From: Gammaproteobacteria bacterium
GTDB taxonomy: Bacteria; Pseudomonadota; Gammaproteobacteria; Pseudomonadales; Pseudohongiellaceae
Direction of reading: 5' to 3'
Length of the DNA: 64,000 nt
NCBI GenBank assembly: GCA_002711845.1
Contig: PASF01000002.1
Span: forward strand, 472,224-536,223
Shown: positions 1 to 64,000 of the stretch, in pieces
Layout: each line of letters starts with the position of its first letter
Numbering within the stretch: position 1 is the first letter of the stretch
Position numbers and translations under genes: made by a program
The notes under the pieces: generated by a model
Databases searched by the model: none
Seen by the model: the letters and a program-made list of their open reading frames with translations, nothing else
Told to the model about the DNA's origin: nothing

Positions 1-129
1 GAATACCTCAATGAAGGTCAGGACGTGCTGGTCAAGGTCATGGACCTCGATGCCCGCGGCCGCATCAAGCTGAGCATCAAGGAAGTCACTGATGAAGACC
101 GTGCAGCCTATGCTGCCGACGCTGAGTAA
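1..129 (+). CDS. pnp: Polyribonucleotide nucleotidyltransferase, C-terminal end (partial)
   Basis: The window opens inside a reading frame whose last 42 residues end at a TAA at 127-129. The segment contains the pattern EYLNEGQDVLVKVMDLD followed by GRIKLSIKE, which is the end of an S1 RNA-binding domain. An acidic tail follows (DEDRAAYAADAE). This combination is typical of the C-terminus of PNPase, the 3'-5' phosphorolytic exoribonuclease of the RNA degradosome. Other S1 proteins such as RpsA or Tex end differently, but only the tail is visible, so the identification rests on a short segment. Confidence 0.72.
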   Translation, partial: EYLNEGQDVLVKVMDLDARGRIKLSIKEVTDEDRAAYAADAE

Positions 130-148
130 TCAGCTGTAAACCTCCGCA

Positions 149-173
149 GCCGCTGCCCTGTCCGGGCAGCGGC
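149..173 (+). terminator. GC-rich hairpin after pnp
   Basis: Perfect 10-bp inverted repeat GCCGCTGCCC / GGGCAGCGGC with a 5-nt loop, 20 bases after the pnp stop. No T-run follows, so it may be an RNA-stabilising 3' hairpin or a weak terminator rather than a classical intrinsic one. Confidence 0.45.
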
Positions 174-189
174 GATTGGGAGTCCGGTT

Positions 190-816
190 ATGTCCCGCCG
201 CAAATGCCCTGCCTGTTGTCGGCCCCCCGCCTACTGTTATTGTGCGTGCATTGCTGACATCGCCAATACCTGGCCGGTGTTTATCCTGCAGGATGTTCGC
301 GAAGCCAGACATCCCATTGGCACTGCCAGAATTGCCACCCTGTCGCTGCGCCACGCAGAGATGGTACCGCTTGACCCCGACAACCCCGATCCCTCCGCTG
401 ATTTTCTCGACACACTGTTCTCACGACCGCTGATGCATCCGGCGCTGGTCTATCCCGGCGACAATGCCGTGTCCATTGATGATCTGGAAACGGGTGGCGC
501 ATGGGCTGACAGGCCCCGGGATCTGTTGTTTATTGACGCCAGTTGGGGGCGCAGCGTGCGCATGATGAAGGTGTTCCCGGCACTTGGCACATTGCCACAG
601 GTTGCTTTGCGCGGGTTGCCGACGTCGCGATATCGTATTCGCAAACAACCCTCTGCAGACGCTGTGTCCACACTGGAGGCTATCGCCTATGTGCTGCAGC
701 ATGTGGAGCCGGCTCTGGATTGCCAGCCGATGCTGGCCACCATGGACTGGGTCATTGACCAGCAGATAAAACGCATGGGTCGCGACGTATACCGCCGCAA
801 CTACCCACCGGAGTAG
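190..816 (+). CDS. DTW domain protein, tRNA-uridine aminocarboxypropyltransferase (TapT/YfiP family)
   Basis: 208 residues. The N-terminus carries a metal-binding Cys cluster (C6, C9, C16, C18, pattern CPACCRPPAYCYC), followed by RHPIGTAR at 41-47 and the signature DASW at 116-119, a variant of the D-x-T-W motif that names the family. Characterised DTW proteins (E. coli TapT, human DTWD1/2) transfer the aminocarboxypropyl group of SAM to uridine in tRNA, giving acp3U at position 47 or in the D-loop, so a cytosolic tRNA-modification role is expected. A GGGAG ribosome-binding site lies 7 bases before the ATG. It stands alone between pnp and a zinc-ribbon gene on the same strand. The Ser in place of Thr in the DTW motif is conservative. 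Confidence 0.85.
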   Translation: MSRRKCPACCRPPAYCYCACIADIANTWPVFILQDVREARHPIGTARIATLSLRHAEMVPLDPDNPDPSADFLDTLFSRPLMHPALVYPGDNAVSIDDLETGGAWADRPRDLLFIDASWGRSVRMMKVFPALGTLPQVALRGLPTSRYRIRKQPSADAVSTLEAIAYVLQHVEPALDCQPMLATMDWVIDQQIKRMGRDVYRRNYPPE

Positions 817-874
817 CCGGGCAACATGATACTGATGATATGATGTCGATGAATGCCAGACACAAGGAAAAACA

Positions 875-1219
875 ATGGTGGATTTGCCCCGCTGTCCCGA
901 ATGCCGTTCGGAATATACTTACCAGAGCGGTATTCTGTTCATTTGCCCTGAGTGCGCCCATGAATGGGGAGCTGAAGACAGCACGCTGGCGGTGAACGGC
1001 GATGAGAAGGCCGTTCAGGATGCCAATGGCAATGTCCTGGCTAACGGTGATGTGGTGACTGTCATCAAGGATCTGAAGGTCAAGGGGTCTTCCCTGGTGG
1101 TCAAGGTGGGCACCAAGGTCAAGAACATACGACTGGTTGACGGCGATCATGATATCGACTGCAAGATTGATGGCATCGGTGCAATGAAGCTCAAATCGGA
1201 GTTTGTCAAGAAAGCCTGA
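875..1219 (+). CDS. yjdM: YjdM/PhnA-type zinc-ribbon protein
   Basis: 114 residues with two CPxC knuckles (C7/C10 and C24/C27) forming an N-terminal zinc ribbon, followed by a beta-rich domain containing the repeated Lys/Val pattern of the YjdM family ([20 protein letters not shown]). E. coli YjdM was once called PhnA because it lies near the phn operon, but it is not phosphonoacetate hydrolase and its biochemical function is unknown. The start is supported by AAGGAAAAACA directly before the ATG. The gene is about 4 kb away from the phosphonate-type transporter here, so the old gene name should not be taken as a functional link. Confidence 0.88.
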
Positions 1220-1232
1220 GCACAGAGTTGCA

Positions 1233-1260
1233 CTGTAACCGTTGCTGGGCAAGGTTACAG
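1233..1260. repeat. Inverted repeat between yjdM and the c-di-GMP gene
   Basis: CTGTAACC (1233-1240) and GGTTACAG (1253-1260) form a perfect 8-bp dyad with a 12-base spacer, 13 bases after the yjdM stop and about 28 bases before the next start. No T-run follows. It could be a weak terminator hairpin or an operator; the sequence alone does not decide. Confidence 0.4.
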
Positions 1261-1288
1261 GCAAGGCCAATAGCAAGGGAATAGTTTG

Positions 1289-3934
1289 ATGGATGTCGCT
1301 GTCACTGTCACACGATGCAAAGTTGCAGCACGCCGGGCGGCGGCGCTGGGCATGTTACTGACCTGTGCACTTTTTGCCTGCGTGGCGACGGCGCAAACCC
1401 CGTTGCGGGTTGGTGTCTATGAAAATTCCCCGAAGATATTTCTCGACGCTGATGCCCAGCCCGGCGGCATGCTGGGGGAATTGCTGGTCAACATGGCACA
1501 ACGCGAAGGCTGGCTGATCGAGTCTGTTCCCTGTCAGTGGAATGACTGTCTGCAGTTGCTGGCGTCCGGTGACATAGACGTCATGCCGGACGTTGCCTTC
1601 ACTGCCGAGCGCGCGCAGCGATTCGATTTTCATCAGACAGAAGCCCTGTTGAGCTGGTCGCAACTGTACGAGCGCGACGGACTTGGCCTGGCCAGTCTTC
1701 TTGACCTGAACGGGCGGACGGTTGTGGCGCTGCAAGGCTCGGTGCAGCAGGGGTACCTGATGGAGCTCGCCGAGAATTTCGACCTGTCGGTTGAATGGCT
1801 CTGGGTTGATACGCTGGAGGCATCGTTCGAGGCGGTTGCTGCCGGTCAGGCCGATGCAGCCGCAGCAAACCATTTTTATGGTGACATGATGGCGTTTGAA
1901 TACGGGCTGGGGCGCACCCCCATCATGTTCCAGCCCAGTCGTCTGTATTTTGCCGTGCAGGCGGGCCAGCATGCAGAGCTGCTGGCGACAATCGATGCTT
2001 ATCTGCAGCTCTGGAAGAATGACGACAGTTCACCGTACTACCAACTGCTGAGACGCTGGAGCATTGATCCGGATGCCCGGGCAGTGCCGGCCATTGTCTG
2101 GTGGCTGGTCGGCTGCCTGTCGCTGGCGCTGATCGTGACTCTCCTGTTTTCCATGTTGCTGCGTTTCAAGGTTGCAGAAAAAACACAATATCTGCTGGCC
2201 AGTGAAACCCGTCTGAATACCATACTCAACAGTGTTGATGCCTATATTTATATCAAGGATTACAAGCTTCGCTACCAGTACGCCAATCGCCGGGTGTGCG
2301 ACCTGTTTGGTGTGACACCTGAAGAGATTGCCGGGAAAACTGATGCGGATTTTTTTGATGAAGCAACCTCTACCCGACTTGAGCAGAATGATCTGCGTGT
2401 CATTCGCCGCGGCGAGCGTGTGGCTGACGAAGAGACCAGTACACTGCTGCGCAATGACCGGCAATACGACTTCCTGTCGGTCAAGATACCTCTGCGCAAC
2501 CCTGATAACAGTATTTATGCCCTGTGCGGCATCTCCACTGATATTTCCGAGCATAAGCAGATTCGCGACCAATTGCATCAACTGGCGTTTTTTGACTCGC
2601 TGACCGGCCTGCCGAATCGGCGCCTGGTGCTCGACCGGCTGGAGCACGCCATGGCCAGCAGAAACAAGACTGGCTACGAAGGCGCACTGTTGTTCCTGGA
2701 CGTGGATGATTTCAAGATCGTCAACGATACGCTGGGGCATGACGTTGGCGATCAATTGTTGCAGCTGTTTGCCCGCCGACTGGAGCGTGGTCTGTTGAGC
2801 ACGGATACAGCGGGACGCCTGGGCGCTGATGAGTTTGTGTTGATCGTGGAAGATCTGGCTGCCAGTGCTGACGACGCGCTGGTCCGTGTGCGTGATATGG
2901 CGGAGGTACTTCGGCAGCAACTGAACCAGCCGTTTGACCTGAGCGGTACAGAGTATGTTTGCGCGGTCAGCATTGGTATCGCGATGTTTTCCGATGCCAG
3001 GGCAGGTGACGTGGAAGCGTTGCTCAAGGCCGCTGATCTGGCGCTGAATGCCGCCAAAAATGAAGGCAATACGGTGCGCTTTTTTAACCCCGAAATGCAG
3101 GTTGAGGTCACCCGGCGCACTCGGATGGAGGCGGCGTTACGCAAGGCGCTGCATGCTGACAATCTCAGTCTGCATCTGCAGCCGCAGATTGATGCGGCAG
3201 GCCAGGTATACAGTATGGAAGCCTTGCTGCGATGGCATGACCCGGATCTGGGTCAGGTGCCACCGGATGATTTTATTCCGGTCGCGGAGACGTGCGGCCT
3301 GATTGTGCCTTTGGGTGAGTGGGTCCTGGACAGGGCGTGCGAAATGCTGGCGAGCTGGCGTACCGACGACATCATGTCGACATTGACGCTGGCGGTCAAC
3401 ATCAGTCCCCGACAGTTTCACCATGCCGGTTTTGTTGATCACATTCTCGACTGCCTGAAACGCAACGAGGTTGATGGCGCCCGATTGGAGCTGGAAGTCA
3501 CGGAAGGCCTGCTGATTGAAGATGTGGAAGTGACGGTGGCGAAGATGGATCGCCTGCGTGAGCACGGCATACGCTTTTCGCTGGATGATTTCGGAACCGG
3601 CTATGCCTCACTGGGATATCTGAAGCGGTTGCCACTGGCGCAATTGAAGATCGATCAGTCCTTTGTCCGTGACCTGTTGCTGGACCCTAACGACGAGGCG
3701 ATTGTCAGAACAATACTGGCGCTGGGCCAAAGCCTGGATCTGCGTGTGCTGGCCGAAGGTGTGGAAACCCGTGAGCTGGCAGCGCGCTTGCAGGAAATGG
3801 GGTGCCGGTACTTTCAGGGTTATTACTTCAGCCGTCCGCAGTCGGAGGCATACTGGCGTGAGCAGCCATCACTGCAACGGATTGATGGCGCGCTGACAGT
3901 GGTCAACCGCGGCGGGCAGGGTCAGACGCGCTGA
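1289..3934 (+). CDS. Periplasmic-sensing PAS-GGDEF-EAL protein (probable c-di-GMP phosphodiesterase)
   Basis: 881 residues from the ATG at 1289, with AAGGGA 8 bases upstream. A signal peptide is followed by a bacterial extracellular solute-binding (PBPb) domain at about 35-258 and a transmembrane helix near 268-290. Then come a PAS domain (about 305-425), a GGDEF domain (about 430-600) and an EAL domain (about 612-860). The GGDEF signature reads GADEF and the RxxD inhibitory site is absent (LSTD), so cyclase activity is doubtful. The EAL domain keeps EALLRW, NISPRQF, the Glu of ELEVTE, DDFGTGYASL, LKID, AEGVE and QGYYF, all the expected catalytic and metal-binding positions. I infer that ligand binding in the periplasm controls c-di-GMP breakdown. 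The ligand is unknown; the binding domain resembles amino-acid-binding proteins of the HisJ/GlnH type. Confidence 0.85.
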   Translation: MDVAVTVTRCKVAARRAAALGMLLTCALFACVATAQTPLRVGVYENSPKIFLDADAQPGGMLGELLVNMAQREGWLIESVPCQWNDCLQLLASGDIDVMPDVAFTAERAQRFDFHQTEALLSWSQLYERDGLGLASLLDLNGRTVVALQGSVQQGYLMELAENFDLSVEWLWVDTLEASFEAVAAGQADAAAANHFYGDMMAFEYGLGRTPIMFQPSRLYFAVQAGQHAELLATIDAYLQLWKNDDSSPYYQLLRRWSIDPDARAVPAIVWWLVGCLSLALIVTLLFSMLLRFKVAEKTQYLLASETRLNTILNSVDAYIYIKDYKLRYQYANRRVCDLFGVTPEEIAGKTDADFFDEATSTRLEQNDLRVIRRGERVADEETSTLLRNDRQYDFLSVKIPLRNPDNSIYALCGISTDISEHKQIRDQLHQLAFFDSLTGLPNRRLVLDRLEHAMASRNKTGYEGALLFLDVDDFKIVNDTLGHDVGDQLLQLFARRLERGLLSTDTAGRLGADEFVLIVEDLAASADDALVRVRDMAEVLRQQLNQPFDLSGTEYVCAVSIGIAMFSDARAGDVEALLKAADLALNAAKNEGNTVRFFNPEMQVEVTRRTRMEAALRKALHADNLSLHLQPQIDAAGQVYSMEALLRWHDPDLGQVPPDDFIPVAETCGLIVPLGEWVLDRACEMLASWRTDDIMSTLTLAVNISPRQFHHAGFVDHILDCLKRNEVDGARLELEVTEGLLIEDVEVTVAKMDRLREHGIRFSLDDFGTGYASLGYLKRLPLAQLKIDQSFVRDLLLDPNDEAIVRTILALGQSLDLRVLAEGVETRELAARLQEMGCRYFQGYYFSRPQSEAYWREQPSLQRIDGALTVVNRGGQGQTR

Positions 3935-3952
3935 ACGTGCCCGGGTCGGCGG

Positions 3953-4675
3953 TCAGTCAGGCAGCACAGCATTGTGGTAAACGTTCTGCACATCGTCCAG
4001 ATCGTTCAGCATTTCCATGAATTTCTCAAACATGGCGACATCATCACCCGTGATATCGGTGCTGGTCTGTGCCAGAAACTGGATTTCATCGACGTCAAAC
4101 TCAACATCACCAAACGCATCGCGGAGTGCCTGGCGGGCTTTGGCGTACTCAGTGTGGGGGGCGAATACAGTGATCAGACCCTCTTCGTTCTCGATGTCCG
4201 TGACGTCAACATCGGCGCCCAGCAATGCTTCCAGAACCGCATCTTCGTCATCCCCCTGGATGGCAAGGATGGCACAGTGGTCAAACATGTGGGCAACGCT
4301 GCCCTGGGCGCCAATCTTGGCCTTGGTTTTGGTGAAGCACAGCCGCACATCACCAAACGTCCGATTGGGATTGTCGGTCAGACATTCCACGATCACCATG
4401 CAGTTACCGGGGCCGAAGCCCTCGTAACGGGCCGCCGAGAAGTCTTCACCGCCACCGCCCCGGGCCTTTTCCAGCGCCTTGTCAATGACATGACTGGGGA
4501 CCTGGTCTTTCTTGGCGCGATCGATCAGGCCCCGCAGTGTCAGGTTACCGTCCGGGTCGGTGCCTCCCGACTTGGCGCAGACGTAGATTTCACGCGCATA
4601 CTTGCTATAGACCTTGGTTTTGGCGGCCGCTGTTTTGGCCATGGACTCTTTGCGGTTCTGGTAAGCTCTGCCCAT
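3953..4675 (-). CDS. YebC/PmpR family protein, YeeN-type (translation factor or transcriptional regulator)
   Basis: 240 residues. The N-terminus MGRAYQNRK and the following [15 protein letters not shown] differ from the YebC pattern (MAGHSKWANIKHRK) and match the YeeN branch. The family core is intact: [46 protein letters not shown], and GSVAHMFDH. The family was annotated as DNA-binding regulators. Recent work on YebC and mitochondrial TACO1 points to relief of ribosome stalling on proline-rich stretches, so a ribosome-associated role is at least as likely. It is transcribed divergently from the kinase gene at 4806. The protein lacks the usual partner ruvC, which accompanies yebC but not yeeN. 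Confidence 0.85.
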
Positions 4676-4805
4676 TGCATATACCTGATTAGCGAGTGCG
4701 GAAAAGCAACTTCATCATGAAAAATCGAATCATACACGCAGCAGGCAGGTCAAATCCATTGTAGACTGCGCTTTTGTTTATGCCACTGATGATTGTTCGA
4801 TAATT

Positions 4806-5351
4806 ATGCCTGAAGCGCAAAAATTTGTACCCGTCTGGTTTCTGTTTGGTCTGTCAGGCAGCGGAAAATCCTATGTAGGTGATGTGATTGCCGAGGCCAG
4901 GGGCTGGCCGATCTATCATGCGGACGATGACATTACCCCGGCCATGCGCCAGGCACTGGCGGCATCCAGACCTTTCACCGATGCCATGCGAGACGAGTAT
5001 TTTGTCCTGCTCGCCGATCGCATCCGCGCCCGTCAGGCCCAAGCGGCACCGGATCAGCCTTTGATTGTTACCCAGGGCGCCTACAAGCAGCGCAGCCGTG
5101 ATTATCTGCGAGCGCAGGTCCCGGGGCTGGCGCTGATCTGGATCGACGCACCGGATGCCTTGATCGCGCAACGGCTTGGTCTGCGCGCCGGCGGCATCAC
5201 CAGTCAGAGTGCGGCCGCCTTGAAACAGGACTTCGAATACCCACCCCACGATAGCCTCAGGATCGTCAATGATCGCGCTGAGGCCCATGCGCTGGCGCAG
5301 TTTGAACGCTGCCGGGAGCAATGGTTGACCCATCCGTCGCAGGTGATATGA
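4806..5351 (+). CDS. Small P-loop kinase-like ATPase (gluconate/shikimate-kinase fold)
   Basis: 181 residues. A clear Walker A (GLSGSGKS, near 16-23) is followed by HADDD at about 38-42, in the place where GntK- and AroK-type kinases bind their substrate, and by a LID-like stretch (QRLGLRAGGITS). The length and order fit the small-molecule kinase branch of P-loop NTPases. The substrate cannot be read from the sequence, and it is not close enough to canonical gluconokinase to use that name. No convincing ribosome-binding site precedes the ATG; no alternative start lies before the P-loop. The gene is divergent from the YeeN-type gene and is followed by a hairpin before the phosphonate-type transporter operon. 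Confidence 0.6.
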   Translation: MPEAQKFVPVWFLFGLSGSGKSYVGDVIAEARGWPIYHADDDITPAMRQALAASRPFTDAMRDEYFVLLADRIRARQAQAAPDQPLIVTQGAYKQRSRDYLRAQVPGLALIWIDAPDALIAQRLGLRAGGITSQSAAALKQDFEYPPHDSLRIVNDRAEAHALAQFERCREQWLTHPSQVI

Positions 5352-5353
5352 TC

Positions 5354-5385
5354 GCTGCAGCCCGGCACACAAGACCGGGTGCAGC
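5354..5385 (+). terminator. Hairpin between kinase gene and phn operon
   Basis: GCTGCAGCCCGG and CCGGGTGCAGC pair over 11 bp with one bulged G and a 9-base loop, immediately after the stop of the kinase gene. There is no T-run, so termination is possible but unproven. Confidence 0.4.
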
Positions 5386-5438
5386 GTCATGGATGAGCGC
5401 CATGATAGCCATGTGACCCATCATCATCGGGAGTGCCA

Positions 5439-6401
5439 GTGCGGGATCAGATCAGAACATTGCCGGCTTCGGTCACCGTTGCCCTGTCGTTGACAGTTGC
5501 AGCGGGCGGTGCGCTGGCGCAATTGTCACCCCGGTATCAGGATATGAACCAGGATCTGGTGGCGGACCTGCCAGCCGACGAAGCCAGCTGGCGGGATCCG
5601 CGTATTCTGATTTTTGCTTACACGCCCGTGGAAGACCCAGCGCTGTATACCCAGGTCTGGGATGAATTCATCACCCACATGGAAGCACTTACCGGCAAGG
5701 AAGTGCGGTTTTTCCCGGTGCAGTCCAATGCCGCACAGCTCGAAGCCATGCGCGCTGGCCGCCTTCATGTGGCCGGATTCAACACCGGCTCGACCCCGGT
5801 CGCCGTTAATTGTGTGGGTTTTGCGCCTTTTGCCATGATGGCTGCCGAAGATGGCAGTTACGGCTATGAGATGGAGATCATCACGTATCCTGACAGTGGC
5901 ATCGACTCCCCGGCAGATCTGGCCGGGCGACAGCTGGCATTTACCTCACCGACATCAAATTCGGGTTTCAAGGCGCCGTCAACATTGCTGCAGAGCGAAT
6001 TTGGCCTGACTGCCGGCGATGACTACCGGACGGCGTATTCGGGCAGCCATGACAATTCGATCCTGGGCGTCGTCAACAGCGACTATGAAGCTGCCGCGGT
6101 GGCCAATGAGGTACTACGTCGCATGCAGGGCCGGGATGTGGTGCGTGCGGAACAGTACCGCTCGATTTACAAGTCACTGACCTTCCCCACCACCGCCTAT
6201 GGTATTGCCCACAACCTGCACCCGGCGCTGGCGGCCAACATTCGTGAAGCATTTTTCACCTTTGACTGGGAAGGCAGCGCACTGCAGCGTGAGTTTGCAG
6301 ATGCCGGCATGGCCACGTTCATTCCCATCAACTATCAACAGCACTGGCAGGTCATTCGTGCCATTGATGAAGCCAATGACACCGTCTACAACTGCGATTG
6401 A
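5439..6401 (+). CDS. phnD: Phosphonate/phosphite-type ABC transporter substrate-binding protein
   Basis: About 320 residues with an N-terminal signal peptide and the PhnD-family core: ILIFAYTPVEDPALYTQVWDEFITHME, LRAGRLHVAGFNTG-like region, FTSPTSNSGFKAPS, and FPTTAYGIAHNL. The protein binds a phosphonate, phosphite or related oxyanion in the periplasm and delivers it to the PhnE permeases. Two GTG codons, at 5433 and 5439, could start it; GGGAG at 5429-5433 sits at good distance only for 5439, so I chose that. It heads a four-gene operon phnD-phnC-phnE-phnE. No C-P lyase, phosphonatase or phosphite dehydrogenase genes are nearby, so the ligand cannot be decided from context. Confidence 0.88.
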   Translation: MRDQIRTLPASVTVALSLTVAAGGALAQLSPRYQDMNQDLVADLPADEASWRDPRILIFAYTPVEDPALYTQVWDEFITHMEALTGKEVRFFPVQSNAAQLEAMRAGRLHVAGFNTGSTPVAVNCVGFAPFAMMAAEDGSYGYEMEIITYPDSGIDSPADLAGRQLAFTSPTSNSGFKAPSTLLQSEFGLTAGDDYRTAYSGSHDNSILGVVNSDYEAAAVANEVLRRMQGRDVVRAEQYRSIYKSLTFPTTAYGIAHNLHPALAANIREAFFTFDWEGSALQREFADAGMATFIPINYQQHWQVIRAIDEANDTVYNCD

Positions 6402-6445
6402 GATCTGCGCCATGACAATCTCATCAATAAGAGCAAGAGGCTACC

Positions 6446-7264
6446 ATGCTTAAACTAACCGGGCTGAGCAAACGCTACGACACCGGCGATCTGGCGTTGA
6501 ATGACATCAACCTGACGGTACCTGCCGGGCAGGTGATGGCATTGATCGGTCCCTCCGGTGCCGGCAAAAGTACGTTGATCCGCTGCGTCAACAGACTGGT
6601 TGAGCCCAGCACCGGCTCGATTGAGCTGGATGGTCAGGATATCACCCGCGCCCGGGGTGCCAGGTTGCGTCAGGCTCGGCGACAGATCGGCATGATCTTT
6701 CAGAACTATGCACTTGTAGAGCGTCTGTCAGTCATGGAAAACGTGCTGTCCGGACGGCTGGCATACGTTGGTTTCTGGCGTAGTTTTCTGCGGCAGTTCC
6801 CGTCGTCCGACATCCAGCAGGCATTCAACCTGCTTGAACGGGTGGGGTTGCAGACCATGTTCGATAAGCGCGGTGATGCGCTGTCCGGAGGGCAAAAACA
6901 GCGTGTCGGTATTGCGCGGGCGTTGATGCAGAACCCCAAGCTGCTGCTGGTCGATGAGCCCACCGCCAGCCTGGACCCGAAAACCTCGCGACAGATCATG
7001 CGGCTGATCTGCGAGCTATGCCGCGAGCAGCAGCTGGCAGCCATCATCAATATCCATGATGTGGTGCTGGCGCAGCAGTTTGTCGATCGCGTGGTCGGCC
7101 TGCGCGGTGGCGAGCTGGTGTTTGATGGTGACCCCAAGGATCTGAGCCCGGAGATCCTCACCAGTATCTACGGCGAAGAGGACTGGTCGGTGGCTGACGA
7201 CAACCACGAAGAAGCCGACGCACCGGCGACTGCCAGTGTCGATATTGCCGGGGCGCATCCATGA
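6446..7264 (+). CDS. phnC: Phosphonate-type ABC transporter ATP-binding protein
   Basis: 272 residues. It has all ABC ATPase signatures: Walker [10 protein letters not shown] (about 33-41), Q-loop at MIFQNYALV, signature [15 protein letters not shown], Walker [13 protein letters not shown], and a switch His in NIHD. PhnC-specific features are the INLTVPAGQ start and the [18 protein letters not shown] segment after the Q-loop. It powers import through the two permeases that follow. It lies 44 bases after phnD and overlaps the next gene by 4 bases (ATGA), which indicates translational coupling. A C-terminal extension of about 30 acidic residues follows the usual end of the family. Confidence 0.92.
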
Positions 7265-8115
7265 GTGCAGCCGACACCGGCAACGAACCGTTGCCATCAC
7301 TTGAACAGCAGCGTATCGCCCAGGCCCGCGAGGGGCGCTGGCGTCCGTTGCCATTGATCCGCAGTCGGCACTGGCGCTGGATTATTAACCTGAGTGTGTT
7401 GCTTTATGTGGTGCTCGCATGGCTGAGTGTCGACGTCAACTGGAGTCGGGTTGCTCAGGGCATGGAGCGCGGGCAGGCGTTTGTTGCCTCGTTTCTGCAA
7501 CCGGATTTCACCAGTCGCGGTGGCGAAATACTGACCGGCTTGTGGGAAAGTCTGACCATGACCTTTACCGCCACCGTGATTGGCGTGGCGTTGGCGATTC
7601 CGGTGGGGCTGGGTGCGGCCCGCAATATTGCCCCGCTGCCGGTGTATTTTGTCTGTCGCGGCATCATCGCTGTTTCCCGCACCTTCCAGGAAATTATCAT
7701 AGCCATCCTGTTTGTTACCATGTTTGGTTTTGGCCCGCTGGCGGGCGTGATCACACTGGCCTTCGCCACCATCGGGTTTATGGCCAAACTGCTGGCGGAA
7801 GACATTGAAGATACCCAGAAAGAGCCGCTGGAAGCGATCCGTGCTACCGGCGGCGGCTGGCTGCAGTGGATCAACTATGCCGTGCAACCTCAGGTCATGC
7901 CCCGGCTGATCGGGCTGTCGCTGTACCGGCTGGATATCAATTTCCGCGAATCAGCCGTCATCGGTATTGTCGGCGCCGGTGGTATCGGCGCCACGCTCAA
8001 TACTTCCATCAACCGCTATGACTACGATACCTCGGCTGCGATCCTGCTGCTGATTATCGTGATTGTGCTGATGAGCGAATACCTGTCCGGGTATGTGCGC
8101 AAGTGGACCCAATAA
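7261..8115 (+). CDS. phnE: Phosphonate-type ABC transporter permease, first subunit
   Basis: 284 residues with about five or six membrane helices. The family loop is present ([23 protein letters not shown] and the following [30 protein letters not shown] region, with GAGGIGATL). It forms the membrane channel with the second PhnE-like protein. The ATG lies inside the phnC stop (ATGA overlap), and its own TAA overlaps the next ATG (TAATG). The cytoplasmic N-terminus before the first helix is about 40 residues, longer than usual. Confidence 0.9.
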
Positions 8116-8927
8116 TGCCAGTCAAACACGTTAATAATGTACCGGTCTGGCAGCGCCGGGAGCCGCTGAAGCAATACGCGATCTGGGCTGGCTGGATGCT
8201 GGGAGGCATGCTGTTCCTGTTGTGCTGGAAGGTGATCTCAGACAACACCATCTGGGAGTTCATGAATGATGCAGGGACTCAGGCTGGCAGCCTGATCGGC
8301 AGAATGATTCCGCCGGACTGGAGCATCACCGGGTCGTTGATGCTGCCCCTGTGGGACACCATCAACATCGCAACCGTCGGAACCGCGCTGGGTATTCTGA
8401 TTGCATTTCCACTGGCCTTCCTGGCTGCACGCAATACCACGCCGCACCCTGCCCTGCGGGCGGTGGCGCTGGCCATTATTGTCAGTTCACGTTCAATCAA
8501 TGCGCTGATCTGGGCAATGCTGCTGGTGACCATCGTCGGTCCCGGCATTTTCGCCGGTATGCTGGCTATCGCGCTGCGCTCGATCGGGTTTGTCGGCAAG
8601 TTGCTATACGAAGCCATCGAAGAAATACACCCGACGCCTGTTGAGGCGTTGTCGTCAACCGGAGCGGCGCGTACGCAGGTGCTCGCCTATGCCGTGTGGC
8701 CGCAGATCATGCCGGCATTTGCCGGCATCAGTGTTTACCGGTGGGACATCAATATACGTGAGGCGACGACGCTGGGTCTGGTGGGTGCCGGAGGTATAGG
8801 CTTGCAGATGAATGCTGCCATCAACAATCTGGCATGGGCGCAGGTAGCCACGGTCTTCGTTCTGATTTTTGCGACCGTAATCGTTTCTGAATGGGTGTCG
8901 GCCAAGGTGCGGCATGCTGTGATCTGA
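8115..8927 (+). CDS. phnE: Phosphonate-type ABC transporter permease, second subunit
   Basis: 270 residues from the ATG at 8115, which shares bases with the previous stop (TAATG); an upstream in-frame GTG at 8103 is less likely. It is paralogous to the preceding permease, with the same EAA-type loop (LLYEAIEEIHPTPVEALSSTGA) and the YRWDINIREATTLGLVGAGGIG end. Split PhnE1/PhnE2 permeases are known in several proteobacteria, so a heterodimeric channel is expected. It ends 7 bases before the convergent histidine kinase gene. Confidence 0.9.
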   Translation: MPVKHVNNVPVWQRREPLKQYAIWAGWMLGGMLFLLCWKVISDNTIWEFMNDAGTQAGSLIGRMIPPDWSITGSLMLPLWDTINIATVGTALGILIAFPLAFLAARNTTPHPALRAVALAIIVSSRSINALIWAMLLVTIVGPGIFAGMLAIALRSIGFVGKLLYEAIEEIHPTPVEALSSTGAARTQVLAYAVWPQIMPAFAGISVYRWDINIREATTLGLVGAGGIGLQMNAAINNLAWAQVATVFVLIFATVIVSEWVSAKVRHAVI

Positions 8928-8934
8928 GCACTGC

Positions 8935-10107
8935 TTACGCTGCCCCGGCGGCGTTCGCGGAGTCGGTGGCAGTGCGTTCGCCTGGCAGGCGTATTTCCAG
9001 CAGAAAGCCCCGCCTGTCGGATCGCCAGTGAGCGCTGCCGCCGGCCTCTTCTATGCGCTCCTTGATGCCTTTCAGTCCGTTGCCCGCCACAATGTTCTGG
9101 CGCTTGCCGCCGTTATCCTGAACCTGCAACACGTAGTCATTGTCGCTGTGCCGGGTAAAGGTGATCACACAGCGGCTGGCGCCACTGTGGCGTAGCACAT
9201 TGGTCAGCGCTTCACGGGTGCACCTCAGCAGCGTCTGGGCCAGTTCTATTTCGTCCAGTGTGGCGCTGAAACTGAGCTCAATGGTGATACCCGGAATATC
9301 GCTGACCAGTTTCTGCACGGCATCCCGAAAATTGATGGGCTCGTCTTCGCGCAGTTCGCTGACGGCGGTGCGCAGGTCGCTGAGCAGCAGTTTGCCGAGT
9401 GCCAGGGCCTGCTCAACTTTCTGCCGTCCGGCACCGTCGGTAATGTGGGTGGCGACCTCCAGTTGCAGTATTTGTGCGGTCAGATGATGACCCAGCAGAT
9501 CATGCAGATCGCGTGCGATGCGTAATCGCTCGCTTTGCCGCGAGTGCTCCGACAATAATTCGCGGGTGGCCACCAGCTCACGGTTCAGGGCTGCGGTTTC
9601 CTCACGCAGCGCCTGTTCGCTGCGCGCCCGGTGCGTGGCGAGCATGGCAAAAACGTGAAACAGTCCCAGGGTGACCGATCCGGTCAGCGCCAGCATCAGG
9701 CTGTCGTTACCCCAATGGAACACCTGGCTCACTGAGAACGCCGAGACGCTGCCCAGCAACAACCAGCCGGCCGTGCGAATGGGGAACATCTCGGTAGCCT
9801 GAACGACCCAGACAATACCCAGAATGGCGACAAAGCTGATATCGACCAGAAAATACAGAGACACAATGGCCGCTGCCTGCAGCCACAATAGCGACAGCAG
9901 GCGCTGCCGCGAGTTTTCCGCCCAGGCGGAGGTGAAGAGCACGAAGCAGATGACGTCCAGCGCAAACAGCGTCGAAATCACGGTCAGCATGGGCCGCCAT
10001 TGACCCGCCGCGTCTGCCAGCAGGTAAACAGACAGTGCACTGACTATGACCAGAACTGCGCCGCCAGTGAGGCTCTGCGCACGGGTGCTACTCCAGAAAC
10101 TGTCCAT
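8935..10107 (-). CDS. Orphan DesK/NarX-type sensor histidine kinase
   Basis: 390 residues. The N-terminal half holds about six hydrophobic helices (about 15-160) with no obvious extracytoplasmic domain. After a short coiled linker comes a HisKA_3 dimerisation domain with RIARDLHDLLGHHLTA; the His of DLHD is the phosphorylation site. A compact ATPase domain follows with an N-box (REALTNVLRHSGA), a DNGG motif and GLKGIKERI. Kinases of this class phosphorylate NarL/LuxR-type response regulators, usually encoded next to them. None is present here: the flanking genes are the phn permease and a VOC protein. It may act on a distant regulator. The signal is unknown; a membrane-perceived cue as in DesK is possible. 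Confidence 0.82.
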   Translation of the reverse strand: MDSFWSSTRAQSLTGGAVLVIVSALSVYLLADAAGQWRPMLTVISTLFALDVICFVLFTSAWAENSRQRLLSLLWLQAAAIVSLYFLVDISFVAILGIVWVVQATEMFPIRTAGWLLLGSVSAFSVSQVFHWGNDSLMLALTGSVTLGLFHVFAMLATHRARSEQALREETAALNRELVATRELLSEHSRQSERLRIARDLHDLLGHHLTAQILQLEVATHITDGAGRQKVEQALALGKLLLSDLRTAVSELREDEPINFRDAVQKLVSDIPGITIELSFSATLDEIELAQTLLRCTREALTNVLRHSGASRCVITFTRHSDNDYVLQVQDNGGKRQNIVAGNGLKGIKERIEEAGGSAHWRSDRRGFLLEIRLPGERTATDSANAAGAA

Positions 10108-10145
10108 GCCAGTTGACCTCGGTGTGGTGATAATCGGGCGTGCTG

Positions 10146-10520
10146 TCAGTCGTCTCCGGAGCCTATCAACAGCGTGTTGCCTTCACTGTCGCGCAGGAGG
10201 GCAAAGCTCTGCTCTGGGTTCCAGGGTGCGGGTCCGGGTGCCTGCATGCCCTGCACCCCGCGGGCGCACAAGTCTTCATAGGTCGTCTCTACGTCATCGA
10301 CGGCGAGCACCAGGCTGGGCACTTCATTGATCAGATCATCCTCTCGCTGGGTCAGAACGATTGCTGTTTCCGCGCCGGGGATACCCAGTTCGATCCAGCG
10401 CCAGCCGGCTTTATAGGGGGTGTTCTGAAGTATTCTGAAACCCAGCTTTTCGGTATAGAAGCGCATGGCGCGACGCTGGTTGCTGACCGGCAACTGAGTG
10501 AACTTGATAAACTGCAACAT
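10146..10520 (-). CDS. VOC (glyoxalase/bleomycin-resistance) superfamily protein
   Basis: 124 residues with two beta-alpha-beta-beta-beta units of the VOC fold. The first contains AMRFYTEKLGFRIL and the second VPSLVLAVDDVETTYEDLCARGV, ending with FALLRDSEGNTLLI. Members range from glyoxalase I to dioxygenases and antibiotic-binding proteins, so the reaction cannot be given. It lies between the orphan kinase and the amidohydrolase on the same strand, 38 bases from each, and could be co-transcribed with them. Confidence 0.78.
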   Translation of the reverse strand: MLQFIKFTQLPVSNQRRAMRFYTEKLGFRILQNTPYKAGWRWIELGIPGAETAIVLTQREDDLINEVPSLVLAVDDVETTYEDLCARGVQGMQAPGPAPWNPEQSFALLRDSEGNTLLIGSGDD

Positions 10521-10558
10521 CCTGGAGCCTCGTTCAGATTCTGGTTTGCATTAACAGG

Positions 10559-11866
10559 TTAAGGTGCCGGGTATACCTGTTTGCCGGCAATCCATACCTG
10601 CTCAAGTGTGCGGGTATGTCTGATGTCCTGCAATGGATTTTCGCTCATGATCAGCAGGTCGGCCCATTTTCCCGGTTCCAGCGTACCGGTATCGCTCAGT
10701 CCCATGCAGGCGGCAGCGCCGCCGGTTGCGGCGTGCAGGATCTGCATGGGCGCAAGACCAGCGTCCTGCATCATCCACATCTCAAGGTGTTCGAAGTAAC
10801 CCTGGAAGCGTGCGGGTGGACCGCTATCAGTGCCCATCGCAATCTGCACACCGGCATCGGCGAGGATCTTGACATTAGCCATGGCGACAGGGAGGGAGGC
10901 TTTGTATTGTTGCGCTGCGCTATTGCCTCGAAGCCGTTGCTGCCGCCCGGGTTCCCGCAGGGTATCCAGTACGCCGGTGTCGGCTTCACGCAGGAAAAAC
11001 GGGTCGCTGAAAAACGCCGGTTCGCTTTCGTAAATGTACGTTGACAGTTCTCGCGTCAGTGTCGGGCTGTAGCACAGGTTGCGGTCCCGCATCAGCGCGA
11101 TGAACTCATCGTCGACGTGTACATCGCGCACGCTGTGCGCAATGAAGTCGGCGCCAGCGCGAATCAGATCCTTGGTGTCCTGCAGGTAATAGGTATGTAC
11201 CGCGAGCGGTATATTGTGGTGGTCGGCGCGCTCACTGATGGCCTGATAAACGTCCGGCGACATTTTCGCGGTGCGGCCCAGATTGTCGTCAACGCGGATC
11301 TTGATGAAGTTCGGCGACATACCGGCTGTTCTGTCAACCAGGGCGCGGGCCGCTTCCGGGGTCTGCGCGGACAGCACCGGGCCGGCGACGTAAAGTCGGG
11401 CGCGATCGAGCGACGCGGTGTTCTGCTCATCACGCAGGGCAAACCCCTCCGCCTCATCGTCGCCCAGGCTGATAACAGTGGTCACGCCGTAACGAGCGTA
11501 CAGATCGAGTTGCCGAATCAGGTTGTCCCGGCTGTAGTGGCCTGCTTCCAGGCCGCGAACTGCGCCGGCATGACCGTGGGTATTGATAAATCCGGGGGTC
11601 AGGGTTTTACCCGCCAGTGACTGTCTCACGGCGTTGGCAGGGATGGTGACGCTGCCGGCTGCGCCAACAGCGATGATGCGTCCGTCATCAATCACCAGTA
11701 CGCCGTTTTCGACGGGCGCTGTGCCGGTGCCATCAATAATGCGTACATCAGTCAGCGCCACCGGCACCGCCAGCGACGTTGTCGCCAGTAATGACAGGAC
11801 ACAGCCGCACAGGGCGTTGCGGGTGGCGGCGCGCAAAGAAAACCGCCGGGTGGCGTGGAGGGGCAT
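10559..11866 (-). CDS. Secreted metal-dependent amidohydrolase
   Basis: About 435 residues. A signal peptide (RAATRNALCGCVLSLLATTSLA) precedes an amidohydrolase (TIM-barrel) domain with the metal ligands in order: HGH in INTHGHAG, Lys in FIKIRVDD as a possible carboxylated ligand, His in AVHTYY, His in IAHSVRD and Asp in MGTDSG. The N-terminal DVRIIDGTG and C-terminal GKWADLLIMSENPLQDI form the usual beta-sandwich. Related enzymes are imidazolonepropionase-like hydrolases, prolidases and dipeptidases; the substrate is unknown. The first ATG is at 11869, but GGAG spacing favours the next one at 11866. The promoter region is shared with the divergent mscS gene. Confidence 0.83.
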   Translation of the reverse strand: MPLHATRRFSLRAATRNALCGCVLSLLATTSLAVPVALTDVRIIDGTGTAPVENGVLVIDDGRIIAVGAAGSVTIPANAVRQSLAGKTLTPGFINTHGHAGAVRGLEAGHYSRDNLIRQLDLYARYGVTTVISLGDDEAEGFALRDEQNTASLDRARLYVAGPVLSAQTPEAARALVDRTAGMSPNFIKIRVDDNLGRTAKMSPDVYQAISERADHHNIPLAVHTYYLQDTKDLIRAGADFIAHSVRDVHVDDEFIALMRDRNLCYSPTLTRELSTYIYESEPAFFSDPFFLREADTGVLDTLREPGRQQRLRGNSAAQQYKASLPVAMANVKILADAGVQIAMGTDSGPPARFQGYFEHLEMWMMQDAGLAPMQILHAATGGAAACMGLSDTGTLEPGKWADLLIMSENPLQDIRHTRTLEQVWIAGKQVYPAP

Positions 11867-11939
11867 CATCGGCTCCGGTCAGCGTAGATTGTGTCATCAT
11901 TATGCGGATGTCACTTCCGGTTCGCAACTTCATTGCCAA

Positions 11940-11969
11940 TTGACAGCTGAGTCACAAGTGTAGGTTAAT
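11940..11969 (+). promoter_or_regulatory. Candidate sigma-70 promoter for the MscS-type gene
   Basis: A perfect -35 TTGACA at 11940-11945 is followed after 18 bases by GTTAAT at 11964-11969 (four of six matches to TATAAT). Transcription would start about 30 bases before the mscS ATG. Confidence 0.4.
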
Positions 11970-12006
11970 GCCTGTTAATAGGTATCATCATGAAAGGGGT
12001 TGCTTG

Positions 12007-12861
12007 ATGGAAGCGTTACAAAATCTGGATTTGGCAAACATGAATGTCAGCACCGAAGTATTGTTGGCTTTCGCCATGGCCTACGGGCCCAGAGTCATCG
12101 GGGCGATCCTGACCCTGGTGCTGGGTCTGTGGTTGGCCGGGCTGGCGGGCAGGGTCGTGAAAGGCATCCTGGCCAAGAGCAAGGTCGACCCTTCGCTGGG
12201 TTCGTTTCTGAGCAGCCTGCTGGCGATTCTGTTGAAGGTGCTGGTCTATATCACCGCGCTGGGTGTGCTGGGTATCGAAATGACATCCTTTATTGCCATT
12301 CTCGGTGCTGCGGGTCTGGCCATTGGTCTGGCGATGTCCGGGACACTGCAGAACTTCGCCGGTGGTGTCATGATCCTGTTTTTCAAATACTTCAAGGTGG
12401 GAGACTTCATTGAAGCCCAGGGGTATATGGGGTCGGTCAAGGAAATACAGATATTTGTTACCATACTGACTACCCCGGACAACAAGACCATCATATTGCC
12501 CAATGGGCCGCTTGCCACCGGGTCGTTGACCAATTTCTCGGCCCAGGCGACACGACGTGTCGACTGGACGTTTGGCATCGCCTACGGTGATGACGTGGAC
12601 AAGGCTTACGCTGTACTGGGTGCCCTGATCGCGGGCGATGAACGCATTCTGAAGGATCCCGAGCCTTTTATGGCGGTCTCCGCGCTGGCTGACAGCGCCG
12701 TCAATATTGTGGTTCGCGTGTGGGTCAATGCGGCAGACTACTGGCCGGTGCATTTCAGAATGAATGAAATGGTTTACAAAACGTTTGATAAAGAGGGGTT
12801 GAGTATTCCGTTTCCGCAGCGGGATGTTCACCTGTATCAGGCAGCAATGCCTGATGCGTAG
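12007..12861 (+). CDS. mscS: Small-conductance mechanosensitive channel (MscS family)
   Basis: 284 residues from the ATG at 12007, with GAAAGGGG at good distance; an upstream in-frame start at 11968 would add 13 residues and has no such site. This is almost exactly the length of E. coli MscS (286). Three N-terminal helices are followed by the pore helix TM3 (AAGLAIGLAMSGTLQNFAGGVMIL, with the Gly/Ala pattern of MscS) and the beta domain (KYFKVGDFIEAQGYMGSVKEIQIFVT, then PNGPLATGSLTNFSA). A C-terminal alpha/beta domain ends in FPQRDVHLY. It opens under membrane tension and protects from hypo-osmotic shock. Confidence 0.93.
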   Translation: MEALQNLDLANMNVSTEVLLAFAMAYGPRVIGAILTLVLGLWLAGLAGRVVKGILAKSKVDPSLGSFLSSLLAILLKVLVYITALGVLGIEMTSFIAILGAAGLAIGLAMSGTLQNFAGGVMILFFKYFKVGDFIEAQGYMGSVKEIQIFVTILTTPDNKTIILPNGPLATGSLTNFSAQATRRVDWTFGIAYGDDVDKAYAVLGALIAGDERILKDPEPFMAVSALADSAVNIVVRVWVNAADYWPVHFRMNEMVYKTFDKEGLSIPFPQRDVHLYQAAMPDA

Positions 12862-12933
12862 CGGGCGCGGCGGGTGCCGGCGTCTAGATGATCACATCAA
12901 TGTCGGTGAAGCCATCGACGAAGGAGAGTCGTC

Positions 12934-13323
12934 ATGAAATCGATCAAGTACAGAAACGTTTTGGTATGGACTATGGCCATGATGCTGTTACTCGGGCTTG
13001 GTGCACAGGCGCATGCAGCGCCCCCCGGCATGGTAAGTTCAGAGCAACTGACGCAGCAGTTACAACTGGACAGTCAGCGGTCAGCAATTGTGCAGTTCCT
13101 CGGTCGGGACGATGTGCAGGCGCAACTCATGGCACGGGGAGTTGATGTCGCTGACGCAGCATTGCGCGTCGGGAACATGACTGCCGCCGAGCTGTCGATG
13201 CTGTCCGCGCAGATTGATGAACTGCCCGCGGGCGAAGGCGTGCTGGAAACTGTGCTGTTTCTGCTGGTGATTTTCATGCTGCTGGACATTGCCGGGGTGA
13301 CGGATATTTTCCCCGGCATCTGA
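12934..13323 (+). CDS. PA2779-family small membrane-anchored protein
   Basis: 129 residues. A signal peptide (LVWTMAMMLLLGLGAQAHA) precedes a short helical region with SSEQLTQQLQLDSQRSAIVQFLGRDDVQAQLMARGVD, then VGNMTAAELSMLSAQIDELPAGEG, and a C-terminal hydrophobic helix ending in DIAGVTDIFPGI. This layout and the DIxGVTDIF end match the family of Pseudomonas aeruginosa PA2779 (function unknown). In many genomes the gene is followed by a PA2778-type cysteine peptidase; here it is followed by a hairpin and a convergent EAL gene, so it is an orphan. The ribosome-binding site GAAGGAGAG is strong. Confidence 0.75.
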   Translation: MKSIKYRNVLVWTMAMMLLLGLGAQAHAAPPGMVSSEQLTQQLQLDSQRSAIVQFLGRDDVQAQLMARGVDVADAALRVGNMTAAELSMLSAQIDELPAGEGVLETVLFLLVIFMLLDIAGVTDIFPGI

Positions 13324-13370
13324 TGCCGCGCAGGCCTGAGCACCCCGGTGCCGGGTAGTCGTGGCGACGC

Positions 13371-13394
13371 CCCGGCGCACTGGCAGGCGCCGGG
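13371..13394. terminator. Hairpin between convergent genes
   Basis: CCCGGCGC (13371-13378) and GCGCCGGG (13387-13394) form a perfect 8-bp stem with an 8-base loop, directly at the stop of the EAL gene. No T-run is present. It may limit read-through in either direction. Confidence 0.4.
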
Positions 13395-14675
13395 TCAGCG
13401 CTCAAAAAGTATGTCGCAACAGATAATGTAATCGCCGTCTTCGATGTGGGTCTTGACCGACAGTGTGATACACAGGGTGCCATCGGAGATGGAGAAATAG
13501 GGCGGTGTCACTTGCAGATTGCCCGGATTCTGCACGGCGTTGACAAAATAGTCCCGTCGTTTCCAGCTGGCACCGTGCGTGTCGGCCAGTACCCGCAGGC
13601 GATTTCGTGTCGACAGCTGAATGGTCGGAGAGTCAAGGTTCGAGTGACACTGGCTGCCATCCAGCGCTAGCTGATACAGGCGAATAGTGCGTTCAAGTTT
13701 GAACATGCCCTCAGCCACATCAACGACCTGATTCTTTTTTTGTGCACCAATGGTCAGCGCGGCAAACCGGTGACTGTATGGCGACAACAATTGTCGTTCG
13801 TTTTCGCTGCTGCGCAACGTCAGCTCATCAAAACTGTTATACAGTGATTTCCACAGCCCGCTGCGCGTTGCTACCGATTCCGACAGTAAAAAAGGATGGG
13901 CAAAGTAAAAGCCCTGGACCAGGTCGACCTGCGCATCCATGGCCGCGACCGCTTCCTGCTCCGTTTCGATGCCTTCTGCCAGCACAATGCACTGACAATT
14001 ATGCAGCATGCTGGTGACGCCTTTTAGCAGGTCCTTGACGCTGGGGTCGACCCCGGCTTTTTGCAGCATGCCGCGGTCCAGTTTGACAATGTCGGGTTGA
14101 ATGCGCCAGATACGTTCGAAGTTGGAATGCCCGGCGCCAAAGTCATCAATGGCAATCAGGAATCCCATGTCCTTGTATTCCTGGATCTGTGCTTCCAGTT
14201 GTATTTCGTCATCAATGGTGGATTCCAGGATTTCAATAACGATACGGTTGGCATTGTAATGTTTCTCCAGCATCAGCCTGCTCAGAAACGCACTGAAGGT
14301 TTTCTTCTGGGACAGAGTCTTCGGATCGACGTTCAGGAACAACCAGGCGTTGGGCGGATCAATGGCGTAAAAATTTTCCAGATGAATCAGTTGGCAGAGT
14401 TTGTCAAGCTCGACGATGGTGTTTTCCTCGCGGACACCAAAAAGTATGGCAGGCGGAATGACCTGATCATCATGGGTAATGGCGCGTGCCAGGCCTTCCA
14501 GCCCGACAATGCGGCGGTGGGCCAGGCTGTAGATTGGCTGAAATGCAGAAATAATACGCAGATCACCATAATGGCCACAGCGATTGCCGCGGAAAAAGCC
14601 TAGCGGGTGAGAGTCATCGGTTGTTGGCAAAGTCACTGTTGAAGCCTGGATCCCTGTTATTGCCCTGAAACACAA
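13395..14675 (-). CDS. EAL-domain c-di-GMP phosphodiesterase with C-terminal YkuI_C-like sensor domain
   Basis: 426 residues. The EAL domain (about 40-280) keeps the catalytic set: the first Glu (as EGL instead of EAL in VGLEGLAR), Asn in LFLNVDP, Glu in VIEILES, Asp pair in IDDFGAGHS, Lys in VKLDR, Glu in LAEGIE and Gln in VQGFYF. The C-terminal 120 residues (RDYFVNAVQNPGNLQVTPPY, then SDGTLCITLSV and DYIICCDI) resemble the PDC/Cache-like domain of Bacillus YkuI. I infer an active, soluble c-di-GMP hydrolase with a ligand-sensing tail. The listed start is a TTG; a GTG at 14636 is an alternative. It is 22 bases downstream of pldA on the same strand, so the two may be co-transcribed. Confidence 0.83.
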   Translation of the reverse strand: MCFRAITGIQASTVTLPTTDDSHPLGFFRGNRCGHYGDLRIISAFQPIYSLAHRRIVGLEGLARAITHDDQVIPPAILFGVREENTIVELDKLCQLIHLENFYAIDPPNAWLFLNVDPKTLSQKKTFSAFLSRLMLEKHYNANRIVIEILESTIDDEIQLEAQIQEYKDMGFLIAIDDFGAGHSNFERIWRIQPDIVKLDRGMLQKAGVDPSVKDLLKGVTSMLHNCQCIVLAEGIETEQEAVAAMDAQVDLVQGFYFAHPFLLSESVATRSGLWKSLYNSFDELTLRSSENERQLLSPYSHRFAALTIGAQKKNQVVDVAEGMFKLERTIRLYQLALDGSQCHSNLDSPTIQLSTRNRLRVLADTHGASWKRRDYFVNAVQNPGNLQVTPPYFSISDGTLCITLSVKTHIEDGDYIICCDILFER

Positions 14676-14697
14676 TCAATGTAGCAAGGATAAGGTT

Positions 14698-15744
14698 CTA
14701 GCGCGACAAAACCTCCAGTGGAAAATAAAGGCCTGCCCGCAAGCTGCGAGTTTTCTGATTGTAGGAAATAAGCGCTTCGCCGTATCCCTCATAGTAACTG
14801 ATGAAGAATGCGCTGTTTACCCAGGGTCTGCGGTAGCTGATGTCCAGCTGGTAACTGTACTTCTCCACCGCATCGCCCTTTAGCAGTTTCAGGCGGAGTT
14901 GCGTGCGGTCATTGGGGCTGAACTTGAAAGTAACCTCACCTGAACCCAGATAGTCTTTAATGTCACTGTTGGTGTCTTCTGCGCCCAGGACATTCCACAG
15001 CTTGACATCCACGCTGAGGCTGGGGAGCAAGTCAAACTCTCTCTGCACGTAGGCGCGGTCCCAGCTGCGCGAGCCGGCGCCAGGCAGACCATTGGATTGA
15101 TGTTCAATGCCAATGATATCGATGAAAGGGAATTTGCCTGCCAGTGGCCGGGACGGCTGGTCAAAGCGCCAGAAAACCTCCGGGTTGTAATTGTGTTCTG
15201 CAAACGGTTGAGAGTCCTCTGAGATGTCCCACCATGAGCGTTGTGAATAACCGAACGCCAGCGGTGACATGAACGTCAGGTTGGTGATTTCCTGAAACAG
15301 GTTGAAGGTCAGCCCGAGCTCGAATTTGGTATCGAGCTGCTCACCACTGAACGGGGGGGAGCCGTCAGCTGTGCGTGCCCGGCCGAAGACAATGTAATTA
15401 TCCTTGTAGGGACGAAAAAAGCGGGTCAGGTCTGTGGCTGGCACCACCACAGCGCTGCTGCCGGGGTCGTCCGTGATGCTGCTGGTGTCAGTCCGGACAG
15501 CGTCGGATGAGCGTTGCCGCTCGCATCGCGCATACAGGTCAGTGACGCTGGCGCTGCGATATTCCGATTGGATGACCAGCTGCTGCACACATGCCTGAAT
15601 GTCCGGGACCGGGCCGGTGGCCTGCGCGCCAGCCCAGCCAGGCGCCGCAAGCGCCAGCACACAACCCAGTGCCTGCCACCGGCGGGGCGTCGGTGCTGGC
15701 AGACAGTGGGCGGGGCGGGATCGGCAGGATGTGGTTGAATTCAT
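14698..15744 (-). CDS. pldA: Outer-membrane phospholipase A1
   Basis: 348 residues from the ATG at 15744, giving a standard signal peptide (RRWQALGCVLALAAPGWAGA). The mature protein has the OMPLA barrel with its active site: EHQSNG with His215, Ser217 and the following Asn-Gly, then SRSWDRAYVQ. The family segments PLAFGYSQRSWWDISEDSQPF and NYNPEVF also match. The enzyme hydrolyses phospholipids that reach the outer leaflet and needs calcium-dependent dimerisation. A roughly 110-residue stretch before the barrel contains a Cys-pair region (IQACVQQL, LYARCERQ), common in non-enteric homologues. It is divergent from the carboxylesterase gene. Confidence 0.9.
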   Translation of the reverse strand: MNSTTSCRSRPAHCLPAPTPRRWQALGCVLALAAPGWAGAQATGPVPDIQACVQQLVIQSEYRSASVTDLYARCERQRSSDAVRTDTSSITDDPGSSAVVVPATDLTRFFRPYKDNYIVFGRARTADGSPPFSGEQLDTKFELGLTFNLFQEITNLTFMSPLAFGYSQRSWWDISEDSQPFAEHNYNPEVFWRFDQPSRPLAGKFPFIDIIGIEHQSNGLPGAGSRSWDRAYVQREFDLLPSLSVDVKLWNVLGAEDTNSDIKDYLGSGEVTFKFSPNDRTQLRLKLLKGDAVEKYSYQLDISYRRPWVNSAFFISYYEGYGEALISYNQKTRSLRAGLYFPLEVLSR

Positions 15745-15851
15745 GGTGCATAGTTTACTGCATACACTTGTCAAACACACGACGGCAGTGCCAGACTTGG
15801 TGCATAACAGTAAAAGCTGCATATGGCTCCCGACTGGAGGACAGGCCAATA

Positions 15852-17441
15852 ATGATAACTAGAAAACCATTCCACACAATTCGGTTGCTGGTGTACTGGT
15901 TCGCGATGAGCGTGCCGGCGCTGTTGACGACTACCCTCAGTGCTCAGCAGCTGCTGCCGCTGGCTGAGACCATGCAGGGCAAGCTGCTGGGAGTCTACTC
16001 GGCGCGGTCGCCGGCGGTTAAGGTGTTCAAGGGCATTCCTTATGCCGCCCCCCCGGTTGGCCAGGCCCGGTGGCAGCCGCCGCAAGCCGCCCCAGGCTGG
16101 ACCGGGGAGCGTCGGGCTGACGTTTTTGCGCCAGACTGCATGCAGCAGCCTTACCCGGAGGGATCTTTTTTCTATCGCCCTGCGCGATTGAACAGCGAGG
16201 ATTGCCTGTACCTGAACGTATGGACGGCCGCCGAGCCGGAAGAGTCGCGCCCGGTCATGGTGTGGCTGCATGGTGGCGCACTGACCCGTGGGTCCGGCGC
16301 CATTGATACTTACGATGGTAGCAGCCTTGCTCAGAAGGATGTCGTGCTGGTGACGATCAATTATCGTCTCGGCGTATTCGGGTATTTTGCCCATCCGGAG
16401 CTGGTGGCTGAGTCACCGGCATTTTCGGCTGGCAACTATGGCATCCTGGATCAGATTCAGGCGTTGAAATGGGTGCAGGAAAATATCGGTGCCTTTGGTG
16501 GTGATCCGGATAATGTCACGGTATTTGGTGAATCGGCAGGCGCCTGGAGTGTACATTTTCTGACCGCCAGTCCCCTGGCTGAAGGCCTGTTTCACAAAGC
16601 CATTGCACAAAGCGGGGCGCGGCTGGACACGCGCGTGGAGCTCGATCGACAGAGCAGTGCCGGCGCGTCCGCTGCGGCTACCGGGGTGCAGCTGGCGAGC
16701 CAGCTGGGTGCCGGTTCGCTGACTGACCTGCGCGCAATGCCTGCCCGTGAGCTGCTGGACCGGGCGGCAGATGCGGGATTTCGCACCGATGGTATCGTCG
16801 ATGGCTGGGTGATTCCCGAGCAGCCTTACCAGATGTTTTCACAGGGTCGTCAGCACAAAGTGCCTGTGCTGGTGGGTTTCAACAGTGAAGAAGGCACAAC
16901 ACTGGGCGCAGCAAGCGCCCTGCCGGATTCAGCGGCTGCCTATGAGGCGCGTCTGCGCTCAGTCTATGGCGATCTGGCGGACATGATTCTGGAGGTCTAT
17001 CCGTCAGACGATATCCGCAAGTCCACGCTTGATAACTATCGTGACGGCGCCTTTGGCTGGAATATGGTGACCTGGGCCAACCTGACCCGTAATGTCGATG
17101 AGCCGGCATTTCTGTATTTTTTCACGCATCGACCACCCGGGCCGATGGCTCAGGAACTGGGGGCGTACCACGCGGCAGAGATTGCGTATGTGTTTAACAA
17201 TGTGCATACACTGCGAAATCAACCTTCGGCCATGGACTACCGTCTTGCAGATATCATGTCGGATTATTGGGTAAATTTTGCCCATCACGGGGTGCCCAGT
17301 GCCCCCGGTCAGCCGCAGTGGTTGCCGTACACCAACGCAGAGCGCAATTATCTGCTGCTGGGGACTCAGGTCAGTGCTGAGCGGGATCTGCTGCCGGAAC
17401 ACTGGGCGGTGTTCGATCGCGTGATGGACCGGCGCCGCTGA
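15852..17441 (+). CDS. Secreted type-B carboxylesterase
   Basis: 529 residues from the ATG at 15852, with GGAGG 11 bases upstream; the open frame extends further upstream but would run through the pldA promoter region. The signal peptide runs to about ALLTTTLSAQQ. The alpha/beta-hydrolase signatures are complete: FKGIPYAAPPVG, EDCLYLNVW, the oxyanion hole MVWLHGGAL, nucleophile Ser228 in FGESAGAWSV, the acid in GFNSEEGT and His in GAYHAAEIAYVF. Type-B esterases cleave carboxylic esters, para-nitrobenzyl-type and aromatic esters among them; the natural substrate is unknown. It ends 7 bases before the convergent LysR gene. Confidence 0.9.
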   Translation: MITRKPFHTIRLLVYWFAMSVPALLTTTLSAQQLLPLAETMQGKLLGVYSARSPAVKVFKGIPYAAPPVGQARWQPPQAAPGWTGERRADVFAPDCMQQPYPEGSFFYRPARLNSEDCLYLNVWTAAEPEESRPVMVWLHGGALTRGSGAIDTYDGSSLAQKDVVLVTINYRLGVFGYFAHPELVAESPAFSAGNYGILDQIQALKWVQENIGAFGGDPDNVTVFGESAGAWSVHFLTASPLAEGLFHKAIAQSGARLDTRVELDRQSSAGASAAATGVQLASQLGAGSLTDLRAMPARELLDRAADAGFRTDGIVDGWVIPEQPYQMFSQGRQHKVPVLVGFNSEEGTTLGAASALPDSAAAYEARLRSVYGDLADMILEVYPSDDIRKSTLDNYRDGAFGWNMVTWANLTRNVDEPAFLYFFTHRPPGPMAQELGAYHAAEIAYVFNNVHTLRNQPSAMDYRLADIMSDYWVNFAHHGVPSAPGQPQWLPYTNAERNYLLLGTQVSAERDLLPEHWAVFDRVMDRRR

Positions 17442-17448
17442 CAGCAGG

Positions 17449-18351
17449 TCAGACAGCGGCGAAGTGCCTGGTCAACAGCGATGCCAGTGCTGTCGTTGCC
17501 GGCCCGCAACTGTCGCTGGCTGTCATCATCATGTAGATCGGCAATTGCCGCTCGGCACCCTGGCTGAGCGGTACAATTTTTAAGTGTCCCTGCTCGATAT
17601 CCTGCGCTACCCAGTCATAGGGCACAAAGGCGAAGGCGAGCCCGGCGCGCAGTATTTTCAGGGTGGTGGAAAAATGGCTGACCGTCCAGCGTTGCTCGGA
17701 GCCTAGCCAGCCGGCATCCTGTTCACGGCGTGTGCCACTGTCCCGCAATACGACCTGTCGCCAGGTGCGCAGCTCCCAGTCATTGATACCGGCATCAGCA
17801 TCAGCCTCGACCTGGCACAGCGGATGATCGGGGTGGGCCACCGCAATCATGCGGATGGTTTTCAACGGCGTGCCCAGATGCCCTACCGGCACCTGATTGC
17901 CCAGCACAATGTCGGCCTTTTTCTCCAGCAGCGCTTCGGTTGTGCCGGACAACTGCGTTTCCAGCACGCGCAGCCGTGTCATCGGATACATCAGTGAAAA
18001 CCGGTCGAGGACCGGAATCAGCTGCCCTGGTTCAAGCAGGCCGTCAATCGCCAGCACAATTTCCGATTCAATGCCGCGCGCCAGTAATTGGGCGGTCTGT
18101 TCAGCCGCCTCGGCCTGCGCCAGCAATTGGCTTGCCCGCCGGTACATGACTTTGCCTTCCCGGGTCAGCACTGCCTTGCGACCGGCCAGCTCCAGAACAG
18201 GGGTGGGCAGCAGTTCATTCAGTCGGGCAATGGCATAACTGACACTGGACTGGCTCTTGTTCAGCGCCTCGGCAGCGTTGGCAAAGCTGCCTTCATCAAC
18301 AACCGCCTTGAAGGCCGCCCATTGTTCGAGGCTGATGCGAGGAAGTTTCAT
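17449..18351 (-). CDS. LysR-family transcriptional regulator, divergent from pirin
   Basis: 300 residues. N-terminal winged HTH (LEQWAAFKAVVDEGSFANAAEALNKSQSSVSYAIARLNELL, about 6-48) and the LysR substrate-binding domain from about 90. The divergent arrangement with the pirin gene, separated by about 108 bases, is the classical layout in which a LysR protein controls its neighbour. The effector is not recognisable. The regulatory region contains no textbook T-N11-A box that I would insist on. Confidence 0.85.
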   Translation of the reverse strand: MKLPRISLEQWAAFKAVVDEGSFANAAEALNKSQSSVSYAIARLNELLPTPVLELAGRKAVLTREGKVMYRRASQLLAQAEAAEQTAQLLARGIESEIVLAIDGLLEPGQLIPVLDRFSLMYPMTRLRVLETQLSGTTEALLEKKADIVLGNQVPVGHLGTPLKTIRMIAVAHPDHPLCQVEADADAGINDWELRTWRQVVLRDSGTRREQDAGWLGSEQRWTVSHFSTTLKILRAGLAFAFVPYDWVAQDIEQGHLKIVPLSQGAERQLPIYMMMTASDSCGPATTALASLLTRHFAAV

Positions 18352-18459
18352 ATAGTTCGAAAAACCAGATGTATAAGCGGCTAAAATTGCATCATAACAT
18401 CAGTTCATTACGGGTAATATACTCAACATCAGTCATCATGCCGATGACGGGAGGTGAAC

Positions 18460-19329
18460 ATGACCAGGATTAAAACAGTTCAGGAAATCATTGCTGCGCG
18501 AGCATCGTCAGACGGTGACGGGGTCAAACTGATGCGTGTGTTTGGCGGTGCCGGTGATCCGGCGCGCTTTGACCCCTTCCTGATGATGGATGAGTTTGGT
18601 TCTTATGATGCCAGTGATTACATCGGCGGTTTTCCGCCGCACCCGCATCGTGGCTTCGAGACCATCACCTACATGCTTGAGGGTCACATGGAGCATCAGG
18701 ATCATATGGGCAACGTTGGTGACCTGCGCAATGGGGATGTGCAGTGGATGACGGCTGGCGCGGGCATCATTCATTCCGAGATGCCGAAGCAGACCGAAGG
18801 TCGCATGCGCGGTTTCCAGGTCTGGCTGAATCTGCCATCACACAGCAAGATGCAGCCGCCGGCATACCGGGATATCGCGTCGGCAACGATTCCGGTTGCC
18901 GACGTGGCGGGCATCCGCGCCAAGCTGATTGCCGGCAAGGCAAGTCTGGATGATCAGCCGTTGGATGGTCTGGTGTCGCGGCCGGATACTGATCCGGTTT
19001 ATCTGGACCTGGTGTTCGGTGGCAATCTGGAGGCGCATGCGCTGACAGTGCCGGCAGGTCACACTGTCATGGTTTATGTCTATGAAGGGGCGGTAGCCCT
19101 GGGCGAAGCCGCGACACAGGTCAAGCGTGGCCAGGTAGCCCGTCTGGACCGTGATGGCGATACTGTGATGATCACCCCGCAGGCGACCGATACCCGGCTG
19201 GTAGTGCTGGCCGGCAAGCCTCTGCAGGAACCGATAGTGCAGTACGGTCCGTTTGTCATGAACACGCGGCAGGAGATTGAACAGGCATTGACTGACTATC
19301 AGCGGGGCGAGCTTGCCAGGACTTTTTAG
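18460..19329 (+). CDS. Pirin family protein
   Basis: 289 residues. The bicupin pirin signature is present: FLMMDEFGS, GGFPPHPHRGFETITYMLEGHMEHQDHMGN and DVQWMTAGAGIIHSEMP. The metal-binding set of pirins (two His of HPHRG, His of EHQD and Glu of HSEMP) is intact. Bacterial pirins such as YhhW have quercetin 2,3-dioxygenase activity in vitro, while others act as redox-sensing protein partners; the cellular role here is open. GGGAGG lies 5 bases before the ATG at 18460, which decides the start over a GTG 6 bases upstream. Confidence 0.88.
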   Translation: MTRIKTVQEIIAARASSDGDGVKLMRVFGGAGDPARFDPFLMMDEFGSYDASDYIGGFPPHPHRGFETITYMLEGHMEHQDHMGNVGDLRNGDVQWMTAGAGIIHSEMPKQTEGRMRGFQVWLNLPSHSKMQPPAYRDIASATIPVADVAGIRAKLIAGKASLDDQPLDGLVSRPDTDPVYLDLVFGGNLEAHALTVPAGHTVMVYVYEGAVALGEAATQVKRGQVARLDRDGDTVMITPQATDTRLVVLAGKPLQEPIVQYGPFVMNTRQEIEQALTDYQRGELARTF

Positions 19330-19334
19330 TCTTA

Positions 19335-19366
19335 AAAAGAATATCTTAATGATTAAATATTCTTTT
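19335..19366. repeat. AT-rich 10-bp inverted repeat before SLC13 gene
   Basis: AAAAGAATAT (19335-19344) and ATATTCTTTT (19357-19366) are perfectly complementary around a 12-base AT-rich spacer. The region lies between the pirin stop and the permease start. Its low GC content makes a stable terminator unlikely, so an operator for a dimeric regulator (for example a LysR-type such as CysB) is plausible. TATACT at 19387-19392 could be a -10 element just downstream. Confidence 0.45.
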
Positions 19367-19452
19367 ATGGAATAAAGCTTCTGCTCTATACTGCCATTCC
19401 GATTCGTTTGGTGCCGGGTTTTCCGGACAAAACCTGGCAAGTGAGGCGCAAT

Positions 19453-21225
19453 ATGGAATGGCAGGGCTGGTTGTCGCTGGCACTAACACTGGGCGTGCTG
19501 GGTGTGTTGATCGTGACACGCCTGGCGCCCCACGTGGTGTTGCTGGGTGCATTGGCCATCCTGAGTATGACCGGCGTTTTGAGCGCTAACGAAGCGCTGG
19601 CGGGATTTGGAAATCCCGGGCTGATCACCGTCGCGGCAATGTTCGCCGTCGCTGGCGGGCTGCATGCCTCCGGCGGCATCGATTTGCTGGTCAACAGGTT
19701 TCTGGGCCGGCCGAAAACCCTGCGGGCGGCAATGTTCAGAATGTTTCTGCCGGTGTTGCCCCTGAGTGCCTTTCTTAACAATACGCCGGTGGTCGCCACC
19801 ATGATTCCTGCCGTCAATGCCTGGTCACGCAAAATCGGCATTGCGCCCTCCCGTCTGCTGATCCCACTGAGTTATGGCGCCATTGTCGGTGGCACTCTGA
19901 CCCTGATTGGCACCAGCACCAATCTGGTGGTCTCCGGGCAATATGAAGCACTGACCGGCAATGACGGATTCAGCATCTTTTCCATCACCCTGGTAGGCCT
20001 GCCGGTGGTGCTGGTGTCGGTGGTCTTCATGATACTGGTGCTGCCGCGCCTGTTGCCCGACCGCAGTGCCAGACGTCCCTTTGCCAATATGCGTGAGTTT
20101 ACCGTAGAGGTCGCGGTGGATCCGCATGGTCCGCTGGTCGGCCTGACAGTGGAAAAAGCCGGCTTGCGGGCGTTGGAGCGTCTGTACCTGGTGGAAATTC
20201 TGCGCGGTGACACCGTGGTCACGGCGGCGCCGTCGGAAGAGATCCTGCTGGCTGGCGACCGTCTGGTGTTTGCCGGCGAAACTGACGCGGTCACCGATCT
20301 GCTCAGAATTCATGGCATAACGGCGTCTGTCGGCGATGGCAATGATGCACTGATGCAGGATCGTGCCGAGCGTCGCTTGGTGGAAGTGGTGGTCTCACAA
20401 TCCTGCGCCGCCGTGGGCGAAACCATACGCAGTTCACGATTTCATGATCGCTACGGTGCTATTGTGCTGGCACTGGCCCGTAACGGCGAGCGTATCGCCG
20501 GAAATCTGGGCAATATTATCATCATGCCCGGTGACACCATGTTGCTGGAGGCGCGTCCGGCGTTTGTGACCCGTCAGCAGTACAACAAGGATTTTCTCGT
20601 CGTCAATGATCTCGACAAGGAAACCCCCCGGCATGAAAAGGCATTGCTGGCCTGGGCAATCCTGCTGTTTGCTGTGGGAGGCGCCGGGATGGGCCTGATA
20701 TCCATGTTGAACGCGGCGCTGCTGGCGGCCGGTTTGATGCTGGCGACCGGTTGTCTGACGATCTCCCAGGCGGAAAAAAGTCTCGATCTGCCGGTGTTGA
20801 TCACGATTGCGGCATCGTTTGCCCTGGGTGCGGCACTGCAGAAAACCGGCGTCGCCGACGCCCTGGCAGAGGGGCTGGTCGCTCTGAGTGGCGGGCGGCC
20901 ATGGCTGATGCTGATTCTGATGTATGTGGCAGTATCATTGCTCACGGAAACCATCACCAACAATGCGGCCGCGGTGATCATGGTGCCGTTGGCGCTGGCG
21001 ATTACCCAGCAGGCCGGGCTGGATCCCGAGCCCTTCATGTTTGCCATCATGATTGCCGCCTCGGCCAGCTTTGCGACGCCGCTGGGTTATCAGACCAACC
21101 TGATGGTATACGGACCCGGCGCCTACCGGTTCAGTGATTTCCTGCGCGCCGGTATTCCGATGAACATCATTGTGGGCATCACCGCGATCGGCGTATTACT
21201 GCTGGGCTGGCCATTGCGCCTGTAG
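19453..21225 (+). CDS. SLC13-family permease with two TrkA-C (RCK_C) domains
   Basis: 590 residues from the ATG at 19453 (a TTG at 19408 is less likely). Membrane helices at both ends enclose a soluble middle of about 200 residues with two RCK_C domains (REFTVEVAVDPHGPLVGLTVEKAGLR and RRLVEVVVSQSCAAVGETI). Two inverted hairpin signatures mark the DASS/SLC13 fold: LNNTPVVATMIPAV and ITNNAAAVIMVPLALAI. Related proteins carry sulfate, dicarboxylates or other anions with sodium or protons. The RCK_C insert suggests regulation by a nucleotide or ion. The substrate is not determinable; sulfate is a common annotation for this subtype. Confidence 0.85.
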   Translation: MEWQGWLSLALTLGVLGVLIVTRLAPHVVLLGALAILSMTGVLSANEALAGFGNPGLITVAAMFAVAGGLHASGGIDLLVNRFLGRPKTLRAAMFRMFLPVLPLSAFLNNTPVVATMIPAVNAWSRKIGIAPSRLLIPLSYGAIVGGTLTLIGTSTNLVVSGQYEALTGNDGFSIFSITLVGLPVVLVSVVFMILVLPRLLPDRSARRPFANMREFTVEVAVDPHGPLVGLTVEKAGLRALERLYLVEILRGDTVVTAAPSEEILLAGDRLVFAGETDAVTDLLRIHGITASVGDGNDALMQDRAERRLVEVVVSQSCAAVGETIRSSRFHDRYGAIVLALARNGERIAGNLGNIIIMPGDTMLLEARPAFVTRQQYNKDFLVVNDLDKETPRHEKALLAWAILLFAVGGAGMGLISMLNAALLAAGLMLATGCLTISQAEKSLDLPVLITIAASFALGAALQKTGVADALAEGLVALSGGRPWLMLILMYVAVSLLTETITNNAAAVIMVPLALAITQQAGLDPEPFMFAIMIAASASFATPLGYQTNLMVYGPGAYRFSDFLRAGIPMNIIVGITAIGVLLLGWPLRL

Positions 21226-21261
21226 CCGGGTACCGGCGCAATGGTGAGATGGCAGAACGCT

Positions 21262-23400
21262 TCAGGGCAGTGAGAACACGTAAACTGCGTTGCCGTCGGG
21301 TGGCGGTGACAGATCCGGTGCCACCGCGCGTGGCACCATGCGGGGGCTGGTGCCACCATTTGCCGTAGTGACAGCAATGTACTGCCTGCCGTCTATCCGG
21401 AAGCTCAATGGATGCCCCTGAACGGCAGTGCCAAGCCGGGTCTCCCAGACAATGTCGCCGTTGCGGACATCGAACGCCCGGAAACGCCGGTCCAGGTCAC
21501 CCACAAAGGCCAGGTTGCCGGCCGTTGACAGGACCCCGGTAATAAATGACGCGCGCTGCTCATAACTCCACAGCTCGGTCAGCGAGCTGACATCGTAGGC
21601 TGCCAGTTTGCCCAGATTGCCGTCAGTGCCGGGCATCTCATGAAAGCGCCGGTTTGACGCCAGTCCGCCAGACCCTTCCACCAGTTCTACCGCACGTGCC
21701 CGGTTATCGAGGCAGGTCTGGCTGAGCGGGGCGATCAGCGCGCCGCTGGGCGCATGATAGCTCATGGCGTGCCAGTTCTTGCCGCCGGCGCTGCTGGGGC
21801 AGGCGTTAACCCATTCGTCCAGCTGAGCATTGATGATGTCGTCTCGGTAGGTTACCGCGCCGGTATCAGGGTCGATATGGGTGAACACATTCTGGTACAT
21901 GGTTTCGGTGAAACCCAGGAACTCGCCGGTTTCACGATCATTTTTCCAGAGGATGCCATGTTTGCCAATGGACAGCACCAGCTTGCGGCCATCCCGGTCA
22001 ACCAGCACCCGCTCGAAGACTTCGTCCAGGTCCAGGGCCTCGCCGGGGACATGCTGGAAATGCCACGCCAGTTCGCCAGTGTCGACGTCAATAGCCAGCG
22101 TCGAATTGGTATACAGGCCGGCATCGTGAATCGACATGTGGCGGCTGGGCGGCGCCCACGGTTTGGCCTGTGCAACGCCCCAGTAGGTCAGGCGAGACTC
22201 GGGATCGTAGCTGCCGGTGATCCAGGTTTCCCCGCCGGCGCGAAAAATATCCGCCAGTCCGCCCCAGGTGTCTCCGCCCGGCTCGCCAGCCTTGGCAATG
22301 GTGTCAAAGCGCCACGCCAGTTCGCCGGTGTCGGCGTCATAGGCGCTGATGTAGCAGTCTTCCGGAATATAGCTGGCACAGCCGGCGAGGCCAACGATGA
22401 TCTTGTCGTCGGCAATCAGTGGCCCACTGGAATTGGCAAACCCCTTGTCGCTGTCAGCAATGATGGCTTCCCAAACCTGCTCGCCGGTGCGCGCATCCAG
22501 TGCGACCAGTCGGGCATCGGTGGTGGCCTGAATGATCTTGTCATCATAAATCGCGATGTTGCGCATGTCCTCACCGGTGGCAGGGCCGGCCGCGTGTTCC
22601 CAGATAAGTTCGCCATCGCGCGCGTCCAGCGCCTGCACGATATTGCCGGGGTTGATGAGAAACATGACACCATCATGCACGATCGGCGCCGGCTCAGAAT
22701 CGCCGGTGTGCATGTTCCAGACCCACTCGAGCCGCAGATCACTGACGTTGTCCAGATTGATCTGCGCCAGTTCGCTGTAACTCCAGGCTTGCGGGTTGCC
22801 CCGCCACATCAGCCAGTCATCAGGGGACGGATCAGCCAGTTCGGCGGCACTGACAGGCTGGAAATTTTCTACCGTGCCCGCTACCGTGACGCCGGTGGGC
22901 GGGGTGGTTTCCCGGCCTTGATTGCTGCTGGCCGCCGCGACTGCGCTGGCCCGGGGCATGTCGTTCAGTCTGGTGCGGGTGCTGACGGCCAAAGGCACCG
23001 GGCCATCAGCGACACCGTTGGCGTCAAGAATGTGTGCGGTAATACCAACATAATCTGCCGACTGCAGGGCGGGGGCACCGCCCGGGGGCATGCTGGTGCT
23101 GATTAGCTGTATCAAGGCGCTGCTGGCCTGCCCTCCCCAGCGGGTTATGAAGGCTTCGCCGCTCAGCGCAGGGCCGGCTGCACCGCCATTGAGCCGCGTG
23201 CCATGACAGGAGGCGCAGTAACTGTTGTAGCGCGCCGCGCCCAGGCTGGCCTGCGCCGCCGTGTAGCTGGCAACCACGTCGTCGCTGCCGGGTCCTGAGG
23301 TATTGATACCGCTACAGGCAGTCAGGGTCAGGAGAAACGCGCTGGCGACCAGAAGCGGCCGGCCCGCGCGCGTGTCGGGTTTGTTGCTGTTGCTTGGCAT
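21262..23400 (-). CDS. PQQ-type quinoprotein dehydrogenase, lipoprotein with N-terminal heme c
   Basis: 712 residues from the ATG at 23400. The signal sequence ends in a lipobox (LLTLTACSG), so it should be anchored as a lipoprotein. A cytochrome c motif CASCH with the downstream Met in TSMPPGG lies near 50-130. The rest is an eight-bladed quinoprotein propeller with repeated tryptophan-docking motifs ([45 protein letters not shown]). [15 protein letters not shown] and [11 protein letters not shown] match PQQ alcohol dehydrogenases. The heme domain is N-terminal, whereas classical quinohemoprotein alcohol dehydrogenases have it C-terminal. [10 protein letters not shown] insert is present where the vicinal disulfide region is expected. 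The substrate, probably an alcohol or aldehyde, is unknown. It is divergent from the hybrid kinase. Confidence 0.83.
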
Positions 23401-23491
23401 GATGGGATCCGTGTGTTTTATTGTTAGCCTAAACTCTATATGATTCGGGGTGTTGAGTACATAACAGGCGACGGAGGCAGGCAAAGCCAGG

Positions 23492-26400
23492 ATGCGACAT
23501 AAACAGGCGTGGAGAATGAGTCTTGTCTGGCTAAGCTGTCTGTTGTCGACGGCGACACTGGCATTGGAACTGGACAGTTTTCCCGGGGGGCTGGTGCCGG
23601 GCGGCGAAATGATCCTGTTTGAAGACCAGACCGCCGAACTGGACTTTGACGAAGCCAGAGCCCAGTTGAATAGCGCCGGCCTGCCCTGGGTGGCGCCGGG
23701 GCAGCCGAACCTGGGCTACCGGCGCAGCGCGCTCTGGGTCAGGGTCGACCTGGAAAATCGCTTTGATGAACCTCGCGACTGGGTGGCCTATATCGGTTTT
23801 CCCAATCTTGACCGGGTGGATTTCTATTATCAGGATACCGCCGGCAACTGGCAAAACCATGCCGCAGGCAGTGCGCTGCCATTCCGTGCCCGCCATCTGA
23901 TGCACCGCAGTATCAACTTTGAGTTCCAGGTGCCCCCGTCGGAACCCATGTCCATCTACTTTCGCGTTGAAAGTACCGGTTCATTGCAATTCCCGCTGTC
24001 GCTGGCCAGTACCACGCTGTTCGCCTCGGAGGCTCAGCGCACCCTGTTTACATCGGGGCTGTACTACGGCCTGATGTTGATGATCGCGATTTACAGTTTC
24101 ACGGTCTGGTATACCAGCCGTGAATCCGGCTTTGCATATTTTGCGCTGTTGGTCGTGTTCGGCAGCTTTTATACCCTTGCCACCCAGGGTCTGGCGTACC
24201 AGTATCTGTGGCCGGAGGCACCCGCATGGGCAAACCGTGCCACCGGGGTGTTCAGTCTGATGGCCAACGTGGCAGCAGCGCTCTTTGTCCGCTCATTCCT
24301 GAATCTCAAATCGCTTGATTACCGCCTGGATCGTGCCGCGCGGCTTTTTCTGGGCCTGGCCGTGCTGGGGGTGGTGCTGGGGTTCTTTGTCGATTCGGGG
24401 CTGGTCAATCGCATGTCTCTGGCGTACACCGCGTGTCTGACCGTGCTGGTCACTCTGTCGGGATTGCTGGCCCGGCGTCGCCAGGTGCGAGCAGCCCGGT
24501 TCTTTGTCTCTGCCTGGACCATTCTGTTGATCGGTATCCTGCTCGAGCTGATGCAGCGCATGGGGGTCATCATCCCGCCGTTGCTGGCTTACAATGGCGT
24601 GCAGATTGCGACGCTGGCCGCGGTGACGGTTCTGGCGTTGGGGTTAAGTGACCGTTTGCAGGGCATGATGGAAGGGTACAAGGCTGCCCAGCAGGATCTG
24701 CTGCGGGCGAATCAGCTCAAGATAGAAGCGCTGCAGCAAGCTGATAACGTCAAGGAAGAGTTTATCGCCAATGTGTCGCATGAGCTGCGTACCCCGCTGA
24801 CCGGTATTATCGGGCTGGCAGAAATCATGCTGGCCGACCGCTCAAGTGATCTGAATGCCTCGCAGCGGGAAACCCTGACGCTGATGAAAGTCAGTGCGCA
24901 ACGCCTGTCGAGCCTGGTCAATGATGTCATCGATTTCTCCGCTATCAAGAATGGACACCTGGCACTGAACAAGCGGGATATCGACCTCAAAGAGGTTTGT
25001 CAGGTGGTTGCCCGCATGACCCGGCCCCTGGTTGGCGACAAACCGATCAAACTGGTTGAAAGTTATCCCCCGGCCAAGATTATCGTGGAAGGCGATGAGG
25101 ACCGTCTGCAGCAGGTGCTGTTCAACCTGGTGGCCAATGCCGTCAAGTTTACCCCGCACGGCAGTGTCACGATCGCGGTGGAGGTACTGGAGCTGGATGT
25201 CCGGGTCTCTGTGCGCGATACCGGCATTGGTATCTCTGCCGCAGAGCAGCGCAATATATTCAAGCGTTTCTACCAGATCGACTCGGATGAGGCGCGCCAG
25301 GCCGGTGGCACCGGCCTGGGATTGTCCATCTCCCAGCGCTTGCTGGAACTGCACGAATCGGAGATTGTGTTGCGCAGCACGCCCGGCGAAGGTTCGCTCT
25401 TCTATTTCGATCTGCCGCTGAAAAAATCCCTGCCAGAAGGCAAAAAATCGGGCAAATCTGAGGACAATGACAGCAATGACGCCAGTCGGGACGTGATTGC
25501 ATCAAAGCCTGCCGGTCTTGCTGCCGCGTTGCAGGCGACCGGGATGAGTATTGAACGACGCAGTAACCAGGGTCCGCTGCATGCAGAGGCCGACGATGAG
25601 GCGACTGTTGGCGATGACCGGCAGCTAGCGCCAGGACAGACACAGGGCAAAATCCTGGTGGTTGACGATGAATACCTGAACCTGAGAATCGTGGAGTCGC
25701 ATCTGGCTGACCGTTACCAGCTCACCACCGCGCTCAGCGGTGCCGAGGCTCTGGAAAAACTGAGTCATGAAAAGCCGGAGCTGATCATTCTGGATCTGAT
25801 GATGCCGGTCATGACGGGTTACCAGTTCTGCCAGATCGTCCGCAAGCGTTACGATTCCGATGAACTGCCGATTGTCATTCTGACTGCAAAAAATCGTGTC
25901 GAAGATCTGGTCAAGGGGTTGAGCCTGGGCGCCAATGATTACATCACCAAACCGTTCAGCAAGGAAGAGCTGCGTATCCGCATCGACAAGCAATTCGAAT
26001 TGCTGAACCTCAACCATGTCAAACGCGACAACCAGCGCCTCAGCTGGCAGTTGCAGCGTTACGAGGAAAGCGAAAAACGCCTGCGCGCACGCGAACAGCG
26101 CCTGGCCGCATTGCTCGATGTGACCGGTGATCCGCTGCTGGCCATTGACGAAGCCGGCATTGTGATTTTCATCAACAATGCCGCTGAGCAGCTGCTGCAG
26201 GTCAGCGCTGACGCCTGCCTGCAACAGTCGGTCAATCGGGTATCGGAGCAGTTGATGTCGCGTTCGCCGGCACTGGCAGAAGCCGTGCATTTCCCGTTCA
26301 ATGAAGACCGAATCTCACGGCCGGGCAATACCGAGTATTTTGACTTTGAGCTGGAATCGGTTCAGGGCAGATTCTGCCTGTTGACGTTAAGTCAGGTCGA

Positions 26401-26998
26401 TCAGGAATTTTATCTGCTGGTGTTTGAGACCGGCGTCATGACGCCGGTCAGTCAGGGAGAACCGGCAGAGGCACCTGACACGCTGAGCCTGCCGCAGATT
26501 ATCGAGGAGATAAACCGGAATGTGGAGCGAACCCAGTTGCTCGGCGAGTACCTGGCGCAGATCAAGCCGGAGGATCTGCACAAACACAAGGATCTGGTCG
26601 ACGAGTTGGGGCATTTCGATAAGCTGATCAATCATCTGTCTGGTACGCTGATCCCCGACGATGACGATGACAGCGAGTTAAAGTATCGCGAGGCCCTGGT
26701 CAAGGTCATGCAGGACTGCCATTACTACTGGCAGAAGGTAACCGGCGAGTCAATTATCGACCTTGCCGAAAAAAGCCGTATCTGGAGCGTCAGTATTGAC
26801 AATGGCCGGTTGCGTACACGTTCGATGAACCGTTACCTGTCTTTGGACAAATTGCCAGCGAACCCAAGGTGGCGCCAGGTGGCCCGCACTGCATACTTCG
26901 TGTTGTCCAAAGTATCCTCGGACGAGGAAGCGAGAAATTCACTGGAGACTTCCGTGGCCCGGTTGCAGGAGATCGTTGAACAGAAAGCGCTCAACTGA
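23492..26998 (+). CDS. 7TMR-DISM hybrid sensor histidine kinase/response regulator
   Basis: 1168 residues. Order: signal peptide; 7TMR-DISMED2 periplasmic domain (about 30-160, with [14 protein letters not shown] and [17 protein letters not shown]); seven-helix 7TMR-DISM region (about 175-390); HisKA with phospho-acceptor His430 in NVSHELRTP; ATPase domain ([24 protein letters not shown]); receiver domain (about 720-830) with Asp768 and the conserved Thr and Lys in ILTAKN and YITKPF; a PAS-like segment (about 870-970); and about 170 C-terminal residues of an unnamed domain. DISMED2 domains are predicted to bind carbohydrate-like ligands. It has no DNA-binding output, so it probably passes phosphate on or interacts with partners. 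It sits between two PQQ dehydrogenases, which suggests it senses or controls their substrate system. Confidence 0.87.
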
Positions 26999-27037
26999 GC
27001 ATGTGACAACAATGACAATAGCACCACAGGCACCCTC

Positions 27038-29305
27038 ATGAATCGTTTGATCAGCAGGCTCAGCGGCCGGGTCGCCGTTGCCGTGCTTCTGGCCTTCTGC
27101 CCGGCTCCCGCCATATCCCAATACGGCGCGCCGGACGGCGAATGGCATACCTGGGGTGGCGACCACGGATTCACCCGTTATTCCGCCCTGGATCAGATTG
27201 ATGTCAACAATGTCGGTGACCTGGAAATCGCCTGGCGCTGGCGCGCCCTGCCGCTGGGTGATCGCCCGGACCGTAACTTGAAGGCAACGCCGCTGATGAT
27301 TGACGGCGTGCTTTTCGTGCCATCCGGACAGCATCAGGTGGTGGCGCTGGATGCGGCCACCGGACAGGAGGTCTGGCGCTATACACCTGACCCGGCCAGT
27401 GTGGCTGATCGCGGACTTGGCCTGGGCAGCCGGTCACTGGCCTACTGGCGTGACGGCGACGAAGCGCGGATTTTCCACAACACACTGGACGGCCGTCTGC
27501 TGTCCATTGACGCCCGCACCGGGCTGGCTGACCGCGATTTCGGTGACAATGGTACTGTCATGCTGCGTGAAGGTCTGTATCCGGATGGCAGTGATGCTGA
27601 TTCAGTGGGCTCGTCATCACCCCCGGCCGTGGTCGGTGATGTTGTGGTCGCCCAGATCGTTGGCACCATTACCGCGCCCAACCGTGAAGCCACACCCGGT
27701 CACATCCGTGGTTTTAATGTTCGCACCGGTGAACTGGTATGGCGGTTCAATACCATCCCGCAACCCGGTGAACCGGGGCACGAGAGCTGGCAGGGAGATG
27801 CCTGGCGTCATACCGGCAACACCGGTGTATGGTCGATGATGAGTGTGGACACCGACACTGGGTACATCTATCTGCCGGTAGAGGCCGGCTCCAACGATTT
27901 TTATGGTGGCCACCGCCATGGCGACAATCTGTTTTCGCAAAGTCTGGTGTGTCTCGACGGGCGCACCGGCGAGCTGGTCTGGCATTATCAGCTCACGCAC
28001 CACGGGCTGTGGGATTACGATCCACCATCGGCGCCGATTCTCGGCGACATCGTGGTAGACGGTCAGGTGATCAAAACTGTTACCCAGCTGACCAAGCAGG
28101 GCATGTCCTTTGTGTTTGAGCGTGTCACCGGTGAGCCGGTATGGCCGATCGAGGAGCGCCCGGTGCCACCCAGCGAGGTACCGGGCGAACGTGCCTCACC
28201 AACGCAACCCTTTCCGCGTTTGCCTGAGCCCTATCTGAGCCAGGGGTATCACGAAGACGAACTGATCGACTTTACGCCGGCTTTGCGGGAAGAAGCGCTG
28301 GCTATCGCGTCGCAATACGTGCGCGGACCGATATACACGCCGCCGACGCCGCTGCGTGAGGGCGGCACACAGGGAACCTGGGTCAATCCGGGCTATCAGG
28401 GTGGGTCCAACTGGAATGGCGCTGCGTTTGACCCGGACACGGCTACCATGTTCGTGCCACTGCGCAGGGCCCCGATGGCTGCAGCGTTATTGACACCTGA
28501 CCCCTCGCTGACCAATTGGCGATACCTTCGGGCACCGTCGGTATTCATCCAGGGACCGCGGGGCTTGCCCATTGTCAGACCACCGTGGAGTCTGGTCACG
28601 GCCACTGACATGAATATCGGTCGACATACCTGGACGCGCAGCATTGGTCCTGCCTCAGACTATATTCGTCAGCATCCCGACCTGCAGGGGCTGGATCTGG
28701 ATTTTGCCAACATGGGGCATCCCATGATCCGGCCCTCGCCCCTGGCCACCGCCACATTGCTGTTTCTGGCCGAAGCCGGCCACCTTAGCGGTGACCCGGG
28801 CGGACCCATGTTCCGTGCCTACGACAAACGTACCGGCGACGTGATTGCGGAAATCGAACTGCCCGCCAAGGCTTCGGGTGCGCCCATGACCTACTTTCAT
28901 GAGGGGTACCAGTATATCGTCATTGCCGTCGCCACGGCCGAGCATCCGGCAGAGCTGGTGGCGCTGGCGTTGCCGGGTGCGGTGACCCGGTTTGCTGAGG
29001 AGCCAGTCGCGTTGCAGGATATGTCCGGCCGTGCGTCCGCCATTGAATTGACGGAACAGCAATATACGGCAGCCGCACAGCAGTTTTTACAAATGTGTGC
29101 GACCTGTCATGGCGAGCAGGGGCAGGGCCTGGATGGTGGTTCTGCTCCCGCGCTGATGAATCTGCCGGACCCGGCCTCGGTACGTACCATCATCGAACGG
29201 GGCGGCGTCGAAATGCCGGCATTTGCGCTGCAGCTTGATGAGACCGACATAGATCTGCTGGCGCGCTATGTGGTCATGCTGGCTACCGGCGGGAATCAGC
29301 CATGA
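27038..29305 (+). CDS. PQQ-dependent dehydrogenase with C-terminal heme c (glucose-dehydrogenase-like propeller)
   Basis: 755 residues with a signal peptide (VAVAVLLAFCPAPAISQ). The propeller begins WHTWGGDHGFTRYSALDQI and includes HHGLWDYDPPSAPIL, the pattern typical of membrane glucose dehydrogenase-type quinoproteins, and RDFGDNGTV-like docking repeats. A cytochrome c domain with CATCH closes the protein at about 685-755 (MCATCHGEQGQG, then GGVEMPAF providing the Met). It should oxidise a sugar or alcohol in the periplasm and pass electrons to a cytochrome. It lies 40 bases after the hybrid kinase on the same strand. No PQQ biosynthesis genes are in the window. Confidence 0.86.
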   Translation: MNRLISRLSGRVAVAVLLAFCPAPAISQYGAPDGEWHTWGGDHGFTRYSALDQIDVNNVGDLEIAWRWRALPLGDRPDRNLKATPLMIDGVLFVPSGQHQVVALDAATGQEVWRYTPDPASVADRGLGLGSRSLAYWRDGDEARIFHNTLDGRLLSIDARTGLADRDFGDNGTVMLREGLYPDGSDADSVGSSSPPAVVGDVVVAQIVGTITAPNREATPGHIRGFNVRTGELVWRFNTIPQPGEPGHESWQGDAWRHTGNTGVWSMMSVDTDTGYIYLPVEAGSNDFYGGHRHGDNLFSQSLVCLDGRTGELVWHYQLTHHGLWDYDPPSAPILGDIVVDGQVIKTVTQLTKQGMSFVFERVTGEPVWPIEERPVPPSEVPGERASPTQPFPRLPEPYLSQGYHEDELIDFTPALREEALAIASQYVRGPIYTPPTPLREGGTQGTWVNPGYQGGSNWNGAAFDPDTATMFVPLRRAPMAAALLTPDPSLTNWRYLRAPSVFIQGPRGLPIVRPPWSLVTATDMNIGRHTWTRSIGPASDYIRQHPDLQGLDLDFANMGHPMIRPSPLATATLLFLAEAGHLSGDPGGPMFRAYDKRTGDVIAEIELPAKASGAPMTYFHEGYQYIVIAVATAEHPAELVALALPGAVTRFAEEPVALQDMSGRASAIELTEQQYTAAAQQFLQMCATCHGEQGQGLDGGSAPALMNLPDPASVRTIIERGGVEMPAFALQLDETDIDLLARYVVMLATGGNQP

Positions 29306-29565
29306 AGGTCGGCATCTATTTTTATGATCAGGCTGACGGCCCGTCAGATGGACTTCGACTGGCAACACAATTGAGCGCTATCCGGGGCAACGCGAACAGC
29401 TCTACTGCGCACCCCATGTCGAACAGGGCTGTGCCGGGACAGGTCAGAATGGCGACGCGGGTCATGGCCGGATATTCCCGAAGAGTGGCTTCTGAGCCAA
29501 TATAAGCAGGTTACCAGATGGGTGATAATCAGTCTGAGTTCATTGTTGAGGCCCCAGGAGGTACT

Positions 29566-30009
29566 ATGAAGAGCCAAGCAAATCCCCGTTCGACATCATC
29601 GGCGGTTTCCCGGCCGACAGCCGCAGCCAGCGACGAGGCGCGACGTCATTTTGAGCGTCTGCTGCAGTTCGAGACTGACTGTTGGGACGTGCATCATGCT
29701 ATCAGCAACGGCCGCCAGGATTTTGTCCTGCTCGATGTGCGCGGTGAAGCGTTGTTTGGCCTCGGCCATATCGAGGGCGCGATCAATCTGCCACATGGCA
29801 GAATCAATGACGATAGCCTCGGTGGGTTTGCAGACGCCACTCTGTTTGTCGTGTACTGCGCCGGGCCGCATTGCAATGGCGCCGACAAAGCGGCCGTCAG
29901 GCTGGCAAAGCTGCATCGGCCGGTTAAAAAAATGATTGGCGGCATCACTGGCTGGATTGACGAAGGATTCAGTCTGGTGACCGACGTGACGACAACCGCA
30001 GCAAATTGA
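29566..30009 (+). CDS. Rhodanese-like domain protein
   Basis: 147 residues from the ATG at 29566, with CAGGAGG ideally placed. The rhodanese fold runs from about 45: FVLLDVRGEALFGLGHIEGAINLPHGRI, then the active-site loop VYCAGPHCNGADKAA with Cys98 as the persulfide-forming residue, and MIGGITGWIDEGF. About 40 residues rich in Ser/Ala precede it, with no clear signal. It probably transfers or senses sulfane sulfur; the partner is unknown. About 260 bases upstream (29306-29565) contain no convincing gene. Confidence 0.85.
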   Translation: MKSQANPRSTSSAVSRPTAAASDEARRHFERLLQFETDCWDVHHAISNGRQDFVLLDVRGEALFGLGHIEGAINLPHGRINDDSLGGFADATLFVVYCAGPHCNGADKAAVRLAKLHRPVKKMIGGITGWIDEGFSLVTDVTTTAAN

Positions 30010-30055
30010 ACCAGACCACAGCCAGACCACAAAAAAGCAACAGCAGGACAGCAAC

Positions 30056-31402
30056 ATGACACAGCAAGAGCCTTTTGATTTCCAGCCAACCCTGACCGGC
30101 AGCACGATTACCTTGCGGCCGTTGCGTGAAGATGATCTGGAGCCCCTGTATGCGACCGCCAGTGATCCGCTGATCTGGGAGTTGCATCCGGACCCGCTGC
30201 GCTACCAGCGCGAGGCTTTCGAATCTCGCTACTTCAGTGGCGCCCTTGATGCTGGCAGTGCCCTGGTGGCCATCGACAACAGCACAGGTCAAATCGTGGG
30301 CTGTTCGCGATATTACGAGTGGGATCCAGTGGCGGAAGAAGTTGCCATTGGCTTTACTTTTCTGGCGCGCAGCCGCTGGGGTGGGGCGACCAACCGCGAA
30401 ATGAAGACGTTGATGCTGGATCATGCCTTCAAGTGGGCGAAGCGGGTATGGTTCCACATTGGTAAAGACAACCGTCGTTCGCGACGTGGCACGGAAAAGG
30501 TGGGGGCGCGCTTCTCCCATGAAGCGCAGAAAGAGATCGGGGGCCGCGTGCTGGATTATGCCTACTATTATATTGACCGTCCCCCGGCGCCGCTTGACGA
30601 AGTGCTGGCATTTAGCAAGCGTATAGCCCGCGACGCCGGAGACCTGATGCTGGCGGAACTGCAACGCGGTGACGGTCCGGCAACGCACTTCAAGCACGAG
30701 GGACAGGAACTGGTGACAGAGGCCGATATCAAGGTCGATCAACTGATCTGTGACGCCATCCGCCAGTCTTACCCCGGGCATCAGATCCTGGCCGAAGAGT
30801 CGGCACCGGATCTTGCGCAGCTCAGCCAACTGCAGGGGCCGCTGTGGATCATTGATCCGATTGATGGCACCGTTAACTATGCCCACGGTCATCAGCACTC
30901 GGCGGTATCCATCGCCTGGGTAGTCGATGGTGTTTTGCAGACCGGTGTGGTCTATAACCCGTACAACGATGAAATGTTTTCGGCGTCCAGGGGGCAGGGT
31001 GCCACCCTGAACGACAAGGCCATCCATGTCGCGCGGAAAACCGAGCTGCGCCGGGCGCTGTTTGCCACCGGGTTCCCCTATATAAAAAGTGACATGCCGC
31101 GGTTGATCCGGCGAGTGGGGGTCATGCTCTCTCACTGTGCGGACCTGCGCCGCATGGGATCGGCCGCGCTGGATATCTGCTGGGTGGCCGCAGGGCGTCT
31201 CGATATTTATTACGAAAATCTGAGTGTCTGGGACTTTGCCGCTGCGCAGTTGATCGCGATTGAAGCGGGTGCCCGTTATGGACATTTCCTGCCGGTACCC
31301 GATGGTGTCAGCCCGGTGTTCCATAACAAGGCCATACTGGTCAGCAACGACACGCTTTATCGCGATGCGAAAGATCTTTTGCTGCAGGTTGAGAACCCGT
31401 GA
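30056..31402 (+). CDS. Fused GNAT acetyltransferase - inositol-monophosphatase-family phosphatase
   Basis: 448 residues. The first 185 form a RimJ/RimL-type GNAT domain (ITLRPLREDDLEPLYATASDP, VGCSRYYEWDP, EVAIGFTFLARSRWGGATN, DNRRSRRGTEKVGARF). From about 190 a complete IMPase-fold phosphatase follows: ELVTEADIKVD, metal-binding LAEES with Glu247, Asp267 and Asp270 in DPIDGT, and the GSAALD...WDFAAAQ end with Asp393. The family includes inositol monophosphatase, CysQ (3',5'-bisphosphate nucleotidase) and fructose bisphosphatase; the substrate cannot be fixed. No stop or frameshift lies between the domains, and both look intact, so I read it as a true fusion. It follows the rhodanese gene by 46 bases. 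Confidence 0.85.
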   Translation: MTQQEPFDFQPTLTGSTITLRPLREDDLEPLYATASDPLIWELHPDPLRYQREAFESRYFSGALDAGSALVAIDNSTGQIVGCSRYYEWDPVAEEVAIGFTFLARSRWGGATNREMKTLMLDHAFKWAKRVWFHIGKDNRRSRRGTEKVGARFSHEAQKEIGGRVLDYAYYYIDRPPAPLDEVLAFSKRIARDAGDLMLAELQRGDGPATHFKHEGQELVTEADIKVDQLICDAIRQSYPGHQILAEESAPDLAQLSQLQGPLWIIDPIDGTVNYAHGHQHSAVSIAWVVDGVLQTGVVYNPYNDEMFSASRGQGATLNDKAIHVARKTELRRALFATGFPYIKSDMPRLIRRVGVMLSHCADLRRMGSAALDICWVAAGRLDIYYENLSVWDFAAAQLIAIEAGARYGHFLPVPDGVSPVFHNKAILVSNDTLYRDAKDLLLQVENP

Positions 31403-31414
31403 GTCTGCCGTCGG

Positions 31415-33757
31415 TCAATTGACGAGAGCCCGTTGCCGGCGCGTGAGGAAGCGCTCGCGCAACTGCTCCAGACGTGACAGCAGGACCGGCAGAAAAGTGA
31501 GATCCAGGACAAGCGCCAGCACCACGATCGGTACCAGCAACCTTGCTGCCTGCTGGAAATACAGCGTGCTGGCCAGCAACAGTATCAGTGCTCCCAGGGT
31601 CAGCACAGCGGTGGTGATGGTCAATGCCGGGCCGGCCTTGGCGATCGCCGCTTGAATGGCCGTGTCCACGCTCAGGCCATGCTGGCGCTGGCGTTGATAG
31701 GTGCTCAGAATATGCACCGTATCGTCAACCACCAGCCCGATACTGATGCTGAACAGCATCATCACAAAGGGGTCTACAGTGCCCACCAGTAACCCCCATG
31801 TGCCAAACACCAGCGTCGCTGGTAACAGGTTCGGGACGACACTGATCAGACCAAAATACAGGCTTCTCAGGCCAACGGTCAGGGCGATGGTGATCATCAG
31901 CAGGCTGAGCAGATAGCTCTGAATCAGTTCCACGGTGACGGCTCGGTCCATGCGGGCAAACAGCAGAGCGCTGCTGCCGCGCAGCAGGCGCATGCCGGTG
32001 TCAGCAAACGTGGTATGGAAATAGTCACCGATCGCCTGGTCCAGGTCGATGATGCCCTGATTGCTCAGCGGGCGTGTTGTGATAAAAAACCGTATGGTGG
32101 AAAAATCAGTATTGATGAAGTTGGCCAATGCATAGCTGTCCGTCTGCACAGAGACGTAGTTCATCAGATGTTGCTCCACCAGGTCTGCGGACTCGGGCAG
32201 GCGGTAGCTGTCGCTATTGTCACCGCCTCGTGAGCCTTCCAGTGTCTCGTTGATGGTTTTCACCACGTCTACCAGGCTGGCCACCTCCAGCACATCATCG
32301 CGCTCGCGCAACCACGAGGCGAATGCATCGACGCGCTGCAAAAACGCCGGTTCGACGGCGCCATTGATCTCGGCGTTTGCGGTAACCGGATGGGTGGCGA
32401 CAATACCGTAACTGATACCGGTGCCTCTCTGCATGCGCTCGTTCAGCAGTTCATAGTAGGCATGCAAGGGCGAGTCCTGATCGATAAAGTCCAGGCGATC
32501 AAAATCGGGCTTGTTCAGCGGCAGCATGGCGGCGGCCATCAACCCGGCCGCCATGACACCGACCAGGATTCGACGCGGGTACCGCGCCACCAGCCGCTGG
32601 CACAATGCCAGAAAAGCGCCTGCCAGGCGAATTTCACCGGTTGGCCCGCCCACGGCCATCACCAGCGCCGGAAAGCTGAGAAAGCTCAGTAACCAGGCAA
32701 ACATCACCCCCAGCGCGACAATCGTGCCAAACTGACTGATGGCCGGTGCCGAGGCATAATTGAGGCTGGCAAACCCAATAGCGGTCGTGAGTGCCGCCAG
32801 CGAGACCGGGCGCAGGTTGAATGCCAGGCTGTGATTCATGGCCTGATGGCAGTCCACACCGGCGGCCATTCGCTGGCGATAGACCGACAGAATGTGTGCG
32901 GTGTTGGCCACCGCAATAATAACCACCACCAGCGGCGCCATGACGGACACACTGTTCAGGGCAATGCCCGCCCAGGCCAGTGTGCCGACAGTGCAGACGA
33001 TGGTCAGCAGCGTGACCAGCAAAATGCAGGCGCCCTGGCGCACAGACTGAAAGCAGTAACAGATGAACAGCACGCATAACAGAATCACCAGCGGCAATAG
33101 TCGGGTCAGGTCCTGAATCATGGCATCGCGCGTAGAGATCTCGAACAGGGCGTCGGCACCCGGGGCAAACACGATGCCCGGGTGTTCCACGCGCAGGTCA
33201 TTGAGCACCTCGTCAATGCCGTCAGCGATGTCGCGATTTTGTGCCGAGCTGCTTGTGTTCAAGGTAAGCCTGGCAGTGAACAATGCCAGGTCAGCGGCGG
33301 GCGATACCAGCACGCCATTGATGAAGGGGTCTGCCATGGCCTTGTCGCGTGCGGCCTGCATGGCATTGTTGTCAATGTCATGGAAATTTCGGAAACGGCC
33401 CGGGAACAGGCCTATTTCGCCAAAAGGTGAGTCATATGCCACCACCGAGCTGGCCCGGCCGGTATAGGGAATACGCCGATACTCCCGGTGCAGCGCACCC
33501 AATGCTTCAAGTACGGGGGGCGAAAACACATCGGTTGGCCCTTCAGCGGCAATGACGGCGATACTGATATCCTGACGGCTCGGGAACTCGGCAGCCAGCT
33601 GGTCACGTTCGCTGACAAAGGGGTCGTTGTCGCCGAGCAGCACGGATACCCGTGTGTCAAAGGTGGTATCGGGCAATCCCAGCGCCAGCAGTCCGGCTGC
33701 CATCAGGCAGGCGGTCAGCCACAACACACGGTATTTAATCAGAAGGTGGGGGATCAC
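31415..33757 (-). CDS. MMPL/RND-family permease coupled to LysR gene
   Basis: 780 residues with the two-fold RND architecture: one helix, a periplasmic loop, a block of helices (about 225-390), a second long loop, and a second block near the C-terminus (FVMMLFSISIGLVVDDTVHILSTYQRQRQHG). The sterol-sensing-like first block includes SVMAPLVVVIIAVANTAHILSVYRQR. MMPL-type exporters move lipids, hopanoids or other hydrophobic compounds; the substrate is unknown. Its ATG overlaps the stop of the LysR gene by 4 bases (ATGA), so the two are translationally coupled. It is convergent with the GNAT-IMPase gene. A paralogue of similar design lies at 36.6-39.1 kb. Confidence 0.87.
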   Translation of the reverse strand: MIPHLLIKYRVLWLTACLMAAGLLALGLPDTTFDTRVSVLLGDNDPFVSERDQLAAEFPSRQDISIAVIAAEGPTDVFSPPVLEALGALHREYRRIPYTGRASSVVAYDSPFGEIGLFPGRFRNFHDIDNNAMQAARDKAMADPFINGVLVSPAADLALFTARLTLNTSSSAQNRDIADGIDEVLNDLRVEHPGIVFAPGADALFEISTRDAMIQDLTRLLPLVILLCVLFICYCFQSVRQGACILLVTLLTIVCTVGTLAWAGIALNSVSVMAPLVVVIIAVANTAHILSVYRQRMAAGVDCHQAMNHSLAFNLRPVSLAALTTAIGFASLNYASAPAISQFGTIVALGVMFAWLLSFLSFPALVMAVGGPTGEIRLAGAFLALCQRLVARYPRRILVGVMAAGLMAAAMLPLNKPDFDRLDFIDQDSPLHAYYELLNERMQRGTGISYGIVATHPVTANAEINGAVEPAFLQRVDAFASWLRERDDVLEVASLVDVVKTINETLEGSRGGDNSDSYRLPESADLVEQHLMNYVSVQTDSYALANFINTDFSTIRFFITTRPLSNQGIIDLDQAIGDYFHTTFADTGMRLLRGSSALLFARMDRAVTVELIQSYLLSLLMITIALTVGLRSLYFGLISVVPNLLPATLVFGTWGLLVGTVDPFVMMLFSISIGLVVDDTVHILSTYQRQRQHGLSVDTAIQAAIAKAGPALTITTAVLTLGALILLLASTLYFQQAARLLVPIVVLALVLDLTFLPVLLSRLEQLRERFLTRRQRALVN

Positions 33758-34668
33758 TGATCAGGCCCGTAAGTCTCGAACGTGCCCGCGTTGTCCTCCT
33801 GACACAATGCGATCCAGTTGCGGATGCCGGTGCTGCGGAACTTCTGTTTGTGCAGGATGAAGTAGAAACGCCGCATCCAGTCGCGTTGCGGTGCGTAAAG
33901 TGGCAGCAGACTGCCACGACGGAAGGCTTCCTGCAGTGTGATACGAGACAGGCAGCCGATGCCCAGACCGGCTTCGACGGTGCGCTTGATCGCTTCGGTA
34001 TGTTGCAGTTCCAGGCGCAGGTTGAGCCTGGGCATCAGGCCATACATGGCGTGCTCAAACGCCTGGCGAGTACCTGAGCCCGCTTCCCGGATGATCCAGT
34101 CGGCGTTGACCAGGTCGTCGTCGGTGAGGGTGGGTCGTCCCGCCAGCGGGTGGTCCGGGGCGCAAAACAGGCTGAGTTCGTCGTCGCGCCAGGGGATGAC
34201 CTCCAGCGTCGAATCCTGCAGCTCGCCTTCCACCAGCCCGATGTCGAGTTCAAAATTACGCACACGCTGGGTGATCAAAGAGGTATTTTCTACGGTCAGG
34301 TCGACGCGTGAGCCGGGATAGCGGTTCATGAATTTCGCCATGATCGGCACCGCCAGGTAGTTGCCAATGGTCAGTGTGGCGCCTACTTTAATGTGGCCCA
34401 CCTCACCCTGTCGGGCAAGTAACTGCTCAAACTCGGTGGCCTGGTTCAGCAGCGCCACGGCGTGAGGGCGCAGGCTTTTGCCAAAGTCGTTAAGCTGCAG
34501 GCGCTTGCCGACGCGGTCAAACAGCTGCATGTCAAAGCGTTGTTCCAGCTCTTTTAACGCAGCGCTGGCCGCCGACTGGGACATGGACAGGCTGTCGGCG
34601 GCGTGGGATACGTTCTCGTGCCAGGCCGTTGCCAGGAACACTTCGATCTGTCGCAGGGTATAATGCAT
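33754..34668 (-). CDS. finR: LysR-family regulator, FinR-like, divergent from fpr
   Basis: 304 residues from the ATG at 34668 with GGGAGAGG upstream. HTH at about 5-45 (LRQIEVFLATAWHENVSHAADSLSMSQSAASAALKELEQRF), then a substrate-binding domain (GHIKVGATLTIGNYLAVPIMAKF, GSGTRQAFEH). In Pseudomonas the LysR protein FinR is encoded opposite fpr and activates it under superoxide stress; the same divergent pairing here supports the assignment. The gene symbol is inferred from position and family, not from a specific residue. It shares a 4-base overlap with an MMPL permease gene downstream, which is not the usual neighbour. Confidence 0.75.
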   Translation of the reverse strand: MHYTLRQIEVFLATAWHENVSHAADSLSMSQSAASAALKELEQRFDMQLFDRVGKRLQLNDFGKSLRPHAVALLNQATEFEQLLARQGEVGHIKVGATLTIGNYLAVPIMAKFMNRYPGSRVDLTVENTSLITQRVRNFELDIGLVEGELQDSTLEVIPWRDDELSLFCAPDHPLAGRPTLTDDDLVNADWIIREAGSGTRQAFEHAMYGLMPRLNLRLELQHTEAIKRTVEAGLGIGCLSRITLQEAFRRGSLLPLYAPQRDWMRRFYFILHKQKFRSTGIRNWIALCQEDNAGTFETYGPDQ

Positions 34669-34750
34669 GGCAGGGCCTCTCCCGTTACCGTCAAGCATGT
34701 TATCGTAATTTCCGATTAACCTTATAGTATTAAATCATTTTACTGGTATA

Positions 34751-34769
34751 GCATGGCGGTTTACCATGC
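34751..34769. promoter_or_regulatory. Dyad in the finR-fpr intergenic region
   Basis: GCATGG (34751-34756) and CCATGC (34764-34769) are inverted around 7 bases, in the 155-base region between the two divergent genes and about 55 bases before fpr. It is a candidate binding site for the LysR regulator. TATAGC overlapping its left edge could be a -10 element. Confidence 0.35.
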
Positions 34770-34823
34770 ACGCATCAAAACTTTCCGCTTTTCTTTTCAT
34801 GCGACGTTTTACAGGATTTTGAA

Positions 34824-35594
34824 ATGGCTGCAATATCCAAACAAAGTGTAACCAGCGTTCATCACTGGAATGAATCCCTGTTCAGTTTTACCACAACCAG
34901 AGATAAAGGTCTGCGCTTCGAGAACGGCCATTTTGTGATGGTCGGCATGGAAGTGGAGGGCCGGCCGTTGATGCGGGCCTACAGCATCGCCAGCGCCAAC
35001 TATGACGAGGAGCTGGAGTTCTTCAGCATCAAGGTGCCTGATGGTCCGTTGACCTCGCGGCTGCAGAATATCAAGATCGGCGATGAATTACTGGTCAGCA
35101 GTAAACCCACGGGAACGCTGGTGGCTGATCATTTGCTGCCAGGACGCAATCTGTATCTGGTCGGCACTGGCACGGGTCTGGCGCCCTTCATGAGCATTAT
35201 CCGCGACCCGGAGATTTATGACCGCTTTGAAAATGTCATTCTGGTGCACGGCGTTCGTCGCGTGGTTGACCTGGCCTATCGGGCGTACATCACAGAGGAG
35301 CTGCCGCAAAACGAATTTTTCGGTGAAGAAGTCAGCAAACAGCTGATCTACTATCCCACTGTGACCCGCGATCCGTTCGAGAACCAGGGGCGTGTTACTG
35401 ATGTTCTGGAAAATGGAACCATGGCGCAGAAAATTGGCCTGCCGCAGCCGACGCCTGAGCATGATCGTTTTATGCTGTGTGGCAGCCCCACCATGCTCAA
35501 GGACATGTGCCGTATCCTGGACGGGGCCGGTTTCAAGGAGTCCCGCCACGGTATCCAGGCCGAGTACGTGATTGAACGAGCTTTTGTGGAGTAA
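34824..35594 (+). CDS. fpr: Ferredoxin-NADP+ reductase
   Basis: 256 residues. FAD-binding RAYSIAS (51-57), the NADP-binding GTGTGLAPFMSIIRDPE, VHGVRRVVDLAYR, and FMLCGSPTMLKDM are in the expected order. The end, ...IERAFVE, is the C-terminal extension of the Pseudomonas-type bacterial Fpr, which influences coenzyme choice. The enzyme exchanges electrons between NADPH and ferredoxin or flavodoxin and supports iron-sulfur repair under oxidative stress. It is divergent from the FinR-like regulator and ends at a strong terminator. Confidence 0.94.
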   Translation: MAAISKQSVTSVHHWNESLFSFTTTRDKGLRFENGHFVMVGMEVEGRPLMRAYSIASANYDEELEFFSIKVPDGPLTSRLQNIKIGDELLVSSKPTGTLVADHLLPGRNLYLVGTGTGLAPFMSIIRDPEIYDRFENVILVHGVRRVVDLAYRAYITEELPQNEFFGEEVSKQLIYYPTVTRDPFENQGRVTDVLENGTMAQKIGLPQPTPEHDRFMLCGSPTMLKDMCRILDGAGFKESRHGIQAEYVIERAFVE

Positions 35595-35633
35595 CCTCCC
35601 ATACTTGGCTGGCTGTTAAATGCCGGACATAAG

Positions 35634-35666
35634 AAAGGCCGGTGCTGCCCAGCACCGGCCTTTTCT
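35634..35666 (+). terminator. Intrinsic terminator of fpr (probably bidirectional)
   Basis: AAAGGCCGGTGCTG and its exact complement form a 14-bp stem including the A/T base (core arms 35637-35647 and 35650-35660), followed by TTTTCT. The A-run on the left makes it usable from the minus strand for the convergent redoxin gene as well. Confidence 0.88.
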
Positions 35667-35697
35667 GTGCCCGAAGACTGCCCGCCGGCAGACCCGA

Positions 35698-36294
35698 TCA
35701 GCTCAGGAAGAAGCCTACCAGGCAGCCCTTGGCATCCGGAATGTCATTCATGTTGACACGGCCACCTGCCAGGATGGTATCCAGCGCGTCTTTCAGGTAG
35801 TGGTTGGACGCAGAATTGCGTTGTGTTTCATAACCCAGCTGGTCGTTGATCGGCCCGCGGAAATGGATCTCCCGCGTCCTGGGATCAATGATGAACACTT
35901 CGGCGGTGCGCTCCACACCCATGGAGCGTGCCACCGACTGATCCGCATCCTTCAGAATCGGAAACTGGATATTGAACTCCTCGGCTTCCTTGGCAATACG
36001 CGGAATATCATCCTGAATAAACGCATTGATCATCAGGAACTCCAGGTTCTTGTCGGCGTATTCCTCTTCGATGGCGAGGTAGGTCGGTACCGACAGGCGT
36101 GCAATCGGGCAGCCGGAGCCGTGGACGTACATAACGATATAGTCGTTGTCCTGATATTCGTCCAGAGAATGCATCACACCGCGATGGTCCTCCAGCTCGA
36201 ACTCCTTGATCTGCTTCAGATAGTCATCAGCATGGCCGATGAGCGGCATCAAGGCAAAAACCGAAAAAAGCAACAATGTCATTGACTTGCGCAT
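35698..36294 (-). CDS. Secreted redoxin (thioredoxin-fold) protein
   Basis: 198 residues from the ATG at 36294 (GGGGAG upstream). A signal peptide (MTLLLFSVFALMPLIGHA) is followed by an AhpC/TSA-like thioredoxin fold: FELEDHRGVMHSLDEY, DYIVMYVHGSGCPIARLSVP with Cys62, FPILKDADQSVARSMGVERTAEVFIID and IHFRGPINDQLGYE. The active-site Cys is single (GCPI), with no CxxC; a second Cys (Cys191) lies at the C-terminus (DAKGCLVGF) and could be the resolving residue. It resembles the redoxin half of proteins that pair with the ascorbate-dependent monooxygenase family, and such a protein lies 5.4 kb away. A periplasmic thiol-redox role is inferred. Confidence 0.78.
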   Translation of the reverse strand: MRKSMTLLLFSVFALMPLIGHADDYLKQIKEFELEDHRGVMHSLDEYQDNDYIVMYVHGSGCPIARLSVPTYLAIEEEYADKNLEFLMINAFIQDDIPRIAKEAEEFNIQFPILKDADQSVARSMGVERTAEVFIIDPRTREIHFRGPINDQLGYETQRNSASNHYLKDALDTILAGGRVNMNDIPDAKGCLVGFFLS

Positions 36295-36611
36295 AATGAA
36301 ACTCCCCTTTGTATGGCGCTTGTACGTTACCCTATCACTAATAGACCAATTCTGCTTCGAGTAATCAAGTCCAAGATTGTGACGAATTGTGAGACTGTTC
36401 CAGTAAAAATCGCCGACCTGAGCCTCTGTTGCGTCAGGCATTGCCACAATGCTGTGACATCCGCTCGGTGTCTGTGGGTCGTAAGACCAACAGTTTTCGG
36501 GGGTTGCTGTTTTTACGGTGGTTATCCGGTGAGATAACAATTCGCACGCCAACAGGGTATAGTTCGGGGCGGTGTTTACGGCATTAATTTTTTACACACG
36601 ATGGATATGTT
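36295..36611. promoter_or_regulatory. Divergent regulatory region between redoxin and MMPL genes
   Basis: These 317 bases hold no convincing gene on either strand. The region is more AT-rich than its surroundings and must contain promoters for both neighbours. ATTGTGA occurs twice at 36376-36382 and 36386-36392, exactly 10 bases apart, about 85 bases before the redoxin start. I saw no good sigma-70 pair that could be assigned with confidence. Confidence 0.5.
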
Positions 36612-39119
36612 ATGCGTTTGACTCTTTCGCGTTGGTACAGTGCGCTGGTCTTCGACCGACCCTGGCTGGTCATTGCCTTCTTGCTGCTAGCAGTTGCCGG
36701 TTTTGGCTGGTATGCCCAGGATTTTCGGCTGGATGTGTCCGCCGACTCGTTGTTGATGGAAGATGACAAAGAGCTCGAGTACACGCGCGAAGTCAGTCAG
36801 CGTTACGGCGCCACGGACTCGGTGACGATTGCCTTTACCCCACGCAACATGGATCTGCTTAGCGATAAATCGCTGGCCATCATGGCTGATATCCGCGATG
36901 AGCTGCTGGCGATGGAGCGCATCGAAACCGTCAACAGCCTGCTCAATGTGCCCATATTCGGTGATACGCCGCTGACCGGCATCTCGGAAGATTATGACAC
37001 CATTCTTGATGACAACGTCGACCGTGAAGCCGCGCGCGAGGAGCTGCGCACCAACCCGGTGTTCAGCAACGCTGTCATCAGCCCTGATGGCACCACCGGG
37101 GCCATGCTGGCCAGTTTTGAGCAGGATGACCGCTACATCGAATTGATAAACCGCCGGACTGATTTGCGCAACAAGCGTGACGCCGAGGGCCTCACGGATG
37201 CCGAAGCTGCGGAACTGGCGCGTGTGTCTGAAGAATTTGACGCCTACAGCGCGCAGGCTGCCGAGTTGCGCCACCAGGATATTGCCGCCATCCGTGACAT
37301 TCTGGCCGGGTATGACGATGAGGTGCAGCTGTATCTGGGCGGCGCCCCGATGATCGCTGATGACCTGGTGACGTTTGTGCAGAACGACCTGGCAACCTTC
37401 AGTCTTGGCGTGTTTGCATTTATCGTGATCGCGCTGGGGCTGATTTTCCGCCGCCTGCGCTGGGTATTGCTGCCGCTGGCCTGCTGTGCGGTGGCGGGCA
37501 TCATCGTGGTTGGCATACTGGGACTGATGAACTGGAAAGTCACGGTGGTGTCTTCCAACTTCATGTCGCTGCTATTGATCATCACCATTTCCCTGACCGT
37601 GCATTTGATGGTGCGCTACCGGGAGCTGCGTGCCAGCCGGCGCTTCAGCAATCAGCAAAAGATCGTCCGGCATGCGGTGCGAGCGATGTTTTTGCCCTGT
37701 CTGTATACCGCGCTGACCACCATTGTCGCGTTCGGGTCGCTGGTGGTCAGTGGCATTTCGCCGATCATTTCTTTCGGGTGGATTATGGTGATGGGCGTAC
37801 TGACCGCCCTGATTGTGGTATTTCTGCTGTTTCCGGCGATGATGACCCTGCTGCCGGCGGAAAAGCGGGAACAGCCCGGGGCCATGCGCGCCAGCTTCAC
37901 CGCTTTGCTGGCGAAAACCACGGACCGTCTCGGCAACAAACTGTTGTGGGTTTATGCCCTGGTGTTTATTGCCAGCGCCATTGGTATTACCCGGTTACAA
38001 GTGGAAAACAGTTTCATTTCCTATTTCAGCGAAGACACCGAAATCTATCAGGGCATGAAGCTGTTTGATGAAAAGCTGGGTGGCACGCTGTCGTTTGATG
38101 TCGTGGTCCGCTTGCCGGAGACCGAAAGCGCGGACGACGGCTTTGATGACGGTTTCGACGATGGCTTTGATGACGGCAGTGACGCGGGCAGTGATAACCC
38201 TTACTGGTTCACGGCCGATAAAATGAACACGCTTGAGCGCATGCATGAATTCCTGGATCAGCATCCACAGACCGGCAAAGTGCTGTCTTTCGGGGCGGTG
38301 GTGCAACTGGCAGAAGAGTTGAACGGCGGTGAAGTCGACAGCTTCCTGTGGGCCTTGCTGTATAACATGCTGCCGGACGCCTTGCGCTCGACGGTGCTGA
38401 CGCCGTTTGTGGCGATTGAGGAAAATGAAGTCCGTTTTAATGTCCGGGTCATCGAGTCCGACCCTGACCTTAATCGCAATCAGCTGATTCAGGATATCCA
38501 GACCGGCATGCAGGAAAACTTTGACCTGAGCCCGGAGCAGGTGCGCGTCACCGGTACACTGGTACTGTACAACAATGTACTGCAAAGTCTTTATCAATCG
38601 CAGATACTGACGCTGGGTGTGGTGCTGGCTGCCATCATGATGATGTTCCTGGCGCTGTTCCGGTCACTGAAAATTGCCGCCATCTGTATCATCCCCAATA
38701 TCATTGCGGCGGCTCTGGTGCTGGGCATCATGGGCTGGCTGGCGATTCCGCTGGACATCATGACCATCACCATTGCGGCCATTTCCATCGGTATTGGTGT
38801 GGACAATACGATTCACTACATGCACCGGTTCCGACGCGAATTCCACCGCATCGGCAACTACCGGCAGACCATGTTCTATTGTCACAGCAGTATCGCCAGG
38901 GCCATGTATTTCACCTCGCTGACGATCGTCGCCGGGTTCTCGATCCTGGTGCTGTCGAACTTTATCCCGACCATGGTATTCGGCTTGCTGACCAGTATTG
39001 CCATGCTGGTTGCGCTGTTAGGTGCACTGACGCTGTTACCGCAGCTGCTGATTGCCTTTAAGCCCCTGGGCGACGAATCTCACCCCGACGCTCAGCCAGT
39101 GTCGGGCGTGGTATCATAA
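36612..39119 (+). CDS. MMPL/RND-family permease with acidic DDGF repeat
   Basis: 835 residues. The design matches the other MMPL protein: N-terminal helix (PWLVIAFLLLAVAGFGW), large periplasmic loop, helix block (about 255-415, SFMSLLLIITISLTVHLMVRYRELR), second helix (LLWVYALVFIASAIGI), second loop, and C-terminal block (IGIGVDNTIHYMHRFRREF). The second loop contains a tandem acidic repeat, DDGF three times followed by DDGS-DAGSD, at residues 508-528. The substrate is unknown; hydrophobic compounds or lipids are typical. The ATG lacks a strong ribosome-binding site. Confidence 0.87.
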   Translation: MRLTLSRWYSALVFDRPWLVIAFLLLAVAGFGWYAQDFRLDVSADSLLMEDDKELEYTREVSQRYGATDSVTIAFTPRNMDLLSDKSLAIMADIRDELLAMERIETVNSLLNVPIFGDTPLTGISEDYDTILDDNVDREAAREELRTNPVFSNAVISPDGTTGAMLASFEQDDRYIELINRRTDLRNKRDAEGLTDAEAAELARVSEEFDAYSAQAAELRHQDIAAIRDILAGYDDEVQLYLGGAPMIADDLVTFVQNDLATFSLGVFAFIVIALGLIFRRLRWVLLPLACCAVAGIIVVGILGLMNWKVTVVSSNFMSLLLIITISLTVHLMVRYRELRASRRFSNQQKIVRHAVRAMFLPCLYTALTTIVAFGSLVVSGISPIISFGWIMVMGVLTALIVVFLLFPAMMTLLPAEKREQPGAMRASFTALLAKTTDRLGNKLLWVYALVFIASAIGITRLQVENSFISYFSEDTEIYQGMKLFDEKLGGTLSFDVVVRLPETESADDGFDDGFDDGFDDGSDAGSDNPYWFTADKMNTLERMHEFLDQHPQTGKVLSFGAVVQLAEELNGGEVDSFLWALLYNMLPDALRSTVLTPFVAIEENEVRFNVRVIESDPDLNRNQLIQDIQTGMQENFDLSPEQVRVTGTLVLYNNVLQSLYQSQILTLGVVLAAIMMMFLALFRSLKIAAICIIPNIIAAALVLGIMGWLAIPLDIMTITIAAISIGIGVDNTIHYMHRFRREFHRIGNYRQTMFYCHSSIARAMYFTSLTIVAGFSILVLSNFIPTMVFGLLTSIAMLVALLGALTLLPQLLIAFKPLGDESHPDAQPVSGVVS

Positions 39120-39187
39120 CGGGCTGAGAGTTTCAGGTCTGGGGTCCCCGGCCTCAGGCGCTGGCAACAAGCCGATTTTTGGAGAAA

Positions 39188-39781
39188 ATGAGTATGCAAA
39201 TAATGTCGTCCGCCAATGAGGCGCCCGCGCAACCATCAAGCCGATTGCTCGACGAGAAATTGTTCAAGGCACGTGCGCTGACCATTTTTGGCGAGATCAA
39301 TGACCGGCTGGCGCGCCAGGTAACCGAGCGGATGCTGGCCCTGGCGGCGGAAAGCAATGATCCCATCACCCTGTATATTAGCTCTCCCGGCGGTCACGTC
39401 GAATCAGGTGATGTCGTGTATGACATTATCAAGTTTATCGAGCCTGATGTGCATGTCGTGGGCACGGGCTGGGTGGCCAGTGCGGCGACCACGATTTATC
39501 TGGGTGCCAAAAAAGAGCATCGCTTTGCCTTGCCCAATACCCGCTTTCTTGTGCATCAGCCCATGGGCGGTTCGCGTGGCAGTGCGTCGGATATCAAAAT
39601 CCAGGCGGAACAGATTGTCAAAATGCGGGAGCGGATCAATAAATTGATTGCTCATGAGACCGGCCAGCCACTGGAGCGCGTTGCCAAAGATACCGATCGT
39701 GACTATTGGATGACAGTGGAAGAGGCGATTGAGTATGGCATCGTCGGCAAGCAGATCCGCTCTATGTCCGACATGGCCTAA
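39188..39781 (+). CDS. ClpP-family serine peptidase (paralogue)
   Basis: About 197 residues; GGAG at 39181 sits close to ATG codons at 39188 and 39194, so the start is ambiguous by two residues. Numbered from 39188, the triad is Ser98 (TGWVASAATT), His123 (FLVHQPMGG) and Asp172 (TDRDYWMT), one off the E. coli ClpP positions (97, 122, 171). The handle and head regions match (LYISSPGGHVESGDVVYDIIKF). The active-site neighbourhood GWVASAA differs from the usual MGQAASMGA. No ClpX, ClpA or trigger factor gene is adjacent, so it is probably a second ClpP rather than the housekeeping copy. Confidence 0.88.
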   Translation: MSMQIMSSANEAPAQPSSRLLDEKLFKARALTIFGEINDRLARQVTERMLALAAESNDPITLYISSPGGHVESGDVVYDIIKFIEPDVHVVGTGWVASAATTIYLGAKKEHRFALPNTRFLVHQPMGGSRGSASDIKIQAEQIVKMRERINKLIAHETGQPLERVAKDTDRDYWMTVEEAIEYGIVGKQIRSMSDMA

Positions 39782-39817
39782 TGTTGCGTGCGTCGTCTGC
39801 CGGCAGGGCGGCGCGCA

Positions 39818-40264
39818 CTACTGCAGTTTGACGAAGCGGGCCTGCTGGTTGCGCACCAGCGTACAGACGACATGATAATCCGGTTGACAGGACATCGACC
39901 TGACAATGGCTGTCTCCGGAGTGGTCAGTTGCACCATTACCTGTGCCACCACGCCCTGGTAGCGCACTTCCACAGTGCCGCTGCTGCCATTGATCATGCC
40001 TTCACCTGCCTGCCATTCGATACCGGCGGGGCGCAAGGGCTCCAATCGGAAATTAGCCCCCGACGGCAATACCAGCAAAGAAAAATCGGTATTCTCTGCC
40101 TGCCACTCACCGTGCCAGGTAGCGGGGTCCGTGAGCTCGTCAGCCCCGGCGTGGGTGCTCAGTGTGGCGACCAGCGTCAGTGCAGCCCACAGGCCGGGCA
40201 TACATGGGCCGGCGGCTCGCTGTGGCGCCATAGAGATCAGTGCCAGTAATCCGGAATCGGTCAT
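39818..40264 (-). CDS. Hypothetical secreted protein
   Basis: 148 residues. A hydrophobic segment (GLWAALTLVATLSTHAGA) looks like a signal peptide, followed by a beta-rich domain (TWHGEWQAENTDFSLLVLPSG, GTVEVRYQGVVAQVMVQLTT) with two Cys in the C-terminal part (SMSCQPDYHVVCTL) that could form a disulfide. I do not recognise a family. It is convergent with the ClpP gene, and a strong minus-strand terminator lies 117 bases upstream of its start, which separates it from transcription coming from the oxyR region. Confidence 0.55.
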   Translation of the reverse strand: MTDSGLLALISMAPQRAAGPCMPGLWAALTLVATLSTHAGADELTDPATWHGEWQAENTDFSLLVLPSGANFRLEPLRPAGIEWQAGEGMINGSSGTVEVRYQGVVAQVMVQLTTPETAIVRSMSCQPDYHVVCTLVRNQQARFVKLQ

Positions 40265-40380
40265 GATGGTCTGTTACCTGTCGCAATTGGCCGATGGAGG
40301 CCGGAGTATAACAGCTATTTCCGCAGATGCTAAAAGGGCGCACGACGGCTGTCGTTCGGCGCCTCATGGGCATTCAGTGC

Positions 40381-40418
40381 AAAAAAAAGCCGGGATGATC
40401 TTTGGGGATCATCCCGGC
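40381..40418 (-). terminator. Strong intrinsic terminator on the minus strand, upstream of oxyR
   Basis: GCCGGGATGATC (40389-40400) and GATCATCCCGGC (40407-40418) form a perfect 12-bp stem with a 6-base loop. Eight consecutive A at 40381-40388 give a U8 tail for minus-strand transcripts. On the plus strand no T-run follows. It therefore ends a transcript coming from the oxyR side, where no minus-strand gene is present. Confidence 0.88.
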
Positions 40419-40550
40419 CAAGAGGGAGCGTACAATCAGAATTCGTACACCAGTCAAAACCTACCTTCCTGCGAGCGGTGACAACGCGTCATGGTTCACA
40501 ATGCAAGCAATGATAGGGCAGTGGGGTGAATAGATAAAATGCATTAAATG
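40381..40550 (-). ncRNA. Candidate small RNA divergent from oxyR (OxyS-like position)
   Basis: The minus-strand terminator at 40381-40418 needs a transcript, and the roughly 200 bases between it and the oxyR start contain no credible protein gene on that strand. TTGTAT followed after 18 bases by TTATAC (minus strand, about 40564-40593) could be its promoter, giving an RNA of about 150-170 bases. In E. coli the sRNA OxyS is transcribed divergently from oxyR in exactly this way. I see no sequence similarity to OxyS that I could defend, so the claim rests on position, terminator and the absence of an ORF. The 5' end is approximate. Confidence 0.4.
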
Positions 40551-40576
40551 TATTAAAGTGATATGTATAATGTATC
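40543..40576 (+). promoter_or_regulatory. Candidate oxyR promoter with overlapping dyad
   Basis: A perfect TATAAT at 40566-40571 with ATTAAA 17 bases upstream (40543-40548) would start transcription about 50 bases before oxyR. GATA and TATC half-sites at 40560-40576 (9-base spacer) form a dyad over the -10. E. coli OxyR represses its own promoter by binding over it, and its sites contain ATAG/CTAT half-sites, so autoregulation is plausible. Confidence 0.5.
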
Positions 40577-40626
40577 GATAAACGGCGCATACAACTCTTG
40601 TCACTCAGTCGTTCCGGGGAGTCGCA

Positions 40627-41529
40627 ATGAACCATCTACCCACTACCAAGCAACTGCGATACTTTGTTGCGCTGGAGCAGTACGAACATTTTGGCAAGGC
40701 TGCGGAGTCCTGTTTTGTCTCCCAGCCAGCGTTCAGTGTTGCCATTAAAGAGCTGGAGAATATGCTCAATATCCAGCTGGTTGATCGCACCAACAAGAAC
40801 GTCACAGTGACCAGCCTGGGCCGTGATATTGCCCGGCAGGCGCGCGTCGTGCTGCGCGATCTGGAAGACATGGTGGATATTGCCCGTGGCAATCAGGCTC
40901 CCCTGACTGGCCAGTTGAAATTGGGGGTGATCCCCACCATCGCGCCGTTTTTGTTGCCCAAGCTGTTGCCGGCGCTGCGTAAATCCTACCCCGAGCTGAA
41001 GCTGTATCTGAAGGAGGATCTCACCGACCGTGTCTATGAGCGCCTGATGGACGGTGAGCTGGATCTCATTTTGATTGCTCTGCCCTACGAATTGCGCAAT
41101 GTCACGGATATGCCCCTGTTTGATGACCATTTTTTTCTGGCACATCACGAGGACAGTGCCTTTGTCGATCCGGCACGCTACAACATGAACGCATTGCCCA
41201 CTGACAGCATTCTGTTACTGGAGGATGGCCACTGTCTGCGTGACCATGCGCTGTCTGCCTGTAATATCAAGAACGCCGACAAGGTCAGTAGTATTACCGC
41301 CACCAGTTTGCTGACCCTGGTACAGATGGTGGATGCGGACCTGGGTATCACCTATTTGCCAGACATGGCGGTGAAGTCGCCGCTGCTGAAAAATACCCGG
41401 ATAAAAACCATCGCCATGGATGACAGCAGTTACCGCCAGATCGGCCTGGTGTGGCGTAAGGCCAGCACACGGCGAGATGAATTTGAATTGCTGGGTAATT
41501 TCATCAAGCAGCATTATCAGGCGGATTGA
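40627..41529 (+). CDS. oxyR: Hydrogen-peroxide-sensing LysR regulator OxyR
   Basis: 300 residues. N-terminal HTH (KQLRYFVALEQYEHFGKAAESCFVSQPAFSVAIKELENML). The redox signature GHCLRDHALSAC carries Cys203 and Cys212, spaced 9 residues apart as are Cys199 and Cys208 of E. coli OxyR. The surrounding LLLEDGHCLRD and ATSLLTLVQMVDADLGITYLP match OxyR rather than general LysR proteins. Peroxide oxidises the pair to a disulfide and activates antioxidant genes (katG, ahpC, dps, and oxyS in enteric bacteria). A minus-strand terminator and probable sRNA lie upstream, and the copper monooxygenase gene follows after 115 bases. Confidence 0.93.
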   Translation: MNHLPTTKQLRYFVALEQYEHFGKAAESCFVSQPAFSVAIKELENMLNIQLVDRTNKNVTVTSLGRDIARQARVVLRDLEDMVDIARGNQAPLTGQLKLGVIPTIAPFLLPKLLPALRKSYPELKLYLKEDLTDRVYERLMDGELDLILIALPYELRNVTDMPLFDDHFFLAHHEDSAFVDPARYNMNALPTDSILLLEDGHCLRDHALSACNIKNADKVSSITATSLLTLVQMVDADLGITYLPDMAVKSPLLKNTRIKTIAMDDSSYRQIGLVWRKASTRRDEFELLGNFIKQHYQAD

Positions 41530-41644
41530 GGCTGAGCTGAGACGTAAGCTGTTGACCCGGTGCTGAACCGGGTGTTCAATAGCAGCGTATCTTGTTGACA
41601 GTTTGTCATTTTTGTAGCAAGCAACGTTTCTGGAGTTTATTTTC

Positions 41645-43639
41645 ATGAGCATTATACCGAGTAGCATCAAAGCCCTGGCAGCCATTGCCAACAGGGTCAT
41701 GGGCGCGCCGCTGGCATGGGTGGCGGTTCTGTCGGTGAGCCTGATGGGTACTGCCGTCGCCAATGATGCCGCGTCTGCTGACGCGGTGACCGTACGTGCC
41801 TCTGACTTCACGCTGATCGATCAGCATGGCAAGGCCTTCAATCTGCACTACCATGAACAGGTGCCGGCCATTGTGCTGATGGGACATCGGAACGGCTCTG
41901 CGGCCGTGGATGCCGTCGTCGACGGACTCAGCGAACAGTGGGCAGCGCAGGGTGTGGTGTTTGCCATGCTGAATCCGGCGCCCACGGAATCGCGGGCCGA
42001 CATTCTGGCTGATACACAACAGCAGGGCCTGGCCCTGCCGGTATTAAAGGATGAAGCAGGTCTGGTCACTGAAACACTGGCGTTGCACCACGTCGCCGAG
42101 GCGCTGGTGATTGAGCCAGGTCGCTGGCAGATTGTGTATCGCGGCCCCGCTGACAGCCCGGCATTCACGTCGACCCTGCAAGCCTTGCTGGATGAGGAAC
42201 CGGTCGAAGCAATGGTGCAGGCGATGCCTGCTGATGCCGAACCCCTGCCGCGCCGAACCGCCATCGCGGACATCCCGGAGACGATGTATCGCGACACCAT
42301 TGCGCCCATGCTCGTCGAGAAGTGTGCAGATTGCCACCGTACCGGGGGTATCGGGCCGTGGGCAATGACCAGCCATGCCATGATTCAGGGGTTCTCGCCG
42401 ATGATCCGCGAAACCGTCCTGACCAAACGTATGCCACCGTGGCATGCAGACCCGGAGATCGGTGAATTTCTGCACGACCTGAGCCTGAGTGTTGATGAGG
42501 CCAGGCAGCTGGTGTCGTGGATTGACGCCGGCGCACCGCGCGGTGCAGGTAACGATCCGCTGACTTCGGTGGCCGCGCAGGACACACAGTGGGAGCTGGG
42601 GGAGCCGGATCTGGTGGTGACCTTGCCGGCATTTGACATTCCGGCCACCGGCACCCTTGACTACCAGTTCTTTGAAGTGAAAAACCCGCTGGATCATGAC
42701 GTGTGGGTGCGTGCCGTGCAGATTGCGCCAGGGGACAGGCAGGTTGTGCACCACGCCATCGCCACCTTTGGCGACAGCTCCAATACGGCAGGCCAGTCTG
42801 ATAGCGGCGAATCCCTGTTCCAGCCGCAGCTGATGACATTCGTGCCTGGCAATGAGACCTATATTTATCCCGACAATACCGGCGTCTACATACCGGCAGG
42901 CACGTCGTTCTATACGCAGATGCACTATACCACCTATGGCAAGGCAACCAGCGATCAGACCCAGATAGGGCTGTACTTCAGCGACGAAGCACCGGAACAT
43001 GTCCTGCAGCACTTTTCGATCCTGAATCCTGAGTTGAGCATCCCTCAGGGCGTGGCTGAACACGAGGAAACTGCGTATTACCAGTTCCAGCGCGATGCTG
43101 TGATCTACAGTCTGTTCCCGCATGCGCACTACCGTGGGCGCGCGTCCGAGTTTGCCATCCGCTACCCTGATGGGCGCGAGGAAGTCGTGTTGTCGGTGCC
43201 CAACTATGATTTTAACTGGCAGCGTTATTTCCAGTTTCAGGAGCCGATCGACGCACCCGCGGGTACGTTTGTAATCCACCGGACCGTGTATGACAATTCG
43301 ACTGCCAATCTGAGCAACCCTGACCCCAGCGTCAATGTCAGGTTTGGCGAGCAGACCTGGGAAGAAATGCTCTATGGTGGCATCTCCTTCCGTTATGCAG
43401 AGCCCGGTGAGAACGACTTCGAAGTCAATGAAGATGACTACCTGGCAGCGCTGGCCATGGGTTTCATGGATGTGAACATCGACGGCAAAGTGTCGCTGGA
43501 TGAAATGCCGGAGCGATCAAGGCAGGCCCTGGCTCTGCCATTCACCATCATGGATCGCAACAAGACCATGGGCCTGGAGTTCCATGAATTCCGTGAATTC
43601 ATGGTGCAGAGCAACATGCTCAGTCGCGATGCTTTCTGA
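41645..43639 (+). CDS. Multidomain secreted protein: Trx fold, heme c, PHM/DBM-type copper monooxygenase, EF-hands
   Basis: 664 residues. After a signal or anchor segment (AWVAVLSVSLMGTAVA) comes a thioredoxin-fold domain (about 45-180) with no cysteine at all. A c-type heme motif C227-A-D-C230-H231 follows, with RTGGIGPWAM and KRMPPWHAD. The copper-type II ascorbate-dependent monooxygenase part has all six ligands in PHM order: His369-His370 and His427 for one copper, His493-x-His495 and Met575 for the other. At the C-terminus a canonical EF-hand (DVNIDGKVSLDE) and a second degenerate one (DRNKTMGLEFHE) occur. Eukaryotic relatives hydroxylate peptide glycines or dopamine; the bacterial substrate is unknown. 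The heme domain could supply the electrons that ascorbate gives in animals (inference). Confidence 0.82.
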   Translation: MSIIPSSIKALAAIANRVMGAPLAWVAVLSVSLMGTAVANDAASADAVTVRASDFTLIDQHGKAFNLHYHEQVPAIVLMGHRNGSAAVDAVVDGLSEQWAAQGVVFAMLNPAPTESRADILADTQQQGLALPVLKDEAGLVTETLALHHVAEALVIEPGRWQIVYRGPADSPAFTSTLQALLDEEPVEAMVQAMPADAEPLPRRTAIADIPETMYRDTIAPMLVEKCADCHRTGGIGPWAMTSHAMIQGFSPMIRETVLTKRMPPWHADPEIGEFLHDLSLSVDEARQLVSWIDAGAPRGAGNDPLTSVAAQDTQWELGEPDLVVTLPAFDIPATGTLDYQFFEVKNPLDHDVWVRAVQIAPGDRQVVHHAIATFGDSSNTAGQSDSGESLFQPQLMTFVPGNETYIYPDNTGVYIPAGTSFYTQMHYTTYGKATSDQTQIGLYFSDEAPEHVLQHFSILNPELSIPQGVAEHEETAYYQFQRDAVIYSLFPHAHYRGRASEFAIRYPDGREEVVLSVPNYDFNWQRYFQFQEPIDAPAGTFVIHRTVYDNSTANLSNPDPSVNVRFGEQTWEEMLYGGISFRYAEPGENDFEVNEDDYLAALAMGFMDVNIDGKVSLDEMPERSRQALALPFTIMDRNKTMGLEFHEFREFMVQSNMLSRDAF

Positions 43640-43647
43640 TCAGGTGC

Positions 43648-43695
43648 CCCGCCGTTCTTTGATCAGCATTTGTTGACTGAACAAAGAGCGGCGGG
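43648..43695. repeat. Long inverted repeat between convergent genes
   Basis: CCCGCCGTTCTTTG (43648-43661) and CAAAGAGCGGCGGG (43682-43695) pair over 14 positions with one G-T wobble and a 20-base loop, between the copper monooxygenase gene and the convergent molybdenum hydroxylase gene. There is no T-run. It probably acts as a bidirectional transcription barrier or mRNA 3'-end stabiliser. Confidence 0.55.
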
Positions 43696-43713
43696 CGTGA
43701 TATCGGGGAGTGA

Positions 43714-45948
43714 TCAGACGTTCCCGGAAGATTCCGTGGGCGGTGGCAGGAATCGGTAGTTCTTCAGGGGCAGTTCGCGAACACGCTGTCCAGTCAGCGC
43801 ATAAAGCGCATTGGTCACAGCCGCTGAAATAGGGGGTGTGGCCGGCTCGCCGAGACCGCCGACCGGCGCATCATCGGATTCCAGCAGGATGACTTCAATC
43901 TCCGGCGACTGCGCCATTCTCAGCATCTCGTAATCATGGAAATTGCTTTCCTTGACGCGTCCGTTCTCAATGCTGATCTGCCCATACATGGCTGCGGTCA
44001 GGCCGTAAATGATGCCACTTTCCACCTGCGAGGCGGCTGTGTCGGGATTGACGACACGTCCGCAGTCGATGGCGCACACCACTTTATTGACCCGCACCTC
44101 TCCCTCTTCGGTCAGCGAAACTTCGGCGACCTCCGCAACGATGCTGCCAAAGCTTTCCTGCAGGGCTATGCCCCGGGCGCGACCTTGCGGTGGTGGTGTT
44201 GTCCAGCCGGCGCGGGCAGCAGCTTCCTGCAGCACACGCTGATGGCGCGGTTTGCCTGCCAACAGTGACAGGCGGTATTGCAGCGGGTCCTGATTGGCGT
44301 GCCAGGCCAGCTCGTCAGTGAAGGATTCAAGAAAGAATGAATGCTGGGAATGGGCAACGCTGCGCCACGCGCCAAACGGCACATGCGTCGGGCTCTCCAC
44401 ATAGTCGATGCGCTGGTTGACTACCTGATAGGCAAGGTGCGCGGCTTCCACCGGTTCATTCTTGCCAACATAGACATTCTCCCAGGCGACAAGCTGCCCG
44501 TCGCTGTCCAGGGCAGCGCGGAAACGGCTGCTCACCGCCGGCCGGTAGTAATCCTGCCGGGTGTCCTCTTCTCGGCTCCACAGCGTTTGTACCGGTACGT
44601 CAAAGTGACTGGCGATACGGGTCGCCTGATCAATGGTGTTGGTAGACTGCGGCAGCCGTCGGCCAAAGCCGCCGCCAAGGTAGAACGGGTGCACCGTCAC
44701 ACTGTTCTCGTCGAGATCGGCCACCGAGGCTACCCGGCCGCGAATGCCCAGGTTGTCCTGTGTGCCAGTCCAGACATCGCAGCGGCCGTCATGAAAATGC
44801 ACCGTGCAGTTCATCGGTTCCATGGCTGCGTGCGCCAGGTACGGCACGCGGTAGCGCGCATCAATAATCTCGGCGGCATTCCCGAAAGCCTCCTCCGCAT
44901 CGCCAGCATGCACGTCTTCATGGCGTTCAGCGTTGTCCAGTGCGGCGTCGAACTGGGCAAAGATGTCGCTGCTGTTGCTGTCGTCAAACTCGGTGCCGGT
45001 AAACACTGGCTGCAGCTGTTTCAGCGCCTCGGCGGCGCGCCAGTAGTTGTCAGCCACGACAGCGACAGCGTCTTCCAGCTCAATCACACGCTGAATGCCC
45101 CGGCGTTGCATGACGGCATCGGTATTGTCGACGCGCACCAGTCTGCCCCCGAACACGGGCGCAGTGGTCACCGCAGCATAGAGCATACCCTCGGGGCGGG
45201 CGTCGATGCCGAACATCGCACTGCCGTCCACCTTGGCCGGGATGTCAATGCGCGGCACGGGCGTCCCCATCAGCGTGAAGCGATCCGGGGTTTTCAGGGT
45301 CGGGTTGCGCGGCGGTTCAAGGGCAGCCGCAGCACTGGCCAGCTCGCCAAAGCTGGCCGAGCGGCCACTGGCATCATGGTGCACAAAACTGTTGCGGGCG
45401 TCGCATTCGCTGGCCGCCACTTGCCATTGGGCAGCGGCGGCATCGATCAGCATTTCCCGCGCGGCCGCACCGGCGGCACGCATGCCCATTTCGCCAGTGA
45501 AGCGGACTGAGCTACTGCCGCCGGTAATCTGCATGTTCATGATTTCCGCTGCCTTGAGCGTGGCAAAATCAACTGTGCGATCCAGAAATGCCGGCACCGT
45601 CAGGCCCATCGACATGGCAAACCCCTTGATCAGCACGCCATTGGCAAACAGATCGGTGGCCGGTGCCTGTTCAACGCGCACCTGGTTCCAATCGGCGTCC
45701 ATCTCGTCTGCGGCCATCATCGGCAGTGACGTCAGCACGCCCTGACCCATTTCCGAGTGAGGCACCACTACCGTGACCTGATTGTCCGGGTCGATTCGCA
45801 GCCAGGTGGTCAAAAAGGTCTGACCGGCTTCGGCATGATCACGGTTGGCCAGTGTCTGGCGGGTCGGCCGGGTGACCGCATAACCCAGTAACAGGCCACC
45901 ACCGATAACCGTGGTGCCCAGTAAAAAACGGCGTCGATTCATCTTCAT
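43714..45948 (-). CDS. Molybdopterin-binding subunit of an IorB-type aldehyde/N-heterocycle oxidoreductase
   Basis: 744 residues from the ATG at 45948, which overlaps the stop of the small subunit (ATGA). A twin-arginine signal (MNRRRFLLGTTVIGGGLLLG) directs export of the folded enzyme. Family features include the PHSEMGQGVLTSLPMMAADEM region, HPFYLGGGFGRRLPQ, APFGAWRSVAHSQHSFFLESFTDELA and, near the end, GGLGEPATPPISAAVTNAL with the catalytic Glu. The long segment and TAT signal match isoquinoline 1-oxidoreductase beta subunit and related periplasmic aldehyde dehydrogenases. The substrate is an N-heterocycle or aldehyde; it cannot be decided. Electrons leave through the 2Fe-2S subunit. Confidence 0.86.
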   Translation of the reverse strand: MKMNRRRFLLGTTVIGGGLLLGYAVTRPTRQTLANRDHAEAGQTFLTTWLRIDPDNQVTVVVPHSEMGQGVLTSLPMMAADEMDADWNQVRVEQAPATDLFANGVLIKGFAMSMGLTVPAFLDRTVDFATLKAAEIMNMQITGGSSSVRFTGEMGMRAAGAAAREMLIDAAAAQWQVAASECDARNSFVHHDASGRSASFGELASAAAALEPPRNPTLKTPDRFTLMGTPVPRIDIPAKVDGSAMFGIDARPEGMLYAAVTTAPVFGGRLVRVDNTDAVMQRRGIQRVIELEDAVAVVADNYWRAAEALKQLQPVFTGTEFDDSNSSDIFAQFDAALDNAERHEDVHAGDAEEAFGNAAEIIDARYRVPYLAHAAMEPMNCTVHFHDGRCDVWTGTQDNLGIRGRVASVADLDENSVTVHPFYLGGGFGRRLPQSTNTIDQATRIASHFDVPVQTLWSREEDTRQDYYRPAVSSRFRAALDSDGQLVAWENVYVGKNEPVEAAHLAYQVVNQRIDYVESPTHVPFGAWRSVAHSQHSFFLESFTDELAWHANQDPLQYRLSLLAGKPRHQRVLQEAAARAGWTTPPPQGRARGIALQESFGSIVAEVAEVSLTEEGEVRVNKVVCAIDCGRVVNPDTAASQVESGIIYGLTAAMYGQISIENGRVKESNFHDYEMLRMAQSPEIEVILLESDDAPVGGLGEPATPPISAAVTNALYALTGQRVRELPLKNYRFLPPPTESSGNV

Positions 45949-46445
45949 ACGGTGTCTCCCCGCGTGGTGTCCGGTTGCGCGGCATGGTCGGCGATGACGC
46001 CGCGTATTGCCTTGCTGATGCGCGGATAAGTGCCGCAACGGCACACATTGCTGACACTGCGCTCGATGGTGGCATCGTCAGGGTTCGGGTTTGCCGCCAG
46101 CAGGGCGCTGACGGCCATGATCATGCCGGACTGGCAGTAGCCGCATTGCGGCACCTGGTGCTCGATCCACGCCTGCTGCACTGCGGTGCGCGCGGCGCTG
46201 CCGGCGGCATTTTGTGCCAGCCCTTCAATGGTGGTTATCTGGCCGTTCTGCACGGCGCTGACCGGCGTTACACAGCTGCGCACAGGCTGACCGTCAACAT
46301 GCACGGTACAGGCGCCGCAGGCCGCAATGCCGCAGCCGAACTTGGTGCCGGTCAGGCCCAGTTCGTTGCGCAGCGCCCAGAGCAAAGGCATTTCCGGTTC
46401 AATATCCAGTTGCCTGGTATTTCCGTTAATAGTAAGTTCGATCAT
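45945..46445 (-). CDS. 2Fe-2S subunit of IorA type
   Basis: 166 residues. The first 2Fe-2S cluster is bound by Cys38, Cys43, Cys46 and Cys58 (FGCGIAACGAC, SC). The second, helical domain carries QCGYCQSGMIM and VCRCGTYPR. This is the small subunit of xanthine-oxidase-family enzymes that lack a FAD subunit. No signal peptide is present; it is presumably exported together with the TAT-bearing large subunit. It is the first gene of the pair, with divergent transcription from the iron-type alcohol dehydrogenase gene across 166 bases. Confidence 0.9.
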   Translation of the reverse strand: MIELTINGNTRQLDIEPEMPLLWALRNELGLTGTKFGCGIAACGACTVHVDGQPVRSCVTPVSAVQNGQITTIEGLAQNAAGSAARTAVQQAWIEHQVPQCGYCQSGMIMAVSALLAANPNPDDATIERSVSNVCRCGTYPRISKAIRGVIADHAAQPDTTRGDTV

Positions 46446-46611
46446 GTGAGCCTCGTAACCGAATCGGTTGGCATGGGCGCGCAGTCAGGGCGGCGCCGGA
46501 ACAGAAATTGTGCAGTGTCAGTAGCAGAGCATATAGCAGAACATGAACCGCTTCAATTTGTGCCTGAGTTTTGGTTTATGATGGGAGCTGAATGAGACGA
46601 GGAAAACGGGC

Positions 46612-47790
46612 ATGGCGTCACTGACATTTGATTATACCGGGCTGCAGCGGGTGCATTTGGGTTCGATGGCCGCCGATGTGTTGAGTGGCGAGCTGCAGAG
46701 TGACCCCGATGCCAGGATCTATGCCATTGTTTCTGGCACACTGAGCCGCCAGACAGCGCTGACAGACGATCTGCAGCGGGCGCTCGGTGACAGGCTGGCA
46801 GGTGTTTTCGATACCATGGGCGCCCACACGCCGCGCACCGATGTGTTGCGCGCACTGGCGCAGGCACGTGCCGTGAATGCCGACATTCTGCTTGCCGTTG
46901 GGGGCGGATCCATGATCGATGCCTGCAAAGTGATCCAGTTTTGTCTGAATGCCGGCATTGAGAGCGAGGCGGAATTGTTGCGCCATGCACAATTCAGTAA
47001 TGGGTTGCGAGGGGATTTGTGTGGCACCGAGCCGCCTCTGCAGCGTCAGCATCGGGTTTACCAGATCGCGGTACCGACCACACTGTCTGCCGCCGAATTC
47101 AGCAACAACGCGGGGGTCACTGACACTGCCAAGGGCGCCAAAGAGGGATACAAGGCGCCTGGACTGGCTCCCAGGCAGATAGTCTATGATCCGGTGCTGG
47201 CCTTGCATACGCCGTCGTGGCTGTGGCTGTCGACGGCAATCAGAGCGCTGGATCATGCTATTGAGGGCTACTGCTCGGCTGATGCACATGCGTTTGTGCA
47301 AGGTCACTACCTGCACGCGATGCGTCTGTTTGCCGAATCCCTGCCTGCGATGAAAGCCGATCCCGGCAACCTGGAGGCGCGGTCGCGCAACCAGCAGGCC
47401 ACCTGGCTCGCCGGTTGTGGTCTGGGACGTATCGCGCATGGCGCCAGCCATGGCATTGGTTATATTCTGGGTGCCATGTGCGGTGTGCCTCATGGCCATA
47501 CGTCATGCGTCATGCTGCCGGCGGTGCTGCGCTGGAACGAGGCGGCCAACAGCTCACGGCAGCGCGAGATTGGTCTGGCCCTGGGCGCGCAGAAAGACAG
47601 TACCGCTGACTTCCTGCACCGCTGGCTGCAGGATCTGGAATTGCCGGTAAGCCTGCGTGACGTGGGGGTGAAAGCTGACCAGTTGCCGGCCATTGCAGCT
47701 GCCGCGGCACAGCACCGGGTGGTCAGAGCGAACCCAAGGACCATCAGCGGCGCTGACGATGTCATGGAAATACTGCAATTGGCCTGGTGA
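46612..47790 (+). CDS. Iron-containing alcohol dehydrogenase family protein (maleylacetate-reductase-like)
   Basis: 392 residues. NAD-binding LLAVGGGSMIDACKV and AVPTTLSAAEFSNNAGV are typical of the Fe-ADH/maleylacetate reductase branch. The metal ligands lie in IRALDHAIEGY (Asp and His), GASHGIGY and CGVPHGHTSCVMLP. Fe-ADH proteins reduce aldehydes or ketones with NAD(P)H, and maleylacetate reductases act in aromatic degradation; none of the latter's usual partners (dioxygenase, cis-trans isomerase) are nearby, so a substrate is not assigned. A terminator follows directly. Confidence 0.85.
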   Translation: MASLTFDYTGLQRVHLGSMAADVLSGELQSDPDARIYAIVSGTLSRQTALTDDLQRALGDRLAGVFDTMGAHTPRTDVLRALAQARAVNADILLAVGGGSMIDACKVIQFCLNAGIESEAELLRHAQFSNGLRGDLCGTEPPLQRQHRVYQIAVPTTLSAAEFSNNAGVTDTAKGAKEGYKAPGLAPRQIVYDPVLALHTPSWLWLSTAIRALDHAIEGYCSADAHAFVQGHYLHAMRLFAESLPAMKADPGNLEARSRNQQATWLAGCGLGRIAHGASHGIGYILGAMCGVPHGHTSCVMLPAVLRWNEAANSSRQREIGLALGAQKDSTADFLHRWLQDLELPVSLRDVGVKADQLPAIAAAAAQHRVVRANPRTISGADDVMEILQLAW

Positions 47791-47794
47791 AATC

Positions 47795-47836
47795 TGACGA
47801 ATTTGTGCAAGTTGCAGGAATTCGTCAGGGTTTTTG
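47795..47836 (+). terminator. Terminator-like hairpin after iron-type ADH gene
   Basis: TGACGAATT (47795-47803) and AATTCGTCA (47819-47827) pair perfectly over 9 bp with a 15-base loop that itself contains TGCA-AGT-TGCA, followed by GGGTTTTTG. It starts 5 bases after the stop codon. Confidence 0.6.
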
Positions 47837-47857
47837 GGTGCTTCAACGAAAAAGCCG

Positions 47858-47872
47858 TTGACCTGAGGTCAA
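47858..47872. promoter_or_regulatory. Perfect 15-bp palindrome, candidate operator
   Basis: TTGACCT-G-AGGTCAA is perfectly symmetric around a single central base. It lies 168 bases before the lipoprotein gene and outside any coding region. It is the size and symmetry of a dimeric repressor site, but the protein is unknown. Confidence 0.5.
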
Positions 47873-48039
47873 TTCGATATCACAGTAAGCCAGCTTCCAG
47901 CCGCTGTCACTTTTGAGTGGCCCGGGAATGAAGGACAACTGCCGGGTTCTGCCTGGTGGTATAGACGCTATTTTCGAATATGTGGGTCTATGCTGACAAA
48001 ATCACAATACTTTTTATCAAAATTGAAGGGGAATTCATC

Positions 48040-48411
48040 ATGCGAACAAGAATCGGCTCACTCATCACAGGTGTCATGGTGGCGCTATTTATCAGTGCCT
48101 GTGCAAGTGTTTCTGAGCCGCACCCGCTGGTGGGCGATTGGGTAATTACTATCGATACGCCAATCGGAGCCATGGACGCAAACCTGAATGTCAATGAAGA
48201 CCTGACCGGTCAGATGACCTCTCAGGATCTGGGTGGCGCGCCACTCGACGCGGTATCAGTTGATGGCGAGGCGGTCAGCTTCAGCACGACTGTTGACGCG
48301 CAGGGTCAGTCCATGACGCTGGTATTTAACGGCACCGTGACCGAAGATCAGCTGAGCGGCAGCTTCAATACCGACTTCGGCGCAATCCCGGTTACCGGTC
48401 GTCGCATGTAA
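48040..48411 (+). CDS. Small lipoprotein of unknown function
   Basis: 123 residues from the ATG at 48040 (GAAGGGGA upstream). A type II signal sequence ends in the lipobox FISACAS. The rest is a single beta-rich domain (LVGDWVITIDTPIGAMDANLNVNEDLTGQMTSQ, then EAVSFSTTVDAQGQSMTLVFNGTVTEDQLSGSF and FGAIPVTGRR). The repeated pattern of GDW, T-G-hydrophobic strands and a final GxxRR resembles small calycin/lipocalin-like stress lipoproteins, but I cannot name a family. It is followed by two hairpins. Confidence 0.7.
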   Translation: MRTRIGSLITGVMVALFISACASVSEPHPLVGDWVITIDTPIGAMDANLNVNEDLTGQMTSQDLGGAPLDAVSVDGEAVSFSTTVDAQGQSMTLVFNGTVTEDQLSGSFNTDFGAIPVTGRRM

Positions 48412-48418
48412 TACAGGC

Positions 48419-48478
48419 CCCGGCTGCTTCAGCCGGGTGCAGCGCCGGCGCCTGCTGCTCAGTAGGCGCCGGATTTAC
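48419..48478 (+). terminator. Tandem hairpins after the lipoprotein gene
   Basis: First hairpin CCCGGCTG/CAGCCGGG (48419-48437, 3-base loop); second hairpin CCGGCGCCT/AGGCGCCGG (48445-48472, 10-base loop) followed by ATTTACT. Together they very likely end the lipoprotein transcript. Confidence 0.65.
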
Positions 48479-48508
48479 TGTGCAGCGCCATCTGATGTCC
48501 GTCGCGCA

Positions 48509-48567
48509 GCCTCTTCCTCGCCCCCCTTTTTTCTCAGCCCCTTTTTTCTCACCCCCTTTTCCTCGTC
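48509..48567. repeat. Polypyrimidine tract with imperfect tandem repeat
   Basis: About 60 bases are almost entirely C and T on the plus strand, including three copies of a C4-6 then T4-6 block separated by CTCA or similar (48520-48560). It lies just downstream of the stop of the MoaD-like gene on the minus strand, where the transcript would be purine-rich. Such tracts can form triplex DNA; no function can be stated. Confidence 0.6.
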
Positions 48568-48573
48568 CGCTTG

Positions 48574-48837
48574 TTAACCACCTTCAATGGCGGGAATAAA
48601 CACCAGCTCATTGCTGTCAATCAGCGGTTCGGTCAGTGCATTGTTATAAATGTCACCGTCAATCGCGACAGCGGCCCGGCTCAGCGCCTGCCTGCTGCCG
48701 GGATACTGAGTCTCCAGCAAGGTCAGCAACCCATGCATGGAGGTGGCAGGCAGCTCCAAAAAAGCGTCTGCTGGTAATGTTGAGCCCTGGTCACCGAGCG
48801 ACTCCCGGAAAAAGCTGTTAATGATGATTCGGGCCAT
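48574..48837 (-). CDS. MoaD/ThiS-family sulfur carrier protein
   Basis: 87 residues from the ATG at 48837 (AAGGTG upstream). The protein has the ubiquitin-like layout: IIINSFFRESLG, PATSMHGLLTLLETQYPG, AAVAIDGDIYNNALTEPL, NELVFIPAIEGG. The Gly-Gly C-terminus is the site of adenylation and thiocarboxylation. MoaD supplies sulfur for molybdopterin synthase; ThiS does this for thiazole. The MoaD reading is favoured by the length and the FIPAIEGG end, but neither moaE nor moeB is adjacent, so a role in another sulfur-transfer pathway is possible. Confidence 0.78.
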   Translation of the reverse strand: MARIIINSFFRESLGDQGSTLPADAFLELPATSMHGLLTLLETQYPGSRQALSRAAVAIDGDIYNNALTEPLIDSNELVFIPAIEGG

Positions 48838-49043
48838 CCGAGCACCTTGCTGCCGACATGCGGTCAGAGTTGTTAGTGACTGGTCGGGTCGTCGCGGCAC
48901 CCCTACCCGATGGCGCAAAGTATGGCATATTCCTTCCACTCTTTTGATGACCTTGATACTCTTTGTGCCCAGAGCCAGACACCCGAGGGCCGCCCATTGA
49001 GGGCCCAACACCCGCGGCTTGCCAGCCGTGCAGGAGAAAAATA

Positions 49044-50234
49044 ATGCGTTTGACTAAATGGGCATTGGTGCCGACGATCAGCAGGAACCTTGGTTTTGTC
49101 GCCGCCCTGGCCCTCACGGCCGGTATGGCCGTACCTGCGGTCGGACAGCAGGCCCAGCCCGAATTGCCCCGACAGATGGCGTGGACCGCCTACAATCTGG
49201 GGACGACCGGGTACAATCAGGCTGTTGCCATCGGCGCCATGCTGCGCGACCGCTACAATATCACCCTGCGAGTGATTCCCGGGCAGAACGATGTTTCCCG
49301 GCTGTTGCCGCTGGATACCGGGCGCGTGCAGTTCTCTGCCAATGGTGTCGCCACGTACTTCGCCCAAGAGGGTATGTTCCAGTTTGCCGACCCCCAGTGG
49401 GGCCCCAAACCGCTGCGCATGCTGATGAGCTCCAACGGTCTGAGTAATCAGGCGGTCGCGGTCGCTGCTGATACCGGGGTGACCCGCTTTGCCGAACTCA
49501 GAGGCCGGCGTGTGCCCTATGTGCGCGCCGCACCGGCACTCAATATTTCCATGGAAGCCTATCTGGCCTGTGGCGGGCTGACCTGGGATGATGTCGAGCG
49601 GGTCGATTTCCCGGGCTACGAAGCCATGTGGGAAGGTGTCATCAACGGTGATGTTGATGCCGCATTTGGCACCACGGTCTCCGGCCCCACCCGCAGGCTG
49701 GAAGCATCTCCTCGCGGTATTCGCTGGCTGCCGGCACCCCATGACGACGAGGCCTGCTGGCAACGTCTGCTGGCCGTCGGTCCTTACTTTAACCAGTACA
49801 CTGCCACGCGCGGGGCCGGCATCAGCGCTGACAACCCCCAGGAAGCAGGAACCTACCCCTATCCTGTGCTGATCGCACTGGAGAGTCAGGATGAGGAGAC
49901 CGTTTACTGGATGACGCGGGTCATTAACGAAAATTTTGATGATTTCAAGGATGCTGATCCGGGGGCCATCGGCTGGGCACTGGAGTCCCAGATCTTCAAT
50001 TGGGTGGTGCCCTACCATGCCGGCGCGGTGCGCTACTGGCGAGAGATTGGAGCCTGGACAGATGAGCATGAGGCGCACAATCAGGCATTGGTCCGGCGCC
50101 AGGACGTGCTGGCAGAGGCCTGGAGAGATGTGGAAGGCGAAAACATCGATGACCGTGACGCCTTTATGGCGCGCTGGCAACAGCTTCGCGCGGAACGACT
50201 GGAGGCGGCCGGCTTCGATCCGGTCTGGCGCTGA
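49044..50234 (+). CDS. TAXI-family TRAP transporter solute-binding protein
   Basis: 396 residues from the ATG at 49044 (CAGGAGAAAAATA upstream). A signal peptide (FVAALALTAGMAVPAVGQQ) precedes the TAXI fold: MAWTAYNLGTTGYNQAVAIGAMLRDRYNITLRVIPGQNDVSRLLPL, VQFSANGVATYFAQ, GVTRFAELRGRRVPYVRAAPALNISMEAYLA. The family binds small carboxylates or amino acids; the ligand here is unknown. It overlaps the permease gene (TGATG) and is the first gene of the pair, with a 206-base region separating it from the divergent MoaD gene. Confidence 0.85.
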   Translation: MRLTKWALVPTISRNLGFVAALALTAGMAVPAVGQQAQPELPRQMAWTAYNLGTTGYNQAVAIGAMLRDRYNITLRVIPGQNDVSRLLPLDTGRVQFSANGVATYFAQEGMFQFADPQWGPKPLRMLMSSNGLSNQAVAVAADTGVTRFAELRGRRVPYVRAAPALNISMEAYLACGGLTWDDVERVDFPGYEAMWEGVINGDVDAAFGTTVSGPTRRLEASPRGIRWLPAPHDDEACWQRLLAVGPYFNQYTATRGAGISADNPQEAGTYPYPVLIALESQDEETVYWMTRVINENFDDFKDADPGAIGWALESQIFNWVVPYHAGAVRYWREIGAWTDEHEAHNQALVRRQDVLAEAWRDVEGENIDDRDAFMARWQQLRAERLEAAGFDPVWR

Positions 50235-52180
50235 TGGCACGTTCGCCCGCGTCAATGCCGGCGCCGGTCCGCTGGCTGGTCGCCACCTCGGCGGTGCTCA
50301 GCGCCTTTCTGGCCATGGATTCCCTGCGGCTGTTCTCAGAGAGCCCGTTACTTGATTTTGTCATTACCGTGCAGAATCACTATTACTACGCCCTGCTGGC
50401 GCTGTTATTGCCGTTGGCCTATCTGATTTACCCGGCACACGCCCGGGCTCGGCACTACTGGTATGACATCGTGCTTGGGGCGATTGCATTCGCGGTATGC
50501 GTGTTCTTTTTTGTCAACGCCGAGACCATGCTGGATTATGGCTGGGAATTTGCCGCCCCGACCCATGCCGTGTGGATGAGTTATACCTTGTGGTTGCTGG
50601 CGCTGGAAGCTGTGCGGCGCTGTGGTGGCACCACGCTGTTTGTGCTGGTACTGGTGTTTTCCCTGTATCCGATTGTCGCTGATCAGTTGCCCGGGCCGAT
50701 TTCCGGCATGGCATCGTCCGCCGCAGAGACAGCCTCTTACCATGTGATGAGTATCGAAAGTATTCTCGGCCTCCCGTTTCGGGCCTTTGCACAACTGGTC
50801 ATTGGTTTTCTGATTTTTGGTATTGCCCTGCAGCACACTGGCGGTGGCCGGTTTTTTATCAACCTGGCCTTTGCCATGTTTGGCCATGTGCGCGGTGGTT
50901 CTGCAAAAGTGGCGATCGTTTCCAGCGGGCTGATGGGCTCCATGAGCGGCAGTGTGATCACCAATGTGCTGACGACCGGTCAGATGACCATCCCGGCGAT
51001 GAAACGTGACGGCATGTCCAGCGAATACGCTGGCGGTGTGGAAGCCTGCGCCTCTACCGGCGGTGTGCTGCTGCCGCCGATCATGGGTTCGACAGCGTTT
51101 GTCATGGCGACCTTTCTGAATGTGCCTTACACCACGGTGGCGCTGGCGGCAGCGATACCGGCACTGCTGTATTTCTTCGGCCTGTTTGTGCAGATAGATG
51201 CCTATGCGGCGCGCACCGGGCTAAAAGGCACGCCGCGCGAGCAGTTGCCGAAACTGGCTGCGACCATGAAGGAAGGCTGGTTCTACATTGCGTCATTCAT
51301 GGTCCTGATTTTCCTGCTGGTGTACCTGCAGCGCGAAGCTGTGGCGCCGTTTTATGCCACCGCCATGTTGCTGGTGCTCAATCAGCTGTCGCCTAAAAAC
51401 CGTTGGGATATCAAAGCCACAGGCTCGTTTCTGGTGGCCGCTGGCAAGTTGTTGGCTGAGCTGCTGGCGATCATGGCCGGCGTCGGCCTGATCGTGGGCG
51501 CGCTGTCACTGACAGGATTGTCGGGTACGCTGGTCAATGATCTGCTGTATCTGGCGGGGGACTCGGTATTGCTGCTGCTATTGATGGGTGCACTGACCAG
51601 CTTTGTACTGGGTATCGGCATGACCGTCACAGCGGCCTACATCTTTCTGGCCATCATCCTGGCGCCGGCGCTGATCCAGGGCGGGTTGGATCCGATGAGT
51701 GTGCATCTGTTCATTCTGTACTGGGGCATGTTGTCGTTTATTACCCCGCCTGTGGCACTGGGCGCCTTTGCCGCTGCCAGCATTGCCGGGGCCTCGTCGC
51801 TGGCCACCGGTTTCAAGGCCATGCGCCTGGGCAGTGTCATCTACTTTATCCCTTTCTTTTTTGTTCTGGACCCGGCGCTGACCATGGCCGGCAGCTTTTG
51901 GGACACACTGTCAGCCACCATAACGGTGGCGGTCGGTGTGTTGCTGATTGCCGGCTCGCTGCAGGATTATCTGCCCGGACTGGGATTTCTGGATCGCAGC
52001 GGCCTGCCCGGACAGGCCGGTCGGCTACTGACTGGATTTGGTGGTGGCCTTGTTGCCTTGCCCGGCCTGGAGATGATCGGCGTTAACGTGGGCGACATGG
52101 TACTGTTGGGCGTTGGCGGAGTTATGGCTCTGCTGGGTATCGTGCTTGCCCGGCGCCCGGCAGAGCCAGTTACTGCTTAA
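50234..52180 (+). CDS. TRAP transporter fused permease (DctQM type)
   Basis: 648 residues with about 16-18 membrane helices. The N-terminal part has four helices equivalent to the small DctQ subunit; the remainder is the large 12-helix DctM part with GSAKVAIVSSGLMGSMSGSVITNVLTTGQMTIPAMKRDGMSSEYAGGVEACASTGGVLLPPIMGSTAFVMATF, characteristic of TAXI-associated fused permeases. It works with the preceding binding protein as a sodium- or proton-driven importer. Its stop overlaps the convergent DUF6351 gene stop at TTAA (52177-52180). Confidence 0.9.
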   Translation: MARSPASMPAPVRWLVATSAVLSAFLAMDSLRLFSESPLLDFVITVQNHYYYALLALLLPLAYLIYPAHARARHYWYDIVLGAIAFAVCVFFFVNAETMLDYGWEFAAPTHAVWMSYTLWLLALEAVRRCGGTTLFVLVLVFSLYPIVADQLPGPISGMASSAAETASYHVMSIESILGLPFRAFAQLVIGFLIFGIALQHTGGGRFFINLAFAMFGHVRGGSAKVAIVSSGLMGSMSGSVITNVLTTGQMTIPAMKRDGMSSEYAGGVEACASTGGVLLPPIMGSTAFVMATFLNVPYTTVALAAAIPALLYFFGLFVQIDAYAARTGLKGTPREQLPKLAATMKEGWFYIASFMVLIFLLVYLQREAVAPFYATAMLLVLNQLSPKNRWDIKATGSFLVAAGKLLAELLAIMAGVGLIVGALSLTGLSGTLVNDLLYLAGDSVLLLLLMGALTSFVLGIGMTVTAAYIFLAIILAPALIQGGLDPMSVHLFILYWGMLSFITPPVALGAFAAASIAGASSLATGFKAMRLGSVIYFIPFFFVLDPALTMAGSFWDTLSATITVAVGVLLIAGSLQDYLPGLGFLDRSGLPGQAGRLLTGFGGGLVALPGLEMIGVNVGDMVLLGVGGVMALLGIVLARRPAEPVTA

Positions 52181-54459
52181 GGTGTCGGCTGGTAGCGATT
52201 GACCGGCGAGGGGCCAAAGGACAGCCAGGTCTGGTTGCTGCCCTGGCCGACGCCGGGGCGGCTCCAGTCGCACACACCGTCAGGGAAAATGTCTTCCAAC
52301 CGGGCTTTCTCGTCGGCGCTGAACGCCACCGGATAGTCGTCATAGTCAATGGGTTTCAACTGGCACTTCATGACATCATTGGTCAGCGGGCCGCCGGCCA
52401 CCAGACGCAATCCTGCGTGCGGGGGGTAAAGCTGGTTGCAGCGACCTTCTGTGTTGTCGAACAATCGGCCCGTATTAAAAACCGCCGGTTCGACAATACG
52501 CTCACCATCGACCGTGAAACAGTCATCACTGAGCGCCGCTGGCCTGGCCTGCACGATCCGCTCCAGCATCGGCAAATCATCGTTGGCTGCCCTGATGGCA
52601 TCCAGCCAGTTGTTCATCAGGGCCAGATTTTCATCTGCCAGTGACAGACTGGCCGGGTGGCGCCTGATGACGTAGTTGCCGGCATGACCGTTGTCGCGCT
52701 CCAGACGGGCCCGGGTGGTAAACGAATACACGCTGGCGTGGAAGTTGCCCTCGTGGTCCAGATACGGGCGGTCATCAATAATGGGGACACGCGACAGGCC
52801 GGCAGCGCCGTTGGTGATGCGCCCGGTTTCGTAGGCAGCACGGATTGCCTGCGGATTGCCTCGTGTGCGTTCTTCGGTGCGTTGATAGTCGACGTCCCAG
52901 CCACCAAAGTTTTCATTGATATCCAGAAACAGCGACTTGTCGATCAGTCCCTGATTCAACGCGGCCAGGCCGTACTGTACGCCGACATTGTCGTGCGGGC
53001 TGGGTGCAACCTCGCGGGCAACGGTGCTGTCCGGATGCTGATGCCCGCCAAACACGTTGCGCATGCCGTCATAGATGGAGCAGCGGATACCTGAAGGATT
53101 CGATTGCGGGTGATAGTGCAATGCGGCCGGTATTTCTGCTGAGCAGTCAAAGGGAGAAATCCGATCCGGCCGGTCTCCCAGTGACTGGTCACACAGATAC
53201 CAGTTGGGCCAGCCGCCCACGGCAGCCCGGGTGTCTTCATCCAGGCCATGGGCAGGGTTGTTCGCGAAGTTGCGCCAGGGCCCGGAGCACTCCTGCGCGT
53301 CAGCGAAATAGGTGATGGCATCGGAGAAGGTCATGCCCACCAGCAGGCCGTCCAGGATACCGGGATAGGCGCCGGCGATCAGCAGTTGCTGCATGGCGCC
53401 GCCCGAGGCGCCGCTGCCAATGGTGTGCACCGGTTCGCCGTAATATTTGGTGAAGTGCTCTTTCACCATCATCGCCGTTTCTGCCGATAACACGTCATTG
53501 CAACCGCCCTGGGCATTGACGTTCAGCGTGGCGGAAGCGATGGCGTACCCCTGCGCCAGCACCGAATCACGCAGCACACCGCCGGTGCTGGTGCCCTGGA
53601 AATAGCCAGCTTCGCAGCCACCGCCGAACGTGTAGAGCAGGCGTTGATTCCAGGTCAGGGCGGGCGCGGTGCCAGTGGGCGTGGCGGTGGCAGGATCATG
53701 CAGCATGGCAATCTGGTAGATGGCACGGTTCAGAGTGCCGGTTTCCAGACGCACGATAAACGGCACCTGTTCACCGGTGATGATCTCGGTGAACAGAAGG
53801 TCGTCTGGTCGTGAACCATCGTCTGGCCATGACTGAAAACCGTCCTGTGAGGCACCACGATAGACATAGTCGACACGGGTGGGCAGGGTGCAGTTCTGGT
53901 CCTGGAGCGTGGCGTCCAGGTATTCGCCGTTGCCGATGGCAAACCGGCGGGGCTGACCGTCGCGGCGTTCTGCCAGGGCATTGAGGCAAAGATAAGGCTG
54001 TTGCTGGGGGCCCGATATCACCGGGCCGGTGGCCGGATAGTTGGTCAGCGTCAGGCTCGTGCTGGATGGCCCGGCACTGACTTCCAGTGTATTGTTGCCG
54101 GCGGCCAGGCCGGTCAGTAAAAACCGGACGCTGACGCCGTCTTCGTGATCGCGGCGTTGCGCGTCAGCCGGCAGCGGGATACGGCGATCATTCAACAGCA
54201 GCGTCGGTTCTGAGTTTGTGCTGCCGTCGTGCTGGACGTCAATCAGGGCGCTGCCGCCGGTAACCAGATGGGGCTGGCTGGACACAACGTCAACGCCGAT
54301 ACGGGTGATGTCTGCCGTTGCCGGGGCGCTGTCATCGGCTCCGGAACAGGCACTGACAGCCATGGTGAGCGCCAGGCCGCCGAGACAGAGGCGCGCCCGC
54401 TGGCGCAGGGAGACGGGAAATCGGCCCGGAAGACGCATTTTTATTGTGGTTGCGTTCAT
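52177..54459 (-). CDS. DUF6351-family lipoprotein (tannase/feruloyl-esterase-like hydrolase)
   Basis: 760 residues. A lipobox (ALTMAVSACSG) gives a lipoprotein. An immunoglobulin-like N-terminal region precedes a large alpha/beta-hydrolase-like domain: LLYTFGGGCEAGYFQGTSTGGVL, the nucleophile elbow TIGSGASGGAMQQLLIAGAYPGILDGLLVG with Ser in GASGG, and conserved Cys pairs (ECSGPW, LCDQSLGD, PFDCSA). I read it as the DUF6351 family, which is related to tannase and feruloyl esterases in fold. The substrate is unknown. It has no clear ribosome-binding site at the first ATG; a second in-frame ATG 21 bases downstream is an alternative. It is convergent with the TRAP permease gene, sharing TTAA at both stops. 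Confidence 0.72.
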   Translation of the reverse strand: MNATTIKMRLPGRFPVSLRQRARLCLGGLALTMAVSACSGADDSAPATADITRIGVDVVSSQPHLVTGGSALIDVQHDGSTNSEPTLLLNDRRIPLPADAQRRDHEDGVSVRFLLTGLAAGNNTLEVSAGPSSTSLTLTNYPATGPVISGPQQQPYLCLNALAERRDGQPRRFAIGNGEYLDATLQDQNCTLPTRVDYVYRGASQDGFQSWPDDGSRPDDLLFTEIITGEQVPFIVRLETGTLNRAIYQIAMLHDPATATPTGTAPALTWNQRLLYTFGGGCEAGYFQGTSTGGVLRDSVLAQGYAIASATLNVNAQGGCNDVLSAETAMMVKEHFTKYYGEPVHTIGSGASGGAMQQLLIAGAYPGILDGLLVGMTFSDAITYFADAQECSGPWRNFANNPAHGLDEDTRAAVGGWPNWYLCDQSLGDRPDRISPFDCSAEIPAALHYHPQSNPSGIRCSIYDGMRNVFGGHQHPDSTVAREVAPSPHDNVGVQYGLAALNQGLIDKSLFLDINENFGGWDVDYQRTEERTRGNPQAIRAAYETGRITNGAAGLSRVPIIDDRPYLDHEGNFHASVYSFTTRARLERDNGHAGNYVIRRHPASLSLADENLALMNNWLDAIRAANDDLPMLERIVQARPAALSDDCFTVDGERIVEPAVFNTGRLFDNTEGRCNQLYPPHAGLRLVAGGPLTNDVMKCQLKPIDYDDYPVAFSADEKARLEDIFPDGVCDWSRPGVGQGSNQTWLSFGPSPVNRYQPTP

Positions 54460-54560
54460 GGTGTCAGAGGATCCTTGGCTCAGCAGTTGAAATCTGCCTC
54501 AGCTTACACCAAACTTGCGTAGTGGGCATCTCGCTCGCGCCCGGCACTAAAGGTGTTGTC

Positions 54561-55343
54561 ATGATCAGAATTCGTTTAACGGCCAGCGCACGACAGCCGG
54601 CAACCGCAATCGGGTTGCTGTTGGCGCTGCTGATTGGTTTGGGCAGCCCGTTTTTGAGCGCCAATACCGACGACGACCTGGCGGGCGAGTTTGCCTTTGT
54701 GCGTCTGCAGTATGATTCCTACTTCCGCGGGGGCTTCGGTTATGGCCCCTGGTCTGTGGACTTTCCTGACGCTGACCGCAACTTTCTGCGTGGTGTGGCG
54801 CGACTGAGTCATGTCAGGGTCATGCCGGACCCCATCGTACTGCGTCTGGATGATGAGCAGATCTTTGAGTACCCTTTCATCTATGCGCTGGAGATGGGGC
54901 GCAATGGCGGGCCGTATTTTTCGCCGCCAGAGATCGCCAATCTGCGTGAATACCTGTTGCGTGGTGGATTTCTGCTGATCGATGACTTTTGGGGAACACG
55001 GGAGTGGGATGCCTTTGCCAGTTCTTTCAGCAACATTTTCCCGGAACGTGAAATCGTCCAGCTGCCGCCGGACCATGAAATTTTCAGGTTGTATTACGAT
55101 ACCGACGGACCGCAAATGGTGCCGGCACTGGGGAACCCGGACAACACGCCTGAGCGTGATGTCGATCAGGCGTCAGTGCACGCGATTCTGGATGATGATG
55201 GCAGAATCATGGTGCTCATCAACTGGAATACCGACATGGGGGATGGCTGGGAGCACACCTACCACCCCCGGTACCCCACGCAGTATGCCAACATGGCCTA
55301 TCAGCTGGGCATCAACTACCTGATCTACTCCATGACCCACTGA
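54561..55343 (+). CDS. DUF4159 domain protein
   Basis: 260 residues. A signal peptide (AIGLLLALLIGLGSPFLSA) is followed by the DUF4159 domain: FAFVRLQYDSYFRGGFGYGPWSVDFPDADRNFLRGVARLSHV, YPFIYALEMGRNGGPYFSPPEIANLREYLLRGGFLLIDDFWG and NWNTDMGDGWEHTYHPRYPTQYANMAYQLGINYLIYSMTH. The domain resembles a glutamine-amidotransferase-like fold (ThuA-like) without an evident catalytic Cys. Elsewhere it is encoded with MoxR ATPase, DUF58 and von Willebrand domain proteins; none are present here. The upstream AAAGGTG supports this start. Confidence 0.8.
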   Translation: MIRIRLTASARQPATAIGLLLALLIGLGSPFLSANTDDDLAGEFAFVRLQYDSYFRGGFGYGPWSVDFPDADRNFLRGVARLSHVRVMPDPIVLRLDDEQIFEYPFIYALEMGRNGGPYFSPPEIANLREYLLRGGFLLIDDFWGTREWDAFASSFSNIFPEREIVQLPPDHEIFRLYYDTDGPQMVPALGNPDNTPERDVDQASVHAILDDDGRIMVLINWNTDMGDGWEHTYHPRYPTQYANMAYQLGINYLIYSMTH

Positions 55344-55372
55344 GATGGCGAGGCCGCATCACATTCCCCGCA

Positions 55373-56359
55373 TCAGGGAGCCTGTGCTGCCCTCATGTCG
55401 GCACAGTAATCATCCTGCCTGAGTGCCGGCGTAAACCAGATGACATCGTAGGCGGCGGTTTCCGAGAATTGCTGCAGGTAAACCATCGGGTCTTCGAGCG
55501 CGGGGTCTACCTCCAGAAACGCCACGCTCAGTGGTGGTGTCGTCTGTTCATCCAGATCGTTGTCGTGGGTGAGATAGTTGGGTACACCAAGATCGTGCCG
55601 GACGTGGTAGTTGCCCGCCAGCAGGATGCGCCTTTCAAACATATCGGCCCCTGACATCAGCGCATCAGCCATGTGCTGGTCGCGGGCCTGCTGTACCCGG
55701 ACCATGGCGGGAAACTGCTCAGCTGGCAGCATGCCGCAATGACTGCTGTCGATATCGCGTGCCAGTTGTGCCAGTTGCGGCGCCTCCAGTCTTGCTGTCG
55801 TTGCCGCGCCGGTGCCGCGATAGATTGCCATTACGTCACTGTTGTCAATGTTGCCGGCGGCCAGGCTGGCGCCACGCTGCAGTGCCAGGGTCACGGCAGG
55901 TCCGTAGAACTGCCAGGGCCAGCCGTCTTCATCCCAGGCCAGGCGGTCAGCAAGTCCGGGGGTGTCAGGGTCCATTCCGCCGTCGGCAAGCGCATCGATC
56001 TGTGGTTGCTGCCCACGCTGCAGCATCTCCAGCACCATCAGTGAGCGTTCGCTGGGCGACAGCAGCGAGTCAAGCAGCCACAGGCGCAGTCGATGATGAT
56101 CGGGATTGTCATGCTTTTCACCCAGCAGCAAGACCGGGTGCTGTTGCAGCAGCGACTGTAACTCATCGCGTTCGATAAACTGCATCCGAGCGCTCAGCCA
56201 GATTTTGCCGACCAGGGGGTGACCCTGATGCAACGGGCTTTGCCATTCTGTCGGCCGATCCGCCTGTGCGGTGGCCAGTGCAGCATTGGCAAAGCCGACC
56301 AGTGCCAACAGGGTGGTCAGCAACAGCCGACGGTCAGATGATTTTTTTCGGGTAGTCAA
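55373..56359 (-). CDS. ChaN-family haem-regulated protein
   Basis: 328 residues with a signal peptide (LLLTTLLALVGFANAALA). The Tiki/ChaN fold has VLLLGEKHDNPDHHRLRLWLLD with its Glu-His pair, LMVLEMLQRGQQPQID, AGNIDNSDVM and ILLAGNYHVRHDLGVPNYL. Campylobacter ChaN binds haem cofacially as a dimer; a role in iron or haem homeostasis is likely. There is no lipobox, although many ChaN proteins are lipoproteins. It overlaps the end of sixA by 26 bases, so the two are co-translated from one message. Confidence 0.83.
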   Translation of the reverse strand: MTTRKKSSDRRLLLTTLLALVGFANAALATAQADRPTEWQSPLHQGHPLVGKIWLSARMQFIERDELQSLLQQHPVLLLGEKHDNPDHHRLRLWLLDSLLSPSERSLMVLEMLQRGQQPQIDALADGGMDPDTPGLADRLAWDEDGWPWQFYGPAVTLALQRGASLAAGNIDNSDVMAIYRGTGAATTARLEAPQLAQLARDIDSSHCGMLPAEQFPAMVRVQQARDQHMADALMSGADMFERRILLAGNYHVRHDLGVPNYLTHDNDLDEQTTPPLSVAFLEVDPALEDPMVYLQQFSETAAYDVIWFTPALRQDDYCADMRAAQAP

Positions 56360-56831
56360 TGTACTTCAGCTCCGCCTGTCCGAACTGAAGACTGGACCAT
56401 TGGTCAACCGGCAGGCTCAGTTCAGCCACGCAGCATGTTGGCATATTGTCGAGCCTGGCGTCTCTGCACAGTTCGTTGAAGAAATCCGTCAGTGCCGGAT
56501 TGTGTCCCACCAGCATGATCGAGTCGATGTTGTCATCCTGCTGACGAACAAGTTGCAGCAAATGCCCGCTGCCGGCCAGATAAATCTGGCGTTCCAGGTG
56601 GATAAGCGCTTTGGGGATGGACAGGTGATTGGCGAATATTTCCGCTGTGGATGCGGTGCGCAGGGCCGGGCTGCACAGAACGCGTTGCGGGTGTGTGCCG
56701 CGCTTGTCCAGGTTGTCCGCCATCAGCGGGGCATCCTGTCGACCACGCTCATTAAGCGGCCGGTCGATGTCACGCTGGGCCTGATCATTCCAACTGGATT
56801 TTGCGTGTCTTACCAGAATCAACGTCTTCAT
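56334..56831 (-). CDS. sixA: Phosphohistidine phosphatase SixA
   Basis: 165 residues from the ATG at 56831; GGAGAG spacing favours this over the adjacent ATG at 56834. Catalytic His9 lies in LVRHAKSSW (the RHG loop as RHA), with PLNERGRQDAPLMA and the second His in SIMLVGHNPALTDF. SixA removes phosphate from phosphohistidine, for example in the Hpt domain of ArcB and in the nitrogen PTS proteins. It is the first gene of the sixA-chaN pair. Confidence 0.9.
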   Translation of the reverse strand: MKTLILVRHAKSSWNDQAQRDIDRPLNERGRQDAPLMADNLDKRGTHPQRVLCSPALRTASTAEIFANHLSIPKALIHLERQIYLAGSGHLLQLVRQQDDNIDSIMLVGHNPALTDFFNELCRDARLDNMPTCCVAELSLPVDQWSSLQFGQAELKYIDYPKKII

Positions 56832-57078
56832 CATCTCTCCAGGCGCTGGGCGCCACAACGTCCTGCTGTGCGATGACCACTTGCCCGGCACACCTTCACC
56901 CGGCGTTTGTTCTGCAGGCATTGTACCTGCTATATGTTCAGAAAAATACCGTCACCCGGCACCTACGGCGAACGGATCGGCGCTGGACTTTGCTGGCGTA
57001 ATTGCTCAGAATTCAGGTTCTCAAGGGGCTGCCAGAACAGTCCTTTCCCTGTTACCACTCACACGCAAGGAGTGTTGG

Positions 57079-57810
57079 ATGTTGCTATCGCTAAAACGAT
57101 CGCTGGGTACGATCGCCCTGCTGGCTGCCGCGTCGGTCAGTACACAGTTGTCTGCTCAGGATTGGGATTTGGCTACTGAACTGGAGCTGGGTGCCATATT
57201 TACCTCCGGCAATACCGATGATGAAAACATCCGCTTTCGCGGACGTTTTGATGCCATTCGTGAGGACTGGTCCTATCGTTTCTCCATGGATGGCTTTCGC
57301 TCGTCATCGGATGATGAATTGTCGGCACAACGACTTTACACCGTCGGTAGTGCGACCTACAACTTTGACCCGGACAATTTTGTGCAGGGTCGGGTGGCTC
57401 ATGAAGATGACCGGTTCAGCGGTTACGACAGTCAGACGGATGCTTCTGTCAGTTATGGTCAGGTGATACTGCGGGATATTGAAAACATGTCATTCAGCTA
57501 CACCGTCGGTGCCGGTGTGCGGGTATCACGTGCGACCGATGACACGGAAGATGATTTTGAAGAGGGTATTGTCCGATTGTCAGGTGATTACAGCTGGGAT
57601 ATTTCCGACAGCGCCCGGTTTATTCAGGCGTTGAGTGTGGATGCCGGTGAACGGTCAAGTATTGGTCGATCCGAGTCGTCCATTGAAACCGATATCATGG
57701 ACAATCTGTCCATGAAGTTTACCATCAACGTCAAACATCAGACCGAAGTGCCTGAGAACAGAAAAAAGACAGACACTGAAGCCTCCATCACGTTGCTGTT
57801 GCGCTTCTGA
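57079..57810 (+). CDS. DUF481 outer-membrane beta-barrel protein (YdiY-like)
   Basis: 243 residues from the ATG at 57079 (AAGGAG upstream); the frame extends upstream only as non-coding sequence. A signal peptide (LGTIALLAAASVSTQLSAQ) precedes a beta-barrel with LELGAIFTSGNTDDENIRFRGRFD at the start and alternating strands ending in EASITLLLRF, with a terminal aromatic residue typical of outer-membrane barrels. E. coli YdiY is the named relative; its function is unknown. It stands alone with 78 bases to the following molybdenum hydroxylase operon. Confidence 0.83.
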   Translation: MLLSLKRSLGTIALLAAASVSTQLSAQDWDLATELELGAIFTSGNTDDENIRFRGRFDAIREDWSYRFSMDGFRSSSDDELSAQRLYTVGSATYNFDPDNFVQGRVAHEDDRFSGYDSQTDASVSYGQVILRDIENMSFSYTVGAGVRVSRATDDTEDDFEEGIVRLSGDYSWDISDSARFIQALSVDAGERSSIGRSESSIETDIMDNLSMKFTINVKHQTEVPENRKKTDTEASITLLLRF

Positions 57811-57888
57811 ATCCGGTCGATGCCTGCCGTCCGGGCGGGGCCCTCGCGGGTGGTTGCTTAAACAATAATTCAACAACAGGGCGAGCGC

Positions 57889-58758
57889 ATGCAATACCAG
57901 GCACCCACAGATTTGGCTGACGTGGCGGCGTTGTTGGCGTCGGCTGACGGCAAGGGCCGGGTCATGGCGGGCGGTACGGATCTGCTGGCACGTTTCGCCG
58001 CCGGTATGCCGAAGCCTGATGTGTTGGTGGATATCAAACACATTGCCGAACTCATGGATATTGAACAGGCCAGTGACGGCAGTTTTACCGTAGGCGCGGC
58101 CGTGTGTGGTGCGGCCATCAGTGAACATGCCGCTTTATGCTCGGCATGGCCGGGTGTCACTGAGGCCATGGACCTGATCGGATCGGTGCAGATTCAGGGA
58201 CGCGCCTCGCTGGGGGGTAATCTTTGCAACGCCTCGCCGGCCGCTGATGCGGTGCCGGCCCTGATCGCCGCAGGTGCGATTTGCCGGATACTGGGTAGTC
58301 AGGGCGAGCGACAGGTTTCAGTTGCCGACATTATCTGTTCTCCCGGCAAGACCTGTCTTGACAGTGATGAGTTCGTTGTCAGTCTGTATCTGCCGCCGCG
58401 TCCGCCGCGCAGCGCAGACGCCTATCTGCGTCTGATCCCTCGCAGCGAGATGGATATTGCGGTGGCCGGGGCAGCCGTCAACCTGACCCTGGACAGTGCT
58501 GACGTGGTGGTGGCGGCGACGATCGCGCTGGGTGCTGTGTCCCCGGTGCCACTGCTGGTGCCGCGCGCGGCCGACGTCATACTGGGATCGAAGCTCGAAG
58601 CCGATGTGATGACGCGATTCAAATCTGTGGTGTCGGCGTCATGCCGGCCAATCAATGACAAGCGCGGCACCATCGACTATCGCAATCATGTGGCCGGCGT
58701 ACTTGCCGCGCGAGCCGCGCTGATTGCTGGCAAACGGGCGGCACGGGAGGGCCTATGA
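57889..58758 (+). CDS. FAD-binding subunit of a molybdenum hydroxylase
   Basis: 289 residues. The FAD-binding domain has the CoxM/XdhB pattern: GRVMAGGTDLLARFAAGMPKPDVLVDIKHI and SVQIQGRASLGGNLCNASPAADAVPALIAAGA, with the C-terminal CO-dehydrogenase flavoprotein domain (RLIPRSEMDIAVAGAAVNL). It transfers electrons from the iron-sulfur subunit to NAD or a quinone. It is the first gene of a tightly coupled operon; its stop overlaps the next ATG by four bases. Confidence 0.89.
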   Translation: MQYQAPTDLADVAALLASADGKGRVMAGGTDLLARFAAGMPKPDVLVDIKHIAELMDIEQASDGSFTVGAAVCGAAISEHAALCSAWPGVTEAMDLIGSVQIQGRASLGGNLCNASPAADAVPALIAAGAICRILGSQGERQVSVADIICSPGKTCLDSDEFVVSLYLPPRPPRSADAYLRLIPRSEMDIAVAGAAVNLTLDSADVVVAATIALGAVSPVPLLVPRAADVILGSKLEADVMTRFKSVVSASCRPINDKRGTIDYRNHVAGVLAARAALIAGKRAAREGL

Positions 58759-59246
58759 AGCAGCATATCTGCACGCATATCAACGGTGAAGCAACCGAAT
58801 TTCTGTGTGATGCCGCTGACACGCTGCTGCAGGTGCTGCGTGACAACCTCCGGCTAACTGGCACCAAGGAAGGTTGTGGCACCGGGGATTGCGGGGCCTG
58901 CAGTGTCATGCTGAATGACAGGCTGGTGTGTTCTTGTCTCGTTCTCGCGGTCGAGGCGCAGCACAGCCAGATTGAAACGGTGGAGGGGCTGGCAAACGGT
59001 GATTCGCTGCACCCGTTACAGCAGGCCTTTCTTGACCATGCGGCGCTGCAGTGCGGCATATGCACCCCGGGCTTGCTGGTGGCAGCCAAAGCGCTGCTTG
59101 ATCACAATCCGTCGCCCAGCGAAAGCGAGGTCCGCTTCTGGATAGCCGGCAATCTATGCCGTTGCACGGGATACGACAAAATCGTGCGCGCGATACTGGC
59201 TGCCGCTGACAACATGCGCACAACCCATGATGGAGCGCAATCATGA
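58755..59246 (+). CDS. 2Fe-2S subunit of the same molybdenum hydroxylase
   Basis: 163 residues. The first cluster is bound by Cys41, Cys46, Cys49 and Cys61 (EGCGTGDCGAC ... CSC) and the second by QCGICTPGLLVAA and LCRCTGYDKIV, the standard arrangement. It passes electrons from the molybdenum centre to FAD. It overlaps both neighbours by four bases (ATGA). Confidence 0.91.
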   Translation: MKQHICTHINGEATEFLCDAADTLLQVLRDNLRLTGTKEGCGTGDCGACSVMLNDRLVCSCLVLAVEAQHSQIETVEGLANGDSLHPLQQAFLDHAALQCGICTPGLLVAAKALLDHNPSPSESEVRFWIAGNLCRCTGYDKIVRAILAAADNMRTTHDGAQS

Positions 59247-61519
59247 GCCGGTCACCGAACGGTAGCTGGCGCTCAGTCGGTACCCGCCCGGTCCGTCCTG
59301 ATGGCATCGACAAGGTGACCGGGCGTGCTGTGTTCAGTGCCGATTTTAATCTGCCCGATGCACTGCAGGGGGCCGTTTTGCGCAGCCCGTTTGCCCATGC
59401 CCGTATCCTGCGTATGGACACCGCCAGGGCGCTGGCACTGCCGGGTGTGAAAGCGATCATCACGGCCAGTGATCTGCCCGAGATAACGGAAGACCAGGCC
59501 TTGATAAACGGGCAGCCGCCGGATTTTCGCGATATGTCAGCTAACATTCTGGCGCGTACCAAGGTCCTTTATGAGGGGCACGCACTGGCTGCCGTTGCCG
59601 CCGTGGATGCAAAAACCGCCGAGCAGGCGCTCGCGCTGATTGATGTCGAGTACGAAGTGTTACCTCACGTGATTGATGTGCAGCAGGCAATGGCGCCTGA
59701 CGCGCCGGTATTACATGACAGCCTGATTACTCAGGGGATCACGCCGGCACCTTCACGCCCGTCGAATATCGCCAGCCGCCACGAACAGGTTCACGGTGAT
59801 GTTGAGCAGGGCTTCGCGCAGGCGGACATTATATTAACTGAAGAGTTTACGACGCAGCCCGTGCATCAGGGTTACATCGAGCCGCATGCGTGTATGGCGC
59901 GGGTGGCCAGCGATGGTCAGACTGATATCTGGTGCAGCAGCCAGGGGCAATTCATGGTGCGGGCCTACTGCGCGCGATTGCTGGATATGCCGCTGTCGCG
60001 GATTCGTGTGACGCCGCTGGAAATAGGGGGCGGTTTTGGCGGCAAAACCACGGTGTATCTGGAGCCGCTGGCGGTGTTGCTGGCGCGACGCAGTGGCCGG
60101 CCGGTAAAAATACAGATGTCCCGGGCCGACGTATTCCGGGCCACAGGGCCCGCGTCAGGCAGTTACATCAGTATGAAGATAGGTGCACTCAACGACGGTA
60201 CGTTGGTCGCCGCTCAGGGGATTCTGTGTTATCAGGCGGGCGCTTTTCCAGGCTCTCCGGTGCGCCTTGGCTGCATGACAGCGTTTGCGCCCTACGATAT
60301 TGCCAATGTCAAAATGATTGGTTACGACGTGGTCGTCAATCGTCCCAAAAGTGCCGCCTATCGTGCCCCGGGGGCGCCGATGGCGTCATTTGCGGCGGAA
60401 AGTCTCATTGACATGCTGGCCCAGCGCCTGGGCATGGATCCCCTTGAGCTGCGTATCAGGAATGCAGCCCGCGATGGGACGCGCACGGCGTACGGTCCCC
60501 GCTTCAAGGAAATCGGCTACCTGCAAACCCTGCAGGCGGCGCAGGCCCATCCCCACTATTCAGCGCCACTGGGCCAGCACCAGGGGCGCGGCGTGGCATC
60601 CGGGTTCTGGTTCAATATGGGTGGTCAGTCCAGTGCCGCACTGACGCTGAATGAGGATGGCACGGTGATGGTCACCACGGCCAATCCGGATATCGGCGGC
60701 TCACGAGCCTCCATGGCACTGATGGCCGCCGAGGTGCTGGAGATAGACGTCGATCGGGTGCGGCCCGAGATCGCCGACACCAGCTCCATCGCTTATTCGG
60801 ACCTTACCGGTGGCAGCCGGGTGACGTTTGCGGTCGGGATGGCAGTTACTCAGGCCGCGACCGAGTTGGTGGCCAGTCTGCAGCAACGCGCGGCGACTCT
60901 GTGGGACATTCCCGTTGATCAGATTGATTGGCGTGAGGGGTGTGCGGTTGCCAGTATCGACGGCAAGCAGGAAATATTGTCACTGTCGTCGCTGGCCGCG
61001 CAGGCCGGCAAAACCGGCGGACCGATAGCCGCCCACGTCAGCATCAATGCCCAGGGTGCCGGTCCGGGTTTCGGTACGCATATCTGTGATGTTGAGGTGG
61101 ATCCCGACACCGGGCGGGTCACCGTGCTGCGCTATACCGCCATTCAGGATGTGGGCACGGCCGTGCACCCTTCCTATGTCGAGGGGCAATTGCAGGGTGG
61201 TGCGGTTCAGGGCATTGGCTGGGCCCTGAATGAGGCTTACCAGTATGATGATAATGGCGCTCAGTTGAATCCCGGTTTTCTCGACTATCGGGTACCGGTT
61301 GCCTCGGACCTGCCAATGATTGACACGGTATTGGTGGAGGTTCCCAATCCACGTCACCCGTTTGGTGTTCGTGGTGTCGGCGAAGTCCCTATCATCCCGC
61401 CGCTGGGTGCAGTTGCCAATGCGGTATCGCGCGCGACCGGCACCCGGCACGTCGATCTGCCGATGTCGCCGCCGGTGGTACTGCGCGCCATTCAGCGTGC
61501 CGCCCGCAGACGCCGTTGA
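59243..61519 (+). CDS. Molybdopterin-binding subunit of a xanthine-dehydrogenase-family enzyme
   Basis: 758 residues. The large-subunit signatures are present: PVRPDGIDKVTGRAVFSADFNLPD, QGYIEPHACMARV, GGGFGGKTTVYLEPLAVLLARR, AYRAPGAPMASFAAES, and the catalytic Glu in RGVGEVPIIPPLGAVANAV. The active-site loop AYRAPGAP lacks the AYxCSFR of form I carbon monoxide dehydrogenase, so CO oxidation is not supported; a purine, N-heterocycle or aldehyde is more likely. No XdhC/CoxI-type maturation protein follows. A MarR regulator lies 61 bases downstream, with dyads in between. Confidence 0.89.
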   Translation: MSRSPNGSWRSVGTRPVRPDGIDKVTGRAVFSADFNLPDALQGAVLRSPFAHARILRMDTARALALPGVKAIITASDLPEITEDQALINGQPPDFRDMSANILARTKVLYEGHALAAVAAVDAKTAEQALALIDVEYEVLPHVIDVQQAMAPDAPVLHDSLITQGITPAPSRPSNIASRHEQVHGDVEQGFAQADIILTEEFTTQPVHQGYIEPHACMARVASDGQTDIWCSSQGQFMVRAYCARLLDMPLSRIRVTPLEIGGGFGGKTTVYLEPLAVLLARRSGRPVKIQMSRADVFRATGPASGSYISMKIGALNDGTLVAAQGILCYQAGAFPGSPVRLGCMTAFAPYDIANVKMIGYDVVVNRPKSAAYRAPGAPMASFAAESLIDMLAQRLGMDPLELRIRNAARDGTRTAYGPRFKEIGYLQTLQAAQAHPHYSAPLGQHQGRGVASGFWFNMGGQSSAALTLNEDGTVMVTTANPDIGGSRASMALMAAEVLEIDVDRVRPEIADTSSIAYSDLTGGSRVTFAVGMAVTQAATELVASLQQRAATLWDIPVDQIDWREGCAVASIDGKQEILSLSSLAAQAGKTGGPIAAHVSINAQGAGPGFGTHICDVEVDPDTGRVTVLRYTAIQDVGTAVHPSYVEGQLQGGAVQGIGWALNEAYQYDDNGAQLNPGFLDYRVPVASDLPMIDTVLVEVPNPRHPFGVRGVGEVPIIPPLGAVANAVSRATGTRHVDLPMSPPVVLRAIQRAARRRR

Positions 61520-61527
61520 CTGGCAGA

Positions 61528-61579
61528 TTGACAACATTCGGTCAAAGTGACAGCATTCGTTCATCATCATTATTGAACG
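61528..61579. promoter_or_regulatory. Dyads and direct repeat before the MarR gene, candidate operators
   Basis: TTGAC-N8-GTCAA (61528-61545), the partial repeat TGACAGCATTCGTTCA (61548-61563, similar to TGACAACATTCGGTCA in the first site), and CGTTCA-N10-TGAACG (61558-61579) lie in the 61 bases between the molybdenum hydroxylase stop and the MarR start. TTGACA at 61528-61533 could also serve as a -35. Autoregulation by the MarR protein is inferred. Confidence 0.5.
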
Positions 61580-61580
61580 G

Positions 61581-62027
61581 GTGTCAATCGTGCATTCTCC
61601 AAAACGAAAACTTTTTCTGGATCTGGTGCGGGCAATATTCCGGCTGAATGGTCTGCTGCTGGCAGATGGCGATCGCATGGCGGAAGGTGTCGGCCTGACC
61701 AGTGCGCGCTGGAAAGTGATTGGCATTGTGGCACTGACCAGCGCGGGGGTGACTGTGCCGGGTATTGCAAGGGCATTGGGGCAATCCCGGCAGGCCGTGC
61801 AACGGATTACCGACGTGATGCAGACCGATGGTCTGGTGCGTTACGAGCCCAACCCGAGGCACAAGCGCTCGCCGCTCGTGCAGCTGACTGATCATGGCCA
61901 GCAGGTTTACAACGAATTACGCTCGGTGCAGGACCCGTGGGCAATCGGCCATACCGAAGACACATCCGTTGAAGAACTGGAAAGTGCCTTGCGCCTGATG
62001 CAACGTCTGATCAACCGAATGGAGTAG
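61581..62027 (+). CDS. MarR-family transcriptional regulator
   Basis: 148 residues starting at a GTG (61581; a second GTG at 61590 is possible). Winged HTH: RWKVIGIVALTSAGVTVPGIARALGQSRQAVQRITDVMQTDGLVRYEPNPRHKRSPLVQLTDHG. Dimerisation helices flank it. MarR proteins usually repress nearby genes and respond to phenolic or redox-active ligands. Its position, directly after the three-subunit hydroxylase and directly before nnrD, suggests control of the former, but the dyads sit only before its own start. Confidence 0.85.
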   Translation: MSIVHSPKRKLFLDLVRAIFRLNGLLLADGDRMAEGVGLTSARWKVIGIVALTSAGVTVPGIARALGQSRQAVQRITDVMQTDGLVRYEPNPRHKRSPLVQLTDHGQQVYNELRSVQDPWAIGHTEDTSVEELESALRLMQRLINRME

Positions 62028-62030
62028 ACA

Positions 62031-63605
62031 GTGAGCCTGCCTTTGTATACCGCCAGTCAGGTGCGAGCCATTGATCAGCGGCTGATAGCCGCTGGCACCC
62101 CGGGTATCACACTCATGCAGCGCGCCGGCGAAGCAGCGTTGAGGGCGCTGCGGCAACGCTGGCCACAGACCACGCATGTCATTGTTGTATGTGGTAAGGG
62201 CAATAACGGCGGTGACGGTCATGTATTGGCTGGCCTGTTGCTGCAGACCGGGGCAAAGGTACATGTGCTGCAGATCGGCGATATCGGCAGCCTGAGCGGT
62301 GACGCCCGGACGGCGGCTGACAAAGCTGCCACGCTGGGCGTTGCGACCACGCCGTACAGCCCAGATCAGCTGGCGTCCCTGCTGGCGCTGAATAGCGAAG
62401 CACGGCTGGTGATTGTCGACGCCATGCTGGGAACGGGATTTCACGGCACGTTACAAGGTGATTTTGCCGATGCCGTCGAGCAGATCAATAACAGCGGCCG
62501 GCCTGTCCTGGCCATCGATATCCCCAGTGGCCTGCATGCAGATACCGGTCACGTTGCTGGCGATGCTGTCAGCGCCGACGCCACCGTCACTTTTATTGCC
62601 CGCAAGCGAGGCTTGTACACCGGTGATGGTCCTGACTATGTTGGCGACGTGGTCTTTGACGACTGCGGGGCAGCGTCCGCGACGGCGGGTCCAGAGCGGC
62701 CTGCTGTGCGTGCCATTGATGCAGAGTTGCTGACAGCCGTGCTGAAGCCTCGTCTGCGGTCGGCCCACAAGGGACATGCCGGCAGTGTCCTGGTGATTGG
62801 TGGCGATGCCGGCTTTGGGGGTGCGGCCATGATGGCGGCTGAAGCTGCCGCTCGCTCGGGGGCGGGGACAATCAGCCTGTTGACCCGGCCTGTGCATGTC
62901 AGTGCCATGCTGGCGCGACGACCCGAAATCATGGTCTGTGGCATGGATGACTGGCAGGGTGACGCGGGTGCGTTGGCCAGGCAACTGGTCGAAAAGGCCA
63001 GCGTGCTGGTCATTGGTCCGGGACTAGGGCAGTCGGCCTGGTCCAGGCACATGCTGCAGAACAGCATGATGTGGGCCACGACGTTGGAAAAACCCCTGGT
63101 GCTTGATGCCGATGCGCTAAACCTGGCAGCGCAGGATGACAAATTCTGGGCTGAATCCGCGGTGCTGGCACTGAGACGTCAGTGGGTGATCACGCCACAT
63201 CCCGGCGAGGCGGCAAGACTGCTGGCAACCACCACGGCACAGGTGCAATGTGATCGGTTTGCCGCCATCGTGCAATTGCAGGCGCTGACCGGAACCCAGT
63301 GCCTGCTTAAAGGCGCCGGTTCGCTGCTGGCGTTCGCCTGTGCGGACGATGCCGACCGGCCGCCGCTGGACCTGTGTACGGAGGGCAACCCGGGTATGGC
63401 GTCCGGGGGCATGGGCGATATTCTGACCGGCGTGATCGCGGCGCTGATAGCGCAGGGATTGTCATCTGCGGATGCGTTGCGTTGTGCGGTCTGCGCCCAC
63501 GGCGAAGCGGCCGACCAGGCGGTGGCGTCTCTCGGAGAGCGCGGGCTGTTGGCCACTGATGTGTTGTCGTTTTTGCCTAACGTGTTGAATACCAATGATA
63601 AATAA
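62031..63605 (+). CDS. nnrD: Bifunctional NAD(P)H-hydrate repair enzyme
   Basis: 524 residues starting with GTG (62031) after GGAG. The N-terminal YjeF_N epimerase domain (about 1-215) has VVCGKGNNGGDGHVLAGLL and VDAMLGTGFHG. The C-terminal ADP-dependent dehydratase domain has GHAGSVLVIGGDAGFGGAAMMAAEAA, LVLDADALN, TPHPGEAARLL and NPGMASGGMGDILTGVIAALIAQG. The enzyme epimerises and dehydrates damaged NAD(P)HX back to NAD(P)H. It lies 3 bases after the MarR stop and overlaps tsaE by 11 bases, the conserved nnrD-tsaE arrangement of gammaproteobacteria. Confidence 0.95.
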   Translation: MSLPLYTASQVRAIDQRLIAAGTPGITLMQRAGEAALRALRQRWPQTTHVIVVCGKGNNGGDGHVLAGLLLQTGAKVHVLQIGDIGSLSGDARTAADKAATLGVATTPYSPDQLASLLALNSEARLVIVDAMLGTGFHGTLQGDFADAVEQINNSGRPVLAIDIPSGLHADTGHVAGDAVSADATVTFIARKRGLYTGDGPDYVGDVVFDDCGAASATAGPERPAVRAIDAELLTAVLKPRLRSAHKGHAGSVLVIGGDAGFGGAAMMAAEAAARSGAGTISLLTRPVHVSAMLARRPEIMVCGMDDWQGDAGALARQLVEKASVLVIGPGLGQSAWSRHMLQNSMMWATTLEKPLVLDADALNLAAQDDKFWAESAVLALRRQWVITPHPGEAARLLATTTAQVQCDRFAAIVQLQALTGTQCLLKGAGSLLAFACADDADRPPLDLCTEGNPGMASGGMGDILTGVIAALIAQGLSSADALRCAVCAHGEAADQAVASLGERGLLATDVLSFLPNVLNTNDK

Positions 63606-64000
63606 AACGGACATCTACCCTCTGCATACTGAATCTGACACCCAGCGTGCGGGCGACTGCCTGAGTCAGGCGCTGGGCAGTGACGGCGCCATCATTTATC
63701 TGACCGGTGACCTCGGTGCCGGTAAAACCACCCTGAGTCGTGGGTTGATTCGCGGCCTGGGTTACCAGGGTGCCGTGAAAAGTCCGACATATACTCTGGT
63801 GGAACCTTATGAGTATTTTGAATTTCCTCTCTATCACTTTGATCTGTATAGACTAACAGATCCGGAGGAGGTAGAATTTCTCGGTGTTGATGAATACTTT
63901 GTGCCGCCTGCCGTGTGCCTCATTGAATGGCCGTGTCGGGGGCAGGGTTTTCTGCCGTCGCCTGACCTGGCCATCACGCTGGAAATCGCCGGCAAAGGGC
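63595..64000 (+). CDS. tsaE: tRNA threonylcarbamoyladenosine biosynthesis ATPase TsaE (partial)
   Basis: The visible 135 residues begin MINKTDIYPLHTESDTQRAG and contain the Walker A GDLGAGKT (38-45), KSPTYTLVEPYE, YHFDLYRLTDPEEVEFLGVDEYF and CLIEWP, the standard TsaE core. The gene runs off the window end, so the last part is missing. TsaE is the ATPase partner of TsaB/TsaD in making t6A37 of ANN-decoding tRNAs. Its ATG lies 11 bases inside nnrD. Confidence 0.93.
   Translation, partial: MINKTDIYPLHTESDTQRAGDCLSQALGSDGAIIYLTGDLGAGKTTLSRGLIRGLGYQGAVKSPTYTLVEPYEYFEFPLYHFDLYRLTDPEEVEFLGVDEYFVPPAVCLIEWPCRGQGFLPSPDLAITLEIAGKG

Follow-up and report, generated by a model that had tools for sequence, protein, structure and literature searches.

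The interval upstream of oxyR in the window (the whole 64-kb stretch of DNA analysed here, from the Pseudohongiella genome G000) is, in our judgement, quite probably a small-RNA gene that is activated by OxyR, is transcribed away from oxyR into an RNA of approximately 122 nt and has replaced an enzyme-coding payload, which would make it an independent analogue of OxyS, the best-known peroxide-induced RNA. Several of its components can be read directly from the DNA: an intrinsic terminator, conservation of the operator and of the -10 element, covariation within the terminator hairpin, the lack of a start-and-frame common to the family, and a different payload at the same site in relatives. The predicted unit and its neighbours, in window coordinates, are as follows.

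39818..40264, minus strand: gene for a 148-aa protein, downstream of the unit and not counted in it; no family match, own promoter-like site.
40381..40502, minus strand: predicted small RNA, approximately 122 nt, with its start placed 7 nt past the -10 element and its end at the T-run.
40381..40419, minus strand: intrinsic terminator with 12 perfect pairs, loop CCCAAA and T8, recognised from the sequence and from compensatory changes.
40420..40427, minus strand: conserved C-rich motif UCCCUCUU, directly 5' of the hairpin, from alignments A1 and A3; a candidate seed.
40464..40470, minus strand: conserved AGGAAGG motif, also from alignments A1 and A3.
40510..40515, minus strand: predicted -10 element TATCAT of the small-RNA promoter, assigned from its position relative to the operator and its conservation.
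40530..40544, no strand assigned: OxyR inverted repeat IR3, ATGCATTTTATCTAT, 6/8, centred at -35 from the predicted start.
40539..40553, no strand assigned: OxyR inverted repeat IR2, ATACATTTAATGCAT, 5/8, centred at -44 from the predicted start.
40561..40575, no strand assigned: OxyR inverted repeat IR1, ATACATTATACATAT, 6/8, centred at -66 from the predicted start.
40566..40571, plus strand: perfect TATAAT, from its sequence the probable -10 of oxyR, within the OxyR operator.
40627..41529, plus strand: oxyR, 300 aa, with redox cysteines C203 and C212, identified by NCBIfam, a solved-structure match and the cysteines.

The best NCBIfam match of the oxyR product is OxyR (PRK11151), at 243.6 bits, which is under the cut-off of 329 for that family, and the protein matches the solved OxyR structure 7l4s with E 3.2e-68. 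Its redox pair, C203 and C212, is nine residues apart as in the C199/C208 type, and such a pair is present in all 28 clade loci tested. Second OxyR-type copies, with 43-44% identity, are encoded in three genomes (G007, G009 and G012). The gene directly downstream of oxyR in the window (41645-43639, plus strand) encodes a protein of 664 aa that matches neither a Pfam nor an NCBIfam family at E <=0.001.

The minus strand at 40419-40381 reads GCCGGGATGATC-CCCAAA-GATCATCCCGGC-T8, which bears out the perfect 12-bp stem and U8 tail reported in the first-pass annotation, as well as the distance given there, with approximately 208 bases between the terminator and the start codon of oxyR; a terminator scanner reports the same hairpin as 13 pairs (40419-40388). 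By a strict criterion (a perfect stem of at least 8 pairs followed by at least seven T), this hairpin is the sole such terminator in the 64-kb window, and none arises in 60 dinucleotide shuffles of the window. At a lax scanner threshold, four terminator-like sites are found between 38000 and 43000, which is no more common than in shuffles (mean 4.0, sd 2.4). Paired double changes affect 7 of 12 hairpin pairs among 13 sequences of Pseudohongiella (genus g1) and the sister genus g7, and 5 of 11 pairs among 12 sequences of the other sister genus, g5. The hairpin covariation score lies above slid controls and is reached by none of 500 shuffles in both alignments, with the scored structure taken from one sequence per set, a bias in its favour. 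The bare count of double-change pairs is reached by 82 of 500 shuffles in the g1 and g7 set and by 8 of 500 in the g5 set. In the former set, 474 of 500 shuffles also attain the observed number of pair types. Six RNAs folded individually gave z-scores from -1.4 to -3.8. A GC-rich hairpin, a T-run and compensatory changes, the hallmarks of an intrinsically terminated small RNA gene, are all present. Since covariation alone would suit any terminator, it is the conserved parts upstream of the hairpin that argue for an RNA gene.

These parts were compared among close relatives. A protein search of 137 genomes of the family found OxyR at E <=1e-60 in 107, and the close orthologue set comprises 29 OxyR loci with 77-100% identity: 14 from g1, 14 from g5 and one from g7. 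The g4 paralogue L065 is excluded from the 29, and the G003 locus (L049) from alignment A3. The order of operator, -10-like element, variable leader, C-rich motif, hairpin and T-run is kept in 26 of the 29 loci, across three genera; this is the synteny and covariance comparison of related oxyR upstream regions that the first-pass annotation had proposed, and together with an operator spaced like that of oxyS it supports the possible small RNA divergent from oxyR suggested there. The unit is lost in G010 (L045), G070 and G071 (L057 and L058), where the hairpin is missing or degraded and the operator is retained. G003 is counted among the 26, yet its hairpin is weak (-8.7 kcal/mol) and a canonical -10 is lacking; it is grouped with the cases of loss or decay in which the operator persists. 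Among four close species, invariant columns make up 89% of the operator, 88% of the C-rich block, 69% of the terminator and 42-58% of the leader, as compared to 30% of the spacer with the -10, 23% of the oxyR leader and 20% of the stretch just beyond the terminator. The C-rich motif beside the hairpin is UCCCUCUU in most g1 loci and in g7 and of the GGCCCUU type in most g5 loci. The AGGAAGG motif is variable, being missing in G012 and altered in several g5 sequences.

The start of the small RNA was set 7 nt past the -10, that is at 40502, a predicted and not a mapped position; the 5' end near 40550 given in the first-pass annotation is revised accordingly, 40502 being the likely site. In 21 of 26 loci, a -10-like hexamer is found 14-15 nt past the operator; three more (L036-L038) have it at 14 nt once these are re-anchored. 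Among the same 26, a canonical -10 at this spacing was not located in G012, which has a weak one, or in G003, which has none. The -35 of the small-RNA promoter is poor, and the promoter is absent from a generic promoter scan of the window sequence. Activator-dependent promoters are commonly missed by such scans. It had also been held that only a transcript from the region of the oxyR promoter could use the terminator. This is too strong a claim from one sequence, because antisense transcription that begins within oxyR could arrive there as well; a dedicated promoter is nevertheless likely, because the operator and the -10 are conserved in relatives.

The operator, 46 columns with an AT content of 78%, carries three repeats of the OxyR type. 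When the pattern ATAG-n7-CTAT was scored at 125 offsets over 26 loci, IR2, IR1 and IR3 ranked as the top three, with mean scores of 5.77, 5.54 and 5.42 of 8, against 4.81 for the fourth offset and an overall mean of 2.2. Summed, the three repeats score 16.7, compared to 7.6 (sd 1.8) under permutation of the operator columns, a value reached in none of 2000 permutations. The repeat centres in the window lie 66, 44 and 35 nt upstream of the predicted small-RNA start, which had been fixed before the comparison with published positions. Section 9 of PMC5002191 gives -66, -44 and -35 as the positions of the three repeats in E. coli oxyR-oxyS; relative to the predicted start, ATAG-n7-CTAT repeats thus occupy the same three positions here, as expected of an OxyR-activated divergent promoter. 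It is from this operator geometry that we infer OxyR activation and peroxide induction of the predicted RNA. The repeats also overlie the perfect TATAAT of oxyR, and the location of this element inside the operator would fit the OxyR autorepression described in PMC5002191.

The wider OxyR regulon cannot be used as support, since the operator has no second copy in the window genome at up to three mismatches. Similarly, the full four-half-site OxyR pattern with three mismatches gives 3+3 matches in the window genome, fewer than the 8+8 of a reversed control, and so cannot define a regulon. Among dps promoters of 20 loci, 15 of them from Pseudohongiella, none resembles the oxyR operator; best four-half-site scores, of a possible 16, are 8-10 at the 15 dps promoters of the genus versus 9-13 at the unit-bearing oxyR operators, where some of the best matches are out of register.

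The payload of the divergent promoter was then compared in 26 distant OxyR loci, obtained from a scan of named genomes (nine loci) and from 369 surveyed genomes of the class, 18 of which, the window genome included, encode OxyR at E <=1e-95; the weak partial match L083 was excluded. A hairpin of -10 kcal/mol or better followed by T5 within 450 nt was found in none of the 26. When T4 was accepted for the nine loci L074-L082, a hairpin was obtained in L075 alone, at a place inside its enzyme gene. A divergent gene for a peroxiredoxin-glutaredoxin fusion within the 1.5 kb read is present in 17 of the 26 loci: within 180 nt in eight, behind a full dps gene in five, behind a dps remnant in one (L075), at approximately 400 nt behind another short gene in two (L123 and L125), and at 1 kb in L120. 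Neither dps nor a peroxiredoxin-glutaredoxin gene was found over the same 1.5 kb in the remaining nine. These payload calls were checked against one Dps and one peroxiredoxin-glutaredoxin protein with confirmed Pfam domains. Apparent remnants of dps precede the peroxiredoxin-glutaredoxin gene both in L075 and, by eye, in L082, which belongs to the group within 180 nt, and are possible intermediate states of payload loss. A further kind of payload at a divergent site of the oxyR type is seen in g4, where the gene for a regulator of the OxyR type at locus L065 (48% identity, cysteine pair present) is divergent from a gene that by eye is rubrerythrin-like.

Of the 17 distant peroxiredoxin-glutaredoxin loci, 10 contain a CCATTT block whose downstream spacing is the same, as does none of the nine without this gene. 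Repeat scores in the distant loci, of 8, are 4-7 for IR2, 3-5 for IR1 where it is readable and 1-4 for IR3. The promoter match to distant relatives is thus good over the CCATTT block and weaker in IR3. No match to the fusion gene was found at E <=1e-40 in the 15 Pseudohongiella genomes or in one g5 and one g7 genome, and dps is found elsewhere in all 15. In the window genome, contigs C6 and C14, both outside the window, give two equal-score dps matches and two identical 17-mer matches at corresponding places; the spacings of 15.1 and 14.7 kb suggest that approximately 15 kb is duplicated or was assembled redundantly.

A tree was built from 55 OxyR proteins, with no enterobacterial OxyR among them and with L064 omitted for its broken oxyR match, and was rooted on a single g4 paralogue. 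The g1, g5 and g7 loci form one clade in it (28 of 28 leaves, clade support 0.963). This RNA-bearing clade appears nested among the distant lineages, and its nearest neighbour, L130, carries the enzyme. Most simply, a single payload exchange would have been followed by two separate losses. On balance, we lean towards the view that the payload of the OxyR promoter was switched once, in the ancestor of Pseudohongiella and the two sister genera, from one or more peroxide-defence enzymes to a regulatory RNA while the operator was kept, so that an OxyS-like RNA evolved twice. The RNA would have arisen under an inherited OxyR promoter and taken the place of the peroxiredoxin-glutaredoxin gene, with or without dps.

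The first-pass annotation had offered two alternatives, a distant homologue of OxyS and an independent analogue. The former would be a true, highly diverged homologue of enterobacterial OxyS, inherited together with oxyR, and we give it a slender chance: its position and operator geometry agree with those of oxyS, but Rfam returns no match for the whole window at gathering scores, OxyS included, and a search of 40270-40640 with E up to 10 recovers matches far under gathering scores, none of them to OxyS. Furthermore, several of the OxyR lineages that surround the RNA clade in the tree have the peroxiredoxin-glutaredoxin gene or dps at the site, and the 603 potential OxyS homologues reported from the search in PMC5793797 sit in the enterobacterial clade. 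The independent analogue is favoured because the lack of an Rfam OxyS match is joined by a derived, single-origin place in the OxyR tree, one drawn without enterobacterial OxyR. When 390 genomes of the order were searched with a covariance model of the RNA, 48 had a match at E <=0.1; among 30 loci examined, seven were the Pseudohongiella unit. In the other 23 (L091-L113; ORFs were listed for 13), no OxyR gene was found in the stretch covered, and they are treated as unrelated terminators.

The earlier statement that no minus-strand protein gene lies between the terminator and oxyR holds for the window, where the ORFs measure 27, 47 and 48 aa. Where the 47- and 48-aa frames resemble relatives, they do so mainly within the operator DNA, and stops break these frames in several loci. 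A highly improbable reading takes the 27-aa frame as the mark of a small protein of approximately 21-40 aa, with AGGAAGG as its ribosome-binding site and a UUG or AUG start. The frame has a TTG start 7 nt past AGGAAGG in the window, similar started frames exist in G013, G011, G006, G004 and G002, and an alignable stop-free frame covers motif and hairpin over at least half its length in 8 of 14 g1 loci (G000, G011, G013, G006, G014, G002, G004 and G001), a start following the motif in all of these except G001 and G014, that is in six. However, the start codon and its distance from AGGAAGG vary, the frame ends after two codons in G001 and after one in G014, and those of G003 and G008 contain internal stops; the spacing from AGGAAGG to the seed, 18-44 nt, varies by lengths not divisible by three. 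In g5, none of the four motif-bearing loci has a start after the motif within the tested range, the motif was not found by script in the other eight, and open frames are common only to close sisters (by eye). The residues that are shared can be explained by the conserved DNA of motif and hairpin. A conserved start and frame, as a small protein gene should have, are thus not found across the family, although part of g1 may encode a peptide.

The hairpin might instead be an attenuator or leader end of the minus-strand gene at 39818-40264, relieved under some signal, for which we see an equally poor prospect. That gene does lie downstream on the same strand; its 148-aa product matches no Pfam or NCBIfam family, and a similar short protein (with a W-x-GEW-type motif, by eye) is encoded downstream in 10 of 13 unit-bearing g1 loci and in g7. 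Against an attenuator, a promoter-like TTAGCA-17-TATACT sequence lies beyond the terminator (40333-40305), with a counterpart at a similar place in relatives by eye, a generic scan finding three such sites against 3.1 in shuffles and hence no excess. Moreover, the downstream gene is a different one, by eye, in 11 of 12 g5 loci that have the unit; in the remaining four loci the longest downstream frame found by script was uninformative. Because the unit persists while its neighbour changes, it is unlikely to be the attenuator of this gene. Least probable of all is a mere boundary element that ends antisense or read-through transcription from oxyR and makes no functional RNA: the terminator would stop any transcript arriving from the right, but a bare terminator has no need of a conserved -10-like element, C-rich motif and leader parts.

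If the interval is an OxyR-activated small-RNA gene, its product may act on mRNAs. Hfq is found in 14 of 15 Pseudohongiella genomes, including that of the window, and UCCCUCUU is complementary to purine-rich ribosome-binding sites, a complementarity that suggests repression of translation. The sequence AAGAGGGA located 5-9 nt before an ATG is hardly commoner than its control in the 15 genomes (38 versus 28 occurrences). Among 30 AAGAGGGA sites examined, those that recur, by eye, precede a gene for a small membrane protein (G013 and G004, and G005 with a short frame) and two genes common to G007 and G009, which are near sisters. One of the two genes, efflux-adaptor-like, recurs in G008; this recurrence is too weak to claim these genes as targets. 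The oxyR mRNA is not supported as a target of the predicted RNA: with its leader from -45 to +3 and mononucleotide shuffles, and 23 of the 26 RNAs (L044, L046 and L049 omitted), a median of 75 of 200 shuffles pair as well, the three lowest values being 7, 11 and 20.

We propose that oxidised OxyR would bind the three inverted repeats (40530-40575) beside the -35, thereby activating the minus-strand promoter and covering that of oxyR. RNA polymerase would start near 40502 and stop at the terminator at 40381, yielding the RNA of approximately 122 nt. This RNA would probably act in trans through its C-rich motif, presumably with Hfq, and may pair with ribosome-binding sites of peroxide-stress mRNAs.

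If this is true, a second, separately evolved RNA is encoded at an oxyR-divergent promoter, and the architecture is a recurring solution. It would also be a natural case of an enzyme gene swapped for a regulatory RNA under one fixed promoter, with the immediate output of OxyR shifted from enzyme to RNA while the operator stayed. Because the neighbour of oxyR is the enzyme gene in some relatives and the RNA in others, the effect of the payload on the peroxide response can be tested by comparison.

Several known systems share parts of this arrangement. Among the matches listed in a literature search of titles and abstracts, with mostly open-access coverage and no bioRxiv, no paper described a small RNA divergent from oxyR outside the enterobacteria. 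OsiR and OsiA of Deinococcus, NfiS of Pseudomonas stutzeri and PrrF of Pseudomonas are small RNAs with a link to peroxide or oxidative stress, but none of them is placed divergent from oxyR, as judged from titles and abstracts. GcvA and GcvB provide another example of a self-repressing LysR-type regulator that activates a divergent small RNA (PMC5002191), whereas the regulator, the signal and the RNA all differ. In the pgdX-oxyR region of H. influenzae, as described in PMC3511568, oxyR shares its intergenic region with a divergent gene under OxyR control. The payload there is a peroxiredoxin-glutaredoxin enzyme, the same type of fusion as in many of the distant relatives studied here, in contrast to Pseudohongiella, which has the predicted RNA instead. 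The closest parallel is OxyS of E. coli and other enterobacteria, first described in 1997 by Altuvia et al. (cited in PMC7967276). Both RNAs are divergent from oxyR, with repeats at -66, -44 and -35 (PMC5002191) and an OxyR that has the redox cysteine pair, and their lengths are similar (109 nt for OxyS according to PMC5793797, compared to the predicted 122 nt or so). A member of the OxyS family would also be expected to bind Hfq and to pair with fhlA or nusG. The predicted RNA does not match the OxyS covariance model, and on present evidence its origin is different; it is therefore not classed as OxyS, which it probably resembles as an RNA output of OxyR.
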